Positions 1 through 64,000 of a DNA stretch of 64,000 nucleotides are shown one piece after another. A program made the position numbers and the translations under genes. The DNA is from Cyanobium sp. NIES-981. Its GTDB lineage: Bacteria; Cyanobacteriota; Cyanobacteriia; PCC-6307; Cyanobiaceae. The stretch is taken from the NCBI RefSeq assembly GCF_900088535.1, contig NZ_LT578417.1, positions 1,364,001-1,428,000 of the forward strand, in the 5' to 3' direction. Below the pieces are notes generated by a model that worked only from the letters and a program-made list of their open reading frames with translations, had not been told where the DNA came from and made no database searches. How positions within the stretch are numbered: the first letter of the stretch is position 1; each line of letters starts with the position of its first letter.

Positions 1-1
1 C

Positions 2-949
2 GCCGTGGTGCCCGACGGCCGCAGCGAGGCCGACAACGTGGAGGTGAAGCGCTGGGGCACGCCGCGCCAGGAGAGCGGCCTGCAGGAGCACTGGCAGATC
101 GCCGAGCGGCTGGGCCTGTTCGACACCGAGCGCTCGGTGCGCATCGCCCAGAGCCGCTTCGTGACCCTGCTCGGCCAGGGCGCCCGCCTCGAGCGGGCCC
201 TGATCAGCTTCATGCTCGATCGGCACCACCGCCGCGGCTACACCGAGGTGATGCCGCCGATCCTGGTGAACAGCGCCAGCCTCACCGCCTCCGGCCAGCT
301 GCCCAAGTTCGCCGAGGAGAGCTTCCGCTGCTCCGGCGACGACCTCTGGCTCACCCCCACCGCCGAGGTGCCGCTCACCTCCCTGCACCGCGACGAGGTG
401 ATCCCCGCCGAGCAGCTGCCCCTCAAGTACTGCGCCTACACCCCCTGTTTCCGCCGCGAGGCCGGCTCCTACGGCCGCGACACCCGCGGCCTGATCCGCC
501 TGCACCAGTTCAACAAGGTGGAGCTCTACTGGTTCTGCCACCCCGACCACTCCGCCGAGGCCCACCAGCAGATCACCGCCGACGCCGAAGCCATCCTCGA
601 GGCCCTCGAACTCCCCTACCGCCGCATCGAGCTCTGCACGGCTGATCTGGGCTTCTCCGCCGCCCGCACCTTTGATCTGGAGGTGTGGCTGCCGGGCGCC
701 GGCGCCTACCGCGAGATCTCCAGCTGCTCGGTGTGCAACGACTTCCAGGCCCGCCGCGCCGCCATCCGCTTCAAGGACGCCGACGCCAGAACCACCCAGC
801 TGGTGCACACCCTCAACGGCAGCGGCCTGGCGGTGGGCCGCACCATGGCCGCCCTGCTCGAGAACGGCCAGCAGGCCAACGGCACGGTGACGCTGCCCGC
901 GGCCCTGGTGCCCTACTTCGGTGCCGCCGAACTGGTGAGCGAGGGCTGA
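2..949 (+). CDS. serS: Serine--tRNA ligase, C-terminal part (cut by window edge)
   Basis: Class II seryl-tRNA synthetase, which charges tRNA-Ser in the cytoplasm. The frame is open to the window edge, so the true start and the N-terminal tRNA-binding coiled-coil arm lie outside; about 315 of the usual ~425 residues are present. Seen here are the linker [11 protein letters not shown], the [10 protein letters not shown] segment, motif 2 ([18 protein letters not shown], then HQFNKVELY) and the C-terminal motif 3 region ([19 protein letters not shown]). The last 37 bases overlap the end of the convergent solute-binding protein gene. Identification is firm from the motif order. Confidence 0.97.
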
Positions 950-1995
950 GCCCCCGGCGTCTGCAGCGCCTCCTGCACCAGCGAGGCATCCACGGCCGGC
1001 CTCGGCACGCCCTCCTCCACCCAGCCCCGGGAGTGATACCGCGACGCCACCAGCTGCAGGTTCCAGGCCAGCAGCCCCTCGGGCTTCAGCATCGGCGGCT
1101 GTTGCACCAGCGGGTGGTACAGCAGGCCCGCCTCGGCCCGCTGGAAGCCGGTGGCGTTGAGGCCGATGGCTTTCCCCATCCAGGTGCGGGCCTGGCGCGG
1201 CTCGGCGGCGGCGGCAGCATGGGCCGCCTGCCACACCCGCAGCAGACGCACCAGCTGCGGCCGGGCCTGCTGCAGGCGGGCAGGATCCACGGCCAGCACC
1301 TTCAGCACCTCCCCAGGGCTGCTGCGGCTGTCCTCCAGCGAGCGGGCCAGGCCCAGCCGCTGCACCGCGTTGCTGTACGGCGGCGCGAGCACGGCGGCGT
1401 CCACCTCCCCCCGGCGCAGGCTGGCCGGCATCGCGGCCATCGGCATGGTCACCAGGCGCACCTGGGCAGGGTCGATGCCCTCCCGCTCCAGGGCACCCAT
1501 CAGCAGATCACGCCCCACGGCAGAGCGGCCCACGGCCACGCGTTTGCCCCGCAGGTCTTGGACGGAATGAATCCAGGGCCGCGCCATCAGCTGATCGGCC
1601 CCGGCCGATTCGCTCAGCACCAGGATCAGCGTGGGGCAGCGCCTGGCCTGCAGGGAGCAGATGGTCAGGGCATCGGCGGTGCTGATCGGCACCAGCCAGT
1701 GCTCCTCCCGCAGGTAGGCAGCCACCACCTCCTGCGTGCCGGGCTGCGGATCCAGCTGCAGCCTCAGGTCGTGGGCGCCGGGAAGGCCGTCGCGCTCGGC
1801 CAGGGCGAAGTAGCGGTCGACGGGGACAGGGCCGATCGGCAGGGTCAGGGCCCCATCCCCCCGCCACGCCTTCACCACACCGGCGGAGGCCAGAGCCGCA
1901 ACCGCCGAGCACAGCAGCCACACCCGCACCCGACCACTCCCCCGGCCACCCCGGAGTGGAGCTTGATCAGCGGGGCGGGGCGGCACGGGTGGCAC
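913..1995 (-). CDS. ABC-type periplasmic solute-binding protein, NMT1/SsuA-like
   Basis: Probably the substrate-binding part of a nitrate/sulfonate/taurine-type ABC importer. The 360-residue product has an N-terminal hydrophobic segment (residues ~24-40, [16 protein letters not shown]) that fits a signal anchor. After it come blocks typical of this fold: [20 protein letters not shown], a [29 protein letters not shown] stretch, and a C-terminal helical region. No permease or ATPase gene lies beside it, so the substrate cannot be inferred. It converges on serS with a 37-base overlap and is divergent from the M50 protease gene. The start is uncertain because the first ~22 residues are low complexity (Pro/Arg/Gly). 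Confidence 0.7.
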
Positions 1996-2136
1996 GGCCG
2001 TGGGGTGGCAGAGGACAACGCCGATCTGCTCACGCTAGGTCGATCCCCTGGCGCCGATGGTGCCCAGCAGCACGACTCCAACGGTGCAGGCCGGTAGCGC
2101 CCACAATGGACACCACACTCCATCGATGCGGGCTGA

Positions 2137-3225
2137 ATGGGCGTTCTTGCGGCACTGGCGATCCTGGCGGGCCTGATCGTGGTGCACGAAGCCGGCCATT
2201 TCTTCGCCGCCACCTGGCAGGGCATCCGGGTGAGCAGCTTCTCGATCGGCTTCGGGCCGGTGCTGCTCGAGCGCCAGCGCCGTGGCGTGCAGTTCGCCCT
2301 GCGGGCCATCCCCCTGGGCGGCTTCGTCGCCTTCCCCGACGACGACGAGGACAGCCCGATCGCCAAGGACGACCCCGACCTGCTCTCCAACCGCCCCCTG
2401 CACCAGCGCGCCCTGGTGATCGCCGCCGGCGTGCTGGCCAACCTGCTGCTGGCCTGGCTGGTGCTGGTGGGCCAGGGCCTGGTGGTGGGCATCCCGGCGG
2501 GCTTCAGCGCCACCCCGGGGGTGCTGGTGTCGGGCGTGCAGCCCGGCCTGCCCGCCGCCGCCGCCGGTCTGCAGCCGGGCGACCGCATCGTGGGCCTGGC
2601 CGGCGAGGAGATCGGCGGCGGCCAGCAGGCGGTGGCCGCCCTGGTGGAGCAGATCAAGGGCTCCCCCGAGCGCACCCTCCCCCTGATCGCCGAGCGCGGC
2701 CAGCAGCGCCTGCAGCTGCGGCTCACCCCCGACGACCTCGCCGGGATCGGGCGGATCGGAGCCCAGCTGCAGCCCAACGGCACCGAGATCTTCCGTCCGG
2801 CCCGCAGCCCCCTGGAGGCCATCCGCCAGGCCAACCGCGACACGTCGCTGCTGCTGCGCCGCACCGCCGGCGGCTTCTTCACCCTGCTCACCCACTTCGG
2901 TGAAACCGCCTCCCAGGTGAGCGGCCCGGTGAAGATCGTGGAGATGGGCGCCTCCCTGGCCCAGCAGGGCGGCGGCAGCCTCTTCCTGTTCACGGCCCTG
3001 ATCTCGATCAACCTGGCGGTGCTCAACGCCCTGCCCCTGCCCCTGCTCGATGGCGGCCAGTTCGTGCTGCTGCTGCTCGAGGGCCTGCGGGGCAAGCCGT
3101 TGCCCCAGCGCTTCCAGATGGCCTTCATGCAGTCGGGCTTCGTGTTCCTGGTGGGCCTCAGCCTGGTGCTGATCGTGAAGGACACCTCCCAGCTGCCGGC
3201 CGTGCAGCAGCTGCTGGGCCACTGA
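2137..3225 (+). CDS. rseP: Membrane zinc metalloprotease, RseP/site-2 protease family
   Basis: Intramembrane protease of peptidase family M50 that cleaves membrane-anchored regulators. The zinc site HEAGH is in the first transmembrane segment (residues ~17-21) and the second motif LDGG (NALPLPLLDGGQF) is near residue 305. Between them lies a PDZ domain at about residues 125-215 (GVQPGLPAAAAGLQPGDRIVGLAGEEI). At least four membrane segments are visible. The length of 362 residues is normal for the cyanobacterial form. It is followed 28 bases later by nth on the same strand. The physiological target in cyanobacteria is not shown by the sequence. Confidence 0.92.
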   Translation: MGVLAALAILAGLIVVHEAGHFFAATWQGIRVSSFSIGFGPVLLERQRRGVQFALRAIPLGGFVAFPDDDEDSPIAKDDPDLLSNRPLHQRALVIAAGVLANLLLAWLVLVGQGLVVGIPAGFSATPGVLVSGVQPGLPAAAAGLQPGDRIVGLAGEEIGGGQQAVAALVEQIKGSPERTLPLIAERGQQRLQLRLTPDDLAGIGRIGAQLQPNGTEIFRPARSPLEAIRQANRDTSLLLRRTAGGFFTLLTHFGETASQVSGPVKIVEMGASLAQQGGGSLFLFTALISINLAVLNALPLPLLDGGQFVLLLLEGLRGKPLPQRFQMAFMQSGFVFLVGLSLVLIVKDTSQLPAVQQLLGH

Positions 3226-3253
3226 TCCCGGCGCGCCGCCCTGCCCCCAGCCC

Positions 3254-3937
3254 ATGCCCCGCCTGCCCACGGCCCGCCAGCGGGCGCCGGTGATCCTCGA
3301 ACGGCTCGGGACCCTCTACCCCGAGGCCACCTGCTCGCTCGACTGGCGCACGCCCTACGAGCTGCTGATCGCCACCATGCTCTCGGCCCAGTGCACCGAC
3401 GAGCGGGTGAACCGGATCACGCCGGCCCTGTTCGAGCGCTTCCCCGATGCCGCCGCGGCCGCCGCCGTGGAGCCGGCCGAGGTGGAGCCCTATGTGAGGT
3501 CGGCCGGCTTCTTCCGCAACAAGGCCAGGAACATCGTGGCCGCCTCCCGGCTGCTGCTGGAGCGCCACGGCGGTGAGGTGCCCCAGACCATGGAGGAGCT
3601 GCTGCAGCTGCCCGGCGTGGCCCGCAAGACCGCCTCGGTGGTGCTGGCCTGGTGCTTCGGCATCAATGCCGGCGTCACGGTGGACACCCACGTGAGCCGC
3701 CTGGCCCAGCGCCTGCGGCTCAGCCGCCACGGCGAGCCGCGCCGCATCGAACCTGACCTGATGAAGCTGGTGCCCCGGGAGCAGTGGCAGACCCTCTCGA
3801 TCCGGCTGATCTTCCACGGCCGTGCCGTGTGCGCCGCCCGCAAGCCCCTCTGCGCCGCCTGCGGCCTCGCCGACCTCTGCCCCAGCGCGCCAGCTCCAGC
3901 CGCGAGGGAGAAGGTGGCGGGGCGGGCCGCAGGGTAG
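3254..3937 (+). CDS. nth: Endonuclease III (DNA glycosylase/AP lyase)
   Basis: Base excision repair enzyme that removes oxidised pyrimidines. The helix-hairpin-helix LPGVARKTASVV (residues ~120-131) carries the catalytic lysine, and VDTHVSRLAQRL (~143-154) carries the catalytic aspartate. The C terminus has the four cysteines of the 4Fe-4S cluster (C..C..C.....C in VCAARKPLCAACGLADLC). The 227-residue length is a little above the bacterial norm because of an Ala/Arg-rich tail. It lies between rseP and rpsN on the same strand. Confidence 0.95.
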   Translation: MPRLPTARQRAPVILERLGTLYPEATCSLDWRTPYELLIATMLSAQCTDERVNRITPALFERFPDAAAAAAVEPAEVEPYVRSAGFFRNKARNIVAASRLLLERHGGEVPQTMEELLQLPGVARKTASVVLAWCFGINAGVTVDTHVSRLAQRLRLSRHGEPRRIEPDLMKLVPREQWQTLSIRLIFHGRAVCAARKPLCAACGLADLCPSAPAPAAREKVAGRAAG

Positions 3938-3973
3938 GCTCAGAAATCCGTTACCGACCGCACTCCAGCCCGC

Positions 3974-4276
3974 ATGGCGAAGAAGTCGATGATTGCGCGC
4001 GATGTGAAGCGCAAGAAGATGGTGGACCGCTTCGCCGCCAAGCGCGCTGCCCTCAAGGCCGCCTTCGAGGCCACCGCCGATCCGATGGAGCGGCTGGAGA
4101 TCCACCGCAAGATCCAGTCGCTGCCCCGCAACAGCGCCCCCACCCGGGTGCGCAACCGCTGCTGGGCCACCGGCAAGCCCCGCGGTGTGTACCGCGATTT
4201 CGGCCTCTGCCGCAACCAGCTGCGCGAGCGGGCCCACAAGGGTGAGCTGCCCGGCGTGGTCAAGTCGTCCTGGTGA
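3974..4276 (+). CDS. rpsN: 30S ribosomal protein S14
   Basis: Small-subunit protein of the 3' head domain of 16S rRNA. The product has 100 residues, starts [15 protein letters not shown] and ends with the conserved block [24 protein letters not shown]. This is the long zinc-free S14 type because it lacks the CxxC pairs of short S14. A strong intrinsic terminator follows 28 bases after the stop codon. Its place just before pnp agrees with picocyanobacterial gene order as I recall it. Confidence 0.98.
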
Positions 4277-4304
4277 TCGCGGGCTCGCCCGCCTGAGCCT
4301 TCCG

Positions 4305-4331
4305 AGGGCGCCTGCGGGCGCCCTTTGTTGT
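4305..4331 (+). terminator. Rho-independent terminator after rpsN
   Basis: A perfect 8-bp stem, AGGGCGCC paired with GGCGCCCT, closes a TGCG loop and is followed by TTGTTGT. Its position directly downstream of rpsN and before the pnp leader suggests that rpsN and pnp are separate transcripts. Confidence 0.85.
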
Positions 4332-4433
4332 AGCTGGCACCTGGGCCGCCGAGGCTTAGAAAAATGCAGGGGTTCCGCCGGCCGCCGGGGGCAAAATGCG
4401 AGAATGCCCCTTGACAAAGAGAGATAAGGCCCA

Positions 4434-6560
4434 GTGCAAGGACAAACTCAGTCGATCTCCTTCGATGGTCGGGAGATCCGGCTGACCACAGGTCGGTTCG
4501 CTCCCCAGGCGGGGGGCTCGGTGATGGTGGAGTGCGGTGACACCGCGGTGCTGGTCACCGCCACCCGCTCCGGCGGCCGCGAAGGCATCGACTTCCTCCC
4601 CCTCATCTGCGACTACGAGGAGCGGCTCTACGCCGCCGGCCGCATCCCCGGCAGCTTCATGCGGCGCGAAAGCCGCCCCCCCGAGCGCGCCACCCTGATC
4701 GCCCGCCTGATCGACCGCCCGATGCGGCCGCTCTTCCCGGCCTGGATGCGCGACGACCTGCAGATCGTGGCCACCTGCCTCTCGCTCGATGAGCGGGTGC
4801 CGCCCGATGTGCTCGCCGTGACCGGCGCCTCGATGGCCACCCTGCTGGCCAGGATCCCCTTCCACGGCCCCATGGCCGCCGTGCGGGTGGGCCTGCTGGG
4901 CGACGACTTCGTGCTCAACCCCAGCTACCGCGAGATCGAGCGCTCCGACCTCGACCTGGTGGTGGCCGGCACCCCCCAGGGCGTGATCATGGTGGAAGCG
5001 GGCGCCAACCAGCTGCCCGAACAGGATGTGATCGAGGGCATCGACTTCGGCTACGAAGCCGTGGGCGAGCTGATCAAGGCCCAGCAGAACCTGCTCAAGG
5101 ATCTGGGCATCGAACAGGTGTTCCCCGACGAGCGCAGCGACGACCCCACCCTGCCCGCCTTCCTGGAGAAGGAATGCAGCGCCGCGATCGGTGAGGTGCT
5201 GCAGCAGTTCAGCCTCACCAAGGCCGAGCGCGATGCGAAGCTCGATGCCATCAAGGCCGAGGTGGGCGAGAAGATCGCCGCCCTCGCCGACGACGACCCG
5301 GTGCGCGCCGCGGCCGCCGGCAAGGCTTTCGGCAACAGCTACAAGGGCCTCACCAAGAAGCTGATGCGCGCCCAGATCGTGGGCGAGGGCAAGCGGGTGG
5401 ATGGCCGCAGCCTCGATGAGGTGCGCCCGATCCAGGCCGCCGCCGGCGTGCTGCCCAAGCGGGTGCATGGCTCCGCCCTGTTCCAGCGCGGGCTCACCCA
5501 GGTGCTCTCCTGCGCCACCCTCGGCACCCCGAGCGATGCCCAGGAGATGGACGACCTCAACCCGTCCACCGAGAAGACCTACCTGCACCACTACAACTTC
5601 CCGCCCTACTCCACCGGCGAGACCAAGCCGATGCGCTCCCCCGGCCGCCGCGAGATCGGCCACGGCGCCCTGGCCGAGCGGGCCCTCATTCCCGTGCTGC
5701 CCACCAAGGAATCCTTCCCCTACGTGCTGCGGGTGGTGTCGGAGTGCCTCAGCTCCAACGGCTCCACCTCGATGGGCTCGGTGTGCGGCAGCACCCTGGC
5801 CCTGATGGATGCCGGCGTGCCCCTCAAGGCGCCGGTGAGCGGCGCCGCCATGGGCCTGATCAAGGAGGGCGAGGAGGTGCGCATCCTCACCGACATCCAG
5901 GGCATCGAGGACTTCCTCGGCGACATGGACTTCAAGGTGGCCGGCACCGAGAAGGGCATCACCGCCCTGCAGATGGACATGAAGATCACGGGTCTGGCGG
6001 TGGGCACCGTGGCCGAGGCCGTGAACCAGGCCCGCCCCGCCCGGCTGCACATTCTCGAGAAGATGCTCGAGGCGATCGACAAGCCCCGCGACACCCTCAG
6101 CCCCCACGCGCCGCGCCTGCTCAGCTTCCGCATCGATCCTGAGCTGATCGGCACCGTGATCGGTCCCGGCGGCCGCACGATCAAGGGCATCACCGAGCGC
6201 ACCAACACCAAGATTGACATCGAGGACGGCGGCATCGTGACGATCGCCAGCCACGACGGTGCCGCGGCCGAGGAGGCCCAGCGCATCATCGAGGGCCTCA
6301 CCCGGCGGGTGTCCGAGGGCGAGGTGTTCACCGGTGGCGTCACCCGCGTGATCCCGATCGGCGCCTTCGTGGAGATCCTCCCCGGCAAGGAGGGGATGAT
6401 CCACATCTCCCAGCTCTCGGAAGCCCGAGTGGAGAAGGTGGAGGACGTGGTGAACGTGGGCGATCAGGTGACGGTGCGGGTGCGGGAGATCGACAACCGC
6501 GGCCGCATCAACCTCACCCTGCGCGGCGTGCCCCAGGCCGATTCCCCCGTGCCGGTCTGA
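4434..6560 (+). CDS. pnp: Polyribonucleotide nucleotidyltransferase (PNPase)
   Basis: Phosphorolytic 3'-5' exoribonuclease of RNA turnover. The 708 residues show the usual order: RNase PH domain 1 (~10-140), alpha-helical domain, RNase PH domain 2 (~320-540, with [17 protein letters not shown] and [21 protein letters not shown]), KH domain (~555-620, with the GxxG loop in [13 protein letters not shown]) and S1 domain (~625-695, with [20 protein letters not shown]). The start chosen is GTG, preceded by an AGAGAGATAAGG leader. Expression in other bacteria is autoregulated at the leader; nothing here proves this. Confidence 0.98.
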
Positions 6561-6566
6561 ATCGGC

Positions 6567-8009
6567 TCAGAAGAACAGCAGGCAGGTGCTGCCGGGGGTG
6601 GCCACAGCCGGCGACGGCTGGAAACCCACCCCTCCCGGCACCACCGCCGACACCAGGATCAGCAGCACGCCGATCAGGGCGATCAGCCGGTAGCGCGCCG
6701 GCGGCAGCGCGAAGCGGGCCAGCACAGGCGACAGCCTGGACGGCACGGGCCAGCCGTCCAGGGCCCCATCGGGCAGCAGCGAGGGCAGCAGCACCAGCAG
6801 CAGCGCCAACGCCAGCGGCCGCAGCCAGATGTCATCCACCAGCTGGTAGGCGAACAGGGCCACCAGCAGCGGTGCCGCCATGGCGTTGTGGCGGAAGCCG
6901 CTCCAGCGCTTCGGCACGAACCCGGTGGCCAGCAGCAGGGCACAGCCCGTGCCCAGGATCCCCAGCCAGTAGAGCAGGGCCAGCGGCAGGTTGTGGGGCC
7001 CGCAGAGGCCGGCGCCGGCCGGCACCGCCTGGATCCCCACGCCCCAGAGCGGCGAGGCCAGCAGGGCCCGGCCGTACACCAGCCAGTTGGACAGCCGCAT
7101 CGACGGCTCACTGCCCCCTTCCAGCAGCTCGGCGCTGTTGCGTTGCAATGCTTCGGAGAAGAAGCTGCCACCACTGAGGGCCAGGGTGAGCACGGTGGCC
7201 CCCAGGGCCGCGCCCAGCAGCAGCAGCAGCCCCGTGCCGTACAGCCGGCGCCGCTCCCCGCCGCTGCGCCAGGCCTGCCATCCCACCATCACGGTGCCCA
7301 GGACGCTGGCCAGCGCGGCGCCATCCCCCTGGCTCAGGCCGATCTGCAGCAGGCACACCAGCGGCACCGCCCCGCAGATCGGCCACCAGAACCCACGCCA
7401 GCGGCGGATGGTGCCGCTCTGCAGCTGCTGGAGCAGGGGCAGGAACGTCCACAGCAGCAGCACCGCCATCTGGTTGGCCCAGCGGGCATTGAGGTGCAGG
7501 TAGGGCAGGCTGAACACGCCGCCCTCCGGTGTCAGGCGGTTCACCCAGGTGTGCACGGGCAGCCCGTACAGCCGCGCCACCAGGCTGAGCCCCACATCCA
7601 TGCCCACCAGCACCACGGCGAAGAGGGCGAGCAGCCGGGCCGTATCGGCCCGGTGCTGGCGCCAGGCCGGCTGCAGCAGCGGCAGCAGCCCGAACTGGAG
7701 CAGGGCCAGCCCCAGAAAACCGAGCGAGATCCAGGGCACCGGGCCCACCGCGCCGCCCACCAGGGCCACGGCCGCCAGGCCGAGCAGGCCAAGGCCATAC
7801 CAGCCGCTGATCGCGGGCGCCTCGAAGAAACTGCGCGGCTGGCGGCGGAAGCACCAGAGCAGCAGCCCGAGCGCGGGCAGCAGCTCGGCCAGTCGCTGGG
7901 ACTGGAACTTCAGCAGCGGGTAGCCCTCGCTGAGGGTCAGCAGGATGGCCAGCAGCAGAGCCGCCAGATACCAGCGCAGTGGATTGCGCCGCTCCGCCGC
8001 AGGAATCAC
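6567..8009 (-). CDS. Polytopic membrane protein, O-antigen ligase/polymerase (Wzy_C) family
   Basis: The 480-residue protein has roughly 11-12 hydrophobic segments over its whole length. The O-antigen ligase/polymerase signature is visible at about residues 300-345: RLSNWLVYGRALLASPLWGVG followed by GPHNLPLALLYWLGILG, i.e. the Arg, GxG and His-Asn positions of the Wzy_C domain. The family joins glycan chains at the periplasmic face; the glycan here is unknown and no glycan genes lie beside it. The start is GTG. The stop lies six bases from the convergent pnp stop. Confidence 0.72.
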   Translation of the reverse strand: MIPAAERRNPLRWYLAALLLAILLTLSEGYPLLKFQSQRLAELLPALGLLLWCFRRQPRSFFEAPAISGWYGLGLLGLAAVALVGGAVGPVPWISLGFLGLALLQFGLLPLLQPAWRQHRADTARLLALFAVVLVGMDVGLSLVARLYGLPVHTWVNRLTPEGGVFSLPYLHLNARWANQMAVLLLWTFLPLLQQLQSGTIRRWRGFWWPICGAVPLVCLLQIGLSQGDGAALASVLGTVMVGWQAWRSGGERRRLYGTGLLLLLGAALGATVLTLALSGGSFFSEALQRNSAELLEGGSEPSMRLSNWLVYGRALLASPLWGVGIQAVPAGAGLCGPHNLPLALLYWLGILGTGCALLLATGFVPKRWSGFRHNAMAAPLLVALFAYQLVDDIWLRPLALALLLVLLPSLLPDGALDGWPVPSRLSPVLARFALPPARYRLIALIGVLLILVSAVVPGGVGFQPSPAVATPGSTCLLFF

Positions 8010-8109
8010 CCCGGTGCCCCAACTGGCCGGACGGTAGCGGTGGTCACGGGAAAGACCAGAGGCCCCGGCCTTAGCCAGGGGACCGAGACGGCACCGCTAC
8101 ACGGCACAC

Positions 8110-9036
8110 CTACACGGCAAAGCCGGGGTCGATGCGGGCCATCGCCGCCGCCGCCCGCTCACACAGTTCGCCATGGGCCAGGCCATGGCTGGCGATCAGG
8201 CAGCCCGCCTGGCGCACGTCGCCGCTGTTGTAGGTGAGGGGGGCGCCGTCGGCATGGCTGAAGGCACCGCCGGCGGCCCGCAGCACCGCCTCGGGGGCGG
8301 CCATGTCCCAGTCCTTCGGGGCGCTGCGGCCGGAGAGCGACACGTAGAGGTCGGTTTCGCCGCGCAGGATCGTGGCCACCTTGCCGCCCACGCTGCCGAT
8401 CGCCTTGGTGTCGCCCAGCTGCAGGGCCTCCAGCAGCTGCTCCAGCCGCTGGTCGCGGTGGTTGCGGCTGGCCACCAGCACCAGCTCACCGAGGCGGGAG
8501 CGGCTGGAGAAGCGGGCCGGGCTGCGCTCGCCGCCGCGGTTCTCGCACCAGGCCTCACCGCCGTCATCCCCCACCACGCCGATCCAGAGCTCCTCCATCT
8601 CCGGGAGCAGCACCACCCCCAGCACCGGCGTTCCGCCGCGCACCAGGGCCAGATGCACCGCGTACTCGCCGGTGCCCTGCAGGAAGTCCTTGGTGCCATC
8701 GAGGGGATCGAGGATCCACAGCCACTCCGCCGCCAGCGGCTGGCCCTCCACCAGCTGCTCCCGCGCCGTCTCCTCACTGAGCAGGGTCCAGTCGGCCGCC
8801 GGGAAGGCCGCCTCCAGGCCATCGAGCAGCCAGCGGTTCACGGCCAGATCCGCCGCGCTCACCGGTCCCTCGCCGCCGGCGTCCACGCTCAGGGCGGCGG
8901 GGAAGCCGTAGGGGGGCTGCTCGCCCCGGGCGTAGGCCCGCAGGATGTCGGCAGCACCCCAGCTCAGGCGCCGCAGCTCGGCCAGCAGCGTGTCGAGCGC
9001 GATCCCCGAAGGCAGAGTGAGGCTGGCCGGCATCAT
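8110..9036 (-). CDS. cysQ: 3'(2'),5'-bisphosphate nucleotidase / inositol-phosphatase family
   Basis: Magnesium-dependent phosphatase that hydrolyses PAP, the by-product of sulfate activation; inositol monophosphatase activity is an alternative in this family. The metal-binding motifs are present: SEET (~93), DPLDGTKDF (~118-126) and the C-terminal WDMAAPEAVLRAAGG (~250-264). The start is one of two consecutive ATG codons at the rsmI-side boundary, giving 308 residues. The frame remains open upstream across rsmI, but that extension is antisense to rsmI and has no family similarity. It is divergent from rsmI with a very short shared promoter region. Confidence 0.9.
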   Translation of the reverse strand: MMPASLTLPSGIALDTLLAELRRLSWGAADILRAYARGEQPPYGFPAALSVDAGGEGPVSAADLAVNRWLLDGLEAAFPAADWTLLSEETAREQLVEGQPLAAEWLWILDPLDGTKDFLQGTGEYAVHLALVRGGTPVLGVVLLPEMEELWIGVVGDDGGEAWCENRGGERSPARFSSRSRLGELVLVASRNHRDQRLEQLLEALQLGDTKAIGSVGGKVATILRGETDLYVSLSGRSAPKDWDMAAPEAVLRAAGGAFSHADGAPLTYNSGDVRQAGCLIASHGLAHGELCERAAAAMARIDPGFAV

Positions 9037-9072
9037 GCTGAAGCTGCAGACCGCATTGTGCAGCAGCAAACT

Positions 9073-9978
9073 GTGCAGGAGCAGATCGTCCAGCAGCAGG
9101 TCTTGCAGCAGCCCCTGAGCCAGCAGCCCGAACCGGCCCCCGGGGTGCTCTATCTGGTGGGCACACCGATCGGCCACCTCGGCGACCTTTCGCCCCGGGC
9201 CCGCCAGGTGCTGGCCGGCGTGCAGCGCGTGGCCTGCGAGGACACCCGCCGCAGCGGCCTGCTGCTGCACCAGCTCGGCCTGCGCAGCCGCGAGCAGGGG
9301 CCGCGGCTGGTGTCGTTCCACCAGCACAACCAGATCTCCCGCATCCCCGAACTGCTGCAGGCCCTGCGGGATGGGGAGGCGGTGGCGGTGATCAGCGATG
9401 CCGGCCTGCCCGGCATCTCCGACCCCGGCGAGGCCCTGGTGGCCGCCGCCCGCGGCGAAGGCCTGCCGGTGATCTGCGTGCCGGGGCCCAGCGCCGTGAC
9501 CACGGCGCTGGTGAGCAGCGGCCTGCCCTGCGGCCGCTTCTGCTTCGAGGGGTTCCTGCCGGCCAAGGCGCCGCAGCGGCGCCGCAGGCTGCAGGAGCTC
9601 GCCGGCGAGGAGCGCACCCTGGTGCTGTTCGAGGCCCCGCACCGGCTGCTGGATCTGCTCGAAGACCTGCTGGCCGTGCTCGGCGACCGGCCGCTGCGGG
9701 TGGCGCGCGAGCTCACCAAGCGCCACGAGGAGCAGGTGGGCCCCAGCGTGCGTGCCGCCCTGGAGCACTTCCGCCGCACGGCGCCCCAGGGGGAATGCAC
9801 CCTGGTGCTGGGGGGCGCCCCACCGGCCGCCCCTGCCGCCTGGGATGACGAGGCCCTGCGCGGACAGCTGCAGGCGTTGATGGCCGGCGGCCTCAGCGGC
9901 CGGGATGCGGCCCGCAGCCTCTCCGAGAGCAGCGGCCACAGCCGCCGGGATCTCTACGCCCTGCTGCATCGCCCCTGA
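9073..9978 (+). CDS. rsmI: 16S rRNA (cytidine1402-2'-O)-methyltransferase
   Basis: SAM-dependent ribose methyltransferase acting on C1402 in the decoding centre of 16S rRNA. The tetrapyrrole-methylase-type fold is clear: GVLYLVGTPIGHLGDLSPRA near the start, CEDTRRSG, the SAM loop VISDAGLPGISDPG, VPGPSAVTTAL, and a C-terminal HTH-like tail (LSESSGHSRRDLYALL). The start is uncertain. In-frame candidates are GTG 9058, GTG 9073, TTG 9103 and GTG 9145, none with a convincing Shine-Dalgarno. The first residues before GVLYLV are almost all Gln and Val, encoded by CAG repeats. Confidence 0.93.
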   Translation: MQEQIVQQQVLQQPLSQQPEPAPGVLYLVGTPIGHLGDLSPRARQVLAGVQRVACEDTRRSGLLLHQLGLRSREQGPRLVSFHQHNQISRIPELLQALRDGEAVAVISDAGLPGISDPGEALVAAARGEGLPVICVPGPSAVTTALVSSGLPCGRFCFEGFLPAKAPQRRRRLQELAGEERTLVLFEAPHRLLDLLEDLLAVLGDRPLRVARELTKRHEEQVGPSVRAALEHFRRTAPQGECTLVLGGAPPAAPAAWDDEALRGQLQALMAGGLSGRDAARSLSESSGHSRRDLYALLHRP

Positions 9979-10016
9979 GCGACCAGGCAGACTCCTGCCA
10001 TGCCGCCCCCGCCTCG

Positions 10017-10250
10017 ATGCTGCTGCGTCTGCGTCTGGTGCTCAGCAGCCTGGCGGGGGCCAGCCTGCTGCTGCTGCTGCTCTGCCTCGGGGCCCAGAAC
10101 CTGGACCAGCGCCCCCGGCTGTGGCTGGGCCGGGGCAGCACCGCCCCCCTGCCGGCGGGCTTTCTGGTGGGGGTGGCCCTGGTGGCCGGGGTGATCAGCG
10201 GCGGCTGCTCGGCGGCCCTGCTGCTGCCGGTGCGCCGGCCGGAGTCCTAG
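10017..10250 (+). CDS. Small two-TM membrane protein, LapA/DUF1049-like
   Basis: A 77-residue protein with two hydrophobic segments (about residues 8-25 and 48-70) around a short loop. The sequence LCLGAQNLDQRPRLWLG plus LPAGFLVGVALVAGVISGG resembles the LapA/DUF1049 family of small membrane proteins. Its stop codon overlaps the stop codon of the convergent HTH gene: both TAG codons are read from the palindrome CTAG. Function in cyanobacteria is unknown to me. Confidence 0.65.
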   Translation: MLLRLRLVLSSLAGASLLLLLLCLGAQNLDQRPRLWLGRGSTAPLPAGFLVGVALVAGVISGGCSAALLLPVRRPES

Positions 10251-11143
10251 GAGCCCGGCAGGGCGAACAGGCTGCCTTCGATCACCACCCGGCTGATGCC
10301 CTGGGCCAGCAGGAACGGCGCGGTGCGCTGCAGCAGGCCGGTGTCGGGCAGCTTGATCACCCGCTGGTTCCGCCCGCAGTGGCGCTTGGCCTGGCGGGGA
10401 TTCACGAACACCATGAAGGCCTGCCGCTCGGCCTCCTCGTCCGGCAGCGGGCCGAGCTCGGTGAACTCCCGCAGGGGCCGGGCCTCCAGCTCCACCTGCT
10501 TGTCCACCAGGAGGTAGGCGCTCTCGGGCAGGGCCGCCTCGGCCAGGGGCCGGCAGGTCACCGGCTGCGGCTGCTGCTCCAGGGCAAGCACGGGCACCGC
10601 CATGAACGTGGCGGCATCGTCGCGGTCCGGGTCGTCCCCGTCGGCCTCATCGCCGTCGTCGCTCTCGTCGTCGCTCTCGTCGTCGTCGCCGAAGTCGTCG
10701 GCGTCGTCGATCGCCAGCACCCGGCGGTGGTGGGGAGCATCGGCCTCCTCGTCGTCGAAGGTCTCGGAGGCCTCATCGGCCGCCTCTGGGGCCTCGTCCC
10801 CGGCCGCCGCTGTGGCCGATTCTTTGGAATCCTCAGGGGCGGCCGCCGTGGCCTCCTCTACGGCGGCCTCGGGTGCCGGTGAGGTGGCGGCAGCGGCCTC
10901 CCTGTCCATCGCGGTGCCGTCGGTGGGGGCAGGGGTGCCGGCACGCGCAGGTTTGCCGCGCCGCAGCTTGAGGCCCTCGTACTCCTGGGGGTCGAGGGCC
11001 GCCTTCACCACCCGGGTGATCGTGTTGGCGCTGCAGCCGAACACCTTCGCCAGTTCCGTGCTGGAGTCCCCAGCCCGGTAGCGCGCCACCACCTCACCCT
11101 TCTGGCCGTCGGAAAGCCGGCTCGCCACCATCGTCCGTCGCAT
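10247..11143 (-). CDS. HTH-domain protein with long acidic linker and conserved C-terminal domain
   Basis: The N terminus (residues ~8-50: SDGQKGEVVARYRAGDSSTE, then LAKVFGCSANTITRVVKAAL) is a helix-turn-helix of the resolvase/transposase-like kind. Residues ~65-195 are a low-complexity Ala/Glu then Asp-rich linker (for example DDFGDDDESDDESDDGDEAD). The C-terminal ~100 residues are ordered (SAYLLVDKQVELEARPLREF, then QAFMVFVNPRQAKRHCG) and end in VVIEGSLFALPGS. The DNA-binding role is inferred from the HTH. The acidic middle would not bind DNA and may be a spacer. I cannot assign a target. Confidence 0.6.
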   Translation of the reverse strand: MRRTMVASRLSDGQKGEVVARYRAGDSSTELAKVFGCSANTITRVVKAALDPQEYEGLKLRRGKPARAGTPAPTDGTAMDREAAAATSPAPEAAVEEATAAAPEDSKESATAAAGDEAPEAADEASETFDDEEADAPHHRRVLAIDDADDFGDDDESDDESDDGDEADGDDPDRDDAATFMAVPVLALEQQPQPVTCRPLAEAALPESAYLLVDKQVELEARPLREFTELGPLPDEEAERQAFMVFVNPRQAKRHCGRNQRVIKLPDTGLLQRTAPFLLAQGISRVVIEGSLFALPGS

Positions 11144-11218
11144 CCAGAGCAGGCCAGTGTAGGCGCCACCCTCCAGGGGACTGCCACAATGCCCCGAGCC
11201 GGCCCGCCGGGCCGGACT

Positions 11219-11292
11219 GCTCCCTTAGCTCAGCTGGATAGAGCAGCTGCCTTCTAAGCAGCCGGTCGTTGGTTCGAATCCAACAGGGGGCG
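11219..11292 (+). tRNA. tRNA-Arg (anticodon UCU)
   Basis: The 74-nt cloverleaf is complete. The acceptor stem GCTCCCT pairs with AGGGGGC (one G-U), the D arm is GCTC/GAGC, and the anticodon arm GCTGC/GCAGC has loop CTTCTAA, giving anticodon TCT. The T arm is GTTGG/CCAAC with loop TTCGAAT. CCA is not encoded. The sequence directly downstream is rich in mobile-element relics, so this tRNA may have served as an insertion landmark. Confidence 0.97.
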
Positions 11293-11476
11293 CTTGCAGA
11301 AAACCCATCTCCAGCAAGGGTTTTCAGCGATCTCTCCGCCATCCTCCTCACCGCATGGCGCTGGATGCCGCCGTGCTGGATGCCCAGGCTGGAGTGGACC
11401 AGGGGTGAACCACTGCCCTCAGCGGCTGCCTCGCACCTGTGGCTGATCGGCCCGGTATCGACCGGACTCGATTGGC

Positions 11477-11550
11477 GGTGGAGTTCCCTGCCCCAACCGT
11501 GCGGCTGGGGGCTGTCCTTCACTCTGGAGCACTGCTCGAGATCCACGTCA
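11477..11550 (-). mobile_element. Relic of the left end of an IS3-family element
   Basis: Read on the minus strand, the segment begins TGACGTGGA and continues with CTCCAGAGTGAAGGACAG and CCCCCAGCCGCACGG. This matches, with substitutions over ~75 bases, the left terminus and leader of the complete IS3 element at 21524 (TGACGTGGACCCC, GGTCCAGGGTGAATGAGAG, CCTCAGCC). No transposase remains. A weaker match in the opposite orientation begins near 11392 (TGGACCAGGGGTGAA). Confidence 0.5.
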
Positions 11551-11900
11551 CGAGAACGCACCATCGCGGCCTCTGAGACTGATGGCCATCGCGGTGCAGA
11601 GCGTTCCTGCGGCTGGTGCGACCAATGCTCCGCAGCTGCTGCACGTGCACTACGGGTCCCTGGGCGTGCTGATGTTGAAGCGGCGTTGGACCCAGCCGGG
11701 GAGTCCGTGATCCCGGCGTGCCCTGGTGATGAATGGATGACATCAGGGAGAGTGCGTTGGGGCACCAGCACGCCTCGGCCTCGACCATGGGGAGCACCCG
11801 GTGGACGTGCATGCCCATGCGATCGCCGTAGGTCAGCGCAGCTGGCGGGGTCACTGCGAGCCTGCCGCAGGCCTCCTCTTCCTTCACCCGGTGAATGAAG

Positions 11901-11943
11901 GTGTCAGGCCGGCTTGGGAAAGTGTCAGGCCGGCATGGGGAAA
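11901..11943. repeat. Two direct copies of a ~21-bp unit
   Basis: GTGTCAGGCCGGCTTGGGAAA is followed immediately by GTGTCAGGCCGGC-ATGGGGAAA. Multiple short direct repeats beginning TGTCA are typical of IS21-family termini, so this may be another element end; no istA or istB gene is recognisable beside it. The repeat itself is certain, the origin is inference. Confidence 0.55.
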
Positions 11944-12008
11944 GAGAAGCATGGATGCGAATTGACCAACATTTCGATCCGGCATAGGGTGGTCTGGCTT
12001 AACATCAA

Positions 12009-12034
12009 CGTACGAAGATACGTAGATACGTACG
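12009..12034. repeat. Small inverted/tandem repeat before the DUF2194 gene
   Basis: CGTACG occurs at both ends of a 26-bp segment, and the middle contains GATACGTA twice in tandem. It lies 28 bases upstream of the ATG at 12062. Its position suggests an operator or a promoter-proximal element, but no known binding site is matched. Confidence 0.4.
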
Positions 12035-12061
12035 CTCAGGCACGTTCCGGATCCTGAACCT

Positions 12062-13885
12062 ATGGCCGTCAGTCTTCGTGAACACACACACAGGGTGCTG
12101 ACGCGCACGTGGCACAGCCTCAAGCGATTGGAGCAGCCCAGCCGTGGGCAGGCCAGAACCCCGGAGGTCCTGGTGCTGACGCACCGTGAAGACCCGCGGT
12201 CCAATCTGCTGTCAGCGGAGCTCCAGCAGTCAGCCCACTACTGCGGGCACCGCTTGACGGTCCTTGACCTGGCGACCGAGGAACCGCTGCATGAGCTGGG
12301 GCAGTACCAGTGCATTGTTCTCACCACGGGCGTCTTGGGAAGCCGTGGGCAACCAGAGCTCGCACCCCTGGTTGCCCACATCCGCAGCGGCGGTGGCCTG
12401 GTCGTTCTGGCGCCACCCTCCACAGCAGAGCTGGACGAGGTGATCGGGATCCGCGGGCCGACCGCAGATCATGCTGCTTCCAGCTCGCAGCATGAGGCCA
12501 TCCATTTCTGCCATGACCTCTTCCCCGGGCTCAAGGGCACGACAGTTTCGACGCGCGAGTTGGCAAGCAGGATCGTTGAGTGCGATCTCTACCCCCCGGA
12601 TCAATTCACAGTACTGGCCGAGGCCGTTCCATCGCGTCGGCCACTCGCCTGGAAGGGTCGATACGGAGAGGGAAGAGTGGTGGTCTGGAATACGGAGGTC
12701 ATCACCCATCGGCTCTGCCGCGGCCTCCTCGTGCAATCACTCCTGGCAGCACAAAAGTTAGGCGTGATGCCGATCGCCAATGCCGCCATGATTCATGTGG
12801 ATGACTTTCCGGCGGCCTTCAGCGATCTCGACAGGAAGCCCCTACAAAATGAATTCAATACAACATTTCTTCCCTTCCTGGAGAACATCTGGCTGCCAGA
12901 CATCCTGACCATCAGCGAAGAATTCGGCATCCATCTCACCTTCTTCATGCCCTTTGCCTACAACGCAACCGTAAGTCCCCCCTTTGACTTTCTTGAGTTT
13001 CATGCCCCAAGCAGTTACAGAAAGGGCAGCAAGCTTCCGTTTGCTGTTCGATGCTGTCGCGCGATCGGCAAGCAGCATGAGCTGGCTCTTCATGGCTACA
13101 ACCACATCCCTCTCACGCTTACCAACTGGAGGTCGAAGAAAACTATGGTGAGAGCCCTTCGCAGAACGTTGAAGAAGTGGGAAAAACATAACCTGGGCCC
13201 TCTCCCCCGTAGCTATGCACCACCCATGAACAATATTGACCCTGCTGGCATCCGGGCGGTATCAGAGGCTGTGCCGTCCATCAAGGGGATATGCAGCTGC
13301 TTCGAGGGTGATCCGAACCTTGGAGAAGCACGGGAATTTGGTCCCGAACCTTGGGACTCTCAGCTCTTCAGTCTTCCACGGGTCACGAGTGGCTATGTCC
13401 TGACCCCCCTTCAGCAGCTGATGACTGTGTGCCAGGTAGCCATGATGGGTGGTTGGACTCACTTCATCCATCCAGACGACATCATTGACACACCTGACAA
13501 TGATACAGAACTCGAATGGAGAAGAAATCCAAAGCACCTTGCCTGGAAAACAGGAAATGCCTGCACTCTTTTAGGCGCGTACCGCCAATGGCTCCAGTTC
13601 ATGAAAAACAACTATCCTTGGCTGAGGTATCGCACCACAGCAGATGGCCTGCATGCCGTTCAAAACTACCTGACATCAAAGCCAAAGGTAAGCCACCTTC
13701 CGGGAAGAATTGAAATCAGCGCACCCGTCGGCACCTACCTTCTCCTACGTCTGCAGGAGAGCGAAAAAACTAGGGAGATAACCGCCAAACGGTTAGAGAT
13801 TGTACATCATGACGTCCTTGAAGACTTCGAGATTATCGTGATACAGATGTGTGCTGATACTGCTACACTCTCTTACAAGCTGTAG
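12062..13885 (+). CDS. DUF2194-type polysaccharide deacetylase-like protein
   Basis: The 607-residue protein has an N-terminal alpha/beta domain (~35-220) that resembles the glutamine-amidotransferase-like fold, with CIVLTTGVLGSRG and SGGGLVVL. A (beta/alpha) barrel follows with deacetylase-like residues: HVDDFP (245-250), LHGYNH (343-348), YAPPMNNIDPAG (~385) and FIHPDDI (~460). The Asp-Asp and His...His pattern is what metal-dependent NodB-like deacetylases use. Family and role in exopolysaccharide processing are inferred. Base composition is AT-richer than the flanks. It is followed 16 bases later by a methyltransferase-glycosyltransferase fusion, so the two are probably one operon. Confidence 0.62.
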   Translation: MAVSLREHTHRVLTRTWHSLKRLEQPSRGQARTPEVLVLTHREDPRSNLLSAELQQSAHYCGHRLTVLDLATEEPLHELGQYQCIVLTTGVLGSRGQPELAPLVAHIRSGGGLVVLAPPSTAELDEVIGIRGPTADHAASSSQHEAIHFCHDLFPGLKGTTVSTRELASRIVECDLYPPDQFTVLAEAVPSRRPLAWKGRYGEGRVVVWNTEVITHRLCRGLLVQSLLAAQKLGVMPIANAAMIHVDDFPAAFSDLDRKPLQNEFNTTFLPFLENIWLPDILTISEEFGIHLTFFMPFAYNATVSPPFDFLEFHAPSSYRKGSKLPFAVRCCRAIGKQHELALHGYNHIPLTLTNWRSKKTMVRALRRTLKKWEKHNLGPLPRSYAPPMNNIDPAGIRAVSEAVPSIKGICSCFEGDPNLGEAREFGPEPWDSQLFSLPRVTSGYVLTPLQQLMTVCQVAMMGGWTHFIHPDDIIDTPDNDTELEWRRNPKHLAWKTGNACTLLGAYRQWLQFMKNNYPWLRYRTTADGLHAVQNYLTSKPKVSHLPGRIEISAPVGTYLLLRLQESEKTREITAKRLEIVHHDVLEDFEIIVIQMCADTATLSYKL

Positions 13886-13901
13886 TCACTATTGTCAGAC
13901 C

Positions 13902-16046
13902 ATGGAGCGCCTCAATCTCAGCGCATCAGCAGGTTCCGGCAACAGCGTTGAAGCCTCCATACATGTAGCGCGTTATATGTTGGCGGAGAAGCTATGCCGC
14001 GGGAAATCAGTTCTTGATGTGGCCTGTGGAGAGGGGTATGGCGCTTGGCTGATGGCCGAAAAATGGGGCGCTAAACACGTTCTCGGGGTTGACTATTCAT
14101 CTGAAGCGATCCACGAAGCGAATTCGCACTTCAACTCATCCAAGCTGCACTATCTACAGCATTGTGCTGAATCCTTGATTGAGCTTAGGGATTACGGACC
14201 CTTTGATCTGATTGTTTCGATTGAGACCATCGAACACGTCAAGGACGTTGATACTTTTCTGGATGGGGTGAAGAGCTTGATGGCCGATGATGGCATCTTC
14301 ATCTGTACTGCCCCCAACGACGAATGGTATTATGGCGCAGGTGAATCTACAAATCCTTACCATCTGAGAACCTTTACCTATGGCAGCTTTCAAGACCTCT
14401 TGAACAGCAGGTTTCCCCAGGTTTCCTACGGAGTTGGAACAAAGGCTCTTGGATTCACCAATGTCTACCTCGACAAGCAGCATCGCCAGGAGGTGAGCCT
14501 GCTCAATCAGATCTGTCAAGCAGAGGCCATGGCTTCTGTGATGATCACCCCTGGCAGCGAGAGCAAAGTTAATCCCAGCACTACTGCCTATTTTTTTGGT
14601 ATTGCCGGACATCATCATGAGCATAATTCCTCCGCACTTTACCCCGCACCACTCAGCAGCCATCTTTCCATTCCGTCGGCTTGCTCACAATCCATTGCAA
14701 AGCCTAAGATTGCACTGATTGCAGACCGCCCAGGCTGGGCCTTCGACAATATTGCCAAGAACATTCAACGCCATAGTGGCAACAACTGCTCGGTTGATAT
14801 TCATTACTTGATTAACTACCCGAGCTACGCTGCCATGTACAGAGAGTTCTTTGGCGACGTTCTCCACTACGATCTGTTTCACTTCTTTTGGCGCCCTTCC
14901 TTGTTTGCTCTCTTTGAGCCCGAGAACCTTTATGCCGCAGCCCAAGACCTGCCTGACAAAGATAGAGACTTCTTTCTTTGGAACACGGCCATGGCGACAA
15001 AAACAACCTCCGTCTATGACCACCTATTCCTGAGGGACGACCCCCAGGACACCACCATGCGAAGCTTCATGCCACTGGCCGATAGCTACTCCACCTGTTC
15101 TCAGAAGCTGGCAGATATCTATGCTTCAGTTGACTTCATCAGCCCGCCAAGCCAAGTGATTACTGATGGGATTGATCTGCAGATATTCAAACCCCACAGA
15201 ATCGAAAGGCTGCAAGAAGACGGCTCAAAACGTGAGGTTGTAATTGGTTGGGCAGGCAACAGCAATTGGAGAGGCCCCAACAACGAACACGAACAGGATG
15301 ACCACAAGGGACTCAGAAGTGTCATTATCCCCGCTGTCGAGAGACTCCGGCAGGAGGGAGTATCAGCTCGAGGTCAATATCAAGATAGGGAGGTTAACTG
15401 GATTGAACACCACCTCATGCCCGACTATTACGGCCAGATTGATATTTATGTCAACGCTTCCCTGCACGAAGGCACCCCGAACCCTGTCTTGGAAGCCATG
15501 GCATCTGGCCTGCCAGTGCTCACCACCGATGTTGGTGTGGTCCGGGAGCTGTTCGGCCCATTGCAGTCGCGCTACATCGTTCAAGATCGAAACTCACCGG
15601 AGTTCTACGCCAAGCTGAAGGAGCTCGCAACAAGTCCTGAGCTGAGAAGTCAGCTTTCAGCGGAGAACCTTCAGTCAATCCAGCCATGGTCGTGGAACGT
15701 CAAAGCCAGAGACTGGCTTGCCTTTTTCTCGCACGCCATTGACGCTCGACTTGAGTCGAGCCGGCCCCACGAACAGTACTGCGTTCTCCGGCATCTTTGG
15801 AACCAGGCCTCAAGGCAGCATCAAGACGCGATTGAGAGACAACACTTGTGTGCGGCCATCGAAACTCTCCAGCGTGAACTCCAGCGTGAATGCGAAGCAA
15901 AGGGTTTGCTGCTTGAAGGAAGTCAGACATTGATCAAGTCCATGGGCCAGTTGCTCGAACGCCAGCGGAGCTGTCTGTCGAGATCCCTTCACCACCAGAA
16001 GCACGCCACCGACGTACCTCCCGAAGCACGCTTGGACCACCTGTGA
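13902..16046 (+). CDS. Bifunctional SAM methyltransferase - GT4-type glycosyltransferase
   Basis: A two-domain protein of 714 residues. Residues ~15-200 form a class I methyltransferase with motif I VLDVACGEGYG, GVDYSSEAI and FDLIVSIETIEHV. Residues ~270-640 form a GT-B glycosyltransferase with VDFISPPSQVITDGID, VVIGWAGNSNW and the C-terminal nucleotide-sugar motif EGTPNPVLEAMASGLPVL. The last ~80 residues look coiled-coil. The ATG at 13902 was preferred over an ATG 51 bases upstream that overlaps the previous gene. Codon use and GC are lower than in the neighbourhood, as for the DUF2194 gene. Acceptor and sugar are unknown. Confidence 0.75.
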   Translation: MERLNLSASAGSGNSVEASIHVARYMLAEKLCRGKSVLDVACGEGYGAWLMAEKWGAKHVLGVDYSSEAIHEANSHFNSSKLHYLQHCAESLIELRDYGPFDLIVSIETIEHVKDVDTFLDGVKSLMADDGIFICTAPNDEWYYGAGESTNPYHLRTFTYGSFQDLLNSRFPQVSYGVGTKALGFTNVYLDKQHRQEVSLLNQICQAEAMASVMITPGSESKVNPSTTAYFFGIAGHHHEHNSSALYPAPLSSHLSIPSACSQSIAKPKIALIADRPGWAFDNIAKNIQRHSGNNCSVDIHYLINYPSYAAMYREFFGDVLHYDLFHFFWRPSLFALFEPENLYAAAQDLPDKDRDFFLWNTAMATKTTSVYDHLFLRDDPQDTTMRSFMPLADSYSTCSQKLADIYASVDFISPPSQVITDGIDLQIFKPHRIERLQEDGSKREVVIGWAGNSNWRGPNNEHEQDDHKGLRSVIIPAVERLRQEGVSARGQYQDREVNWIEHHLMPDYYGQIDIYVNASLHEGTPNPVLEAMASGLPVLTTDVGVVRELFGPLQSRYIVQDRNSPEFYAKLKELATSPELRSQLSAENLQSIQPWSWNVKARDWLAFFSHAIDARLESSRPHEQYCVLRHLWNQASRQHQDAIERQHLCAAIETLQRELQRECEAKGLLLEGSQTLIKSMGQLLERQRSCLSRSLHHQKHATDVPPEARLDHL

Positions 16047-16104
16047 GCCTGCAGGATCAGAGACCAGGCGCATAAGGCTTTCCACCCAATGGCCCCGGGC
16101 CAGC

Positions 16105-17511
16105 TCAGGCAAGCCGTGCGGCCAGCCACGGCAGCACAGCTCCGGCCACACCCCCCCCGACGGCCGCGGCACCGATCAGCTGCGGCACGCTCCAGCGCCA
16201 CTGCAGCAGGGCCCACAGCGCCAGTAGCAGCACCACGGCGGCCGGAACGGCAAACTGGCCATCCGGCCAGAGCACCGGCCGGGCGAACACCACCGCCAGG
16301 CTGGCGATCACCCCCACCACCGCCGCCGTGATCGCCGTGAGCGGGGCGCCGAGGCGCAGATCGTCGCGGCTGGCCTCCACCAGCGGCGCCCCGGCCAGGA
16401 TGAAGCCGAATGAGGGCAGGAAGGTGAACCACACCGTGACCAGAGTGGCCGCCACCGCACTGGGCCAGTGGCCCAGGGAGCCGTTCCAGCCGCCCATGAA
16501 GCCCACGAAGGCCACCACCATGATCAGCGGACCCGGCGTGGTCTCCCCCAGCGCCAGCCCGTCCACCATCTGGGCCGCGCTGAGCCAGCCGAACTGCTCC
16601 ACGGCCCCCTGCACCACGTAGGGCAGCACCGCATAGGCGCCGCCGAAGCTGAGCAGGGCCACCCGCGTGAAGAAGCGGGCCATCAGCGCCAGGGTTCCCT
16701 CCCAACCGCCGGTGGCCGTGAGCAGGGCCAGCGGTCCCAGCAGGGCCAGGCCCCAGGCGAGCAGGGTCGCCGCCAGGCGGCGGCGCGAGAAGCGGGCATG
16801 GGCGGGCGTGGGCGTGTGATCGCCGTGAATCGGCGCCCCGGGCCCTTCTGGCCCTGCCGGCTCCTCTGGCTCTGCCGCCGCTGGTGCAGCTGCGCCCCCG
16901 CCCCGGCCCGGCGCCATCAGCAGCTGCGGACGCCAGCGGCCCACCACCAGCCCGCCGAGCGCAGCCGCCAGCACCACCAGCGGGTAGGGCAGCCCCAGCA
17001 CCACCAGGGCCAGGAAGGCCGCCGCGGCGATTCCCGTGAGCAGGGGGGTGGCCAGGATCCGCTGTCCCAGGCGCCAGGCGGCCACCAGAACGATCGCCAG
17101 CACCGCCGGCTTGAGCGCCGTGAACACCGCCACCAGCAGCGGCAGCTGCCCCCAGAGGGCATAGCCGCTGGCCAGAGCTATGAGCACCAGCACCGATGGG
17201 GCGAGGAACAGCCCGCCGGCGATCAGCCCCCCGGGCACCCCATGCATCAGCCAGCCCAGGTAGGTGGCCAGCTGGGTGGCCTCCGGCCCCGGCAGCAGCA
17301 GGCAGTAGTTCAGGGCATGGAGGAAGCGCCGCTCACTCAGCCAGCGCCGCCGCTCCACCAGCTCCCGCTGGAGCAGGGCGATCTGGCCCGCCGGTCCCCC
17401 GAAGCTCACCAGCCCCAGCGTCAGCCAGAACCGCGAGGCCTCCCCCAGACCCACGCCTACGGCAGAGCGTTCCGCAGGGGCGGCATGGGCGGAAGACGAG
17501 GGGCGGACCAT
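16105..17511 (-). CDS. chrA: Chromate efflux transporter, long-chain CHR family
   Basis: Inner-membrane transporter of the CHR superfamily, expected to export chromate (in some members sulfate-related exchange). The 468 residues contain two homologous halves. The first (~25-190) has LVSFGGPAGQIALLQRELV and LLPGPEATQLATYLGW. The second (~260-460) has LLSFGGAYAVLPYVVQGAVE and LALGETTPGPLIMVVAFVG. They are joined by a Pro/Ala/Glu-rich linker. It converges on the glycosyltransferase fusion and is divergent from the TauE/SafE gene. No chrB-like regulator is present. Confidence 0.9.
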   Translation of the reverse strand: MVRPSSSAHAAPAERSAVGVGLGEASRFWLTLGLVSFGGPAGQIALLQRELVERRRWLSERRFLHALNYCLLLPGPEATQLATYLGWLMHGVPGGLIAGGLFLAPSVLVLIALASGYALWGQLPLLVAVFTALKPAVLAIVLVAAWRLGQRILATPLLTGIAAAAFLALVVLGLPYPLVVLAAALGGLVVGRWRPQLLMAPGRGGGAAAPAAAEPEEPAGPEGPGAPIHGDHTPTPAHARFSRRRLAATLLAWGLALLGPLALLTATGGWEGTLALMARFFTRVALLSFGGAYAVLPYVVQGAVEQFGWLSAAQMVDGLALGETTPGPLIMVVAFVGFMGGWNGSLGHWPSAVAATLVTVWFTFLPSFGFILAGAPLVEASRDDLRLGAPLTAITAAVVGVIASLAVVFARPVLWPDGQFAVPAAVVLLLALWALLQWRWSVPQLIGAAAVGGGVAGAVLPWLAARLA

Positions 17512-17616
17512 GCCGGAGGATCCGGATCATCGGGAAGCGGCCACCATCCTCACCGGGCACCAGGATCGCCGGCCATGCTCGAACGCCGCAGGGGGTTCCG
17601 CTGCACGCAGCTCCCC

Positions 17617-17652
17617 GGTTCATGCCCCGGTTCGTGCCCCTGTTCATGCCCG
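17617..17652 (+). repeat. Three 12-bp tandem repeats at a start region
   Basis: GGTTCATGCCCC, GGTTCGTGCCCC and TGTTCATGCCCG follow each other just before the chosen ATG of the TauE/SafE gene. Because the unit is a multiple of three and contains ATG or GTG, each unit offers an alternative in-frame start, so the N terminus could vary with copy number. Confidence 0.6.
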
Positions 17653-17657
17653 CTGCC

Positions 17658-18434
17658 ATGGCCTCCGCCCTCCAGCTCAGCGCCCTCGATCTGGGGCTGA
17701 TCGCCCTGGCGGCGGTGGCTGCCGGGCTGGTGAACGCGATCGCGGGGGGCGGCTCCCTGATCAGCTTTCCGGTGCTCACCGCCGTGGGGCTGCCGCCGGT
17801 GGTGGCCAACGTGACCAACACCGTGGCCCTGCTGCCGGGCTACGCCGGAGCGGCGGCCGCCCAGCGGGGCGACCTGCGCGGCCAGCGCCGCCGGCTCCTG
17901 CTGCTGCTGCCGGCGGCGTTCCTGGGGGGACTGCTGGGCGGGGTGCTGCTGCTGGTCAGCGGCGAGGCGCTGTTCGCCAGCCTGGTGCCCTGGCTGATCC
18001 TGGTGGGCACCGCCCTGCTGGCCCTGCAGCAACCGCTGCGCCGGCGGCTGCTGGCCCATCCCCACGCCAGCCGGCCGGAGCGGCTGGAGGTGCTGGCACT
18101 GGCCCCGGTGTTCCTGGCCTCGGTCTACGGCGGCTTCTTCGGGGCGGGGCTGAGCGTGATCCTGCTGGCCGTGCTGGCGGTGCTGCTCTCCGGCAGCCTC
18201 ACCCGCCTCAATGGCCTCAAGCAGGCCCTGGCCCTGGCGGTGAATCTGGCTGCGGCCCTGCTGTTTCTGGGCTCGGGCCAGATTCACGCCACCGCGGCCC
18301 TGGTGATGGCGGCGGGGGCCACGGCCGGCGGTGCCCTCGGGGGCCGGCTGGCCGGCCGCATCAATCCCGAGCGGCTGCGGGCGGTGGTGGTGCTGCTGGG
18401 GCTGCTGGTGGCAACGGCCTTCTTTCTGCGCTGA
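17658..18434 (+). CDS. TauE/SafE family membrane permease (anion exporter)
   Basis: A 258-residue protein with about eight membrane segments. The family motif AGLVNAIAGGGSLISFPVL is at residues ~17-35, and a second half has SVYGGFFGAGLSVILLAVLA. TauE/SafE proteins transport sulfite, sulfonates or organic acids. The presence of chrA and a sulfate locus nearby fits sulfur or oxyanion movement but does not prove it. The start may lie upstream at 17646 or 17622 within the 12-bp repeats. Confidence 0.8.
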   Translation: MASALQLSALDLGLIALAAVAAGLVNAIAGGGSLISFPVLTAVGLPPVVANVTNTVALLPGYAGAAAAQRGDLRGQRRRLLLLLPAAFLGGLLGGVLLLVSGEALFASLVPWLILVGTALLALQQPLRRRLLAHPHASRPERLEVLALAPVFLASVYGGFFGAGLSVILLAVLAVLLSGSLTRLNGLKQALALAVNLAAALLFLGSGQIHATAALVMAAGATAGGALGGRLAGRINPERLRAVVVLLGLLVATAFFLR

Positions 18435-18627
18435 GCCAGACAGCAGGCTTGATTTCCCTGGTCAATGACGACTCCGCTGCGGAGGATTCCGCAGAAGGCC
18501 CCCTGGCAGACAGGCTTGCTGGCCGTGGGCCTGGCTGGCCCTAGCCCAGGCTGGCCAAGATCGTCCAGGGAATGTGCACCTGGCGAGCCGCCGCCATGCC
18601 TTGGTCTTGTGAGGAGGCCTTGTGGGG

Positions 18628-19758
18628 ATGGCGATGCCCCATGATAGGCAACCAAGCCTGAAACCGGTGAGCGATTTTCTAGGGAGTGGCCTGCAGATCC
18701 TGATCGGCATCGGCCTTCTCTTTGCCGGCGGTGAACTGTTCGTCGCCGGTTCGGTGGCGCTATCGCTGCTCCTCGGAATTCCCCAGATCGTGATCGGGCT
18801 CACGGTGGTCTCCCTGGGCACCAGTGCCCCGGAGTTGTTCGTGAGCCTGATCTCAACGGTTCAAGGCAATTTCGGAATCGCCGGGGCTGATGATCTGGCG
18901 GTGAGCAATATCGTGGGCAGCAATATCTTTAATGTTCTTGTTGTTCTGGGCCTCAGCGCACTCGTCGTGCCCCTGCGCGTCAAGAGCAGGCTGATACGCC
19001 GGGATGTGCCCCTGCTGCTGGGCGTGTCGATGGCGGTCTGGGGAATGGCGTCGGGAGGCCGTCTCACGTGGCAGGCAGGTGCGGCACTGTTGGTGGCCAC
19101 GGTGATGAACATCGTGTGGGAAGTCCGTACAGCCAGGGAAAACCCGGATGAGCCCGATGCGATGGATGGCTCCGGGAGCCACACCCCTGCGGTGGCCGCC
19201 CTCAAGCTTGTCTTTGGGCTGGTTCTGCTGGTGGGCGGATCCCAGCTGCTGGTCACGGGGGCGACAACGGCCGCCCTCGCCCTCGGGGTGAGCACCACCG
19301 TGATCGGTCTCACGATTGTGGCCGCTGGCACCTCCATGCCGGAATTGGTCACGTCCCTCGTGGCGGCCTATCGGGGCAAGGCGGATCTGGCCATTGGCAA
19401 CGTGATCGGCAGCAACCTGCTCAACCAGCTGGTGATCCTCGGCCTGTGTGCAGCTGTCTCGGGCACGCGGGGCCTGGGCGTCGACCCTGTGATGATTCAG
19501 CGGGACCTGCCCATCATGGTGATCACCACCCTGGCCTGCCTCCCCATCTTCTGGTCCCACGGCGTGATCACCCGACTGGAAGGTGCAGTGCTGGTGCTGC
19601 TGTACGGGGTGTATCTGGCGGAACAGTTACTGGGTTCCCTGGCTCCGGGCTACAGCGAGGAATTCCGCCTGGGCGTCCTGATCATCCTGCTCCCCGCCAC
19701 GCTGATTTTTGTTGCCTGGCAGGTTCTCGCCTGGCGGGAAGAGCGTCGCCACTCCTGA
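18628..19758 (+). CDS. Na+/Ca2+ exchanger family protein (CaxA/YrbG-like)
   Basis: Inner-membrane cation/Ca2+ exchanger of 376 residues with two inverted alpha repeats, the hallmark of the family. Alpha-1 is VSLGTSAPELFVSLIS, then NIVGSNIFNVLVVLG; alpha-2 is VAAGTSMPELVTSLVA, then NVIGSNLLNQLVILG. A strong Shine-Dalgarno AGGAGG (18612-18617) precedes both a GTG at 18622 and the ATG at 18628; ATG was chosen for spacing, so the start is uncertain by two codons. DedA follows after eight bases, probably in the same operon. Confidence 0.9.
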   Translation: MAMPHDRQPSLKPVSDFLGSGLQILIGIGLLFAGGELFVAGSVALSLLLGIPQIVIGLTVVSLGTSAPELFVSLISTVQGNFGIAGADDLAVSNIVGSNIFNVLVVLGLSALVVPLRVKSRLIRRDVPLLLGVSMAVWGMASGGRLTWQAGAALLVATVMNIVWEVRTARENPDEPDAMDGSGSHTPAVAALKLVFGLVLLVGGSQLLVTGATTAALALGVSTTVIGLTIVAAGTSMPELVTSLVAAYRGKADLAIGNVIGSNLLNQLVILGLCAAVSGTRGLGVDPVMIQRDLPIMVITTLACLPIFWSHGVITRLEGAVLVLLYGVYLAEQLLGSLAPGYSEEFRLGVLIILLPATLIFVAWQVLAWREERRHS

Positions 19759-19765
19759 GCGCGCC

Positions 19766-20431
19766 ATGGCCGATCTGATGGAGCAGTTGCCCCGGATCAT
19801 CCTGGAGGCCGCGGAATCCAACCCACTGCTTGGGTATGGCGTGATTGCCCTGGTGATGTTTCTGGAAAATGTGGTGCCGCCGATTCCTTCGGAGCTGGTG
19901 ATGCCCCTGGCCGGTTTCCTGGTCGAGCAGCAGAAGCTGCTGCTGTTGCCCACGGTGCTGGCAGGTCTCCTCGGCACCGTTCTTGGGGCATGGTTCTGGT
20001 ATGGGATGGGCCGTCTGGTGAATGAGCAGCGGATCGAAGGCTGGCTCCGCAGCCATGGCCGTTGGCTGGGGCTCCGGCCGGAGGATCTGGCCAGAAGCCG
20101 CCGCTGGTTCCATCGCCACGGAGTGGCTGTGGTGTTCTGGGGGCGGATCATTCCAGGGGTGCGCACCTTTGTCTCACTTCCCGCGGGGATTGAACTGATG
20201 CCCCAACCCCTGTTTCTTGCCTGGACCACGGCCGGCAGCCTGATCTGGATTCTGTTGCTCACCCTGGCGGGTCAGGCTTTGGGGGCAAGCTATGAACAGA
20301 TTGGCCGTGTCCTGAAGCCCTTTGGTGACGTGCTGACCGCGACACTGCTGGGCGTTCTACTTCTTGCAGCAGTGGCCTTCATTGTGCTGTGGCTGCAGAA
20401 GAAAGGGCGAGTTCCTCGAGGGAAAGCGTGA
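19766..20431 (+). CDS. DedA family membrane protein
   Basis: A 221-residue inner-membrane protein of the DedA/SNARE-associated family, thought to act in lipid flipping and membrane homeostasis. The family features are seen: MFLENVVPPIPSELVMPLAG near residues 33-52, GTVLGAWFWYGMGR, and the motif FWGRIIPGVRTFVSLPAG (~128-145). It follows the exchanger gene by eight bases, and its own stop is ~100 bases before the interrupted antiporter. Confidence 0.9.
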   Translation: MADLMEQLPRIILEAAESNPLLGYGVIALVMFLENVVPPIPSELVMPLAGFLVEQQKLLLLPTVLAGLLGTVLGAWFWYGMGRLVNEQRIEGWLRSHGRWLGLRPEDLARSRRWFHRHGVAVVFWGRIIPGVRTFVSLPAGIELMPQPLFLAWTTAGSLIWILLLTLAGQALGASYEQIGRVLKPFGDVLTATLLGVLLLAAVAFIVLWLQKKGRVPRGKA

Positions 20432-20527
20432 AACCACCTGACGATCCTGCGGTGTTCATGGGTTGAACAGACACCCGTTTCCATCCATCACGCCCTCAGG
20501 GTGGGGTCACACGTCCTGCCATGCACG

Positions 20528-21526
20528 ATGATGTCTTCCCCCCTGTCTGCCCTGCTGCTGCTGTTGCTGGGCGCCCTTGTTGCTCGCCTCACGGCCAAGC
20601 GGATGAAACGGTGGGCCGTGCCTGCCCTTGTGCTTGAGCTGCTGGTGGGTTTTCTCCTGGGGAACACCGTGCTGCCGTTCAGCCGGATCCAACCTCTCTC
20701 AGGGATCACGGATCTGGGAGTTCTCACTCTCTTCTTTCTTGTTGGCCTGGAGGTGCGTGGTGGACTCCTGGGCCCACGCCCTGGTGTCGTGCTGCGACTG
20801 GTGCTGCTTTCCGCTCTCACACCACTTCTGGCCTGGTGGCCGCTGAAGCACCTGTTCAACCTGGCCGGCTCCACCACGGTGCTGTTCCTGGCGGTGCTCA
20901 GCGCCACGGGCACAGGAGTGACGCTGCGGGCGCTGTCTCAGGGCGGTGCCCTGCAGACACCTTCTGGCCAGTTGCTGGTGGGAGTTTCAGTGCTTGACGA
21001 CCTGCCTGCCATCCTGCTGCTGATGCTGGCCACGCTTCTTGGATCCGCGACAGGTGCACCTGGGGAAGCCAACCCAGCAGCTGGGAACGCACTGTTGGCC
21101 ACCGGGCTGGTGTTGGCTGTTATGGCCCTGAGCTTCCCGCTCTGCCGCTGGTGGCGGAGTCATCGCGGACGCTGGACACCTGATGCGCTGGGAGTGATGC
21201 TTGTGCTCGCTGGCAGCAGCTGGCTTGGGGAGGTGTCCGGCCTCACCAGCTTGCTGGGCGCCCTCTGGGGAGGCATGCTGCTGCGGCAGCTGTTGCCGGA
21301 GCCGGGGCACGCGCAGTTGGGGCCAGGGCTGCATAGCCCACTGGCCTTGCTTTCGGACGTGTTCCTCCCGCTTTACTTCCTGAGTGTGGGTCTGAGCCTC
21401 GAGGCCGCCAGTCTGCTGGAGCCTTCGGCCTGGGGGATGGCAACTGTGCTGTTCCTGGTGGCCGTGCTCTGCAAACTGATTTGCGGGGTGGGAATCAGCC
21501 AGAGCGATGAGCAGGCAGGGGTCTGA
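20528..21526 (+). pseudogene. CPA2 Na+(K+)/H+ antiporter, N-terminal part (split by IS3)
   Basis: Residues 1-332 of a cation/proton antiporter of the KefB/GerN type, with about ten membrane segments, GVSVLDDLPAILLLML (the Asp-Asp ion-binding pair) and LYFLSVGLSLEA. The frame ends at the first base triplet of the inserted IS element (TGA is the start of its terminal repeat). The missing C-terminal 62 residues are found intact, in frame, on the far side of the element (22768-22956). A truncated membrane protein could still be made, but it lacks the last two membrane segments. Confidence 0.85.
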
Positions 21527-21597
21527 CGTGGACCCCGGGAATTGGTCCAGGGTGAATGAGAGTCCTCAGCCGGCCAGACTGGGCCGGGGACTTCACC

Positions 21598-21876
21598 ATG
21601 AAACGCACCAGGCACACAGCGGAGCAGATCATCCGCAAGCTCAAGACCGCCGACCAGCTGATTGCCCAGGGCAAGACCGTCGCCGATGTCTGCCGCGTCA
21701 TCGAGGTGACGCAGCCGACGTATCACCGCTGGCGGCAGCAGTACGGCGGCATGCAGGCCGAGGAGGCCCGCCGGCTGACGCAGCTGGAGAAGGAGAACGC
21801 CCGGCTCAAGAAGTTGTTGGCAGAAGCCGAGTTGGAGAAGGCGATGCTCAAGGACCTTGCGGAGGGAAACTTCTGA
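21598..21876 (+). CDS. IS3-family transposase OrfA
   Basis: A 92-residue HTH protein ([23 protein letters not shown] at ~7-50) followed by a leucine-zipper-like coiled coil ([20 protein letters not shown]). It binds the terminal repeats and forms the N terminus of the OrfAB transposase. The end of the gene carries GGGAAAC (21864-21870) in the phase G GGA AAC, a canonical X XXY YYZ slippery heptamer. Slippage leads into orfB just before the orfA stop. Confidence 0.9.
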
Positions 21877-22712
21877 GCCCGGAACGCCGTCGCAGGGCCG
21901 TCACGGTCCTGCAGGAGCGTTACCGGGCATCAGAGCGCCAGGCCTGCCGTGTTGTGGGGCAGCACCGCAGCACCCAGCGCCATTGCGGGAAGGTCGTCGA
22001 CCTGGAGGAGACCAAGCTTCGGCACCGCCTGAGGGAGATTGCAGCTGAGCACATCCGCTGGGGCCGCCGCATGGCCTACCGCCTGCTGCGTCGGGAGGGC
22101 TGGACCGTGAACCACAAGCGGGTGCAACGGCTCTGGCGGGAGGAGGGGCTGCAGCGGCCCACTCCCAGGAAGCGGAAGCGGGCACGGCCCGCCGACGGCT
22201 CGGTGAGGCGTCACCGGGCCCAGCATCCCCACCAGGTGTGGGCCATGGATTTCCAGTTCGATGCCACCGCCGATGGCCGCAGACTCAAGTTCCTGAACGT
22301 GATCGACGAGCACAGCCGCCTCTGCCTGGCGATCCGGGTGGGCAGGCGGTGCAAGGCCAAAGACGTGGTGACTGTGCTGGAGGAACTCACCAGCCTCTAC
22401 CCGGCGCCAGCGTTCATCCGATCGGACAACGGCCCTGAGTTCATTGCCCAGGCTCTACGGGACTGGTGTGAGACCAATACCACCACCAGCACGGCCTACA
22501 TCGAGCCAGGATCCCCGTGGGAGAACGGTTTTGCCGAGTCGTTCAACGGCCGGTTCCGGGATGAGTTCCTCAACACCGAGTTGTTCACCACAGCCCCGGA
22601 GGCTCAGATCCTGGCCGATCGCTGGCGATGGGAGTACAACACGCTCAGGCCACACTCGGCCCTCCAAGGGCGTACGCCCATGGAGGCAGCTCAACAAGGA
22701 GCTGCAGCATGA
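21870..22712 (+). CDS. IS3-family transposase OrfB (expressed by -1 frameshift)
   Basis: Catalytic part with the rve integrase core. The DDE residues are in [21 protein letters not shown] and [19 protein letters not shown]. The N-terminal part has the HTH_21-like block [20 protein letters not shown]. No good start codon exists at the beginning of the frame (it opens with CTT CTG AGC), which supports synthesis as an OrfAB fusion by slippage at GGGAAAC rather than independent initiation. Confidence 0.9.
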
Positions 22713-22767
22713 CCATGACCACCCACTCTCATAAGCCCTGGACCGATAAAGGGGGTCACGTCAGGTC

Positions 22768-22956
22768 GACCGATGGATCGTGGTGTTTGGGCTCATCCCC
22801 CGTGGCTTGCCCGGCCTGGTCTTTGCCTCCACGGCGCTGAGCAAGGGGATGATCACTGCCCAGCAGTTTTCTGCCCTGGTGCTGATGGTGGTGGCCACCA
22901 CCGTGATGGGTCTCCTCCTGCTGGAGCGTCGGATGGCCAAGGTCACAGGGGCCTGA
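22768..22956 (+). pseudogene. CPA2 antiporter, C-terminal remainder after the IS3 element
   Basis: Encodes DRWIVVFGLIPRGLPGLVFA and a last membrane segment (FSALVLMVVATTVMGLLLLE) ending VTGA. Removing the element and one GGTC copy joins the two halves without a frame change (...EQAGV + DRWIVV...), giving an antiporter of ~394 residues. The fragment has no start signal of its own. Confidence 0.85.
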
Positions 22957-23395
22957 ACGCAGGCCTTAGGCGACTGTTCCCTCATTCTTTCCCTCGATCG
23001 GGCCCGATCGTCAGCGCACAGACCGCACTCTGTGCTGCGGTCTGATGGGCTCCCTGGACAACCACCTGACCAAGGAACGAGACGTTCGCAACTCTCGAGC
23101 CTGGCAACGGTTGCAGGGGTGGAAGTGGAGGCAAGGGGGGAAGCGGAGGCAGGGGCGGCAAACGGACAGGCCTGCGCCGTAAGCCCGACAGAACGACAAC
23201 CACGCTCAGACAGCACACGCTCAGAGAACCACGCTCAGAGAGCACAGGTGAAGGGGGTGCTGCTACAGGTCACAATCAACTTAGGGCCAGCCCAGCGATG
23301 GGGAACCAGTCAGTCTCCTGCGGGTCGGCTGACCCAGAATACCCAGGGTTCAGCCGTTCCAGCTATTCCATGTCGCCCAGGGACGAGCAAATCAG
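22957..23395. other. Intergenic region with purine-rich and ACGCTCAGA repeats
   Basis: No convincing gene in 439 bases. The stretch 23113-23158 is an imperfect GGAAG/GGAGGC purine-rich repeat whose complement gives spurious (PPL)n translations. At about 23207-23245, ACGCTCAGA occurs three times within 40 bases. Confidence 0.5.
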
Positions 23396-24241
23396 CTAGC
23401 CAAGCGGTGGGCAACCGGGGTGCACTTCGGCAGCACAAGCCGGCGCAACCCCCGGCCTCACCCCATGGCGACCCCTTCTCTGCACCTCACCGGCGCAGAG
23501 GAGCAACGACTCACCGGCCTGGAAGCTGTGCCACTGCTCGTCGGAAGTGAGCGGTTCGGTGCTCAGGATCGTCACCACATCCGTGGCAGTGGTGAGAGCG
23601 GAGAAATCCACCTGCCAGGAGGAATCGGCGAGGGTGGCCCGGCGGAACGGGGCCCGGCGCGTGAGCCAGTGCAACCGGCTGGTGGCGGTGGCGAACAGCC
23701 ACTGGCCATTGCTGACCAGGGCATTGAAGGTGCCCCGCTCGGCCAGGTGCGCAGCGAGGCCATGCAACTGGTCGAAGATGGCGCCGGGATCCAGGGGATC
23801 CGCACCGGCTTGCTCCAGCTGCTCGAGAATCCAGCAGAAGGCGGCCTCACTGTCGGTGGAGCCGAACGGGCGGTAGCGGTGGCCCAGGGGGATCTCTCCG
23901 CGCAGATCGCCGTTGTGGGCGAACACCCAGGTCTGCCCCCGCCAGCGGCGGGAGAAGGGATGGCAGTTCTCCAGCGCCACCTCCCCGCGGGTGGCCTTGC
24001 GGATGTGGGCGATGCTCACCAGGGCCCGGGGCGAACGTTCCGCCAGCTGATCCGCCAGGGCGGAGAAGGCGGCCGGGGCCTCCTCCCGCAGCAGGGTGAG
24101 GCCCTGGTCATCCGGCGTGAAGCTGGCCAGGCCCCAGCCATCGGCGTGCTCGCCGGTGCCGCCGCCCCGCCGGCTGAGCCCCCGGAAGGAAAAGCCCATG
24201 TCGGTGGGGGTGTTGGCGTTGAGGCCCAGCAGTTCACACAT
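23396..24241 (-). CDS. Class II glutamine amidotransferase, YafJ-like
   Basis: N-terminal nucleophile (Ntn) hydrolase of 281 residues. Cys2 after the start Met (MCELLGLNA) is the expected nucleophile. HADGWGLASF, SIAHIRKATRGEVALENCHPF, FAHNGDL and GSTDSEAAFCWIL match the YafJ/GATase II pattern. It lies seven bases downstream of the damaged sbpA on the same strand, so it is likely cotranscribed with it. Acceptor substrate unknown. The last ~25 residues (RRGRHGVRPGVAPACAAE) look like an unrelated extension. Confidence 0.85.
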   Translation of the reverse strand: MCELLGLNANTPTDMGFSFRGLSRRGGGTGEHADGWGLASFTPDDQGLTLLREEAPAAFSALADQLAERSPRALVSIAHIRKATRGEVALENCHPFSRRWRGQTWVFAHNGDLRGEIPLGHRYRPFGSTDSEAAFCWILEQLEQAGADPLDPGAIFDQLHGLAAHLAERGTFNALVSNGQWLFATATSRLHWLTRRAPFRRATLADSSWQVDFSALTTATDVVTILSTEPLTSDEQWHSFQAGESLLLCAGEVQRRGRHGVRPGVAPACAAEVHPGCPPLG

Positions 24242-24248
24242 GGCAGGC

Positions 24249-25248
24249 TCAGCGCGTCCTGGCGAAGAGGCGATCCCAGAGGCCGCCCTTGCCGAAGAAC
24301 TCCTCGTTCACCTGGCTCCAGCCGCCGAAATCCTGCACCGAGAAGAACCGCTTCACCGGTGCGAAGCGATCCTTCACCCGCGCCCACACGGTGGGGCTGG
24401 TGGGCCGGAAGCCCTCCTCGGCAAAGATGGTCTGGGCTTCCTCGGAGAAGAGGTAGGCGGCCAGAGCTTCGGCGGCCTCACGGGTGCCCTTGCGGTTCAC
24501 GTTTCTGTCCACCACGGCCACAGGCCCCTCGATGCGGATGTTCAGCTCGGGCACCACGAAGGGATCGCGCAGACCGTCGCTTCTGGTGGCCAGGATCGCC
24601 TCATTCTCGTAGTTGAGCAGCACATCCCCCTGGCCGCGCTTGAGGAACACGTCGGAAGCTTCCCGCGCATCCTTGGGCAGGTTGTCCACCTTGCTGTACA
24701 CGCTGGTGACGTAGGCCTCCGCCTGCTGGGGCGAGCCGCCGGTCTGGGTGATCGACCCCCAGAGGCCGAGGAAGTTCCAGCGGGCGCCGCCGGAGGTCTT
24801 CGGGTTGGCGGTCACCACCGTGACACCGGGCTTGGCCAGATCGCTCCAGCCGGTGATGCCCCTGGGATTCCCGGGGCGGGTGAGGAAGGCCACGGCGGAG
24901 TTGGTGATGATGCTGCTGTTGGGCAGCTCCTGCTGCCAGCCGGCCTCGATCAAGCCGGCCTCCTCCAGTTTGAACACATCGGCGGAGAGGGCCAGCGTCA
25001 CCACATCGGCATCGAGGCCGTCGATCACGGCCCGGGTCTGGGAACCGGAGCCGCCGTAGCTGGTCTTGATCTCCAGCTCCTGGCCGGTCTTCTGCTTCCA
25101 GTCCTCCTGGAAGCAGAAGACCGGCCAGGAGCTGGCGGGCCGGATCGGGGCCGCGGGAGCCCGGGCCCGCACTGCCGCAGCCGGCCAGAAGCACGAGGGC
25201 GGCGGCGGCCAGGAGCGCCCGCCGGCGCAGGGGGACAACAGGATCCAT
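24249..25248 (-). pseudogene. sbpA: Sulfate-binding lipoprotein, frameshifted at a hairpin
   Basis: Periplasmic sulfate-binding protein of the CysTWA importer. From ATG 25248 the frame encodes a lipoprotein signal (MDPVVPLRRRALLAAA, lipobox LLAGC), but after GPDPAR it runs into the 29-bp inverted repeat and loses the family frame. The mature part continues in another frame: WKQKTGQELEIKTSYGGSG, RAVIDGLDADVVTLALSADV, TANPKTSGGARWNFLGLWG and YLFSEEAQTIFAEEGFRPT. The conserved first strand (family: LLNVSYDPTRE) between the two parts is gone. As sequenced, no single frame gives an exported, complete protein. A sequencing or assembly error at the hairpin is the main alternative. Confidence 0.85.
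25073..25135. repeat. 29-bp perfect inverted repeat with 5-nt spacer inside sbpA
   Basis: Arms 25073-25101 and 25107-25135 are perfect complements around TCCTC. The low-coordinate arm, read on the minus strand, encodes the conserved WKQKTGQEL of sulfate-binding proteins. The other arm is its inverted copy and replaces family sequence. This is what template switching between strands at a quasi-palindrome would leave. Confidence 0.95.
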
Positions 25249-25254
25249 AAAACC

Positions 25255-25268
25255 CCGGTAATCCGATG
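25255..25268. promoter_or_regulatory. Candidate operator, copy 1 (before sbpA)
   Basis: CCGGTAATCCGATG lies 7-20 bases upstream of the sbpA ATG, between sbpA and the divergent Rrf2 gene. It matches CCGGTAAACCGTTG at 26910-26923 in 12 of 14 positions and has CGGT/(T)CCG dyad character. An Rrf2 regulator site is the natural guess. Confidence 0.4.
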
Positions 25269-25381
25269 GGGAACTGCAGAATGGTAAGGCCTTCGGAGCG
25301 ATTCCGGGCCAGGGCAGGGTGGATTTCCCATCTGCGAACCGGCCTTTGCCTGGCACACTGGTCGCAGCAGCCCGTCCGCCG

Positions 25382-25813
25382 ATGGCCTTCAGCGCCAAGA
25401 TGGAGTACGGCCTGGTGGCCCTGATCGAGCTCGCCGCAGCCCACGCCAGCCGCGAGCTGGTGCAGGCCGGCGAGCTCTGCCGCCGCCACGACCTGCCCGA
25501 GCGCTACGTGGAGCAGGTGCTCACGCGGCTGCGCAAGGGGGGCTACCTCACCAGCATCCGCGGGCCCCGTGGCGGGTTCCAGCTCACCCGCTCGCCCGAG
25601 CGGATCACGATTGCGGAGCTGGAGCAGTGCCTCGACGGCGAGTCCACCCCGGAGCGGCAGGGAAACCGGAGCAACCCCGCCTTCCAGGTGCTGGACCGTC
25701 TGGCCGGCAGGGCCGAGCAGGCCCGCACCGCGCTGCTGGCCTCCACCACCCTGGCCCAGCTGCTGCTGGAGCGCGACAGCCTGCGGCAGCCGGCCCCGAT
25801 GTTCTACATCTGA
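25382..25813 (+). CDS. Rrf2-family transcriptional regulator
   Basis: A 143-residue winged-helix repressor: FSAKMEYGLVALIELAAAH, ELCRRHDLPERYVEQVLTRL and the wing GGYLTSIRGPRGGFQLTRSP. It lacks the three clustered cysteines by which IscR holds a 2Fe-2S cluster, so it resembles the cluster-free CymR branch that controls sulfur and cysteine genes. Its position between sbpA (divergent) and cysA supports control of this sulfate locus. The ATG at 25382 was chosen; an upstream in-frame start at 25319 would add 21 residues without similarity. Confidence 0.82.
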   Translation: MAFSAKMEYGLVALIELAAAHASRELVQAGELCRRHDLPERYVEQVLTRLRKGGYLTSIRGPRGGFQLTRSPERITIAELEQCLDGESTPERQGNRSNPAFQVLDRLAGRAEQARTALLASTTLAQLLLERDSLRQPAPMFYI

Positions 25814-25856
25814 GTTCCACATCTGAGCCGAGGAGCGCCCCCAGGATTCCCCGGGC

Positions 25857-26852
25857 TCAGATGGCAAAGTCCGGCACGAAGGTGCGGGAATCGCGGCTGG
25901 TGATGTGGAGGGCATCCCCGGGCCGCAGGCTGCGATGGTCGATCCGCTCGCGCGGCAGCTGGGCGATCACCAGCTCACCGCTGGCCAGGGTGAGCTCGGC
26001 CTGGATGTCACGCCCCAGGTGCGTGAGGCGGCGCAGCACCGCCGGCACGCTCCCCTCCCGCGGCAGGCGATGCAGCTCGAGATCGTGGGGTCGAATGAAC
26101 AGCTGGCCCCCTGGCCCGCAGTCCTTCGCTGGCTGCTGGGCGGCACCGGCCAGGGGAATGTGCGGCGGCAGCACATTCACCGCCCCCACGAACCGCATCA
26201 CGAACGGACTGGCGGGCTGGTCGTAGATCTGGGCCGGGGTGCCGATCTGCTCGATCCGGCCCCGGTTCATCACCACGATCCGATCGGCCACCTCCATGGC
26301 CTCCTCCTGGTCGTGGGTCACGATCACCGTGGTGACGTGCATCTCCTCGTGGAGATGGCGCAGCCAGGCCCGCAGCTCCTTGCGCACCTGGGCGTCGAGG
26401 GCACTGAAGGGCTCATCGAGCAGCAGCACCCGCGGCTGCACCGCCAGGGCCCGGGCCAGGGCGACCCGCTGGCGCTGGCCGCCGGAGAGCTGGGAGGGGT
26501 AGCGGTTGCCGAAGCCCTGCAGCTGCACCAGCTCCAGCAGCTCATCGACGCGCCGGCGGATCGCCTCGTGCTTCCAGCCGCGCAGCTCCAGCCCGAAACC
26601 CACGTTCTGGCGCACGGTGCGGTGCTTGAACAGGGCGAAGTGCTGGAACACGAAGCCCACCTGGCGCTCCTGCACCGAGCGGGTGGTGGCCTCCTCGCCG
26701 GTGATCCACACCCGGCCGGCATCGGCCTGCTCCAGGCCGGCGATCAGCCGCAGCAGGGCCACCAGGGAGCCGGTGTCCACATCGAGGCTCACATGGTCCA
26801 CCGCCCGGAAGGAGCCGAACTCCTTGCACACGCCAGCAACGCGGATACCCAT
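25857..26852 (-). CDS. cysA: Sulfate ABC transporter ATPase lacking its Walker A loop
   Basis: ATP-binding subunit of the sulfate/thiosulfate importer, 331 residues. Present are the Q-loop ([10 protein letters not shown]), signature [16 protein letters not shown], Walker [13 protein letters not shown], the H-loop [16 protein letters not shown] and a C-terminal TOBE-like domain. The N-terminal sequence reads TGSLVALL then RLIAGLEQ. The ~11 residues of the P-loop (family GPSGSGKSTLL) that belong between them are absent, in frame, at 26749-26760. Without it the protein should not bind or hydrolyse ATP. A deletion between two CCCTGCTG copies would explain the exact loss. Confidence 0.9.
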
Positions 26853-26909
26853 GGCGGGGAAGAGAACAGGACGACGGGCGCCAGCCTACGGCATACATTC
26901 ATTTCCCCA

Positions 26910-26923
26910 CCGGTAAACCGTTG
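26910..26923. promoter_or_regulatory. Candidate operator, copy 2 (cysA-cysT divergent region)
   Basis: CCGGTAAACCGTTG contains the dyad CGGT-AA-ACCG and lies ~58 bases before the cysA start and ~50 bases before cysT. It matches the site before sbpA in 12 of 14 positions, so both operons of the sulfate locus share it. Confidence 0.45.
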
Positions 26924-26972
26924 AATAAACAGCCGAACGGTGATACGGTCCGCCCACCTCTGGGTTCCCTCC

Positions 26973-27842
26973 ATGGCTCCTGCGCTCCTGGCCCGCCGCC
27001 GGGGCTTCGCCTGGCCGCGCTGGCTGCAGCTCAGCTGGTCGTGGCGGATCACCTGGCTCGGCCTCAGCCTGGTGCTGTTTCTGCCTCTCGGGGCCCTGGC
27101 CCTCAAGGCGGCGGCGGTGGGGCCCAGCCAGTTCTGGCAGCTGGCCACCACGCCGGAGGCCCTGGCCACCTACCGGATCAGCTTCGGGCTGGCGCTGCTG
27201 GCCGCCCTGGTCAACGGCGTGTTCGGCGTGGTGATCGCCTGGGCCCTGGTGCGCTGCGCCTTCCCCGGCCGGCGCCTGCTGGATTCCCTGATCGATCTCC
27301 CCTTTGCCCTGCCCACGGCCGTGGCGGGCCTGGCCCTGGCCGCGATCTACAGCAGCAACGGCTGGCTGGGGGCTCCGCTGCAGGCCCTGTTCGGCCTCAA
27401 GGTGTCGTTCACCTGGCTGGGGGTGGCCATCGCCATGGTGTTCATCTCCCTGCCCTTCGTGGTGCGCAGCGTGGAGCCGGTGCTGGAGGCGCTGGAACAC
27501 GATCAGGAGGAGGCCGCCTGGTGCCTCGGCGCCACCCCCCGCCAGACCCTGCGCAAGGTGGTGCTGCCCCAGCTGATGCCGGCGATCCTGGCCGGCGTGG
27601 CCCAGGGCTACAGCCGCGCCGTGGGCGAATACGGCTCGGTGGTGATGATCTCCTCCAACGTGCCCTTCCAGGATCTGATCACCCCCACCCTGATCATCCA
27701 GAAGCTGGAGGAGTACGACTTCGCCTCCGCCACGGTGATCGGCATGGTGATGCTGCTGTTCTCCCTGCTGAGCCTGCTGCTGATCAACGGCCTGCAGGTG
27801 TGGGGGCGCCACTGGGAAGCCAACCCTGCCCGGAGCGTCTGA
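26973..27842 (+). CDS. cysT: Sulfate ABC transporter permease CysT
   Basis: Inner-membrane permease subunit of 289 residues with six membrane segments. Family blocks are SLIDLPFALPTAVAGLAL, FTWLGVAIAMVFISLPFVVR and the EAA loop EEAAWCLGATPRQTLRKVVLP, followed by GYSRAVGEYGSVVMISSNVP. It appears intact. It is divergent from cysA and followed by cysW after a repeat-containing spacer. An alternative start is 26940. Confidence 0.93.
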   Translation: MAPALLARRRGFAWPRWLQLSWSWRITWLGLSLVLFLPLGALALKAAAVGPSQFWQLATTPEALATYRISFGLALLAALVNGVFGVVIAWALVRCAFPGRRLLDSLIDLPFALPTAVAGLALAAIYSSNGWLGAPLQALFGLKVSFTWLGVAIAMVFISLPFVVRSVEPVLEALEHDQEEAAWCLGATPRQTLRKVVLPQLMPAILAGVAQGYSRAVGEYGSVVMISSNVPFQDLITPTLIIQKLEEYDFASATVIGMVMLLFSLLSLLLINGLQVWGRHWEANPARSV

Positions 27843-27845
27843 GCC

Positions 27846-27923
27846 TGACAACGCACCGCGGTGACAACGCACCGCGATGACGACGCACGGCGATGGCGAC
27901 GCACCGCAATGGCGACGCATCCC
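27846..27923 (+). repeat. 16-bp tandem repeat between cysT and cysW
   Basis: Nearly five units: TGACAACGCACCGCGG, TGACAACGCACCGCGA, TGACGACGCACGGCGA, TGGCGACGCACCGCAA and a partial TGGCGACGCATCCC. They fill most of the 141-base spacer between the two permease genes, so copy number would change the distance in an operon. Confidence 0.85.
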
Positions 27924-27983
27924 AGCCCCATCCCTTCCTCTGTTCCCTTGATTTCCGCTGTTTCCGCCGTTCCCCACCGCCCC

Positions 27984-28886
27984 ATGCGACCCCTGCTGCG
28001 CTCCCTGGCTGAAGCCCTGCCCCGCCCATCGGCCTCCTTCCTCGTTCCCCTGATCGCCTGCCTCTACGTGGGAGTGATCATCCTCCTGCCGGCCCTGGAG
28101 GTGGTGGCCGGGGCCTTCGCCAAGGGGCTGGCGCCCTTCCTGGAGAACGTCCACTCCGAGGAGCTGCGCTCCGCGGTGCTGCTCACCCTGCGCTGCACCC
28201 TGATCGCCGTGCCGGCCAACACGATCTTCGGGCTGGCGGCGGCCACCGCGATCGCCCGGCGCCAGTTCCCCGGCAAGGCCCTGCTGCTGAGTGTGATCGA
28301 CCTGCCCTTCTCGATCTCGCCGGTGGTGGTGGGGCTGATGCTGGTGCTGCTCTACAGCCCCACCAACGGCCTGCTGGGCGGGATCGTGAGCAGCCTGGGC
28401 TGGCAGATCATCTTCTCCTGGCCGGGCATGGCGCTGGCCACGATCATCGTGACCTTCCCGTTCATGGCCCGGGAGGTGATTCCCCTGCTCGAAGAGGAGG
28501 GCTGGGATCAGGAGGAGGCGGCCCGCACCCTCGGTGCCAGCAACTGGCAGGTGTTCTGGAAGGTCACCCTGCCCTCGGTGCGCTGGGCGGTGGTGTACGG
28601 CCTGATCCTCACCACGGCTCGGGCCCTGGGGGAATTCGGCGCCGTGGCCGTGGTGAGCGGCAACATCGCCGGCCAGACCCAGACCCTGCCGCTGTTCGTG
28701 GAGGACGCCTACAAGCAGTACAACACCGAGCTGGCCTATGGCGCCGCCCTGGTGCTCGGCGGCGTGGGGCTGGTGTCGCTGCTGCTCAAGCTGGTGGTGG
28801 AGCAGATGCTGGGGCAGAAGCACCCGCAGCCAGGCAGGAGCACCGCCCAACGCGCAGACACAGCCACGGAAACCGGCTGGGATTGA
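27984..28886 (+). CDS. cysW: Sulfate ABC transporter permease CysW
   Basis: Second permease subunit, 300 residues, six membrane segments. Seen are SVIDLPFSISPVVVGLMLVL, FSWPGMALATIIVTFPFMAR, the EAA loop EEAARTLGASNWQVFWKVTLP and ARALGEFGAVAVVSGNIAG. No damage is visible, in contrast to sbpA and cysA. The ATG at 27984 lies after the tandem repeat; the open frame upstream is repeat-derived. Confidence 0.93.
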   Translation: MRPLLRSLAEALPRPSASFLVPLIACLYVGVIILLPALEVVAGAFAKGLAPFLENVHSEELRSAVLLTLRCTLIAVPANTIFGLAAATAIARRQFPGKALLLSVIDLPFSISPVVVGLMLVLLYSPTNGLLGGIVSSLGWQIIFSWPGMALATIIVTFPFMAREVIPLLEEEGWDQEEAARTLGASNWQVFWKVTLPSVRWAVVYGLILTTARALGEFGAVAVVSGNIAGQTQTLPLFVEDAYKQYNTELAYGAALVLGGVGLVSLLLKLVVEQMLGQKHPQPGRSTAQRADTATETGWD

Positions 28887-29202
28887 ACTGCTGAGAATCC
28901 AGTGAGAGGAGGAGATCTGAGCGGTTCTGGCAATGCGATCGCCCAACGATCTTGCGCCGGATGGTTGACAACAACCACAGAAATGGTAAGTTGATCTCAA
29001 CGGATGACGCGGCGAAGCGAATCACGTCACAGTGATTCCAAAGGCTTTGTCGCTGGTCCTGCATCACGCAACGTGCATCCGGCGAGAGGATTTCTCCCCT
29101 TTGCTGCTGTGGCGTGAGCAGGCTCCGTAGCGGTGAACTCACCGGCATAACTGCACGCGGCCGACGCGTCAGGTTGTTATTTCAATGCTCCCATCAACTC
29201 CT
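28887..29202. other. Intergenic region, nothing recognised
   Basis: 316 bases with no gene seen. One HIP1-type palindrome GCGATCGC (near 28936), the octamer frequent in many cyanobacterial genomes, is present. Confidence 0.4.
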
Positions 29203-29589
29203 ATGAACACCACGCTCAGCAACACCACCACAGCCACCACCATCGATGCCGCAGCCAGCGGCGCGCAGAACAGCAGCCCCATGACGGTGCGTGAGGCCGA
29301 TGCGCAGCTGCGCCAGGCGATCCTGAACAAGAAGGAGGCGCAGATCGAGGCCTGGTCGCAGCAGATCGACCAGGTGCAGCAGGCCCTGGATTCAGCGGCT
29401 GACAATGTGCGCTCCGCCACGGAACTGCGCCTGGCTGAACTGACCCAGGCCCGCGACCAGGCCCGGGCCCAGCTCGAGCAGCTGCAACAGGCCACCCAGG
29501 AGAGCTGGGAATCGCTGTTGCGCAGGAGCGATGAGGTGTTCCAGAGCCTGGCCCGCCGCTTCCACGACTTCGCCACGCAGCAGCACTGA
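29203..29589 (+). CDS. Small coiled-coil protein, unknown function
   Basis: Unrecognised 128-residue protein. After a Thr/Ser/Ala-rich N terminus (1-27) the rest is predicted long helix with heptad-like spacing (QLRQAILNKKEAQIEAWSQQ, then RLAELTQARDQARAQLEQLQ). No membrane segment or signal is seen. It is followed 47 bases later by the PfkB-like gene on the same strand. An ATG at 29185 would add six residues. Confidence 0.6.
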   Translation: MNTTLSNTTTATTIDAAASGAQNSSPMTVREADAQLRQAILNKKEAQIEAWSQQIDQVQQALDSAADNVRSATELRLAELTQARDQARAQLEQLQQATQESWESLLRRSDEVFQSLARRFHDFATQQH

Positions 29590-29636
29590 ACCTGCCCAGC
29601 GCCGACACCCTGTACACCATCAGCTCCAGCGTCCCC

Positions 29637-30320
29637 ATGCCTTTCTCCAGCACCGACACCGGCCAGCCCGGCCTCAAGGACCGCGCCAGCGGCGTGGTCG
29701 ACTTCGCCGAGGCGTTCCGTCGGAGTGACGACGCCTCCACTGCGGCCACACCGGCCAGCCTCACCGAACGGCTGCTGCCTGAGGTGAGCGGCACGTTCTG
29801 GCTGCGGGTGAGCAGCCAGGCCCTGGCCGACACCACGCGCAGCCAGGTGCTTCAGATGGTGCTGCAGCGTGCCCTCCCCGCCGGGGTGTCCGTCGCCCTG
29901 GACGTGGACTGGCAACCGCCGCGCTGGGGACTGCCTGAGAACGCTCCGCCCACCGCCGAGGTGATGCGGCGATTCAGGCCCCTGGCGCAGAGCGCCCAGC
30001 TGATCCGCTGCACGGCCGATGAAGCCGAGTGCTTTTTCTCCAGCGACGATCCCAGCACCATGCATCGGCAGATGGCCCAGAAGCCGGCGGTGCTGGTGCG
30101 CCAGCGCGACGGTGCCCTGGCCTGGTGCATCGGCGGCCGCCAGGGGCGTATCGCGCCCGAACTGCTGCAGGGCGAGAGCGGCTTTCTGGCCCACCTGCTG
30201 GAGAACCTCTGCGCCCACCCGGCCCTGCTCGGCAATGCGGGCCCGGGCATCGACGCCATCGCCGATCCCGATCAGCTGGCGGAGCAGCTGCTGGCGGCGG
30301 CCGCGGCAGCCCAGCCGTGA
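29637..30320 (+). CDS. PfkB/fructokinase-like protein without catalytic motif
   Basis: The centre (SVALDVDWQPPRWGLPEN, then AQLIRCTADEAECFFSSDDP and PAVLVRQRDGALAWCIGGRQG) aligns by eye with cyanobacterial fructokinase-like PfkB proteins, where it surrounds the sugar and ATP sites. The N-terminal sugar-binding half is replaced by an unrelated ~50 residues. The ATP/catalytic motif DTTGAGDAF, expected after the Gly/Arg-rich strand, is missing; the sequence there is PELLQGESGFLAHLLENL. At 227 residues it is about two thirds of the family length. It is probably a non-catalytic descendant; function unknown. Confidence 0.5.
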   Translation: MPFSSTDTGQPGLKDRASGVVDFAEAFRRSDDASTAATPASLTERLLPEVSGTFWLRVSSQALADTTRSQVLQMVLQRALPAGVSVALDVDWQPPRWGLPENAPPTAEVMRRFRPLAQSAQLIRCTADEAECFFSSDDPSTMHRQMAQKPAVLVRQRDGALAWCIGGRQGRIAPELLQGESGFLAHLLENLCAHPALLGNAGPGIDAIADPDQLAEQLLAAAAAAQP

Positions 30321-30365
30321 GCTGGATCCGGGGAGTGGGGATCAACCCAGGCCATCGTCCGCGGC

Positions 30366-31853
30366 TTACTTGCCGAGCAGGGAAAACACCTGCACAACAA
30401 AGTCGATGGCCTGATCCACTTCGACGATATCGTGCAGCACAGCGATTGGATCCTGGCGCAGCGTGTCGTCACGCACAATCTGGTCCCAATCCAGTGCGGC
30501 CTGGTCAGGGCTCGAGCCACTCTGCTTGAAGGCCTTGAGAAACTCCGAGGCGATCACACCCTGCCCGATCACGGTGGGGTGAATTCCATCCAAACTGAAG
30601 ATGCCACCGTCAGTGATCTCCCCTGAAGCATTCACCCGATAGAACTTGGTGTTCAGGGGAGGATAGAGCCACTGAAGCTCTGGGGGATACTCGAAGGTGG
30701 GCATGCCGCTGTTCCGCTTCCACGCCATCGTTGAGAGGGTGGTGGACAGGTCCACCAGCACATAGGCTTGCCTGCCCAGGGCAGCGTTCCTCTCGGCAAC
30801 AAGCGATCTGATCGTTGCGTTGTAGTCGCCAATCACCTTGTCAATGAAGAGTGCATCCCTGAAACGAAGAAACTTGCTTTCATCCCGGATGGCCGTGGAT
30901 TCATTCACGCCATAGTGCTTGTAGTATTGGAAATAACGAAACTGCTTGGCTGCCTGGCCCGGAGGAACCTGAGGATCATCAACCAACCGGGCCTCGCCGA
31001 ATCCTTCGAGCATCGGAGCAATCGTGACCAGGGGAACTGTGCCCAGATACACCTTCCAGTCACTGGTCTGATTTTTCTTCAGCGCCGCCTCCACTTTCTT
31101 GAGCAGCAAGGTGTAATCGTGGGCGAAATCTCTGGGGTGCCACAGGTTGTACTTGGTTTCTTCCTCTGGATCGTGACGGGAACCCCGGGTGGCCGCCGTG
31201 CCGGGAGTCAGCCTGACCTCGAGGTCAAAGATGGTGCCGAGTGCATTGTTGGCACCTAGCCAGATGATGATGTTGTCCACACCCTCTGTTTCTGCCACAC
31301 TCTGCAACCAGCGGACAGCGGAATAATCGTTGTACTTCCGCTTACAGGCAGGGTTGAGAACCCGATGGGCAGCTCTGTAGAAGGGGCTGCTGGCAATGGC
31401 AAGCCCGGCGTTGTTCCTCAGGCCATTGGGGTCCTGAAGGATTCGAGCTTCGCAGAGAGCCGGAGTGACCTCCCAGGCATCCGCAACCCGCATCCCCTCA
31501 ACGGCACAGTTGTCCGTGAAATCATGGCCATACGCGGGGATCGGTTGACCCAAGGCGCCATCGCCACGTTCGTAATAATCTTCAGCCTTATCCAGAAATC
31601 TTGAAACATCGAAAAAGATCTTGATCCACTCCACGCCATCGATCGTGGTGCCATGCCTGCTCTGGATCAACCGGAAGATGGCCTCCAGATCACACTTCAG
31701 CTTCTCCGCTGGCCAGCGCAGGTAGCGGTAATCCTTACCCCCCAGGCCCAGGGCAGTGGCGAGGTAGGTGCTGTATGCATGCTCGGTGAAGGCCGTGCAG
31801 CCACTCCGGAAGCCCTGGGAGATGCTGTCGCCGATGGTGAAGAGTCGACCCAT
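30366..31853 (-). CDS. SGNH/GDSL-family hydrolase
   Basis: A 495-residue esterase/lipase-like protein. Block I GDSIS is at residues 8-12 with the nucleophile Ser, block III is WLGANN (~205-210), and block V DGIHPT (~435) supplies the Asp-His pair. It is longer than most GDSL enzymes, with a large insertion between blocks I and III. No signal peptide is seen because GDS sits almost at the N terminus, which suggests a cytoplasmic enzyme or one using another secretion route. Substrate unknown. Base composition is somewhat lower in GC than the flanks. Confidence 0.8.
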   Translation of the reverse strand: MGRLFTIGDSISQGFRSGCTAFTEHAYSTYLATALGLGGKDYRYLRWPAEKLKCDLEAIFRLIQSRHGTTIDGVEWIKIFFDVSRFLDKAEDYYERGDGALGQPIPAYGHDFTDNCAVEGMRVADAWEVTPALCEARILQDPNGLRNNAGLAIASSPFYRAAHRVLNPACKRKYNDYSAVRWLQSVAETEGVDNIIIWLGANNALGTIFDLEVRLTPGTAATRGSRHDPEEETKYNLWHPRDFAHDYTLLLKKVEAALKKNQTSDWKVYLGTVPLVTIAPMLEGFGEARLVDDPQVPPGQAAKQFRYFQYYKHYGVNESTAIRDESKFLRFRDALFIDKVIGDYNATIRSLVAERNAALGRQAYVLVDLSTTLSTMAWKRNSGMPTFEYPPELQWLYPPLNTKFYRVNASGEITDGGIFSLDGIHPTVIGQGVIASEFLKAFKQSGSSPDQAALDWDQIVRDDTLRQDPIAVLHDIVEVDQAIDFVVQVFSLLGK

Positions 31854-32030
31854 GGGCAGCCGTCTGGTGCTTCTCCTCAGCTATTAGCTCCAGCAGGAGC
31901 GACGTCGCCCCGGGCTTCGTGATTCGTATCCTTTCAATCCTCGCCCACGGGGCATCCTCGAGGTGGTGGGTGGCAGCCCAACGACCGCGTGCCTACACCG
32001 GAGAGGGAGCAGAGGCAACGCGGAACCGCC

Positions 32031-32447
32031 ATGGCTGGAAACCTCGAGGCGATCACCAGGGACAAGCGCATCTTCGAAAGAGCAGCCGAGCGAGCTGCAG
32101 AGGCAGCCGGTCAGGCCCAGACCACAGGCGTTCACCATCAGGCGGAGGCCCACGCCTACCGGCTCTCCCAGGGCAGCTCCAATCCCGGGGAAAGGCAGCG
32201 CGGCAAGGAGCGTTTCTGCGGCTTTCTCACCTCCTTCCATGGCCAGTTACGCCAGGCTTACCAGGAGCACAGCAACGCGGTGACCAAGGGGAACCACTAC
32301 TACTCCAACTGGAACGGACAGGTGTGGACCCGCCACTACTGGGCGATGGTGAAAGACCAGATCAGCAGCCTCGCCGAGGCTCAGAAAGGCCTCGATGCCC
32401 ATGCCAGGGCCATCGCAACCGAAAGGCGGGCAGCAGGCTGCCGATGA
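32031..32447 (+). CDS. Hypothetical protein, helical, His/Trp-containing
   Basis: Unrecognised 138-residue soluble protein: charged helix (RDKRIFERAAERAAEAAGQA), then GKERFCGFLTSFHGQLRQAY and an aromatic segment NHYYSNWNGQVWTRHYWAM. No membrane segment. An in-frame ATG 42 bases upstream is less likely. A strong terminator lies 210 bases downstream on the same strand. Confidence 0.5.
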   Translation: MAGNLEAITRDKRIFERAAERAAEAAGQAQTTGVHHQAEAHAYRLSQGSSNPGERQRGKERFCGFLTSFHGQLRQAYQEHSNAVTKGNHYYSNWNGQVWTRHYWAMVKDQISSLAEAQKGLDAHARAIATERRAAGCR

Positions 32448-32657
32448 ATCCGTAGGTGCGCCGCCCGCATGCCCGCGGCCAGACCCGATGCGAGGAGAAG
32501 AAGTGTGAAGGCGCCACCGCCCAGCTCCCCTTGGCCCAACCGCCACGCCATAATCAGAACAACCGGCGTGACGTCGGCTGAAACTGGGTTGTCCAGCGCG
32601 GCTTCCTTGCGTTCAGAGGGGTGTGATCCTTAGGCTCTCCACCTCTCAGCCTTTCCA

Positions 32658-32705
32658 CAGAACCAGTAGGCAGATGCTGTGCCTCTGGTTCTGCTTCTTT
32701 TTTTT
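32658..32705 (+). terminator. Rho-independent terminator with long T tract
   Basis: A 9-bp stem CAGAACCAG/CTGGTTCTG encloses an inner 5-bp stem AGGCA/TGCCT and is followed by CTTCTTTTTTTTT. The T tract is on the plus strand. The nearest upstream plus-strand gene ends 210 bases earlier, so the terminator ends either a long 3' UTR or a separate small RNA. Confidence 0.85.
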
Positions 32706-32730
32706 GGCTGTCCATGGCTGTCAGGCCACC

Positions 32731-34074
32731 TCAATGCCTGGCGCTGGGTCGGTAGCGATCCAGCCGAGCCCAGATCCGCCGGAAGTCAGCCTCAAAGGCA
32801 CGGCATAGCTTGGCATCGTAATTGAACAACACACGGTTCTCCGCGTGGCGTTTCAACGAATCCGTTGTGAAGTTGGCGGTTCCGCTCACCACGGTGTTGC
32901 TGGCCGGATGAACCACATACTTCTGGTGCATGAAGCGCTGCCCGGTCTTGATCGTGATCTGCAGATCGCGGTGGCGCCCCATCTCCCGCAGAAAACCAGC
33001 GCTGGTTCGGCGATCCGTGAGCACTTGAATCCGAACGCCTCGGCGTGCCGCATCGAGCAGGGCGCTGAATTCCGCCACGCGGCGCGAGAAGGCGAACATC
33101 GCCACAAGCAATCTCTCCCCCTGCAGGGCACGGTGGATCACATCCAGCGAGAGAACAGTCATGGAAAGAGGCACCGACTTCACCCGTCCCGACGGCTTGG
33201 TGAGGTCGAAACGCTGGGCGTGATTGATCGCCGCCATGCCATGGGTTGGCGTCGACGAGTCGCAGGCGCGAAAACTGAAGGCAATGCGGGTGTCCTGCTC
33301 GATCAGTTCATGCTGCCCCAGATCATCCAACAGATGGGGAGGAAGACGTCCCCGATCACCGAAGGCCTCCATCGCGATGCTCTGGGGCGCCGTGGAGGGC
33401 CGCTTTGTGTACATGCTGAGGATGTGGGCGGCCGCTTCCTGGCTCCGCTGCGATGAGAGGCTGGCCGCGGGAGAGCACCAGAGTTCCCGGAACTCCAGTT
33501 CATACCGCACCATCACCGCACGCCTGGACGGCTGATCATCGCGCAGAACCAGCAGATTCTCGTAGCTCTGCTGGGCGGCACGCGCCGTCCAGTTGTAACT
33601 GCCAAAGGCCAGAAGTACCGGCCTGCCGCTCCTGTTCACCGAGAGCATCTTGTGATGCAGCAGGCCCCGGCTCGCCTTGTACGACCACTTCAGGGACTGC
33701 GTATCGGCATCGTAGAGATAGGGCTGATCTTTTTTGAACCGCACCTCCAGATTGGGAAGGGACAGCCGCAGAACGCTCTGGATCAGGCGCCCGGAACCCG
33801 GTCCCCCCTGGCACCAATCGCAGAGGATGCGCAGGGAGAGCAGCGGACAATCTCTGGCCAGCTCCAGCAGAGCCGCGGCCAGCAGCTGATCCGTGATCGA
33901 AAACAGCGTGATGTGCACATCCACCACCTCACCCCCCATGGCCAGCCGCCGGGCATACCCCAGGGCATCCAGGATGGCTTGCCGTGGCGTGCAGCTGGAC
34001 GCGTCGGAGGTGAAGTGGGCCTGAACGCCGATCGCCTGAGGGTCTGCTGGAACCTCAGGGGGCGTAGTCCTCAT
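32731..34074 (-). CDS. Phospholipase D-like (HKD) domain protein
   Basis: A 447-residue protein with two PLD-type half sites: HHKMLSVN plus GSYNWTARAAQQSYENLLVL (~165-200), and HQKYVVHPASNTVVSGTANFT (~385-405). The family includes nucleases, phospholipases and transphosphatidylases; GSYNWT/GTANFT is like the nuclease/Zucchini-type branch. No signal peptide. The ATG at 34074 was chosen because it overlaps the end of the upstream glycine-zipper gene by 20 bases, a sign of translational coupling; a longer frame continues to 34212. Possible effector or repair nuclease; role not shown. Confidence 0.75.
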   Translation of the reverse strand: MRTTPPEVPADPQAIGVQAHFTSDASSCTPRQAILDALGYARRLAMGGEVVDVHITLFSITDQLLAAALLELARDCPLLSLRILCDWCQGGPGSGRLIQSVLRLSLPNLEVRFKKDQPYLYDADTQSLKWSYKASRGLLHHKMLSVNRSGRPVLLAFGSYNWTARAAQQSYENLLVLRDDQPSRRAVMVRYELEFRELWCSPAASLSSQRSQEAAAHILSMYTKRPSTAPQSIAMEAFGDRGRLPPHLLDDLGQHELIEQDTRIAFSFRACDSSTPTHGMAAINHAQRFDLTKPSGRVKSVPLSMTVLSLDVIHRALQGERLLVAMFAFSRRVAEFSALLDAARRGVRIQVLTDRRTSAGFLREMGRHRDLQITIKTGQRFMHQKYVVHPASNTVVSGTANFTTDSLKRHAENRVLFNYDAKLCRAFEADFRRIWARLDRYRPSARH

Positions 34075-34234
34075 CGTCCTCGAACAGTTTGGTGATGAGG
34101 TAGCCGACGCCATAACCCACCGCACCGGCCGCGGCTCCCCCCGCAGCACCCACCGGACCAAAGAAAGACCCAGCCAGGGCACCGGTGACGACAACAGTGC
34201 CGAAAGCAGCACCGTGAGCTTGCCCTTCCGTCAT
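34055..34234 (-). CDS. Glycine-zipper small membrane peptide
   Basis: A 59-residue hydrophobic peptide, MTEGQAHGAAFGTVVVTGA onward, with spaced glycines (GALAGSFFGPVGAAGGAAAG, then AVGYGVGYLITKLF) and an acidic tail EDDEDYAP. GxxxG spacing favours helix packing in membranes and is common in bacteriocin-like or pore-forming peptides. AGGA sits six bases before the ATG at 34234; an ATG at 34240 is possible. Its stop overlaps the start of the PLD gene, so the two are an operon. Function unknown. Confidence 0.6.
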   Translation of the reverse strand: MTEGQAHGAAFGTVVVTGALAGSFFGPVGAAGGAAAGAVGYGVGYLITKLFEDDEDYAP

Positions 34235-34371
34235 TGCCATTCCTGTCAACACTCCATGTTGACCTTGGGCCTGGAATCTGTCACTAAGGCAAGCTCTTGG
34301 GGGCCCATCATTCCATCTGCCCCGCGCCTACCGGGAGGGCAGGCGTGGGGCAGACAGGCCGATAGAACGCA

Positions 34372-34824
34372 CTACTGCACCGGAATCTGCACCGGATCAG
34401 CACCGGGGGCAGGGCCCTTGCGGGGCACCGTCACGGTGAGCTGGCCATCGCTGGCGCTGGCACTCATCGCGTCGGCATCGGCATCCTCGGGGAGATGGAA
34501 GCTGCGGCTGAAGCTGCCGTAGCTGCGCTCCACGCGGTGCATGCGCTCGCTCTCGTGCTTCTGCTCCTGGTGCCGTTCGCCCTGGATGGTGAGCACGCCG
34601 TCCTGCAGGGTCACCTTGAGGTCGTCCTTGCGGACGCCGGGAATGTCGGCCCGCACCTCATAGCCCTGGTCGGATTCGGAGATGTCCACCCGCGGGTGCC
34701 AGTCCTGCAGGGCCGTGCCCGCCAGGGGCAAGCTGCTGCGGCCGAAGGGCCAGGGCAGCGAGAGGGTGTAGCGGTCGAAGAGATCTTCGACGTCTCTGAG
34801 GGATTCGCGTTTCAAGAGCGCCAT
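34372..34824 (-). CDS. Small heat shock protein (Hsp20/alpha-crystallin)
   Basis: A 150-residue cytoplasmic chaperone. The alpha-crystallin domain covers ~45-135: WHPRVDISESDQGYEVRADI, PGVRKDDLKVTLQDGVLTIQG, then GSFSRSFHLPEDADAD and the A-x-x-x-G-x-L-type end SASDGQLTVTVPR. The C-terminal IPV tail (VQIPVQ) is the oligomerisation IxI/V motif. The Shine-Dalgarno AGGAGG precedes ATG 34824. Upstream open frames are antisense to the SDR gene. Confidence 0.95.
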   Translation of the reverse strand: MALLKRESLRDVEDLFDRYTLSLPWPFGRSSLPLAGTALQDWHPRVDISESDQGYEVRADIPGVRKDDLKVTLQDGVLTIQGERHQEQKHESERMHRVERSYGSFSRSFHLPEDADADAMSASASDGQLTVTVPRKGPAPGADPVQIPVQ

Positions 34825-34950
34825 GGTGCTGACCTCCTGGGTTGAACAACTGGGAAGGAGGGGCAGCAGGCTCATGGCCCCTCCTGTTTCGACTATCCAT
34901 CCGCCCCCCTGTGATGGGAAGGTGCGGGAGGCCGTCCTCCCCACCCCGCC

Positions 34951-35616
34951 ATGGCGACAACCCTGATCACCGGTGCCAACCGCGGCATCGGCACCGAATA
35001 CTGCCGCCAGCTGCAGGCCCGGGGCGACACGGTGATCGCGGTGTGCCGCACCCCCTCCCCCGAGCTGGAGAGCCTGGGGGTGCGGATCGAGCCGGGGGTG
35101 GACATCACCTCCCCTGAAGCCATCGCCGATCTGGTTCGGCGCCTCGACGGCCTGCCGCTGGATCTGGTGATCCACAACGCCGGCATCCTGGAGCGCACCA
35201 GCCTGGAGAACCTCGATCCGGAGAGCCTCCGGCGCCAGTTCGCGGTGAATGCCCTGGGGCCGCTGCAGCTCAGCCGCGCCCTGCTGCCCCAGCTGCATCC
35301 GGGCGCGAAGCTGGTGCTGATGACCAGCCGCATGGGCTCGATCGCCGACAACAGCTCCGGCGGCTCCTACGGCTACCGGATGTCGAAGGTGGCCCTTTGC
35401 ATGGCCGGCAAGTCGCTGGCGATCGACCTGAAGCCCCGCGGCATCGCCGTGGCGATCCTGCACCCGGGGCTGGTGCGCACCCGCATGACCGGCTTCACCC
35501 CCCAGGGGATCCCTCCGGAAGAGGCGGTGCGGGGCCTGCTGCAGCGCATCGACGGGCTCAGCCTGGAGAACAGCGGCACCTTCTGGCACGCCAATGGCGA
35601 GGTGCTGCCCTGGTGA
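34951..35616 (+). CDS. Short-chain dehydrogenase/reductase
   Basis: NAD(P)-dependent oxidoreductase of 221 residues. TGANRGIG (7-14) is the nucleotide-binding loop, NAG follows strand 4 (IHNAG), and the catalytic set is Ser in VLMTSRMGS with YRMSK. PGLVRTRMTGF is the usual post-catalytic loop. It resembles C-factor/CsgA-like SDRs. Substrate unknown. It is separated from gap by ~90 bases containing an operator. Confidence 0.9.
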   Translation: MATTLITGANRGIGTEYCRQLQARGDTVIAVCRTPSPELESLGVRIEPGVDITSPEAIADLVRRLDGLPLDLVIHNAGILERTSLENLDPESLRRQFAVNALGPLQLSRALLPQLHPGAKLVLMTSRMGSIADNSSGGSYGYRMSKVALCMAGKSLAIDLKPRGIAVAILHPGLVRTRMTGFTPQGIPPEEAVRGLLQRIDGLSLENSGTFWHANGEVLPW

Positions 35617-35658
35617 GGCCGCGCCTGAACCAGCCCAGCCCTTAACCCCGCCCTAACA

Positions 35659-35680
35659 CTCATCAACTCTTCTTGATGAG
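35659..35680. promoter_or_regulatory. ArsR-type operator before gap-arsJ
   Basis: An 8-bp dyad, CTCATCAA and TTGATGAG, around CTCTTC contains ATCAA-N6-TTGAT, the spacing known for the Synechocystis ArsR site. It ends 26 bases before the gap ATG, so a bound repressor would block transcription until arsenic is sensed. The arsR gene itself is not in the window. Confidence 0.75.
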
Positions 35681-35706
35681 ACACTGACTGCAGCGGCGGG
35701 CTGGGC

Positions 35707-36732
35707 ATGAAGGTGGGCATCAACGGCTTCGGCCGCATCGGCCGGCTCGTGTTCCGAGCCCTGTGGGGTCGGCCCGGCATCGAGCTGGTGCACGTGAACG
35801 ACAGGGCCGGCGATGCGGCTGCCGCCGCCCACCTGCTGGCCTTCGACTCGGTGCACGGCCGCTGGGAGCACGCCGTGATTGCCGCTGCCCACGGATTCCA
35901 GGTGGACGCCCAGGCGATCAGCTATTCCCAGGCCGACGACCCGGCGCTGGTGCCCTGGCGCCAGCTGGGGGTGGAGCTGGTGCTGGAGTGCAGCGGCAAG
36001 CTCAAGACCCCCGAAACCCTCGAGCCCTACATCGCCGATCTGGGGGTGGAGCGGGTGGTCGTGGCCTGCCCGGTGAAGGGCGCCGTGGCCGGCGCGGAGG
36101 TGCTGAACATCGTGTTCGGCATCAACCACGGGCTCTACGACCCGAGCCGCCACCGGGTGATCACGGCCGCCTCCTGCACCACCAACTGCCTGGCGCCGGT
36201 GGTGCAAGTGGTGCACGAATCCTTCGGCATCCGCCACGGCTCGATCACCACCCTGCACGATGTGACCAACACCCAGGTGGTGGTGGATGGCTTCAAGGCC
36301 GACCTGCGCCGGGCCCGCTCCTGCCTGCACAGCCTGATCCCCACCAGCACCGGCTCGGCCCGGGCGATCGGCCTGATCTTCCCCGAACTGCAGGGCAGGC
36401 TCAACGGCCACGCGGTGCGGGTGCCGCTGCTCAACGCCTCCCTCACCGACGCGGTGTTCGAGCTGGAGCGGCCCGTGAGCGCCGAGGCGGTGAACGCCGC
36501 CTTCCAGGCGGCGGCCGAGGGCCCGCTGCGGGGAATCCTCGGCTACGAAACCCGGCCCCTGGTGTCGGTGGATTTCGTCAACGACAGCCGCAGCGCGGTG
36601 GTGGACGCCCCCTCCACGCTGGTGGTGAACAGCACCCAGCTGAAGGTCTACGCCTGGTACGACAACGAGTGGGGCTACAGCTGCCGCCTGGCCGATCTGG
36701 CCTGCCACGTGGCCGCGGCGGAGGGCAAGTGA
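35707..36732 (+). CDS. ArsJ-associated glyceraldehyde-3-phosphate dehydrogenase
   Basis: Type I GAPDH of 341 residues: the NAD site is [17 protein letters not shown], the catalytic Cys is in [15 protein letters not shown] (~155), and the active-site block is [20 protein letters not shown]. The C-terminal signature is YDNEWGYS. Its stop codon overlaps the arsJ start by one base (TGATG), the known arrangement in which the enzyme uses arsenate to make unstable 1-arseno-3-phosphoglycerate for export by ArsJ. The role in arsenate detoxification is family knowledge plus context rather than a sequence-only conclusion. Confidence 0.92.
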
Positions 36733-38012
36733 TGGCCCTGCTCAGCCAGCGGCAGCCCCTGAGCGCGCTGCAGCAGTACGCGATCGTGACGGCCAACTAC
36801 TGGGCCTTCACCCTCACCGACGGCGCCCTGCGGATGCTGGTGGTGTTCCACTTCCACCAGCTGGGCTACAGCACCCTCGAGATCGCCTTCCTGTTTCTCT
36901 TCTACGAGTTCTTCGGCATCGTCACCAACCTCTACGGCGGCTGGCTGGGGGCCCGCTTCGGGCTGCGCCTCACCCTGTGGAGCGGCACCCTGCTGCAGGT
37001 GGCCGCCCTGCTGCTGCTGATCCCGGTGGCGGACAGCTGGCCGAAGTGGTGGAGCGTGGCCTACGTGATGGTGGCCCAGGCGATCAGCGGCATCGCCAAG
37101 GACCTCAACAAGATGAGCGCCAAGAGCGCCATCAAGACGGTGGTGCCGGAAACCCCCGACGACCACAGCCGCGGCGAGACCCAGCTGTTCCAGTGGGTGG
37201 CGATCCTCACCGGCTCCAAGAACGCCCTCAAGGGGGTGGGGTTCTTTCTGGGCGGCGTGCTGCTCACCACGCTCGGTTTCAACGCCGCCGTGGGGGCGAT
37301 GGCGGCCGGGCTGTTTCTGGCCTTCCTGCTCACGCTGGTGCTGCCCGGCGACCTCGGCCGCATGAAGCGCAAGCCCGCCTTCACCGCCCTGTTCTCCAAA
37401 TCCCGGGGCATCAACGTGCTGTCGCTGGCCCGCTTCTTTCTCTTCGGCGCCCGCGATGTGTGGTTCGTGGTGGCCCTGCCGGTGTTCCTGCAGGCCGCCC
37501 TGGGCTGGCGCTACTGGGAGGTGGGCGGCTTCATGGGTCTGTGGGTGATCGGCTACGGGATCGTGCAGGGCGCCGTGCCGGCCCTGCGCCGCTGCTGGGG
37601 CCAGAGCGGCCCGCCCGGTGTGGCCGCCGTGCAGTTCTGGAGTGCCGTGCTCACCGCCATTCCGGCCCTGATCGCCATCAGCCTCTGGCGCCAGGTGGGC
37701 CATCCCGGCATCGCCGTGGTGGTGGGTCTGGCGGCCTTCGGGGTGGTGTTCGCCATGAATTCCTCGATCCACAGCTACATGGTGCTGGCCTACACCGACG
37801 CCGAATCGGTGAGCCTCAACGTGGGCTTCTACTACATGGCCAACGCCGCCGGCCGGCTGGTGGGCACCCTGCTCTCCGGGGCCCTGTTCCTGGTGGGAGG
37901 CCTGCAGGCCTGCCTCTGGTGCTCGGCGCTGCAGGTGGCCCTGGCCTGGGCGGCGGGCACCCGGCTGCCAGTGCCGCCCCGGCAGGGGCTTGGCCAGGGG
38001 CTTGCAGCCTAG
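36732..38012 (+). CDS. arsJ: Organoarsenical efflux MFS permease ArsJ
   Basis: MFS transporter of 426 residues with about 11-12 membrane segments. The diagnostic ArsJ sequences are NYWAFTLTDGALRMLVVFHF near the N terminus, FYEFFGIVTNLYGGWLGARF, and GIAKDLNKMSAKSAIKTVVP with TGSKNALKGVGFFLGG. It exports 1-arseno-3-phosphoglycerate made by the coupled GAPDH. Its TAG stop shares the CTAG palindrome with the convergent pstS stop. Confidence 0.94.
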   Translation: MALLSQRQPLSALQQYAIVTANYWAFTLTDGALRMLVVFHFHQLGYSTLEIAFLFLFYEFFGIVTNLYGGWLGARFGLRLTLWSGTLLQVAALLLLIPVADSWPKWWSVAYVMVAQAISGIAKDLNKMSAKSAIKTVVPETPDDHSRGETQLFQWVAILTGSKNALKGVGFFLGGVLLTTLGFNAAVGAMAAGLFLAFLLTLVLPGDLGRMKRKPAFTALFSKSRGINVLSLARFFLFGARDVWFVVALPVFLQAALGWRYWEVGGFMGLWVIGYGIVQGAVPALRRCWGQSGPPGVAAVQFWSAVLTAIPALIAISLWRQVGHPGIAVVVGLAAFGVVFAMNSSIHSYMVLAYTDAESVSLNVGFYYMANAAGRLVGTLLSGALFLVGGLQACLWCSALQVALAWAAGTRLPVPPRQGLGQGLAA

Positions 38013-39037
38013 CGGAACTCGGGCTTGCGGGTGTCGTCGAAGCTGCGCCGCAGGGCGGCCTCGATGCCCAGACCCACCGGCAGATCCCCACCGAAGGAGG
38101 TGCCGAGGATGGGGCGGTAGAGCTTGGATTCCACCAGCCGGTAGGTGTCGGCCGGCAGGGGGATGAAACCCGCCTGTTCCACGAAGCGCAGGCCGTTGCC
38201 CACGGTGTAGCCCACGAAGCTGCGGATCTCGTCATCGGCACGCATGGCCCGGTCGTTCACGTAGAGGAACAGCGGCCGTGCGAGCGGCTTGTAGAGGCCC
38301 TTCTGCACCGCGCTCACCGAGGGTGGCACCGGCTCCCTCCCCGGGGCGGCAATGGACAGGGCCCTGATCCGCGCGGCATTGGCGGTGTAGTAGGCGATGC
38401 CGAAATAGGCCATGGCGTTGGGATCGCGGGCCACGCACTCCACGAGCACCGTGTCGTCTTCGCTGCTCTCCACATCGGTGCGGGCGTTGGTCTTGCCGCC
38501 ATTGATCGCCTCGTTGAAGTAGTCGAAGGTGCCGGAATCCGCTCCCGGCGCACAGAGACGCAGCGGACGGTCGGGCCAGGCGTTGTTGATCTGGCCCCAG
38601 CGCGTCACCCGGCCCTGCGCCGGCCGCGACCAGGTGCGCTGCAACTCCTGGGTGGAGATGGAGGTTGCCCAGCTGTTGTCGCTGTTCACCGCCACCGTGA
38701 GCGCATCGAAAGCCAGGGGCAGTTCGATGAAGGTGATGCCGGTGTCGGCACAGGCCTGGAGCTCCTCGGTGCTGATCGGGCGTGAGGCATTGGCGAGCGG
38801 GGCCTCGCCCGAACAGAAGGCCCGCAGGCCGGCGCTGGTGCCCACCTCGCTGAGCTCCAGCTTCACGCCGCGGCCGCGGGCGGTGGCGCCGTAGCCGGCG
38901 ATAGCCCGCTCGAGAATCGGAAACACGGTGCTGGAGCCGGTGATCCGGATGGGGCTGGCCTGGGGCTTGGGCGCGGGAGCACAGGCGGCCAGCAGCGCAG
39001 CCAGCAGCGGCAGGGCACCGGCAAGGGGGATGGCCAT
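38009..39037 (-). CDS. pstS: Phosphate ABC transporter substrate-binding lipoprotein
   Basis: PstS/SphX-type periplasmic binding protein, 342 residues, with a lipoprotein signal (lipobox LLAAC near residue 17-21). Binding-loop sequences are ITGSSTVFPILERAIAGY, SEVGTSAGLRAFCSGEAPLA and LCAPGADSGTFDYFNEAING. No pst permease genes are adjacent. Its position tail to tail with arsJ is notable because arsenate enters cells through phosphate transporters. A longer start at 39079 is possible. A CTTAACC-like sequence upstream might be part of a Pho box, but it is a single weak match. Confidence 0.88.
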   Translation of the reverse strand: MAIPLAGALPLLAALLAACAPAPKPQASPIRITGSSTVFPILERAIAGYGATARGRGVKLELSEVGTSAGLRAFCSGEAPLANASRPISTEELQACADTGITFIELPLAFDALTVAVNSDNSWATSISTQELQRTWSRPAQGRVTRWGQINNAWPDRPLRLCAPGADSGTFDYFNEAINGGKTNARTDVESSEDDTVLVECVARDPNAMAYFGIAYYTANAARIRALSIAAPGREPVPPSVSAVQKGLYKPLARPLFLYVNDRAMRADDEIRSFVGYTVGNGLRFVEQAGFIPLPADTYRLVESKLYRPILGTSFGGDLPVGLGIEAALRRSFDDTRKPEFR

Positions 39038-39186
39038 CGGAGTCGGAGCGACCCGGAGGCCTCCAGCCTGACCCATCAACTTGCGTTGTTGGTTAAGGGA
39101 TGGTGGAGCCGCCTCCCAGCGGATACAAAGCGCATCAGGGCCAGGTCTGATGATGCCCGCCAGTGAACAGAGGAGCCCCGATCCCG

Positions 39187-39381
39187 ATGAGCCCTCTCTT
39201 CGCGTGTGCCGGCTGCGGCGTGCAGATCGAGCGCTCCGTTCGCCTCTACCGCCAGCAGAAGGGCCGCGTGTTCTGCTCCACGTGCATCGACCGGCAGGAG
39301 GCTGAGCGCCAGCAGGCTGGGCTCCAGCCGCGGCCGGAGGCCGGCGGAGGGGATGGGGCAGGCAACGCAGGTCGCCCCTGA
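39187..39381 (+). CDS. Small zinc-ribbon-like protein
   Basis: A 64-residue protein with two CxxC pairs, CAGC (residues 6-9) and CSTC (~30-33), separated by a basic segment (RSVRLYRQQKGRVF), followed by a Gln/Gly-rich tail. The spacing fits a treble-clef or ribbon zinc site. Start at ATG 39187; an upstream in-frame ATG 39163 lacks the conserved look. Function unknown. Confidence 0.5.
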   Translation: MSPLFACAGCGVQIERSVRLYRQQKGRVFCSTCIDRQEAERQQAGLQPRPEAGGGDGAGNAGRP

Positions 39382-39398
39382 CCCTCCGCAGCGAAGGC

Positions 39399-40889
39399 TC
39401 AGCTTCCGGTGGCCAGCTGCTCCAGCACCGCCGCGGCCGCCTCCTCGCCGCTGCGCACCGCGCCCTCGAAGAAGCCCGGCCAGCGTTCCGCCACCTCGGT
39501 GCCCGCCCAGAACACCCGGCCATGGGGGCGGCGCAGCGCATCGCCGCAGCGGGTCCAGAGCCCCGGCGGCATCCAGCCGGCGAAGGCCCCGCCCACGTGG
39601 GGCACGGCCGGCCAGTCCTTCGCCACATAGGCCAGGGGAGTGCGGGCCTGCGGGCCCAGATAGGCGGCCAGGTCAGCGAGCACCGCCTGCCGCCGTTCCC
39701 CCTCCTCCAGGGCCGCCCAGCGTCGATAGCGGTGTCCGGCCACGAAGGCGGCCAGCACGCCGCAGCCGCTCTCCGGGTCGGAGCTGTCGGCGCAGAGCTC
39801 CACCGTGGGGCGATCGCCGATGGCGATGCCCGAGAGACCCAGCTGCCGCCACCAGGGCCTGCCGTACACCAGCAGCACCTTGGCGCAGGCGCCCATCGGC
39901 ATGGCCCGCTGCAGCTCCAGGCGGTCGGCCGGCAGCTCCGGCGTGAACGCGAGCCGCGCCGCCATGGCCGGCGGCATCGCCACGATCACGGCGCGGCAGG
40001 TGTGGCGCGCCCGATCGGTGTGCACCACCACGGGATGGTCCAGCGCCGCCGCCGCCCGGTTTCCAGGGGGGCTGGCGTGCTGCTCGATGGCGCGCACCGG
40101 CTCGCCCAGGCGCACCACCCCCTCCCCCAGCTGTGCCTTCAGCAGAGGGGGCAGCTGGCCGGCGCCGCCGTGCAGCAGCTCCTGCTCCGGGTGCTCGCCC
40201 TGGGGGGCGGTGCGCTGGCCCCAGAGCACGTGCAGCAGTGACACCTGCGCGGGCTCGGCTGGGCCGAGGAAGCCCACGGCGCGGCAGAAGTAGGCGAAAT
40301 ACCAGGCGGCGAAGGGGGTGTGGGTGTGGGCGTCGATCCAGTGCTGGAAGCTCTGCCGGTCGAGGGCGGCGGCGGCGGGATGGTGGTGGGGATGCCCCAC
40401 GGGCAGCTGGGCCACCAGCGCCTGGAACTGCTCCAGGGCGGCCATGGCGTCGGCCCAGTCGGCGCTGGGCACGGCGGGGGGCTGGCCCTCGGGGAACCCC
40501 TGGAAGAAGCCGGCGAACGTGCAGCGGCTGCCGCCGAACACCAGCACCGTGTCACCGGTATGGGGCGACGCGAAGCGGCGGATGCCGTGGCGATCGAGCA
40601 GGGCGAGAACGCGGGTCTGGGTGGGGCCGACCCACTGGCCGCCCAGATCGACCCAGGGGCTGGAGCCCTGCAAGGCCGTGCCAGCCAGCACCAGCCGCTG
40701 ACCGGTCATGCGCCCGCCCAGCACCTCGGCAGCCTCGATCAGCCGCACCGAGCGGCCCGCCTGCTGCACTGCCCCGGCGGCCACCAGACCGGAGAGCCCA
40801 CCTCCCACCACCACCACATCCACGGGTTCCGCCAGAGGCCGTTCCCTCTGTGACCGCTCCAGCAGTGGCTGCGTCATCGATCCAGCCAT
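39399..40889 (-). CDS. FAD-dependent amine oxidase (flavin monoamine oxidase family)
   Basis: A 496-residue flavoprotein. The Rossmann motif VVVVGGGLSGLVAAGAV (~24-40) is followed by EAAEVLGGRMTG, DLGGQWVGPTQTRVLALL, and the C-terminal FAD block HGRVFWAGTEVAERWPGFFE plus GAVRSGEEAAAAVL. It resembles bacterial monoamine/putrescine oxidases. Substrate not determinable. Start at 40889 or 40877. The stop is 17 bases from the convergent zinc-ribbon gene; the start region is shared with the divergent acyltransferase. Confidence 0.88.
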   Translation of the reverse strand: MAGSMTQPLLERSQRERPLAEPVDVVVVGGGLSGLVAAGAVQQAGRSVRLIEAAEVLGGRMTGQRLVLAGTALQGSSPWVDLGGQWVGPTQTRVLALLDRHGIRRFASPHTGDTVLVFGGSRCTFAGFFQGFPEGQPPAVPSADWADAMAALEQFQALVAQLPVGHPHHHPAAAALDRQSFQHWIDAHTHTPFAAWYFAYFCRAVGFLGPAEPAQVSLLHVLWGQRTAPQGEHPEQELLHGGAGQLPPLLKAQLGEGVVRLGEPVRAIEQHASPPGNRAAAALDHPVVVHTDRARHTCRAVIVAMPPAMAARLAFTPELPADRLELQRAMPMGACAKVLLVYGRPWWRQLGLSGIAIGDRPTVELCADSSDPESGCGVLAAFVAGHRYRRWAALEEGERRQAVLADLAAYLGPQARTPLAYVAKDWPAVPHVGGAFAGWMPPGLWTRCGDALRRPHGRVFWAGTEVAERWPGFFEGAVRSGEEAAAAVLEQLATGS

Positions 40890-41032
40890 CCCGTCGCCGG
40901 GTGCTTCCAGAGTGCCCAGTGTGGGGGGTATCCCGGCCACCGGCCCCTCTTCCCACCCCAACCGCCAACCTCTCCATCGCGCCCCTCTCCATCGCGCCCC
41001 TCGATCCACCCGGCCCGCCGCCGACGCCCCCG

Positions 41033-41875
41033 ATGCCCCCACTCCCCCCACCGGCGCTCCACCGCGACCCCCGCGTGATCCAGCGGCTGATGCCCGTGTG
41101 GGAGTGGTTCTACCGCCACTACTTCCGGGTGCGCACCAGTGGCTGGGAGCACATCCCCAGCCAGGGGCAGGTGCTGCTGGTGGGCTCCCACAACGGCGGT
41201 CTGGCAACGCCCGATCTGCCCATGTTCCTGGTGGACTGGGTGCGGCGCTACGGCGTGGAGCGGGAGGTGTACGGCCTGGCCCACGTCAAGCTGTGGAGCG
41301 CCTTCCCCCGCCTCGCCGCGCTGGCGGCCCGGGTGGGCGCCGTGCCCTTCCACCCGCGCCAGGCCCTGGCCGTGCTGGGGCAGGGCCACAGCCTGCTGGT
41401 GTACCCCGGCGGCGGCGAGGATGCCTTCCGGCCGCATCGCCAGCGGGATCGGATCCATTTCGGCGGGCGCACCGGCTTCATCCGCCTGGCCCTGTGGCGG
41501 GAACTGCCGTTGATCCCGCTGATCTCCTGGGGCGCCCACGACACCCTGCTGGTGCTGGACGACTGCACCGCCCAGGCCCGGCGCCTCCACGACCTGGGCA
41601 TGCCCTGGCTGCTGGGCATCGACCCGGAGGTCGTTCCCCTCTATCTCGGCCTGCCGTGGGGGCTCGGCGTGGGTCCGCTGCCCAACCTGCCCCTGCCCGT
41701 GCCGATCCACACGCGGGTGTGCGCACCGGTGGTGTTCCCGCGAACCGGCTATGCCGCCAGCCGCGACCGGAGCTACGTGCGAGCCTGCTACCAGCAGGTG
41801 GTGGCCCACATGCAGGCCGAACTGGATCGGCTGGCGCAGACCGTCCGCCAGGGTGGGGGCGTGTGCAGCTGGTGA
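41033..41875 (+). CDS. Lysophospholipid/diacylglycerol acyltransferase family protein
   Basis: PlsC-like acyltransferase of 280 residues. The core shows VLLVGSHNGGLATPDLPMF, where SHNGG..TPD stands at the place of HxxxxD, then RVGAVPFHPRQALAVLGQG, LLVYPGGGEDAFRPHRQRDR and LIPLISWGAHDTL. The YPGGG-EDAFRP block is typical of the diacylglycerol acyltransferase (DGAT2-like) branch. Upstream coding potential is Pro-rich and contains a 15-bp duplication (CTCCATCGCGCCCCT twice), so ATG 41033 was chosen. It is immediately followed by a duplicated gene fragment. Confidence 0.8.
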   Translation: MPPLPPPALHRDPRVIQRLMPVWEWFYRHYFRVRTSGWEHIPSQGQVLLVGSHNGGLATPDLPMFLVDWVRRYGVEREVYGLAHVKLWSAFPRLAALAARVGAVPFHPRQALAVLGQGHSLLVYPGGGEDAFRPHRQRDRIHFGGRTGFIRLALWRELPLIPLISWGAHDTLLVLDDCTAQARRLHDLGMPWLLGIDPEVVPLYLGLPWGLGVGPLPNLPLPVPIHTRVCAPVVFPRTGYAASRDRSYVRACYQQVVAHMQAELDRLAQTVRQGGGVCSW

Positions 41876-42024
41876 TGCCGCTGGAGGCGATGAACGCGCA
41901 GCTGCCCCAGCTGAAGGCGAGGTGGACCGCCGGGGGCGACACCGAGGCGGCACTGCAGGAACTGCAGGCCCTGGCGTCCCGGGTCTGGAGCGTCTCGATC
42001 GCCAAGTACGAACCGGTGAGCTTC
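41871..42024 (+). pseudogene. Duplicated 3' fragment of the 43512 gene
   Basis: These 154 bases are ~95% identical to 43841-43994, the last third of the hypothetical gene at 43512. The encoded segment MNAQLPQLKARWTAGGDTEA and ASRVWSVSIAKYEPVSF is preserved. There is no matching 5' part; the copy begins at the stop of the acyltransferase gene. The few differences include synonymous and conservative changes, so the copy may be recent. Confidence 0.85.
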
Positions 42025-42070
42025 ACGCCCCTGCCCAGCCCGTGGGCGGGCCCTGAGCAACGTTCTGCAC

Positions 42071-42892
42071 TCAGCAGAGCAGCACCGGATCCCCCAGCGC
42101 CACCGAGCCGGGCTGCAGCACCGAGAGGCGCATCCCCGCCACCACCTGGTTGTGGCGCGCCGTGGCCCGCAGGATCTCGATCTCCTGGGGCAGGTCGCCC
42201 TGGGCGAGGGTGGTGACCACGCAGCGGGGGCAGCCGCCGTCCACCCGAAGCAGCACCTCACGGCCCAGCCGCAGGGTATGGCCGCTCCAGGCCTCCTCCA
42301 CGAACCCCTCGGCCGGGCCGCTGGGGCGGATCAGCAGGTTGGGGCGGAACCGCTCCACGGCGAAATCGAGCTGGGGCTCCCTCCGCCGCAGCTCCTCCAG
42401 GGTGGCCGTGGTGAGGGCATGGATCGGGCAGGCATCGAAGAACGTGCCCTCCGGCAGCGGCAGTTCGTTCACCACGTTCTGGAACTGCCGCTCCTTCACA
42501 TCAGGCCAGTACTGATCCAGGCTGGCCCCGGCCGGAGCCTGGTTCAGCAGGCTCACCTGTCGGCCCATCAGGCCGGTGAGGGCGGCGTCGATGCCGGAGT
42601 CGCCGCTGTGCAGGGGGGCGGCCGTCTCGCGGCCGGCGATGGCCACAGGCGGCATGGGCTCTCCGGGCTGCGGAGGCGAGAGAAACTGGGCACGGAAGTG
42701 GAGCAGCGCCTTCCACACCAGGGGATTCTTGGCACTGGCCACCCGCTGGGTGGCATGGTCCCAGAGGGCGTAGGCCCGATCGCCGCAGATGCCGCCGGCG
42801 GTCACATCAACCTGCGGGGGCTGCTCCCCCAGCATGGATTTCACCGGATAGCGCCAGAGCGCCTCCACATGGCCCACCAGCTGTTCGGCCAT
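42071..42892 (-). CDS. MOSC-domain protein with beta-barrel N-terminal domain
   Basis: A 273-residue protein of the MOSC family linked to molybdenum cofactor sulfuration and reduction of N-hydroxylated compounds (YiiM/YcbX, mARC). The N-terminal domain has LWRYPVKSMLGEQ and GDRAYALWD; the MOSC domain has RFRPNLLI, the Cys motif VDGGCPRCVVTT and a C-terminal GDPVLL. There is no ferredoxin domain at the C terminus. Start ATG 42892; a GTG 18 bases upstream is possible. Confidence 0.88.
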   Translation of the reverse strand: MAEQLVGHVEALWRYPVKSMLGEQPPQVDVTAGGICGDRAYALWDHATQRVASAKNPLVWKALLHFRAQFLSPPQPGEPMPPVAIAGRETAAPLHSGDSGIDAALTGLMGRQVSLLNQAPAGASLDQYWPDVKERQFQNVVNELPLPEGTFFDACPIHALTTATLEELRRREPQLDFAVERFRPNLLIRPSGPAEGFVEEAWSGHTLRLGREVLLRVDGGCPRCVVTTLAQGDLPQEIEILRATARHNQVVAGMRLSVLQPGSVALGDPVLLC

Positions 42893-42983
42893 GCCGCTCA
42901 AGATCTCCACCGCTCGGAACGGCCATTCAAGGGGCAGACGCCCTGGAAGAAGGTTCGGAGCTCACAGCGGCGCGACGAGGGCT

Positions 42984-43118
42984 TCACCGATTCACCAAAC
43001 CGCAGCGCATCCCCCCGAGCACGGCCTGCAGGTGGTTGTGCACCCCCGGGGTGCGCAGGAACGGGCGGCCGTTCATGGTCAGGGCCAGGTGCCCATCGGC
43101 TTCCGGGGAAACCGTCAT
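42984..43118 (-). CDS. Possible small protein of 44 residues
   Basis: An ORF that is easily missed because it is short. The product MTVSPEADGHLALTMNGRPF, LRTPGVHNHLQAVLGG and MRCGLVNR has an unbiased, protein-like composition. AGGTGG lies nine bases before the ATG. It stands alone downstream of the MOSC promoter region. No family is recognised; it could be non-coding. Confidence 0.4.
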   Translation of the reverse strand: MTVSPEADGHLALTMNGRPFLRTPGVHNHLQAVLGGMRCGLVNR

Positions 43119-43511
43119 TCATCGGCGCCACCTGCCTGCAAACCAGTGAGGTCTGGGGTGAGGATGGGGTCGATCAGGCTGCAGTGGATGGTGATGCTGT
43201 CGGCCACGCCGCCCCACCCTCCGGCTCCATCACACGCTTGAGCACAACGTCGAGAGGCGCTGGGTCCCGAACCCGACGCGGCAGAGCGGCTTGCCAACCT
43301 GAGCCTGCAGATTGTGCGCTTGATGTTGTTGAAGGAGTGTCCCGTTTTGGGCGGCAGGCGGAATGCACAAAGTCCGAAAACGGGGGGAATGGCGGGCCTC
43401 AAGCTCACCGATCGCCGGTGTGGTTGTGGAGGCGGAGACTTCAGTCGACATCAAGCCGGCCGTTGACATCAAACCGGCCGTTGACATCCGCAGGGGTCGA
43501 TCACCACACCC
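43119..43511. other. Intergenic region with 18-bp repeats
   Basis: No supported gene in 393 bases. At 43444-43487 an 18-bp unit, GTYGACATCAARCCGGCC, is repeated two and a half times shortly upstream of the gene at 43512. Confidence 0.5.
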
Positions 43512-44015
43512 ATGGCCCAGCACTTGGCCAAGCCTGTCGAATCCAGCCGTCCACCCGTCCATGGGCACATCCCGGTGAGCCTGGTGCTGCATCAGGGTGA
43601 AGGTGTGTTTGTTGGTCTCTCCATGGCGGAAGCGCCCTACCTGATCGCCCTGGCCTTCCTGGAACAGAACGGCAGCCGGGCCCTGCCGCTGGGGGGCCGA
43701 TCGCTCAGCGCCGCCGCCGATCGCGAGGATCCCGGCGAGGAGGGCCATGGCCTGGCGCTCGAGCTGCTGCTGCGCATCTGGCAGCGCAGCGATGGGGGGC
43801 CGCTGCGGCGTGCCGCCGGCGACGCCAGCCTGCTGCTCGTGGTGATGCCGATGGAGGCGATGAACGCGCAGCTGCCCCAGCTGAAGGCGAGGTGGATCGC
43901 CGGGGGCGACACCGAGGCGGCACTGCAGGAGCTCCGGGCCCTGGCGTCCAGGGTCTGGAGCGTCTCGATCGCCAAGTACGAACCGGTGAGCTTCCGGCCT
44001 TACCCCGGCTCATGA
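43512..44015 (+). CDS. Hypothetical protein, parent of the duplicated fragment
   Basis: Unrecognised 167-residue soluble protein. The N-terminal half (PVSLVLHQGEGVFVGLSMAE, ALAFLEQNGSRALPLGGRSL) and the C-terminal half (MNAQLPQLKARWIAGGDTEA, ASRVWSVSIAKYEPVSF) are both ordered. A second, partial copy of the C-terminal third lies at 41871. The stop overlaps the convergent P450 stop by six bases. Confidence 0.55.
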   Translation: MAQHLAKPVESSRPPVHGHIPVSLVLHQGEGVFVGLSMAEAPYLIALAFLEQNGSRALPLGGRSLSAAADREDPGEEGHGLALELLLRIWQRSDGGPLRRAAGDASLLLVVMPMEAMNAQLPQLKARWIAGGDTEAALQELRALASRVWSVSIAKYEPVSFRPYPGS

Positions 44016-45560
44016 CCACGCTGCTGATCCCTCCGCCGCTCCCCGGCGCCGGATGCGCACGGGCATGCCGTCGGCGGGATAGATCAGCAGGTTCTGCCGC
44101 TGGTTCTCCAGCGACGCCGCGCCGTTGACCAGCTCCCAGGTGTAGTGGCGCAGCAGCTGGGCCAGCATCACCGTGGCCTCCAGCATCGCCAGATGTTCCC
44201 CGATGCAGCGGTGGGCGCCGGAGCCGAAGTCGATCATCGGGGGGGCAGGAGTGTCAGCCCCCCCCTGCTGCCAGCGTTCCGGCAGGAACTCCAGCGGCCT
44301 GGGGTAGGCCTGGGGATCCCGCCCGGCCCCCAGCATCGACCAGAGCAGCGTGGTGCCCACCGGCACCCTGCCGAGCCCGTCGAGGTTGATCGCCTTCACC
44401 ACCTGCAGGGACGTGGATCCGGAGGCCACCGAAAACAGGCGCAGCGTCTCCTTGATCACCCCCCGCACCAGATCCAGGGCACCGATGCAGGCCGGCGTCA
44501 GGCCGCCATGGCGCTCCCAGGCCCGATCCACCTCCTGCCTCACCCGGGCCAGAACGTCGGGCTGGAGGGCCAGGCAGCCGGCGGCGAAGGAGAGGGTATG
44601 GGCGGTGGTGTCGGTGCCGGCGATCAGGAATTCAATGGCCTCAGCGGTGAGGGCGTCCTGGTCGTAGCGGGGCTCCTTGGCCGCCATCCGCACCAGCAGG
44701 CACTGGCGGAACCCGGGGGTGAGGCCCGCGTCGTCGCCGGCGTTCCCATCCCGCAGGCGCAGGGCGAGGGCCACCCGGGGAGCGAGCAGATCCTCCAGCT
44801 GCCGGCGGGCATCCCAGTACCGGCGCGAGGCGCGGGTGGGAACGAACTTCATCCAGCGGCTCTCGCCGGTGGCCAGCCGCAGAAACCGGTACCCCAGCAC
44901 GCCCATGGCCTGATAGGTGCGGGCCACATCCAGCGGCGGGCCTTCCGGACTCTCCGCCCCGGGCCGCAGGGGGATGCCCAGCAGCAGGGCGGCGATGACG
45001 CGCATCGCCATCTCCACGAAGAGAGGATCCAGGGGGATCGCCTGTGCTGCCGGCGCCTGCGCAAGCCGCTCCAGAACCTGGGCGCTGGCCTGCTGGAGCA
45101 GCGGCAGATGGGCGGCGATGCTGGCGGCGGTGAACTCGGGATTCCAGGCCCGGCGGCGCCACTGCCAGGCCGGCCCGTCCTCACCGATCAGGATCGGGCC
45201 GCGCATGTCATTCCAGGCCCGCCGTGTGCCGGGGGAGCGGATCAGGCAGCCGGAGCGCATGCCCTGCACGATGGTGGTCTCGATCAGGGCCGGGCGGCTG
45301 AGCACCAGCACGGGCCTGCCGGCCCAGTACACATACGCCGGTCCATACGTCTCGCTCCAGACATGGAGGAGCTGGAAGAAGCGCTTCTGGCGCACGGCTG
45401 CCAGCACCGCCGGGATGTGGCCGAGCAGGGGCACCCCCGGCGGTGAGGGGAGCTGGCGCAGGGGAGCGAAGTGCCGGCGCCGGCGCCAGGCCCCCCAGGC
45501 CAGAAGGCCCGCCACTGCCACAGGCAACGCAGGCAGCAGCCATGGCGCCTGGGTCAGCAC
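44010..45560 (-). CDS. Cytochrome P450
   Basis: Heme-thiolate monooxygenase of 516 residues with an N-terminal membrane anchor (residues ~8-25, LLPALPVAVAGLLAWG). The P450 hallmarks are in order: I-helix LIAGTDTTAHTLSFA, K-helix ExxR in VIKETLRLFS, the meander FLPERW and heme ligand loop DFGSGAHRCIGEHLAMLE. It is of the CYP110/CYP120-like bacterial-eukaryotic type with a proline-rich hinge (LPSPPGVPLLGHI). The start is GTG 45560; upstream frame sequence is antisense-like. Redox partner not adjacent. Confidence 0.92.
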   Translation of the reverse strand: MLTQAPWLLPALPVAVAGLLAWGAWRRRRHFAPLRQLPSPPGVPLLGHIPAVLAAVRQKRFFQLLHVWSETYGPAYVYWAGRPVLVLSRPALIETTIVQGMRSGCLIRSPGTRRAWNDMRGPILIGEDGPAWQWRRRAWNPEFTAASIAAHLPLLQQASAQVLERLAQAPAAQAIPLDPLFVEMAMRVIAALLLGIPLRPGAESPEGPPLDVARTYQAMGVLGYRFLRLATGESRWMKFVPTRASRRYWDARRQLEDLLAPRVALALRLRDGNAGDDAGLTPGFRQCLLVRMAAKEPRYDQDALTAEAIEFLIAGTDTTAHTLSFAAGCLALQPDVLARVRQEVDRAWERHGGLTPACIGALDLVRGVIKETLRLFSVASGSTSLQVVKAINLDGLGRVPVGTTLLWSMLGAGRDPQAYPRPLEFLPERWQQGGADTPAPPMIDFGSGAHRCIGEHLAMLEATVMLAQLLRHYTWELVNGAASLENQRQNLLIYPADGMPVRIRRRGAAEGSAAWS

Positions 45561-45576
45561 GGCAGCCAGGAGCAGG

Positions 45577-46257
45577 TCATGGTCTGACGGGCCGGCTGCA
45601 GATCCAGGCGAGCCTGGCCGGTGACTGTGGATCCGGCGTGCCGGTGTAGGCGACCCAGGCTCCCGCCGGATCCTGCACCTCCAGACGTTGATCGGCGCAG
45701 CGGGCCCGCATCCGGCGCTCCCGCACCTGCCAGGCAGGCCCGTTCGCCGGACGCTGCAGCAGCACCACCGCCTGGAAGGCCACCAGCGGGCCGGCGGCGT
45801 CGGCAGCGGGAACCAGATCGGCCAGGTATTCACCGGCGCGGAGATCGGGCCGATCGACGGCCCGCACGAAGATCCAGCTCCGGCGGGCCAGCCCCTCGGG
45901 CGGCCCCTGCCGCAGCAGGGAGGCCCGCACCGACGCCCAGGCTGCCGGTTCCGCCGGGGGCGACCACGGCGCCGCTGCCGCGGGCTCCGGCTGGGCCCGA
46001 GCCACAGCCGGCAGCAGGCCCGCGACCAGCGCCAGGCTGAGCGCCCCCAGCAGGCTGGCCCCATCGCCGCGCGAGCTGCCGCCGTGCCTGCAGGCGAGGG
46101 TGGGCGGGTGTGTGGCGGCGAGCTTCCCGCTCAGGAAGCCGCACGCATCAGGCTCCACAGGGGAGAAGGCGATGTGGCGGAGGCTGCCCGCCGGCAGCAC
46201 CCTGGCGAGCGCTTCGCGCACCAACGGAAGCATGCTGCGGGGTCCGGGGTGGAACAA
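45577..46257 (-). CDS. Hypothetical secreted protein
   Basis: A protein of up to 226 residues. Around residue 70-90, GASLLGALSLALVAGLLPAVARA is a typical signal-peptide core with a cleavage-like ARA-QPEP. The first ~60 residues of the open frame are therefore probably not translated, although no ATG/GTG lies nearer in frame. The mature part (SWIFVRAVDRPDLRAGEYLA, AFQAVVLLQRP, WICSRPVRP) has two cysteines and no recognised domain. It is directly upstream of the P450 on the same strand. Confidence 0.45.
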   Translation of the reverse strand: MFHPGPRSMLPLVREALARVLPAGSLRHIAFSPVEPDACGFLSGKLAATHPPTLACRHGGSSRGDGASLLGALSLALVAGLLPAVARAQPEPAAAAPWSPPAEPAAWASVRASLLRQGPPEGLARRSWIFVRAVDRPDLRAGEYLADLVPAADAAGPLVAFQAVVLLQRPANGPAWQVRERRMRARCADQRLEVQDPAGAWVAYTGTPDPQSPARLAWICSRPVRP

Positions 46258-46442
46258 CAGGGGCCCATCATCCCGGATCAGGACCTGGTTGAAGCAGCAA
46301 CCGCGTCGTCTCCGGCTTGAGGCCGTCCTCCCGCACGGTCGGGGATGTCGGCCATCACGCCGGTGCGGCTGACGTGGCTGGGATCACGAAAGGGACGGCA
46401 CTGGATGCCCAGCCGCCCGAACGGCCATGGCGAGTGCCGGGG

Positions 46443-46721
46443 TCAGCGCAGCAGTGCTCCCAGGCCGATCTGCTGCAGGATCCCCTGGCCGGAAACGGCC
46501 TCGACCAGCACCCCGATCACGAAGCCGAGCATGGCGAGGCGCCCGTTGAGCAGCTCGGCACGGCGGTGGAAACCCCAGCCGCTGTCGCTCTCCGCACTGG
46601 CCCTGTACATCTTCGGTTCAATCACCTTGGGATCGAGCAGTTGCGAATCCTCGGAATCCCACATGCCTCCCTCAGACTCCGCATAGTTTCTCACTTTTTT
46701 TGGCTGCGTTGCTTGGGTCAT
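46443..46721 (-). CDS. High-light-inducible protein (Hli/Scp, single-helix CAB-like)
   Basis: A 92-residue photoprotective protein of thylakoid membranes that binds chlorophyll and carotenoid near photosystem II under excess light. The CAB/ELIP helix motif is [20 protein letters not shown], with the Glu, Asn and Arg ligands, preceded by WGFHRRA. The N terminus ([19 protein letters not shown]) is charged. Shine-Dalgarno GGAG lies nine bases before ATG 46721. This gene marks the organism as an oxygenic phototroph. Confidence 0.92.
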
Positions 46722-47157
46722 GACGATCATCTCCGCTGATGAAATTGTTGGAATTGGGCCCGAATCACCGGCCTGAACAAAAAGAAGAGCAGCGAAGCGA
46801 TCCCCGATGGCCTCCCTGACCATGGCAATCGCCGCTGAATCCAATGGCGGATGCCAGACGCGTTGGCTTGGACACGCGCTGGGTTGAACACCCAATGGAT
46901 TGAACACGCGATGGATTCAATACGCGATGGATTCGATACGCGTTGAACCGGATCTGTTCCTGCTTCTTCTCCCTGGCATCAACATAGACGGCATTTCCCG
47001 GATCGACTGAAATCCAACCGGCGCCATGCAGCCCGGGACGGATGACCGCCTGTCGATTTCAGCGCCGGCGGCCGTTTCTCACCGCTGGGGGTACGGAGAT
47101 CCGTCCGGCAGGTCGAGGGGCCGCCCAGAGAGCCACTCCCTGCTGGCCAACAGGCCG
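46722..47157. other. Intergenic region upstream of hli with tandem repeat
   Basis: 436 bases between the Hli start and the Ig-like gene stop. It contains the 16-bp tandem repeat listed separately. No supported gene otherwise; open frames here lack any family character. Confidence 0.5.
46860..46951. repeat. 16-bp tandem repeat, five and a half units
   Basis: Units are GCGTTGGCTTGGACAC, GCGCTGGGTTGAACAC, CCAATGGATTGAACAC, GCGATGGATTCAATAC, GCGATGGATTCGATAC and a partial GCGTTGAACCGG. They lie ~140 bases upstream of the hli start. The period is the same as in the cysT-cysW repeat but the sequence is unrelated. Confidence 0.85.
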
Positions 47158-48669
47158 TCAGGCAATGAAGAGCGCAATGCCGGAGGGAGACTGATCGCGG
47201 TTCCCCGTGCCGTCATAGGCCGCCGCACTGACGTTGTAAGCACCCGGATAGCCCGTGGCATCCCAGGACCAGATCCACGTGCCGTCTGCCTCGAGCAGGG
47301 CCTGATTCTCCACCCGCGTCGGGGTGAAGGCCTGGATGGCGCCGTTCCAGTATTCATAGGGCACCGAACTGTTGCCGGTGGAGCGCGCCACGGTGACACG
47401 TACCTCCACTGGAGCGAAGTTGTCGGAGGCCGTGCCCTCGATCTCCACGATCCCCTGGGGCAGGGTGTCGCTGCTGAGTGGACGGACGATCACGGTGTCA
47501 GGGCGAATGGTGTCGCCGACCGGGATGGTGGAGAAGGGCACGACGACGGTCTCTCCCCTGGAACGTGGGAAGAGGCGGGCGATGCGGGGCGTGAAGCTGG
47601 CCTGGTAGGAGCCTGAACCGCCCAGGGCGGCAGCCTGAAGCACATCGAAGCTGAACGACCAGGCGGAGCGCCAGCTGAGGCTGTCATCAATACTGGCCTC
47701 GGCTGGCGAGGCGGTCGTCGACCAGTCGTTTTGCGCGGCGTCCCAGCGGGTGCCGCGCTCCAGGTCTTCCACCACCACCTCCAGGCGCACCGATCCGTGG
47801 TTGCGGTTGCGCACGAAGCCCAGAAACTCAACCGACGCCGCCTGGCCCTGGGAGCCGGGCTGGGGAGCGAGCACATCCACCGCGGGCGGACCGAAGTCAG
47901 CCAGGAAGGTGCGTGTCTGCTCGCTGAGGTTGGCCGCCGCGTCCCAGGCGGCCACCTCCAGGAGATAGGAGCCTGACCCGAACGCACCGCCAAGGAAGCG
48001 GTACGACCAGCTCTCCCCCTGCACTGGCACCTCGATCGACACCCGCCGATCGCGCCACCAGCCGGCCGGATCCCACCACAGTCCACTGACGCGGTCCTGA
48101 ACTGCGATCCGCAGGCCCAGCAGGTTGTCGCCGGGATCCCTCACGCTTCCCCGGATCCGGGCCACCGGGATGGCCGCCACGCCTCCGGCCACTGGGGACT
48201 CGATGGTCACCACCGGCTCGCGGCTGTCGATACTGAAGCTGGCCTGCGCGGTCGCCGTGCGGATGGGTCCCAGGGTGCGCCTGGCCTTCAGCTCCACCTG
48301 GACGCTGTACTCCCCATCGGGGAACAGGGCCAGGTCCAGCTGGCGGCTGTTGGGCACGGCCGTGACCCAGGACGCCGAGCGGAACACACCGGGCATGGAT
48401 GCCCAGCTGAAGGCCGACTCCCCGGTGTCGGGATCGATGGGGCCGCCGCAGTCCCAGAAGCGGGCCTCGGAGGTGAACGATTCCGATGGGGGATGCCAGA
48501 AGAGCCCGGTGGCGAGCTGCTCGATCCGCCAGCCCAGCCCCAGGAGTGTCGGGATTGCGGGAGTCAAGGGGCTCATGGAGGCGGAGTAGGTCCCGCTGAA
48601 GACCGTGCGACTCCGGGGTTGGAGCACCGCATCGGGTGCAGGCACGTCGATGGAGAGGCTGAGTTGCAT
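47158..48669 (-). CDS. Ig-like repeat surface/extracellular protein
   Basis: A 503-residue protein built of about four beta-sandwich repeats (Big/fibronectin-like). Each ends in a similar strand: WSYRFLGGAFGSGSYLLEVA then AWDAAANLSEQ; GGSGSYQASF; WIWSWDATGYPGAYNVSAAA then YDGTGNRDQSP. Repeat starts resemble PVVTIESPVAGG and PAVDVLAPQPGSQG. No signal peptide is visible, so export might use a type I or other route. Such repeats occur in adhesins and in chain-like extracellular proteins. Function not assignable. Confidence 0.65.
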   Translation of the reverse strand: MQLSLSIDVPAPDAVLQPRSRTVFSGTYSASMSPLTPAIPTLLGLGWRIEQLATGLFWHPPSESFTSEARFWDCGGPIDPDTGESAFSWASMPGVFRSASWVTAVPNSRQLDLALFPDGEYSVQVELKARRTLGPIRTATAQASFSIDSREPVVTIESPVAGGVAAIPVARIRGSVRDPGDNLLGLRIAVQDRVSGLWWDPAGWWRDRRVSIEVPVQGESWSYRFLGGAFGSGSYLLEVAAWDAAANLSEQTRTFLADFGPPAVDVLAPQPGSQGQAASVEFLGFVRNRNHGSVRLEVVVEDLERGTRWDAAQNDWSTTASPAEASIDDSLSWRSAWSFSFDVLQAAALGGSGSYQASFTPRIARLFPRSRGETVVVPFSTIPVGDTIRPDTVIVRPLSSDTLPQGIVEIEGTASDNFAPVEVRVTVARSTGNSSVPYEYWNGAIQAFTPTRVENQALLEADGTWIWSWDATGYPGAYNVSAAAYDGTGNRDQSPSGIALFIA

Positions 48670-48773
48670 CGCGCACCTGCCGCACAGGGGACCCCGCCCG
48701 GTTCCCCAGACGCGATGGCTTCAACGTAGTCATTCCCGCGGTCGCCGCCCTCGCGATCACGGGGCAGCGGCCG

Positions 48774-49163
48774 TCAGCCCCGGGCAGGGCTCACCGCGGG
48801 ACGGTTCAGCACCAGCAGCAGCACTCCCACCACGATCAGGGCCGGGATGTCGCCGAACAGGTTGGCCTGCTCCATCGGATCGCGCAGGGCCTGCACCAGC
48901 ATCACCAGGCCATGCACCAGGCTCGACCAGCCGGCGAAACCGATCAGGCTGCGGTGCTCGGCCGGCGCCCGGGCGGCCAGCAGCAGGAACACCCCCAGCA
49001 CGGCGAAGGTGGCGAGGATCATCTGCTCGTATTCGGCCTGGCGCGGCATCCACATGAAGCCATCGGGCCAGAGCACCGTGAGCGGATAGAGGCCGAAGGT
49101 GTACACAAGGCCCACGGCGATCAGGGCGATCCGCAGGGCCCTGTCCGGGTTGGGGGCGTTCAT
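48774..49163 (-). CDS. Small four-TM membrane protein of unknown function
   Basis: 129 residues with four hydrophobic segments: RIALIAVGLVYTFGLYPLTV, MILATFAVLGVFLLLAA, GWSSLVHGLVMLVQAL and IPALIVVGVLLLVLN. It resembles uncharacterised DUF6632-like proteins by eye. No operon partner. Confidence 0.55.
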   Translation of the reverse strand: MNAPNPDRALRIALIAVGLVYTFGLYPLTVLWPDGFMWMPRQAEYEQMILATFAVLGVFLLLAARAPAEHRSLIGFAGWSSLVHGLVMLVQALRDPMEQANLFGDIPALIVVGVLLLVLNRPAVSPARG

Positions 49164-49229
49164 GGGTCCTGCCTCCTGGAGCTGCGGTCCGCCGGGTGAC
49201 CCATTCCTTAGCCACTGCCACGCCGGGCG

Positions 49230-50396
49230 TCAGCGGTTCGGGCTGCCGGCCGGCTCGATGGCCTGCTGCCGCAGGGCGCTCACCACGCCCTGGCGCTTGA
49301 GGGCGCTGATCGCCCGGTCAATCCGGGCGGCGGTGGCCGCCGGCAGGGCCGGGGAGAAGACGAACGCCTGGGATTCGGGGCGGATCCCCTGCAGAGCCAG
49401 GGTGGGCCGGGCGCCCTGCAGCGGCGCGTGAATCAGCAGATAGCGCAGCTGCAGGGTGTCGCCCAGCAGAGCATCGAGGCGGCGGGACACCAACAGATCC
49501 ATGCCCGAGCGGAGGTTGGCCAGGGGCACGACCGTGACCTTCGCACCGCGGCCGCCGGCATTGAGCTCCTGCAGCAGCGCCTCGCTCACGGTGCCGCCCC
49601 GCACCCCCACCCGCAGACCACGCAGATCGCCCTCGGAGCGGATCCGGGCAGCGGGGGTGCCCTGCACCTGGCGGGCCACGTTCACGGTGAGGTAGCCCAC
49701 CAGCAGCGAGGCGGACACGATCCGCACCAGATAGGCCAGCAGCACGATGGCGTTGCCACGGCTGGTGGTCGCCACGGTGTTGCTGCCGGGCCCGGTGGCG
49801 AGCACCTGGAACAGGGCGATGAAGCTGCGCCGGCGACCCCGGCTCAGGGTCTGGGGCTGGGCGGGGTAGTGCTCCACGCGCCAGGTGAGCAGGGCCAGCA
49901 GCCCGATCGCCGCCAGGTAGCCACCCAGCAGCTGCAGCAGGGTGGGGGTGAACAGCGCCAGCAGGAAGGAGCGGCCCAGGTCCAGGCGGCTCTGCAGCAC
50001 CATCACCGCCAGCCCGTCCTCCTGAAAAGGCAGGCTGAAGCGGTACCGCGCCAGGCGGTCGGGCGACACGTTGATGCAGCCCACCGCCACATCGAGCGCG
50101 CCGTTGCGGCTGGCCTCCAACATCGCCTGCACCGACGGCCACCCCGAGAGCACAGAGGGGAGCTGCTCACGGGTGGCGATCCGGCTCCACAGCTCCACGG
50201 ACAGGCCGCGCCAGTCGCCGGCTTCGCGGTAGCTGCAGGGGGGCGCCCCATCCACCACCCCCACCCGCAGCACCGGTGGCGGCGACGCCACCCGATTCTC
50301 CGGCTCCACCGCAGCGGCACGGGGGGGCAGAGCCGCGGGCATGACCAGGAGCAAGGCCAGAGGGGTGACCAGCGCCAGCAGTCCGCGGGATGCCAT
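49230..50396 (-). CDS. Prokaryotic ionotropic-receptor-like protein (GluR0 type)
   Basis: A 388-residue protein in which a periplasmic amino-acid-binding domain is split by a membrane module. After a signal peptide (LLALVTPLALLLVMPAALPP), lobe S1 is VLRVGVVDGAPPCSYREAGD to SLPFQEDGLAVMVL. TM1 follows (~170-190), a pore-loop-like segment (SFIALFQVLATGPGSNTVAT), TM2 (NAIVLLAYLVRIVSASLLVG), and lobe S2 (DLRGLRVGVRGGTVSEALLQ). The order S1-TM-P-TM-S2 is that of GluR0-type channels, but the K+ selectivity filter TVGYG is not present. It may be a receptor or a channel of other selectivity. Confidence 0.72.
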   Translation of the reverse strand: MASRGLLALVTPLALLLVMPAALPPRAAAVEPENRVASPPPVLRVGVVDGAPPCSYREAGDWRGLSVELWSRIATREQLPSVLSGWPSVQAMLEASRNGALDVAVGCINVSPDRLARYRFSLPFQEDGLAVMVLQSRLDLGRSFLLALFTPTLLQLLGGYLAAIGLLALLTWRVEHYPAQPQTLSRGRRRSFIALFQVLATGPGSNTVATTSRGNAIVLLAYLVRIVSASLLVGYLTVNVARQVQGTPAARIRSEGDLRGLRVGVRGGTVSEALLQELNAGGRGAKVTVVPLANLRSGMDLLVSRRLDALLGDTLQLRYLLIHAPLQGARPTLALQGIRPESQAFVFSPALPAATAARIDRAISALKRQGVVSALRQQAIEPAGSPNR

Positions 50397-50449
50397 CGCG
50401 GAAGTCTGCCCGAACCGCAGGGCCCCGTTCCCAGAGCCGAGGCTCCTGG

Positions 50450-50734
50450 CTAGCTGTCGTGATGGCGGATCTGCTCGATGGCGCTGTCGTGCAGGCGCTG
50501 CTCGTGGTCGCGCCGGGCCGCCCACACCTGCTCCTGGTGGGCCGCGTTGGCGGTGCCCTCGGGGTGCTGGTGCTCGCTCACCTCGGCGAGCTCGGGGCGG
50601 TAGGCCCTGTGCTCCTCCTCGTGGTGCCGGGCCCAGGCCACGAATTCAGGGCTGGCCTGAGCGCGGGTGGGGGAGCCGTCCGGGGAGCCGTCTGGAGTGC
50701 CGTCAGACGTGGCTTCAGTCATGGGTTCGGTCAT
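50450..50734 (-). CDS. Small acidic, His-rich hypothetical protein
   Basis: 94 residues: a Thr/Asp/Gly-rich N terminus with a short repeat (GTPDGSPDGSPT) and a helical part with many His and Glu (ARHHEEEHRAYRPELAEVSE, HEQRLHDSAIEQIRHHDS). Start at ATG 50734. No known family. Confidence 0.45.
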   Translation of the reverse strand: MTEPMTEATSDGTPDGSPDGSPTRAQASPEFVAWARHHEEEHRAYRPELAEVSEHQHPEGTANAAHQEQVWAARRDHEQRLHDSAIEQIRHHDS

Positions 50735-50871
50735 CGCCGCTGCAGGGATTACCTCGTCTTCAACGTAGACAGCACCGTCCGGCGGGCGCCACGGCCCGGC
50801 ATGAGGAGATGTGAACCCCTGCAAGGCGCCCCCCAGGGCCCTCCCTACGTTTGAGCCGGCCTCTCCAGCCC

Positions 50872-51600
50872 ATGGTTCAGCCTTCCCGCCCCGGTGCGCC
50901 CAGCATGCGCCCGACTGTGGCTCCCCGCGAGCAGGCCCGCCTGGAGGCGCTGAAGGGGTACCGCGTTCTCGATACGGCCCCCGAGCAGTCGTACGACGAC
51001 ATCACCTTGCTGGCCACCCAGCTCTGCTCCGTGCCGATCGCCTTGATCAGCCTGGTGGATGCCGAGCGTCAGTGGTTCAAATCCAGGGTGGGCGTGGATG
51101 TGAGCGAAACGAGCCGGGATGTGTCGTTCTGCGCCCACGCCATCCAGGGCGAGGAGCCCCTCGTGGTGCGGGACGCCCGTGAGGACGAACGCTTCCGGGA
51201 CAACCCCCTGGTGACCCGTGCCCCCCACATCGTGTTCTATGCCGGGGTGCCCCTGTGCACCCCGGATGGCTTCAGGATCGGCACCCTCTGCGTGATCGAT
51301 CACCAGCCCCGGGACCTCAGCGACGCGCAACTCCGCTCCCTGGAGGCGCTGGCCCGGCAGGTGGTGCTGCAGCTGGAACTGAAACGGGTGTCCGATCAGC
51401 TCGCCGGCGCCCTCCAGCGCATCGATGTGATGGAGGCGCTGATCCCGATCTGCTCCTACTGCAAGGGCATCCGCAACGACGAGGGCTACTGGGGAACCGT
51501 GGAAGCGTTCATCAAGAGCCACGACAACGTCGAGTTCTCCCACGGCGTGTGCGAGGCCTGCATGGCGAAGCACTTCCCGGAGGTGCCGCCGCTGCCGTGA
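50872..51600 (+). CDS. GAF-domain sensor protein with C-terminal Cys motif
   Basis: 242 residues. The GAF domain (~25-170) has ALKGYRVLDTAPEQSYDDIT, IALISLVDAERQWFKSRVG, SFCAHAI and FYAGVPLCTPDGFRIGTLCV. A short coiled coil leads to a C-terminal module LIPICSYCKGIRNDEGYWGT, FSHGVCEACMAKHFPE with two CxxC pairs, seen at the ends of many GAF/PAS signalling proteins. No output domain (kinase, GGDEF) is attached. Ligand unknown. Confidence 0.82.
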   Translation: MVQPSRPGAPSMRPTVAPREQARLEALKGYRVLDTAPEQSYDDITLLATQLCSVPIALISLVDAERQWFKSRVGVDVSETSRDVSFCAHAIQGEEPLVVRDAREDERFRDNPLVTRAPHIVFYAGVPLCTPDGFRIGTLCVIDHQPRDLSDAQLRSLEALARQVVLQLELKRVSDQLAGALQRIDVMEALIPICSYCKGIRNDEGYWGTVEAFIKSHDNVEFSHGVCEACMAKHFPEVPPLP

Positions 51601-51668
51601 GCCCCTGCGGCAGAAATCCGGCGGGCCTACCGGTACCAGAGGATGGCAGCAACGTCTCGACCCACACG

Positions 51669-52091
51669 ATGGTCCAGCCCTGGCCCATGCTGCTGGCTCT
51701 GCTGGCGGCCCCGCTACTGCCTCTGCAGGGGGTGGCCCGGGCGGCGGAGACTCCGTGCAGCGATGCCCAGTCCACGGTGGAGGCAACCCGCTGCCTGATC
51801 CAGGTCCTTGAGGCCGTGGACCGGAGTCTTGAGACGGCCCTCATGGGCGTCGCCACGGAGGCCGCCGGCGTACCCAGCGATACCTTTCAGAGCCTCTGGC
51901 GCGACAACCTCACGAACTTCTACCGCACAAGTGCGGACCCGAAGGAGCAGGCCGAGGCCTTCCGCAGTGAACGCCGAAAGGTATGCGGCTACGCCAAGTC
52001 GATGGCATTCCAGGGCACCGGCTACGGCATCTTCACCACCAGCTGCGAGATCGAGCTCACGGAAACCTTGCTCAAGCAGTTCGCCCCCTGA
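51669..52091 (+). CDS. Secreted LprI/DUF1311-like protein
   Basis: 140 residues with a signal peptide (MLLALLAAPLLPLQGVARA-AET). The mature part follows the LprI-like pattern C....T..AT.C......D..L with CSDAQSTVEATRCLIQVLEA and two further cysteines (VCGYAKS, TTSCEIE). Some family members inhibit lysozyme. The assignment is tentative. Confidence 0.5.
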   Translation: MVQPWPMLLALLAAPLLPLQGVARAAETPCSDAQSTVEATRCLIQVLEAVDRSLETALMGVATEAAGVPSDTFQSLWRDNLTNFYRTSADPKEQAEAFRSERRKVCGYAKSMAFQGTGYGIFTTSCEIELTETLLKQFAP

Positions 52092-52100
52092 GCTGCAACG

Positions 52101-52613
52101 TCAGTGGCGGCCCACCGCCGCGTCGCTGACCACAACGCAGCGGCCGCTGCCTCCGATCGGCAACAGGGTGCGGTCGTCGAGGTTGGTGGTGCGGGATTCC
52201 AGGTTGAGGAACACCCGCTCGCCCGGCCCCTCGAACAGCGGTCCGGCATGCCAGGTGCCCGGATGCAGCACCACCAGCCGGCGCGACGGGATGCGGAAGG
52301 CGTGCAGATCGGTGGCGGGATCGAAGGGGCGATCGGCGGGATGGTCGGGCCGGGCCACCACCAGGAACCAGTCAGGGCTGTCGATGGCACCGAGTGCCTG
52401 GCTCACCAGCCGATGACGGGCGAGCTCGGACAGCGCCAGGCCCCGCGGCGGCAGCGTCATCAGATAAAGGCGGGGCGGACCGCCGCGGAAGTGAAGCTCC
52501 GCATCCCCCGGCTGCCAGGGATCGGCATCGGGCTGAGGCTGGATCACAAAGCCGAACGGCGCGAAGGCCGCTGGCGTGAGCGTGGAGGCGATCAGATCTT
52601 GGAGATCACCCAT
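52101..52613 (-). CDS. Ureidoglycolate lyase (AllA) family protein
   Basis: 170 residues of the cupin-like AllA family, which splits ureidoglycolate into glyoxylate and urea. Seen are TLTPAAFAPFGFVIQP, LARHRLVSQALGAIDSPDWF, LVVARPD, DLHAFRIPS and the metal/active-site block HPGTWHAGPLF. The ATG overlaps the last eight bases of the upstream DUF389 gene, so translation is likely coupled. No other purine degradation gene is near. Confidence 0.8.
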   Translation of the reverse strand: MGDLQDLIASTLTPAAFAPFGFVIQPQPDADPWQPGDAELHFRGGPPRLYLMTLPPRGLALSELARHRLVSQALGAIDSPDWFLVVARPDHPADRPFDPATDLHAFRIPSRRLVVLHPGTWHAGPLFEGPGERVFLNLESRTTNLDDRTLLPIGGSGRCVVVSDAAVGRH

Positions 52614-53694
52614 CCTGTCGGACGGCCTCCGGCAACGGCGGCAGCTCCGGCGGAGGCAGCACCTCCAGTTCGGGGGGATTGGGAGCGGTTTCCGGGCCGA
52701 TCAGGTCCACCGCGGTGCGTTGCACCATCAGCCGGAAGCGCAGGGGGGCCTGTTTCCTGTTGATGAAGTCCTGCACCGCCGCCACCTGGCTGGACGTGGG
52801 CAGCTTGGGATCGGTGACCCGCACCTGGGCCCGGATCAGCGGTGGATTCTGCTGCCAGTCGATGGAAATCCCCGCCAGATCAATGGCGGGATCGCCGCCG
52901 AGGGTGATGGTGCTGCTGCGCAGCTGCTGTTCGATCACGGTCTCCAGCTGCTGAGCCTTCGTTTCCAGCCGGTAGCGATCCACCAGGCGAAAGAAGCTTG
53001 TCCCGAGGGGGATCACCAGCAGAGCGGTGAGGGCCACGCTGGTGACACCGAGGCGGCTGTGGAACAGGCGGCGCCGATACACCCGCTCGAGGGTGGCCAG
53101 GGCCGCCATCGCGCCCACCATGATCCCCAGCAGGTTGGTGGTGAAGAGCAGCAGGGCCCCGTAGGCCTGGGCCCAGTACGACGAGGCCAGCAGGATTCCC
53201 ACCACGCACATCGGCGGCACCAGGGCCACGGCGATCGCCAGCCCGGCCAGGGCCGAGATCGCTTCTTTGCGGAGTTTGGCGAACATCGCCACTGCGCCGG
53301 CCACCAGGGCCACACCCAGATCCAGCAGGTTGGGGCTGGTGCGGTTCATCACCTCGCTGCCGAAGCTGGGGAAGGCCACCAGATGGCCCACCCCCATGGC
53401 CAGGAGCACGCAGATCACCACCCCCAGCAGCAGGGTGCGCAGGGCCCGCAGAAACATCGGCAGCCGCCCCCGCAGGATCTCGAAGGCCATCGCCTGCAGG
53501 GGCAGGATCCAGGGGGCGACCACCATGGCGCCGATCACCACCCCGGGGCTGTTGGCCAGCAGACCCAGGGTGGCGATCAGGGTGGCCCCCACCGTGAGCA
53601 CCACGAACACCAGATTGAAGCTGGCCTCGTGCTCGAATTCCAGCCGGAGGGCCTCGAGGCGGAGGTCGTCGGGCGACACAGTGGTGCTGTTCAC
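52606..53694 (-). CDS. DUF389 (TIGR00341) membrane protein
   Basis: 362 residues with about six membrane segments in the first 240 residues: LVFVVLTVGATLIATLGLLA, SPGVVIGAMVVAPWILPLQA, LLLGVVICVLLAMGVGHLV, then ALVPPMCVVGILLASSYWAQ and TTNLLGIMVGAMAALATLER. The C-terminal ~120 residues are soluble and Pro-rich at the end. The GAMVVAPWILP block is diagnostic of the family, whose function is unknown. The start is GTG 53694 (or GTG 53682), right beside a 14-bp tandem repeat. Confidence 0.85.
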   Translation of the reverse strand: MNSTTVSPDDLRLEALRLEFEHEASFNLVFVVLTVGATLIATLGLLANSPGVVIGAMVVAPWILPLQAMAFEILRGRLPMFLRALRTLLLGVVICVLLAMGVGHLVAFPSFGSEVMNRTSPNLLDLGVALVAGAVAMFAKLRKEAISALAGLAIAVALVPPMCVVGILLASSYWAQAYGALLLFTTNLLGIMVGAMAALATLERVYRRRLFHSRLGVTSVALTALLVIPLGTSFFRLVDRYRLETKAQQLETVIEQQLRSSTITLGGDPAIDLAGISIDWQQNPPLIRAQVRVTDPKLPTSSQVAAVQDFINRKQAPLRFRLMVQRTAVDLIGPETAPNPPELEVLPPPELPPLPEAVRQDG

Positions 53695-53697
53695 GAT

Positions 53698-53753
53698 GGA
53701 GCCGGATGGGCGGAGCCGGATGGGCGGAGCCGGATGGGCGGAGCCGGATGGGT
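53698..53753. repeat. 14-bp tandem repeat at the DUF389 leader
   Basis: Four units of GGAGCCGGATGGGC (the last ends in T) are followed by a partial unit. On the coding strand of DUF389 they lie immediately before the GTG start, where a ribosome-binding site is expected. As 14 is not a multiple of three, copy number would shift any upstream frame. Confidence 0.9.
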
Positions 53754-54207
53754 GGAGCTTTCGCCAACCACGCCAGCAACACTCGGTGATTATGGCCAGC
53801 GGATCACGGGCTAATCCCCGAAGCAAGTCACAACACGTAGGGCTTGCCGCCCTACTCGCAGGTTGACGAACGTACAGACCCCGATACAGGGCAGGAGCCT
53901 GATCATGGTGCGCCAGGCCTACTGACAGATCCAGTTTCCTCTGGGAAGCACCTGATCCCCAGGAGGTATGGGATCCCACGGGGGCATGTTGTCTACCGCT
54001 TCACCAATCCCTTCGGTGGAGCGGCTGAGCGCCCGTTTCGGCCCCCACCCGCACCGATGTCCACGCAGACAGCAATGGCACCCCATCCTATGTAGCCACA
54101 GCCTGGCCTTCCTTCCCGTCGGCCTTGGTGTGCAACAGAGCGCGGGTCGCGAACTTCGCCTGGAAGAGAGGGTCCTTCGGGCAGTCTGGATTCCCTGGAT
54201 TCTCTAG
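53754..54207. other. Intergenic region left of the IS5 element
   Basis: About 450 bases without a supported gene; short open frames lack any family character. A purine box CCCAGGAGGTATG near 53958 looks like a ribosome-binding site but leads into no conserved protein. Ends at the CTAG target copy. Confidence 0.4.
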
Positions 54208-55582
54208 GAGTTCGCTGAAAAACCCGCCCACCCCTGCGAAAATGGAGTATCCGCCTCAGGCTTGATGCGTGGTCAGCAGGAGCGCACAGGCTCACTGTTC
54301 TCCTACGTCTCGATCGAGGAGCGGATTCCGGCCGGCCATCCGCTGCGGCGGATTCGCAAGCTGGCGGATCAGGCTCTCGATCGCCTCAATCCCACCTTCT
54401 GCCATCTCTATGCCTCAGAAGGCAGGCCATCGATACCGCCTGAGCAATTGCTGCTGGCCTCACTGCTGCAGGCGTTCTACGGGATCCGTTCGGAGCGCCT
54501 GCTGCTGGAGCAGCTCGACTACAACCTGCTGTTCCGCTGGTTTGTGGGCTTGAGTCCTGACGATCCGATCTGGCATCCGACCACGTTCACCAAGAATCGT
54601 GAGCGGCTGCTCAACGAGCAGTTGATGGGCCGGTTCCTGGAGAAGCTGATGGCGGCACCGGAGGTGAAACCGCTGCTCAGCAATGAACACTTCTCCGTCG
54701 ATGGCACCCTGCTCCAAGCCTGGGCCTCACATGCCTCCCTGGAGCGAATCGACGGAGAGGATGACCCGCCGCCTCCGCCATCAGGCCCTGGCGAGGGATT
54801 CGGGGCGGCCAAGGATGGCAGGAAGCGGGCCAAGGGCGACTTCCGCGGGGTGCGTCTCAGCAACAAGACCCATCGCTCCGGCACGGATCCCGACGCTCTT
54901 CTGGCCCGCAAGTCGAATGTTCACCCGGCCCTGCCCAGCTACCGGGGGCATGTGCTCATGGACAACCGCCATGCCCTGGTGGTGGATTGCCGGGTGACCC
55001 AGGCTGACGGCTACGGCGAACGGGATGCGGCCAAGGAGATGGCCGCCGATCTCCCCGGGCACCACCAGAAAACCATCGGTGCTGACAAGAACTACGACAC
55101 CCATGGATTCGTCGCAGAGATGCGACGGATCGGCGTTACCCCGCATGTCGCCCAGAACGCAGGACGCTCCGGCGGCTCCGCCATCGATGGCCGCACCACT
55201 CGCCATGAGGGCTATGCCAAGTCGATCCATGCACGCCGCGGCATCGAGAAGGTTTTCGGCTGGATCAAGCAGTTCGGCGGCCTGCGCCAGTTCAAGCTGC
55301 GCGGCCAGGCCAATGTCAGTGCCATGTTCGGACTGCATGTGATCGCCTACAACCTGATCCGCCTGAGCAACCTGCTCAGGCCTGTGGAGGCGATGGCATG
55401 AACAGGCCGTTCTCCAGAGATGGGAGCCTGCGAGGAGATTCAGCGTCGAGCGAGGTACCAATCCCGAGGATCAGGGACTCACAGCGAGCCTGAGTCATTC
55501 CAATAATCGCCTCGCCATGACCAGCTGGCTGGGTCACGGAGGGGGAGAACTCGCCTCGCGACGAGATTTTTTCTGCAAACTC
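54208..55582 (+). mobile_element. Complete IS5-family insertion sequence with CTAG target duplication
   Basis: The 1375-bp element has imperfect terminal inverted repeats, GAGTTCGCTGAAAAA left and GAGTTTGCAGAAAAA right (complement), and is flanked by CTAG at 54204-54207 and 55583-55586. A YTAR-type 4-bp target is usual for IS5. It carries one intact transposase gene. It separates DUF389 from the bestrophin-like gene in non-coding DNA. Confidence 0.9.
54265..55401 (+). CDS. IS5-family transposase
   Basis: DDE transposase of 378 residues: N-terminal DUF772-type block (EQLLLASLLQAFYGIRSERL, LLEQLDYNLLFRWFVGL), catalytic Asp in HFSVDGTLLQAW, second Asp in KTIGADKNYDT, and Glu in ARRGIEKVFGWIKQFGGLRQ (the E-x2-K/x6-K-like C-terminal box). 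No frameshift or stop is seen, so it may be active. A TTG one codon upstream is possible. Confidence 0.93.
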   Translation: MRGQQERTGSLFSYVSIEERIPAGHPLRRIRKLADQALDRLNPTFCHLYASEGRPSIPPEQLLLASLLQAFYGIRSERLLLEQLDYNLLFRWFVGLSPDDPIWHPTTFTKNRERLLNEQLMGRFLEKLMAAPEVKPLLSNEHFSVDGTLLQAWASHASLERIDGEDDPPPPPSGPGEGFGAAKDGRKRAKGDFRGVRLSNKTHRSGTDPDALLARKSNVHPALPSYRGHVLMDNRHALVVDCRVTQADGYGERDAAKEMAADLPGHHQKTIGADKNYDTHGFVAEMRRIGVTPHVAQNAGRSGGSAIDGRTTRHEGYAKSIHARRGIEKVFGWIKQFGGLRQFKLRGQANVSAMFGLHVIAYNLIRLSNLLRPVEAMA

Positions 55583-55586
55583 CTAG

Positions 55587-56142
55587 CGGGTTCAGGTGAT
55601 AAAGGTTGTCAAAAACTCGTCGAAGCCGTGCATCCTGGGCAGGCAGTTTGGTCGCGATCAACAAGGGGATTGCTACCGCAATTGCCGTGCTCCTAGTCCA
55701 TGCGCATGGGCAACCCAGCAATGGTTGGAGCCCTCGGGCTGACGGCCATGGGGAGTGCCGGGCATGCCAATCGTGGCGAAGTCCCAGCGGATCGGATTCA
55801 GGCCGGCGATTATCACGAGGCGACCGGATGTGCAACTCCGAAGACCTGAAGAGTCGACGGAGGCAATATCATCTTGACCAATAGGGCGCATAGCGGGCGT
55901 GTGGCAGCCCAACTGGCCGCAGCTGTTGCAGCTGATGTTCCGCCAGCCGACATGATGGCCTTTGCGCCCAGCTCAAAATTTCATGCATTGACGGCTTGGC
56001 AGCTTGTCCTGGTCACGGGCAGGAAGCAGAACAGCTATGAGCGCCTAGGCTTCGCTCGCCACCTTGCGGCGGAAGTTCACTGCCTTGCGACTCGTCTTTG
56101 CCCTGCGCGAGCCCTGTGGGTCCGCTTAAGAATGCAGCAGCC
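55587..56142. other. Intergenic region right of the IS5 element
   Basis: 556 bases with lower GC than the average and no supported gene. Short open frames on both strands have no family character. It may be remnant DNA of a lost gene. Confidence 0.4.
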
Positions 56143-56973
56143 TCATGCAGCTTCCACCAGATCTTGGAGCCTGCGAATAGCCAATGAGACCGGCAGAAGC
56201 GATACGTTTTCGACGGACATCACTTCACCCCGCGCAAACGGGTTATCGAGATCAGCAATCAGCAACAGCAACTTGATCAACAGGAATGATATCACGGCAA
56301 TAAAGAAAAGAGATTCTCCAAATGGCTCAATTTCAGTAAGAATAAGTCCTCCAATGAGGAATCCAGTCCCTGCATAGGCCATCCAGTAGACAGTGGGCAC
56401 AAAAGTGATTTCACGTATCACCTCGATCCGATACAAGGCGCGCCGAATGTTAGCCAGTTCGAGCAGAAGGCGAGCCTGCAGTGGGGCCGCTAGCCAGATA
56501 CCCAGCTGTTGGATTGAACGCTGCAGTTCATCGAGGCAATCCAGAAGCCTGGTGTCGAGGCCGCCATGCTTCATCCAGGCCAGGAGCTCCTCACTGAAGC
56601 GAACCAGCAACGCCAATGAACCAACGACCTCAGCCTCCGGATGAAGCTCCCGAATACTTCTGACCTCCATGGCGAGGCACTCCAGAGCAGCGGCCAATTC
56701 GCCTGGAATCTTCTCACTCTCCTTGTAATCCATCAAGATCCCATTCAACAGGAAGCCCAACAGAAATACCTCGGATGCCACCAATGCCGGGAGCAGGAGA
56801 TTCGGGTCCAGTACTTCCCAGCCCATGCGGTGCACCAGGAGCTTCACGGCCAAGAGGGCCAACAGAATCAGGCCAACCCGGCTGAAAAACCAGACACGCC
56901 CCAGCCAGGGGAAACGCTGCGCCTCGGGGTCCAGCTGATCAGCAAACATTATTTCGGGATATATAAACGGCAT
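56143..56973 (-). CDS. Bestrophin-like (DUF4239-type) membrane protein
   Basis: 276 residues, four membrane segments in two pairs (~28-70 and ~205-245) around a helical cytosolic part. The motif LLIADLDNPFARGEVMSVEN after the last membrane segment is typical of bestrophin-like bacterial proteins. No signal peptide. The gene is lower in GC than its neighbours. Anion channel activity is possible but not shown. Confidence 0.6.
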   Translation of the reverse strand: MPFIYPEIMFADQLDPEAQRFPWLGRVWFFSRVGLILLALLAVKLLVHRMGWEVLDPNLLLPALVASEVFLLGFLLNGILMDYKESEKIPGELAAALECLAMEVRSIRELHPEAEVVGSLALLVRFSEELLAWMKHGGLDTRLLDCLDELQRSIQQLGIWLAAPLQARLLLELANIRRALYRIEVIREITFVPTVYWMAYAGTGFLIGGLILTEIEPFGESLFFIAVISFLLIKLLLLIADLDNPFARGEVMSVENVSLLPVSLAIRRLQDLVEAA

Positions 56974-57059
56974 AATGACAGAACTTTGCAGAAAACCCCT
57001 TGTCTCTGACCCCTTGTCTCCCTTCAGCGCCGAGGGATTTCAAGTGGTTTCCAGACCGA

Positions 57060-58472
57060 TCAGCGTCGAACCGAGTGGCTAACGAGATGGCGACTGATCG
57101 CCCGGTAGGCCGGCAGGGTGGTGGCGTCGTTGGCGGCGTTGCCGGCCACCGGGTGGGAGGCGAAGCGGGCGATCACCACCCGGGCCGCCGGGTCGATCCA
57201 GAGCGACTGGCCGTGCACGCCCCGGGCCATGACGGTGCCGTTGGCGTCATGGCTCACCCACCACATGCCGCGGTAGCTCCAGCCCTGGAGCTGCTTGTAG
57301 CCGGCCCGGGCGAAGGCGGCCCGATCGCCGCCGGCGCGGATGCCGCGGATCACCGCCGCGGGGATCACCTGCTCGGTGCCGACGCGGCCCTCCTCGAGCA
57401 TCAGCTGGCCGACACGGGCCATGTCGCGCAGGGAGGCGTTGAAGCCGCCGCCGGCGAAGGGGGTGCCGATCGAATCCACGCTGAAGAAGGCGCCGGCCTC
57501 AGCTCCCAGGCGGCTCCACAGCCGCTCGGCCATCACATCGGTGAGGGGCTGGCCGGTGGCGCGGCTGATCAGCCAGCCGAGCACGTCGGTGTTCACGGTC
57601 TTGTAGCCGAAGGCCTGGCCATGAACCCCCTTCGGCTTCACCGTCTGCAGGAATTCGAAGTAGGTGCGAGGGCCGCTGTAGTCGGACGGCTTGGGCAGGG
57701 CGTTACCAGCGGCGGCGTGCTTCCAGACGCCGGCGTTCAGATCGGCGTAGTCCTCGGAGTAGTCGAGGGCGGTGGTCATGTCGAGCACCTGGCGCACGGT
57801 GGCCTCGCCGAAGGCGCTGCCGGCCAGCTCCGGGATGGTGGCGCACACCTGCGCGTTGGCGTTCAGCACGCCCTCGGCCACCAGCACCTCACCGAGCAGC
57901 CCCACCAGCGACTTGGTGAGTGACATGGCGGCATGGCGGCCGGTGGGGCCCAGGCAGCCGGCGTAGCGCTCGTAGACCACCGCGCCCCGGTGCAGCACCA
58001 GGAGGCCGTCGGTGAAGTTGGCGTCGAAGGCCTGCCCCCAGGTCATCGGCTGGCTGGTGCCCCAGGGCTGGAAGCGCACGGCGTCGAGGTCGGCACGTTC
58101 CTGGCGCGGCAGGGGGCGCACGGGTCCGAGCCCGCGGCTCACGGCCCGGGTGGGCATCAGCTGGTCGGTGTGGCACACGCTCCAGCGCAGCCGGGGGAAG
58201 CTGAAGGCCTGGGGATCCCCGAATCCGATCACCCGATCCGGCGGCGGCGGCGAGCCCTGCATCCAGCCAAGCGTGCGCGGATCGGAGGAGGCGGCGGTCC
58301 AGGGGCGCCCGTCCGGAGCTGCGGCGCCCATCGCCGCGGCCGGTGCCAGCAGCAGAAGGGCCGTCAGGACCAGGGCACCCGGCAGGGGAAGCCAGCCATG
58401 AAGCGGAAGACGACGGGTGATCGGACGCCTGGCTGCTGCTTCCAGAGTGGCGTCAGCTGACGGCCCCGCCAA
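57060..58472 (-). CDS. Serine hydrolase, beta-lactamase class C / NylB-like
   Basis: Secreted SxxK acyl hydrolase (D,D-peptidase, esterase or 6-aminohexanoate-dimer hydrolase type). The nucleophile motif is MSLTKSLVG, the Tyr motif lies in YKTVNTDVLGW, and the third motif is RGVHGQSLWIDP. A signal peptide core (LPGALVLTALLLLAPAAAMGA) requires an upstream start; the only in-frame candidate I see is TTG 58472 (470 residues). ATG at MGAAAPD would remove the signal. Native substrate unknown. Confidence 0.78.
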   Translation of the reverse strand: MAGPSADATLEAAARRPITRRLPLHGWLPLPGALVLTALLLLAPAAAMGAAAPDGRPWTAASSDPRTLGWMQGSPPPPDRVIGFGDPQAFSFPRLRWSVCHTDQLMPTRAVSRGLGPVRPLPRQERADLDAVRFQPWGTSQPMTWGQAFDANFTDGLLVLHRGAVVYERYAGCLGPTGRHAAMSLTKSLVGLLGEVLVAEGVLNANAQVCATIPELAGSAFGEATVRQVLDMTTALDYSEDYADLNAGVWKHAAAGNALPKPSDYSGPRTYFEFLQTVKPKGVHGQAFGYKTVNTDVLGWLISRATGQPLTDVMAERLWSRLGAEAGAFFSVDSIGTPFAGGGFNASLRDMARVGQLMLEEGRVGTEQVIPAAVIRGIRAGGDRAAFARAGYKQLQGWSYRGMWWVSHDANGTVMARGVHGQSLWIDPAARVVIARFASHPVAGNAANDATTLPAYRAISRHLVSHSVRR

Positions 58473-58514
58473 GCGCCTGCAACGGGCCGAGACTGGTGGG
58501 CAGCCGCGGATTGG

Positions 58515-58925
58515 ATGGTGCTGCAACCCTGTTCTGCCCTGATCGCCCGCCTGGCCAGTGCGCCGCTGGCTGTCGGCATGCTGCTGCTCACGGCCGTGGC
58601 TCCCGTGGCTGGCGTGGCTCCCGTGGCAGCGGAAGACCTTGGGGTGGAGCTGGGGGAGCCGGTGCTCTACCGCTGCAGCGGCGCCAGGGAACTGGCGGTG
58701 CGCTACGGCCGCCTCAGCGACGACAGCCTCGCGTTCGTGCGGCTGCAGCCGCCCGGCGGGCAGCTCCTCACCTTGCCGCAGCTGGTGTCGGGCTCGGGAG
58801 CGCGCTACAGCAGCGGCCAGCTCTGGCAGTGGTGGAGCAAGGGGGAGGAGGGCTTCCTGCAGCGTCTGGACGACCAGGGCGACTGGCAGACCGTGCTGGA
58901 GGGCTGCATCACGGACAGCGAGTGA
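58515..58925 (+). CDS. MliC-family lysozyme inhibitor, secreted
   Basis: 136 residues with a signal peptide (LASAPLAVGMLLLTAVAPVA). The mature domain has the MliC pattern YRCSGARELAVRYGRLSDDS, FVRLQPPGGQLLTLPQLVSG, SGARYSS and WWSKGEEGFLQRL, with two cysteines that can form the fold's disulfide (YRCS, LEGCI). It would protect peptidoglycan from C-type lysozyme. Confidence 0.78.
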   Translation: MVLQPCSALIARLASAPLAVGMLLLTAVAPVAGVAPVAAEDLGVELGEPVLYRCSGARELAVRYGRLSDDSLAFVRLQPPGGQLLTLPQLVSGSGARYSSGQLWQWWSKGEEGFLQRLDDQGDWQTVLEGCITDSE

Positions 58926-58935
58926 GCCCGGTGGC

Positions 58936-59673
58936 TCAGCCGCCCACCACGAAGGCATCCACGATCACGTAGGTCTCCGGGCCGAAGCGGATCACGCTCT
59001 GATCGTCGCGACGGGACACCGCGAAGGACCAGCCGGCCGACCCGTCCGCCTGGGCGCTGTCGGCGCCGTAGGGGGTGGTGCCCCGGAAGAACAGGGCCCG
59101 CTTGCGGCCGTCGGGCTTGGTGATCTCCACCAGGGTGGTGCCGTCCTCGCCCCAGCGGCGCTTCACCCCGGCCGGGCAGCTTCCGCTGGGTTCGCCGCCG
59201 TCAAAGCCGCAGGCCACCGAAGTGGTGGCGTTGTAGTCGGTGCCCGGCACCAGGGCGTCGCCCCCGGTGGAATCCGAGCGGGGGAAGGAAGCCGAGCTTG
59301 GGATCGACACCAGCGTGGTGCCGTCCACCGTGGCGACCACCCGGCCGCCCAGGGCCGCCGCGGCCTCGACACTGGGGCAGCCCACCAGCACCGCACTGTC
59401 ATCGAGGTAGGAGGAGGTGGCCGCACTTTCGCCGAGGCGCCGGCAGGGATCCCCCGCCGCGGGGTAGCCGTCGCCGAACGGAGCCAGGCGGGCGGGGATG
59501 GGGGTGGGCGTCGGCGCGGCGAGCGAGGACGGCCCTTCGCCAGCCGAGCCGCGGCCCGCCAGCCCGATGGCGAGCACCATCGCGATGGAGGCCGGGACAC
59601 CAAGGGAGGCCAGTGAAGCCGCCCCCCCCTTGTGGGGGTCTCTGGTGATGAAGTCCCGTTCTGATCGCTGCAT
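58936..59673 (-). CDS. Hypothetical secreted protein
   Basis: 245 residues. One hydrophobic segment (ASIAMVLAIGLAG, ~29-41) after a charged N terminus is an anchor or signal. The rest is globular with four cysteines (GDPCRRLGES, VGCPSVE, SVACGFDGGEPSGSCPAG) and ends FGPETYVIVDAFVVGG. No recognised domain; converges on the MliC gene with 10 bases between stops. Confidence 0.5.
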   Translation of the reverse strand: MQRSERDFITRDPHKGGAASLASLGVPASIAMVLAIGLAGRGSAGEGPSSLAAPTPTPIPARLAPFGDGYPAAGDPCRRLGESAATSSYLDDSAVLVGCPSVEAAAALGGRVVATVDGTTLVSIPSSASFPRSDSTGGDALVPGTDYNATTSVACGFDGGEPSGSCPAGVKRRWGEDGTTLVEITKPDGRKRALFFRGTTPYGADSAQADGSAGWSFAVSRRDDQSVIRFGPETYVIVDAFVVGG

Positions 59674-59720
59674 CGCTCCTGGGAGGCATCGACACGGCGA
59701 TCGTATGGGAATTGCTCGGC

Positions 59721-61217
59721 TCAGGCAGAGGGCGGCGAACCCCCGAGGGCAGCGACGCCGCGCCGGTGGATCTCTCGGGCGTAATCGGTCCAGACGCCCT
59801 GGCCCCAGTAGCGGAAACAGCTGGTTTCGAGCAGCAGCAGATGGAGTAGAGCTTCCTGATAGGCGGGGGTCGCGGTTGTGGCGGGGTCAACAGCCACCAG
59901 GGGATCGAACACCTGGTGGAAGCGGGCGCTGAGCTGGTTCATCGGTTCCAGCACGTTGGTGTAGCCCTCCACCCAGCTGAGGTCGTTGGTCCAGGAGGCG
60001 CCCTCCATGGCGAAGGAGGGATCACTCGCCTGCAGCGCGGTGATGGCCGCTGTCGTAGCCGCCGGGGTGCCGCCCTGGGTCGGTGGGCCGCCCAGCTGCT
60101 GCCAGAGCCGCTGCTGCCCCACCGCCTGGATCCGGGGGTACGCGGCGGACGGCAGGCCGGCGGCCTCCAGCAGTTCGAGGTATTCCGTGCCGTTGATCGC
60201 CACGGTGCCCGCGGCGGCGCCACCCGCGGTGCCGCCTTGTTCGGCGGCGATGCGCTGATGGGCCTGGATGAAGGCGGGCGGGAATTCGTTCATCATCACG
60301 CCGCCGTTTTCGCCATCGGCGATCTGGCTCACCACTGGGGGAATCGGGATCCCCCCCAGCGCCACCCGGTCCATCCCCAGAGCCTGGTCGTACGGCTGCA
60401 TCTGGCCCACCAGCTTGGTGTCGGAACCCTGGGTCTTGATCAGGGCGGTGATGGACACTTCGTCCCCGCTGGAACTGCGGGCCACCAGTTGGTTCGGGAG
60501 GAAGCGCTGCCCATCACGCAGGGGTGAACCGTCCAGGTTCTCCACGCTGTGCTCCTGCACCAGCAGCCAGCGGTAGCCGCACTCCCGCAGCGCCTGCACC
60601 AGGGCAAAGAGCGTGTCGGGATGGTTGGGCAGGGCCATCTCCGGCAGGGAGAAGCCCTTCACCCGCTGCAGGGCCGCGTCGCCGAACAGGGCCGCGAACT
60701 GGTGCTGCCAGGCCTGGATCTGCAGCAACAGATCGGGGATGGGCGTGGAGGGCGCCACGGCATGGCCCCAGAAGGTGCCCAGCCACTCCACATGGGGCTG
60801 GAGGGTGGGATCGCAGGCCAGCGATTGCAGCGCCGCGAGAATGTCGTGGCGGCCCATCTGCTGGAAACCCCACAGCAGGGTGCCGGAGTAATCGAGCATG
60901 ATCCGCGGGTTGCACCCCTCCCGGATCAGCTGAGGAAGGATCTCGGCCAGGCGCCTGTAGCAGTGGGCGAAGGGTTCGGCGTTGTGGTTGTCGCCCTCGC
61001 CCGGGTGCTCGAGCATGTACTGCAGGTGGCAGATCAGCTCGCCCTGCGCCCCGGCCGGAATCGTGGGCTGGTGCATGTGCAGGGCACAGGCGAAACAGGA
61101 GCGGATCGCCCCCAGCTGAAGGTTGGTGTGGGACAGCGCCACCGGGCCGGGCTGCTGCACCAGGGCCAGGAGCTCGGCTTCGCGGCCGGCGAGCGGCGGC
61201 AGGGTTTGGTGGCTCAT
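59721..61217 (-). CDS. Glycoside hydrolase family 57 protein
   Basis: 498 residues. GH57 landmarks are visible: HMHQP near residue 47, a WLGTFWGHAVAP block, FSLPEMALPNHPDTLFALVQ in the region of the catalytic Glu, and QIADGENGGVMMNEFPPA with the catalytic Asp-Gly-Glu (~305). The family includes alpha-amylases and branching enzymes. It could act on glycogen, but substrate specificity is not readable. Cytoplasmic by lack of a signal peptide. Confidence 0.78.
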   Translation of the reverse strand: MSHQTLPPLAGREAELLALVQQPGPVALSHTNLQLGAIRSCFACALHMHQPTIPAGAQGELICHLQYMLEHPGEGDNHNAEPFAHCYRRLAEILPQLIREGCNPRIMLDYSGTLLWGFQQMGRHDILAALQSLACDPTLQPHVEWLGTFWGHAVAPSTPIPDLLLQIQAWQHQFAALFGDAALQRVKGFSLPEMALPNHPDTLFALVQALRECGYRWLLVQEHSVENLDGSPLRDGQRFLPNQLVARSSSGDEVSITALIKTQGSDTKLVGQMQPYDQALGMDRVALGGIPIPPVVSQIADGENGGVMMNEFPPAFIQAHQRIAAEQGGTAGGAAAGTVAINGTEYLELLEAAGLPSAAYPRIQAVGQQRLWQQLGGPPTQGGTPAATTAAITALQASDPSFAMEGASWTNDLSWVEGYTNVLEPMNQLSARFHQVFDPLVAVDPATTATPAYQEALLHLLLLETSCFRYWGQGVWTDYAREIHRRGVAALGGSPPSA

Positions 61218-61307
61218 GGCTGGGGGGATGGCGCCGATGCGAAAGGGCTTGGCGCGTGGCCATGAGCAGCAGCCCTCCTACAGTTGCACCAGCTGAGTGT
61301 TCGCCCG

Positions 61308-61568
61308 GTGAAGCAGGCCTCCCTCGTTCTCGCCACGGCCCTCCTGAGCCTTCCGGCCTGGATCCCCAGCGCAGCCCTGGCCCAGAAGCGGATTCCCAAA
61401 CTGCCGGGCTATGACGAGTGCCCGCTCGGGTATGTGAATGACCTCAAGCAGCACTGCAATTCGCCCATCTACTACGAGATGAAGCCCACCAACGGCAAGC
61501 CCTGCGAGTCGGGCTGGATGAATGTTGGGGCGGGCTACTGCAAGAAGAAAACCCTGGGCATCTTTTGA
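61308..61568 (+). CDS. Small secreted protein with four cysteines
   Basis: 86 residues from GTG 61308, with a signal peptide (ASLVLATALLSLPAWIPSAALA-QKR) and a compact mature part with cysteines in DECPLGYVND, KQHCNSP, KPCESGWMN and GYCKKK. The spacing suggests two disulfides. No family recognised. A TTG 24 bases upstream is an alternative start. Confidence 0.55.
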   Translation: MKQASLVLATALLSLPAWIPSAALAQKRIPKLPGYDECPLGYVNDLKQHCNSPIYYEMKPTNGKPCESGWMNVGAGYCKKKTLGIF

Positions 61569-61601
61569 ACCCGGCCGCCGGCCTGACGTGGCGGCCAGTG
61601 C

Positions 61602-62282
61602 TCAGGGCCCCGCCGGCAGCGGCTCCCCTGCCGGCGGGGTGGTGTTGAGCAGGGCCAGCACCTGCTCATCCCGAAGCTGCTCGAAGTGCTCGTACCACAG
61701 CCCCACGGCCCGGAGATCATCCACGGAGGCCAGGGCCACCAGCCGATCCACCTGCCGGCTCAGGTCCGTGGCGACCACCCGATCCACCACCGGCACGGCC
61801 AGCTCCAGCGAGGCCGGCTCCAGCTGGCGCAGGGAAAGCAGGGCCGCCTGCATCGTCATGCCGGTGGCGATGCCGTCATCCACCACGATCAGATGGCGGC
61901 CCCGCAGCCGCTCGGCCGGCGGATCGCCGAAAAGCTGCTGCCGGCGGCGCAGTTCCTGCTCCTGCGCCGCCAGCCAGCCGTGGGTGGTGGCGTTGGTCGC
62001 CCGGCGGCGGGCGCCCTCGCCGTTGCGCCACACCACCACCCCGCCGGCGGCCACCGCACCGATCGCCAGCTCCGGCGAGGCCGGATCGGCCACCTTGCGC
62101 ACCGACCAGGTGGCCAGGGGTAGGCCCAGGCGCGAGGCCATCGCCGCCGCCACCGGCACACCCCCTCGCGGCAGCGCCAGCAGGGTGGTGTCATGCGCGC
62201 GGCCCCGGCGGTCGGCGAAGGCGTGCGCCAGGGCCACACCCGCCTGGTGGCGATCGGTCCAGAGAGGGGGTCGAGCAGCCAT
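61602..62282 (-). CDS. Phosphoribosyltransferase-domain protein
   Basis: 226 residues of the type I PRTase fold: LALPRGGVPVAAAMASRLGL, and the PRPP loop LIVVDDGIATGMTMQAALLS. Proteins of this subgroup are often fused or linked to an alpha/beta hydrolase of the dienelactone type, and here the hydrolase gene lies 33 bases upstream on the same strand. Substrate unknown; it is not clearly one of the classical salvage enzymes. Confidence 0.85.
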   Translation of the reverse strand: MAARPPLWTDRHQAGVALAHAFADRRGRAHDTTLLALPRGGVPVAAAMASRLGLPLATWSVRKVADPASPELAIGAVAAGGVVVWRNGEGARRRATNATTHGWLAAQEQELRRRQQLFGDPPAERLRGRHLIVVDDGIATGMTMQAALLSLRQLEPASLELAVPVVDRVVATDLSRQVDRLVALASVDDLRAVGLWYEHFEQLRDEQVLALLNTTPPAGEPLPAGP

Positions 62283-62315
62283 GGTCTGAGGAGGGGTAGG
62301 GGATCCTGGAAGCCT

Positions 62316-63035
62316 TCAGGGCCTGGCCCCTGCGAGGTGCTGGAGAAACCAGGTGCGGGCCAGCTGGGCAACCTGCTCCAGGGTTCCGGGCTCCTCGAAC
62401 AGATGGCTGGCTCCCGGCACCACCTGGAGGGCATGGGGGGCGGTGAGCCGCGCGGCGGCCCAGCGATTGAGCTGCAGCACCTCCAGGTCGGCTCCGCCGA
62501 CGATGAGCAGCGTGGGGCTGCCCACCCGCGCCAGGGCCTCGGCAGCGAGATCCGCGCGCCCCCCGCGGGACACCACGGCGCCCACCCGATCCGGGCGAGC
62601 CGCTGCCGCCGTGAGGGCGGCGGCAGCGCCGGTGCTGGCCCCGAACAGGCCGATCGGCAGGCCGCCCAGCTCCGCCTGGCAGCCTGCCCAGTCGATCGCC
62701 CCGATCAGGCGCCGGCCAAGCAGGGGGATGTCGAAACGCAGCGAGCGATCCAGCGCATCGCGGCGCCCCTCGGCGGTGGTGAGCAGATCGAACAGCAGCG
62801 TGGCCAGCCCGCCCTCCATCAGCACCCTCGCCACGGCGCGGTTGCGGCGGCTGAAGCGGCTGCTGCCGCTGCCGTGGGCGAACAGCACCAGGGCGGCAGC
62901 AGGATCCGGCAGCGTGAGGCTGCCTGCCAGCACGACGCCTGCCGACTGGACGATGACCTCGCGTTCGATGACGCTCGAACGGCTCACAGTGGAACGGCTC
63001 ACAGGGTTCTGCCCGCACCGGCAGCTCTTCCCCAT
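62316..63035 (-). CDS. Alpha/beta hydrolase (dienelactone hydrolase-like)
   Basis: 239 residues. The core has LVLFAHGSGSSRFSRRN, the nucleophile elbow GLFGASTGAAAALTA (G-x-S-x-G), and the Asp and His positions in LLIVGGADLEVL and VPGASHLFEEPG. The N-terminal region contains a 15-bp duplication coding VSRST/VSRSS, so the start (ATG 63035) is uncertain. Operon with the PRTase gene. Confidence 0.82.
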   Translation of the reverse strand: MGKSCRCGQNPVSRSTVSRSSVIEREVIVQSAGVVLAGSLTLPDPAAALVLFAHGSGSSRFSRRNRAVARVLMEGGLATLLFDLLTTAEGRRDALDRSLRFDIPLLGRRLIGAIDWAGCQAELGGLPIGLFGASTGAAAALTAAAARPDRVGAVVSRGGRADLAAEALARVGSPTLLIVGGADLEVLQLNRWAAARLTAPHALQVVPGASHLFEEPGTLEQVAQLARTWFLQHLAGARP

Positions 63036-63138
63036 CCCTAGCCACGCCGCTGCCACCGGACAGCGGGCTGCCCGGCCGCCAGCGGCAGACCAGCTCATGC
63101 ACGGCCCGGCATCATGGGCCCGGACGTGCGGGCCCGCC

Positions 63139-63798
63139 ATGCCTCGTGTAGCAACCCTTGGCCTGATGGGGGTCGCTCTTCTGGCCCTGTCCGGCTGTGG
63201 GGAGAGCCAGCAGGCCAGGCAGGAGGCCACCGGCATCACGGGCCCGATCAAGATCGAGCTCGATCCGGGCGATCCCTCCCTGAGCTTCGGTGTGCTGCCC
63301 CGCGGCGAAGACCGCACCGTGTTCAAGGTGGGCTTCGGCCGCAAGGGCATCACCTGCGCGGGCAGCCGCTTCGAGGAGGGCTACACGCCGCTGGGGCGAT
63401 TCAAGGTGAATGCGATTCTCAGCAACGACCGCTTCGTGATGGATCCGGCGCTGATCGCCCAGTCGGGAAAATCCGAGACCGAGCTGAAAACAACCCTGTT
63501 CCGCAACATGAACGCGATCGACTTCAGCGGCGATGGCGAAACCGGTGAGTACGGCATCGGCTACGTGAGCCTGGCACCGGTGGACAGCGTGCCGCAGCCC
63601 TTTGCGTTCAACACCTACGACGGCACATTCCGCTGGTACAGCTTCGCCATCCACGGCAGCAACAACGATGCGCGCATCGGTGAGCAGGTGACCGGTGGCT
63701 GCCTCAACGTGGCCGAGCCCATGATGCGGACCCTGCTCCAGAGCGTGAAGCTGGGCGACGAGGTGGTGATCAGCGCCAAGGGGGCCTGCACGCCCTGA
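63139..63798 (+). CDS. L,D-transpeptidase (YkuD)-like lipoprotein
   Basis: 219 residues with a lipoprotein signal (GLMGVALLALSGC). The catalytic region reads FAIHGSNNDARIGEQ then VTGGCLNVAEPM: the His-Gly and Cys-x-Asn positions match the YkuD family, but the usual Ser-His-Gly-Cys is Thr-Gly-Gly-Cys here. It would cross-link peptidoglycan or attach proteins in the periplasm if active. Confidence 0.72.
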   Translation: MPRVATLGLMGVALLALSGCGESQQARQEATGITGPIKIELDPGDPSLSFGVLPRGEDRTVFKVGFGRKGITCAGSRFEEGYTPLGRFKVNAILSNDRFVMDPALIAQSGKSETELKTTLFRNMNAIDFSGDGETGEYGIGYVSLAPVDSVPQPFAFNTYDGTFRWYSFAIHGSNNDARIGEQVTGGCLNVAEPMMRTLLQSVKLGDEVVISAKGACTP

Positions 63799-63851
63799 AG
63801 GCAGGGGCCAAGCCGCGCCGTGCTGCCCGCGGGCCCGGCCTGCGCAGGCGC

Positions 63852-64000
63852 TCAGAAGGAGTGCTCCGTCTGCCCGGCGAAGCGGCCCGCGTAGCTCTCG
63901 CTGCCCTGCAGCTTCTGGAACACGAACTGGCAGATGGCGGTGCCGGGATACACCGCCAGGGGCGCGGGGCCGAAGTTGCTCATCTCCAGCACCTGCTGGC
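63852..64000 (-). CDS. dcd: dCTP deaminase, C-terminal end (cut by window edge)
   Basis: The last ~49 residues read LEMSNFGPAPLAVYPGTAIC, QFVFQKLQGSESYAGRFAGQ, then TEHSF. This matches the dUTPase-fold end of dCTP deaminase (N-x-G..P...YPG..IxQ). The rest lies beyond the window. The enzyme supplies dUMP precursors for thymidylate. Confidence 0.8.
   Translation of the reverse strand, partial: QQVLEMSNFGPAPLAVYPGTAICQFVFQKLQGSESYAGRFAGQTEHSF

Follow-up and report, generated by a model that had tools for sequence, protein, structure and literature searches.

The window, a stretch of 64,000 nucleotides from the chromosome of Cyanobium sp. NIES-981, lies in a single contig of 3,021,545 bp and contains the genes for a sulfate-binding protein, the ATPase CysA, the permeases CysT and CysW, and an Rrf2-family regulator (Table 1). 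In this complement the locus resembles the freshwater CysTWA-SbpA transporter (PMC5478717, PMC9361551), from which it differs in that the binding protein is frameshifted and devoid of its first strand and that CysA has no Walker A motif. A functional sulfate ABC transporter combines a binding protein whose signal and mature part share one reading frame, a CysA subunit with Walker A, and the CysT and CysW permeases. Here the two permeases are present and the other two components are broken.

The binding-protein gene runs on the minus strand. As the sequence-only reading had proposed, its signal peptide and its mature part lie in different frames. The frame starting at the ATG at 25248 reads MDPVVPLRRRALLAAAALVLLAGCGSAGPGSRGPDPARQLL and includes a lipoprotein-type signal, ALVLLAGCGS, followed by a linker ending in ARQLL. 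The mature part, which contains FQEDWKQKTGQELEIKTSYGG, falls in another frame and is not accompanied by a signal peptide. Both frames are open across the intervening hairpin. Indeed, the mature frame is open as far as the GTG at 25358, and thus an automatic annotation could still call a protein of 369 residues, albeit one without a signal sequence.

A single sulfate-binding protein is found in the window and in two relatives, G003 and G004, in which the gene lies next to that for the Rrf2 protein. Many other relatives (L018, L019, L021 and L024 among them, at ∼4.8-6.9 kb of the locus) carry a tandem pair, the first copy of which is ∼53-67% identical to the binding protein of the window. Given this pair, we considered whether the gene in the window is a fusion of tandem paralogues to which binding protein 1 contributed the signal and binding protein 2 the body. 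The idea was rejected on two grounds: the signal in the window is of the LLAGC lipoprotein type observed in the second copy of the relatives, and G003 and G004 are also single-copy. An Rrf2 homologue adjoins the binding-protein gene in many relatives. In one further genome, the cysT homologue (G002:C35:24158-25042, L103) shows one TGA inside the match, which could mean either that the gene copy is damaged or that the match extends beyond it. Located at 21507-22712 on the plus strand of the window is a transposase-like open reading frame with an IS3-type appearance, the N-terminal part of which is seemingly out of frame with the catalytic part.

With respect to possible backups, no second sulfate-binding protein was found in the NIES-981 genome. 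A protein search of the same genome revealed no close second CysA, the next best match being 50% identical over part of its length. The genome does encode four SulP-family proteins (PF00916), which may include bicarbonate carriers.

Table 1 Features of the sulfate transporter locus (positions are those of the window)
Feature	Positions	Strand	Remarks
Mature sulfate-binding protein, second frame, open to its stop	24249..25118	-	TIGR00971; 1sbp match from residue 24
Native hairpin arm	25073..25101		Encodes WKQKTGQEL on minus strand; conserved in relatives
Hairpin loop, 5 nt	25102..25106		GAGGA on coding strand; taken as native
Inverted-copy hairpin arm, upstream in the direction of the gene	25107..25135		Replaces first strand of mature protein; absent in all relatives
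5' fragment of sulfate-binding-protein gene, first frame	25136..25248	-	ATG, LLAGC lipoprotein-type signal and linker; of the type of the relatives' second binding protein
Rrf2-family regulator, flanked by the two broken genes	25319..25813	+	CymR cysteine-metabolism model matched below cut-off
cysA, sulfate ABC transporter ATPase, 331 aa	25857..26852	-	TIGR00968; lacks 11 residues, among them the complete Walker A motif
cysA deletion junction, single remaining CCCTGCTG	26751..26758	-	Relatives have 33 more nt, encoding GPSGSGKSTLL
cysT permease, apparently intact	26940..27842	+	Above TIGR02139 cut-off
cysW permease, apparently intact	27861..28886	+	TIGR02140 326.6 bits (cut-off 329.1); above TIGR00969 subfamily cut-off

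The hairpin and its counterparts in relatives

The two frames of the binding-protein gene meet at a perfect inverted repeat with arms of 29 bp (29/29 nt, 100% complementary) separated by a loop of 5 nt. The sequence-only reading had placed this repeat exactly, at 25073-25135, and had assigned its arms correctly, one as the coding sequence for WKQKTGQEL and the other as an inverted copy that takes the place of the first strand of the mature protein. The RNA fold calculated for the hairpin has an energy of -68.5 kcal/mol as compared to a mean of -32.7 kcal/mol for shuffled sequences (z = -9.7). In a census covering the window and a 400-kb sample of the NIES-981 genome, spread across the chromosome in 20 stretches, perfect hairpins reached at most 12 bp in the remainder of the window and 17 bp in the sample (loop ≤60 nt). 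Across 0.93 Mb of the relatives' loci the corresponding maximum was 24 bp (loop ≤30 nt). Against this background, a perfect hairpin of 29 bp within a coding region is an extreme outlier. The arms have no match elsewhere in the NIES-981 genome beyond themselves, and for this reason the hairpin is not ascribed to a mobile element or to repeated sequence. A stretch of 54 nt with a 13-bp inverted repeat occurs three times in the sampled genome (L130:14651-14704, L130:15389-15442, and L132:1184-1237), and probably represents a repeated gene or mobile element.

Homologues from 78 loci and from the genus were read at the hairpin site. The first strand of the mature protein is intact in all 129 copies with enough upstream sequence, 116 of which were recognized by a strict motif and 13 by inspection (variants such as TYAVT, SFAVT, SYAVTQ, and SYMVT). 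The hairpin is present in none of these 129 copies, nor is there a perfect stem longer than 10 bp at the site in any of them. The comparison with relatives that had been suggested as a check on the initial reading thus points to a derived state in the window and an ancestor lacking the perfect repeat. The closest copies read LLLVSYAVTKGAYDRILP-x-F-x-x-x-WK, and the spacing from the serine of the first strand to the tryptophan of WK is a constant 19 codons in all 118 copies measured. Judging from these close relatives, the strand lost from the window was almost certainly of the LLLVSYAVTKGAYDRILPxF type. The motif LLNVSYDPTRE, which had been put forward as the original, is not the local form. 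That the missing strand had moved elsewhere in the window was also considered and rejected, as no frame there contains SYAVT, LVSYA, or YDRIL.

A second lesion in CysA

The gene for CysA bears a lesion of another kind, which is a new finding beyond the sequence-only reading. In the relatives, the P-loop motif lies between two CCCTGCTG-like repeat copies, of which the window keeps one. The P-loop (SLVALLGPSGSGKSTLLR-type sequence) is present in 37 of 37 relatives' copies and absent from that of the window, the missing 33 nt being precisely those that encode it. The deletion is in frame. A slippage event between the 8-nt direct repeats CCCTGCTG, separate from the event that formed the hairpin, would account for the removal of the motif. 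An ABC ATPase without Walker A should be unable to bind ATP. Other ABC ATPases encoded in the NIES-981 genome keep their P-loops, and thus a fault affecting the assembly in general does not explain the deletion in CysA.

Origin of the hairpin

The distance from the CAG codon for glutamine to the TTC codon for phenylalanine is 19 nt in the window versus 57 or 60 nt in the relatives. Because the glutamine occupies one of two positions in the relatives, the net loss amounts to either 38 or 41 nt, and in both cases a frameshift results. Within the hairpin arm one can distinguish CTTCCAG on the inner side, CCAGCTCCTG on the outer side, and 12 nt between them. The inner segment is native at the corresponding position in L049 and L050 (7/7), and nine letters of the outer segment, CAGCTCCTG, are native at the corresponding position in L046 (9/10). 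Note that the native quasi-palindrome is a composite drawn from several relatives since no single one of them shows both microhomologies at full length. Had both been present in the ancestor of NIES-981, a wrongly templated tract of no more than 12 nt would suffice.

That templates are switched at quasi-palindromes has been established with Escherichia coli (PMC7202029), and such events are described as giving rise to new perfect hairpins (PMC8794818). The template-switching origin advanced in the sequence-only reading is supported by the present data in that native sequence has been replaced by an inverted copy of nearby sequence. One such switch explains the perfection of the inverted copy, the replacement of the first strand rather than an insertion beside it, the net deletion with its frameshift, and the microhomology, native in relatives, at each breakpoint. 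In the scheme that we infer, the quasi-palindrome of the intact gene would have comprised an inner stem, CTTCCAG/CTGGAAG, that enclosed the loop, together with the outer repeats CCAGCTCCTG/CAGGAGCTGG. While the gene-complementary strand was being made, the nascent 3' end would fold back on the inner stem, copy ∼12 nt of the strand already synthesized, within the WKQKTGQEL codons, and then return to the true template by pairing at the outer repeat, after which synthesis would go on. Such a fold-back would skip the first strand of the mature protein and leave the perfect 29-bp hairpin, the net loss of 38 or 41 nt, and the frameshift. The expected outcome is a null allele of the only sulfate-binding protein.

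As in the quasipalindrome-associated template switches of E. coli (PMC7202029), an imperfect inverted repeat would have become perfect through copying by the nascent strand, with the other arm explaining the change. The window differs in that it holds a natural cyanobacterial allele, that the inverted tract is longer, and that the net loss amounts to 38 or 41 nt. It shares with the hairpin-creating switches described in PMC8794818 a perfect reverse-complement stem from one event, but those cases concern RNA genes, in which a stem is made or kept, whereas the event in the window destroys a protein gene.

An artefact of sequencing, amplification, or assembly, the alternative offered in the sequence-only reading, would confine the hairpin to the deposited consensus. 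Inverted chimeras are a known geometry in amplified DNA, and the species is represented by one assembly. The NIES-981 chromosome was, however, assembled with HGAP from PacBio RS II reads of a single 20-kb library at ∼220x coverage (PMC4966465), which makes an amplification or assembly fault unlikely. Additionally, the breakpoints fall at microhomologies that are native in relatives, and cysA of the same transporter bears its independent and unrelated lesion. Palindromes from missed adapters are expected to have kilobase arms, whereas the arms observed here are 29 bp and are accompanied by the internal loss. An artefact is accordingly considered improbable.

A genuine mutation by a route other than intrastrand fold-back, either microhomology-mediated break repair giving an inverted duplication or the use of a sister-strand template, could produce the same final sequence, from which neither the strand nor the enzyme can be read. 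Against this, the copied arm adjoins the native one across a loop of 5 nt, its length of 29 nt is typical of nascent-strand fold-back at quasi-palindromes, and a single fold-back step suffices. There is, in our estimation, little chance that another route was taken. That the hairpin is instead functional, as a programmed frameshift site, attenuator, or phase-variable switch controlling the binding protein, is suggested by the very stable predicted RNA fold and the two open frames, but it is most improbable given that the hairpin is absent from all relatives, that the ATPase of the same system has no P-loop, and that a frameshift would not restore a complete protein because the first strand is missing in whichever frame. 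Equally little credence is given to a maintained, perhaps reversible element that tunes a truncated cytoplasmic binding protein in a new role independent of ATP-driven uptake.

Habitat and the probable loss of sulfate transport

The preferred reading, namely that the hairpin is the scar of a fold-back mutation rather than a functional element and that, together with the slippage in CysA, it is consistent with a sulfate ABC transporter of the freshwater type being lost from a marine strain that has SulP-family transporters, is very probably correct. NIES-981 is a marine strain from tidal-flat sand in Okinawa (PMC4966465), and it has also been named among brackish representatives (PMC9361551). 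In picocyanobacteria, CysWT/CysPA was reported in none of the marine strains and in 1 of 17 brackish ones (PMC9361551), and the high sulfate content of the ocean has been given as the explanation for the absence of the sulfate ABC transporter (PMC5478717). Within the genus, the binding protein is encoded in 4 of 13 genomes and CysT in 5 of 13, and SulP-family genes are found in all 13.

The simplest reading of the lesions is the recent decay of a sulfate transporter that is no longer needed. Such decay, if real, is recent because CysT and CysW look intact. CysA of the window has nine private amino acid changes, as compared to at most five in any relative, and dN on the branch leading to the window is raised for CysA and in some of the triads also for the binding protein. 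These values are weakly suggestive of relaxed selection. The contrast with CysT and CysW is not significant (p = 0.15), and thus no formal claim of relaxed selection is made; the genes of the locus give discordant distances.

The locus is a neat instance of known processes, a known class of mutation in a known transporter, and not a new system. It offers a clean case from nature of a bacterial coding gene in which a hairpin was formed by mutation in one step, and the switch points can be read from relatives. The hairpin and the P-loop deletion together present a habitat-linked transporter apparently caught during its loss. In surveys of gene presence, the strain could be scored as possessing CysWTA and a sulfate-binding protein even though two of the four parts are broken.
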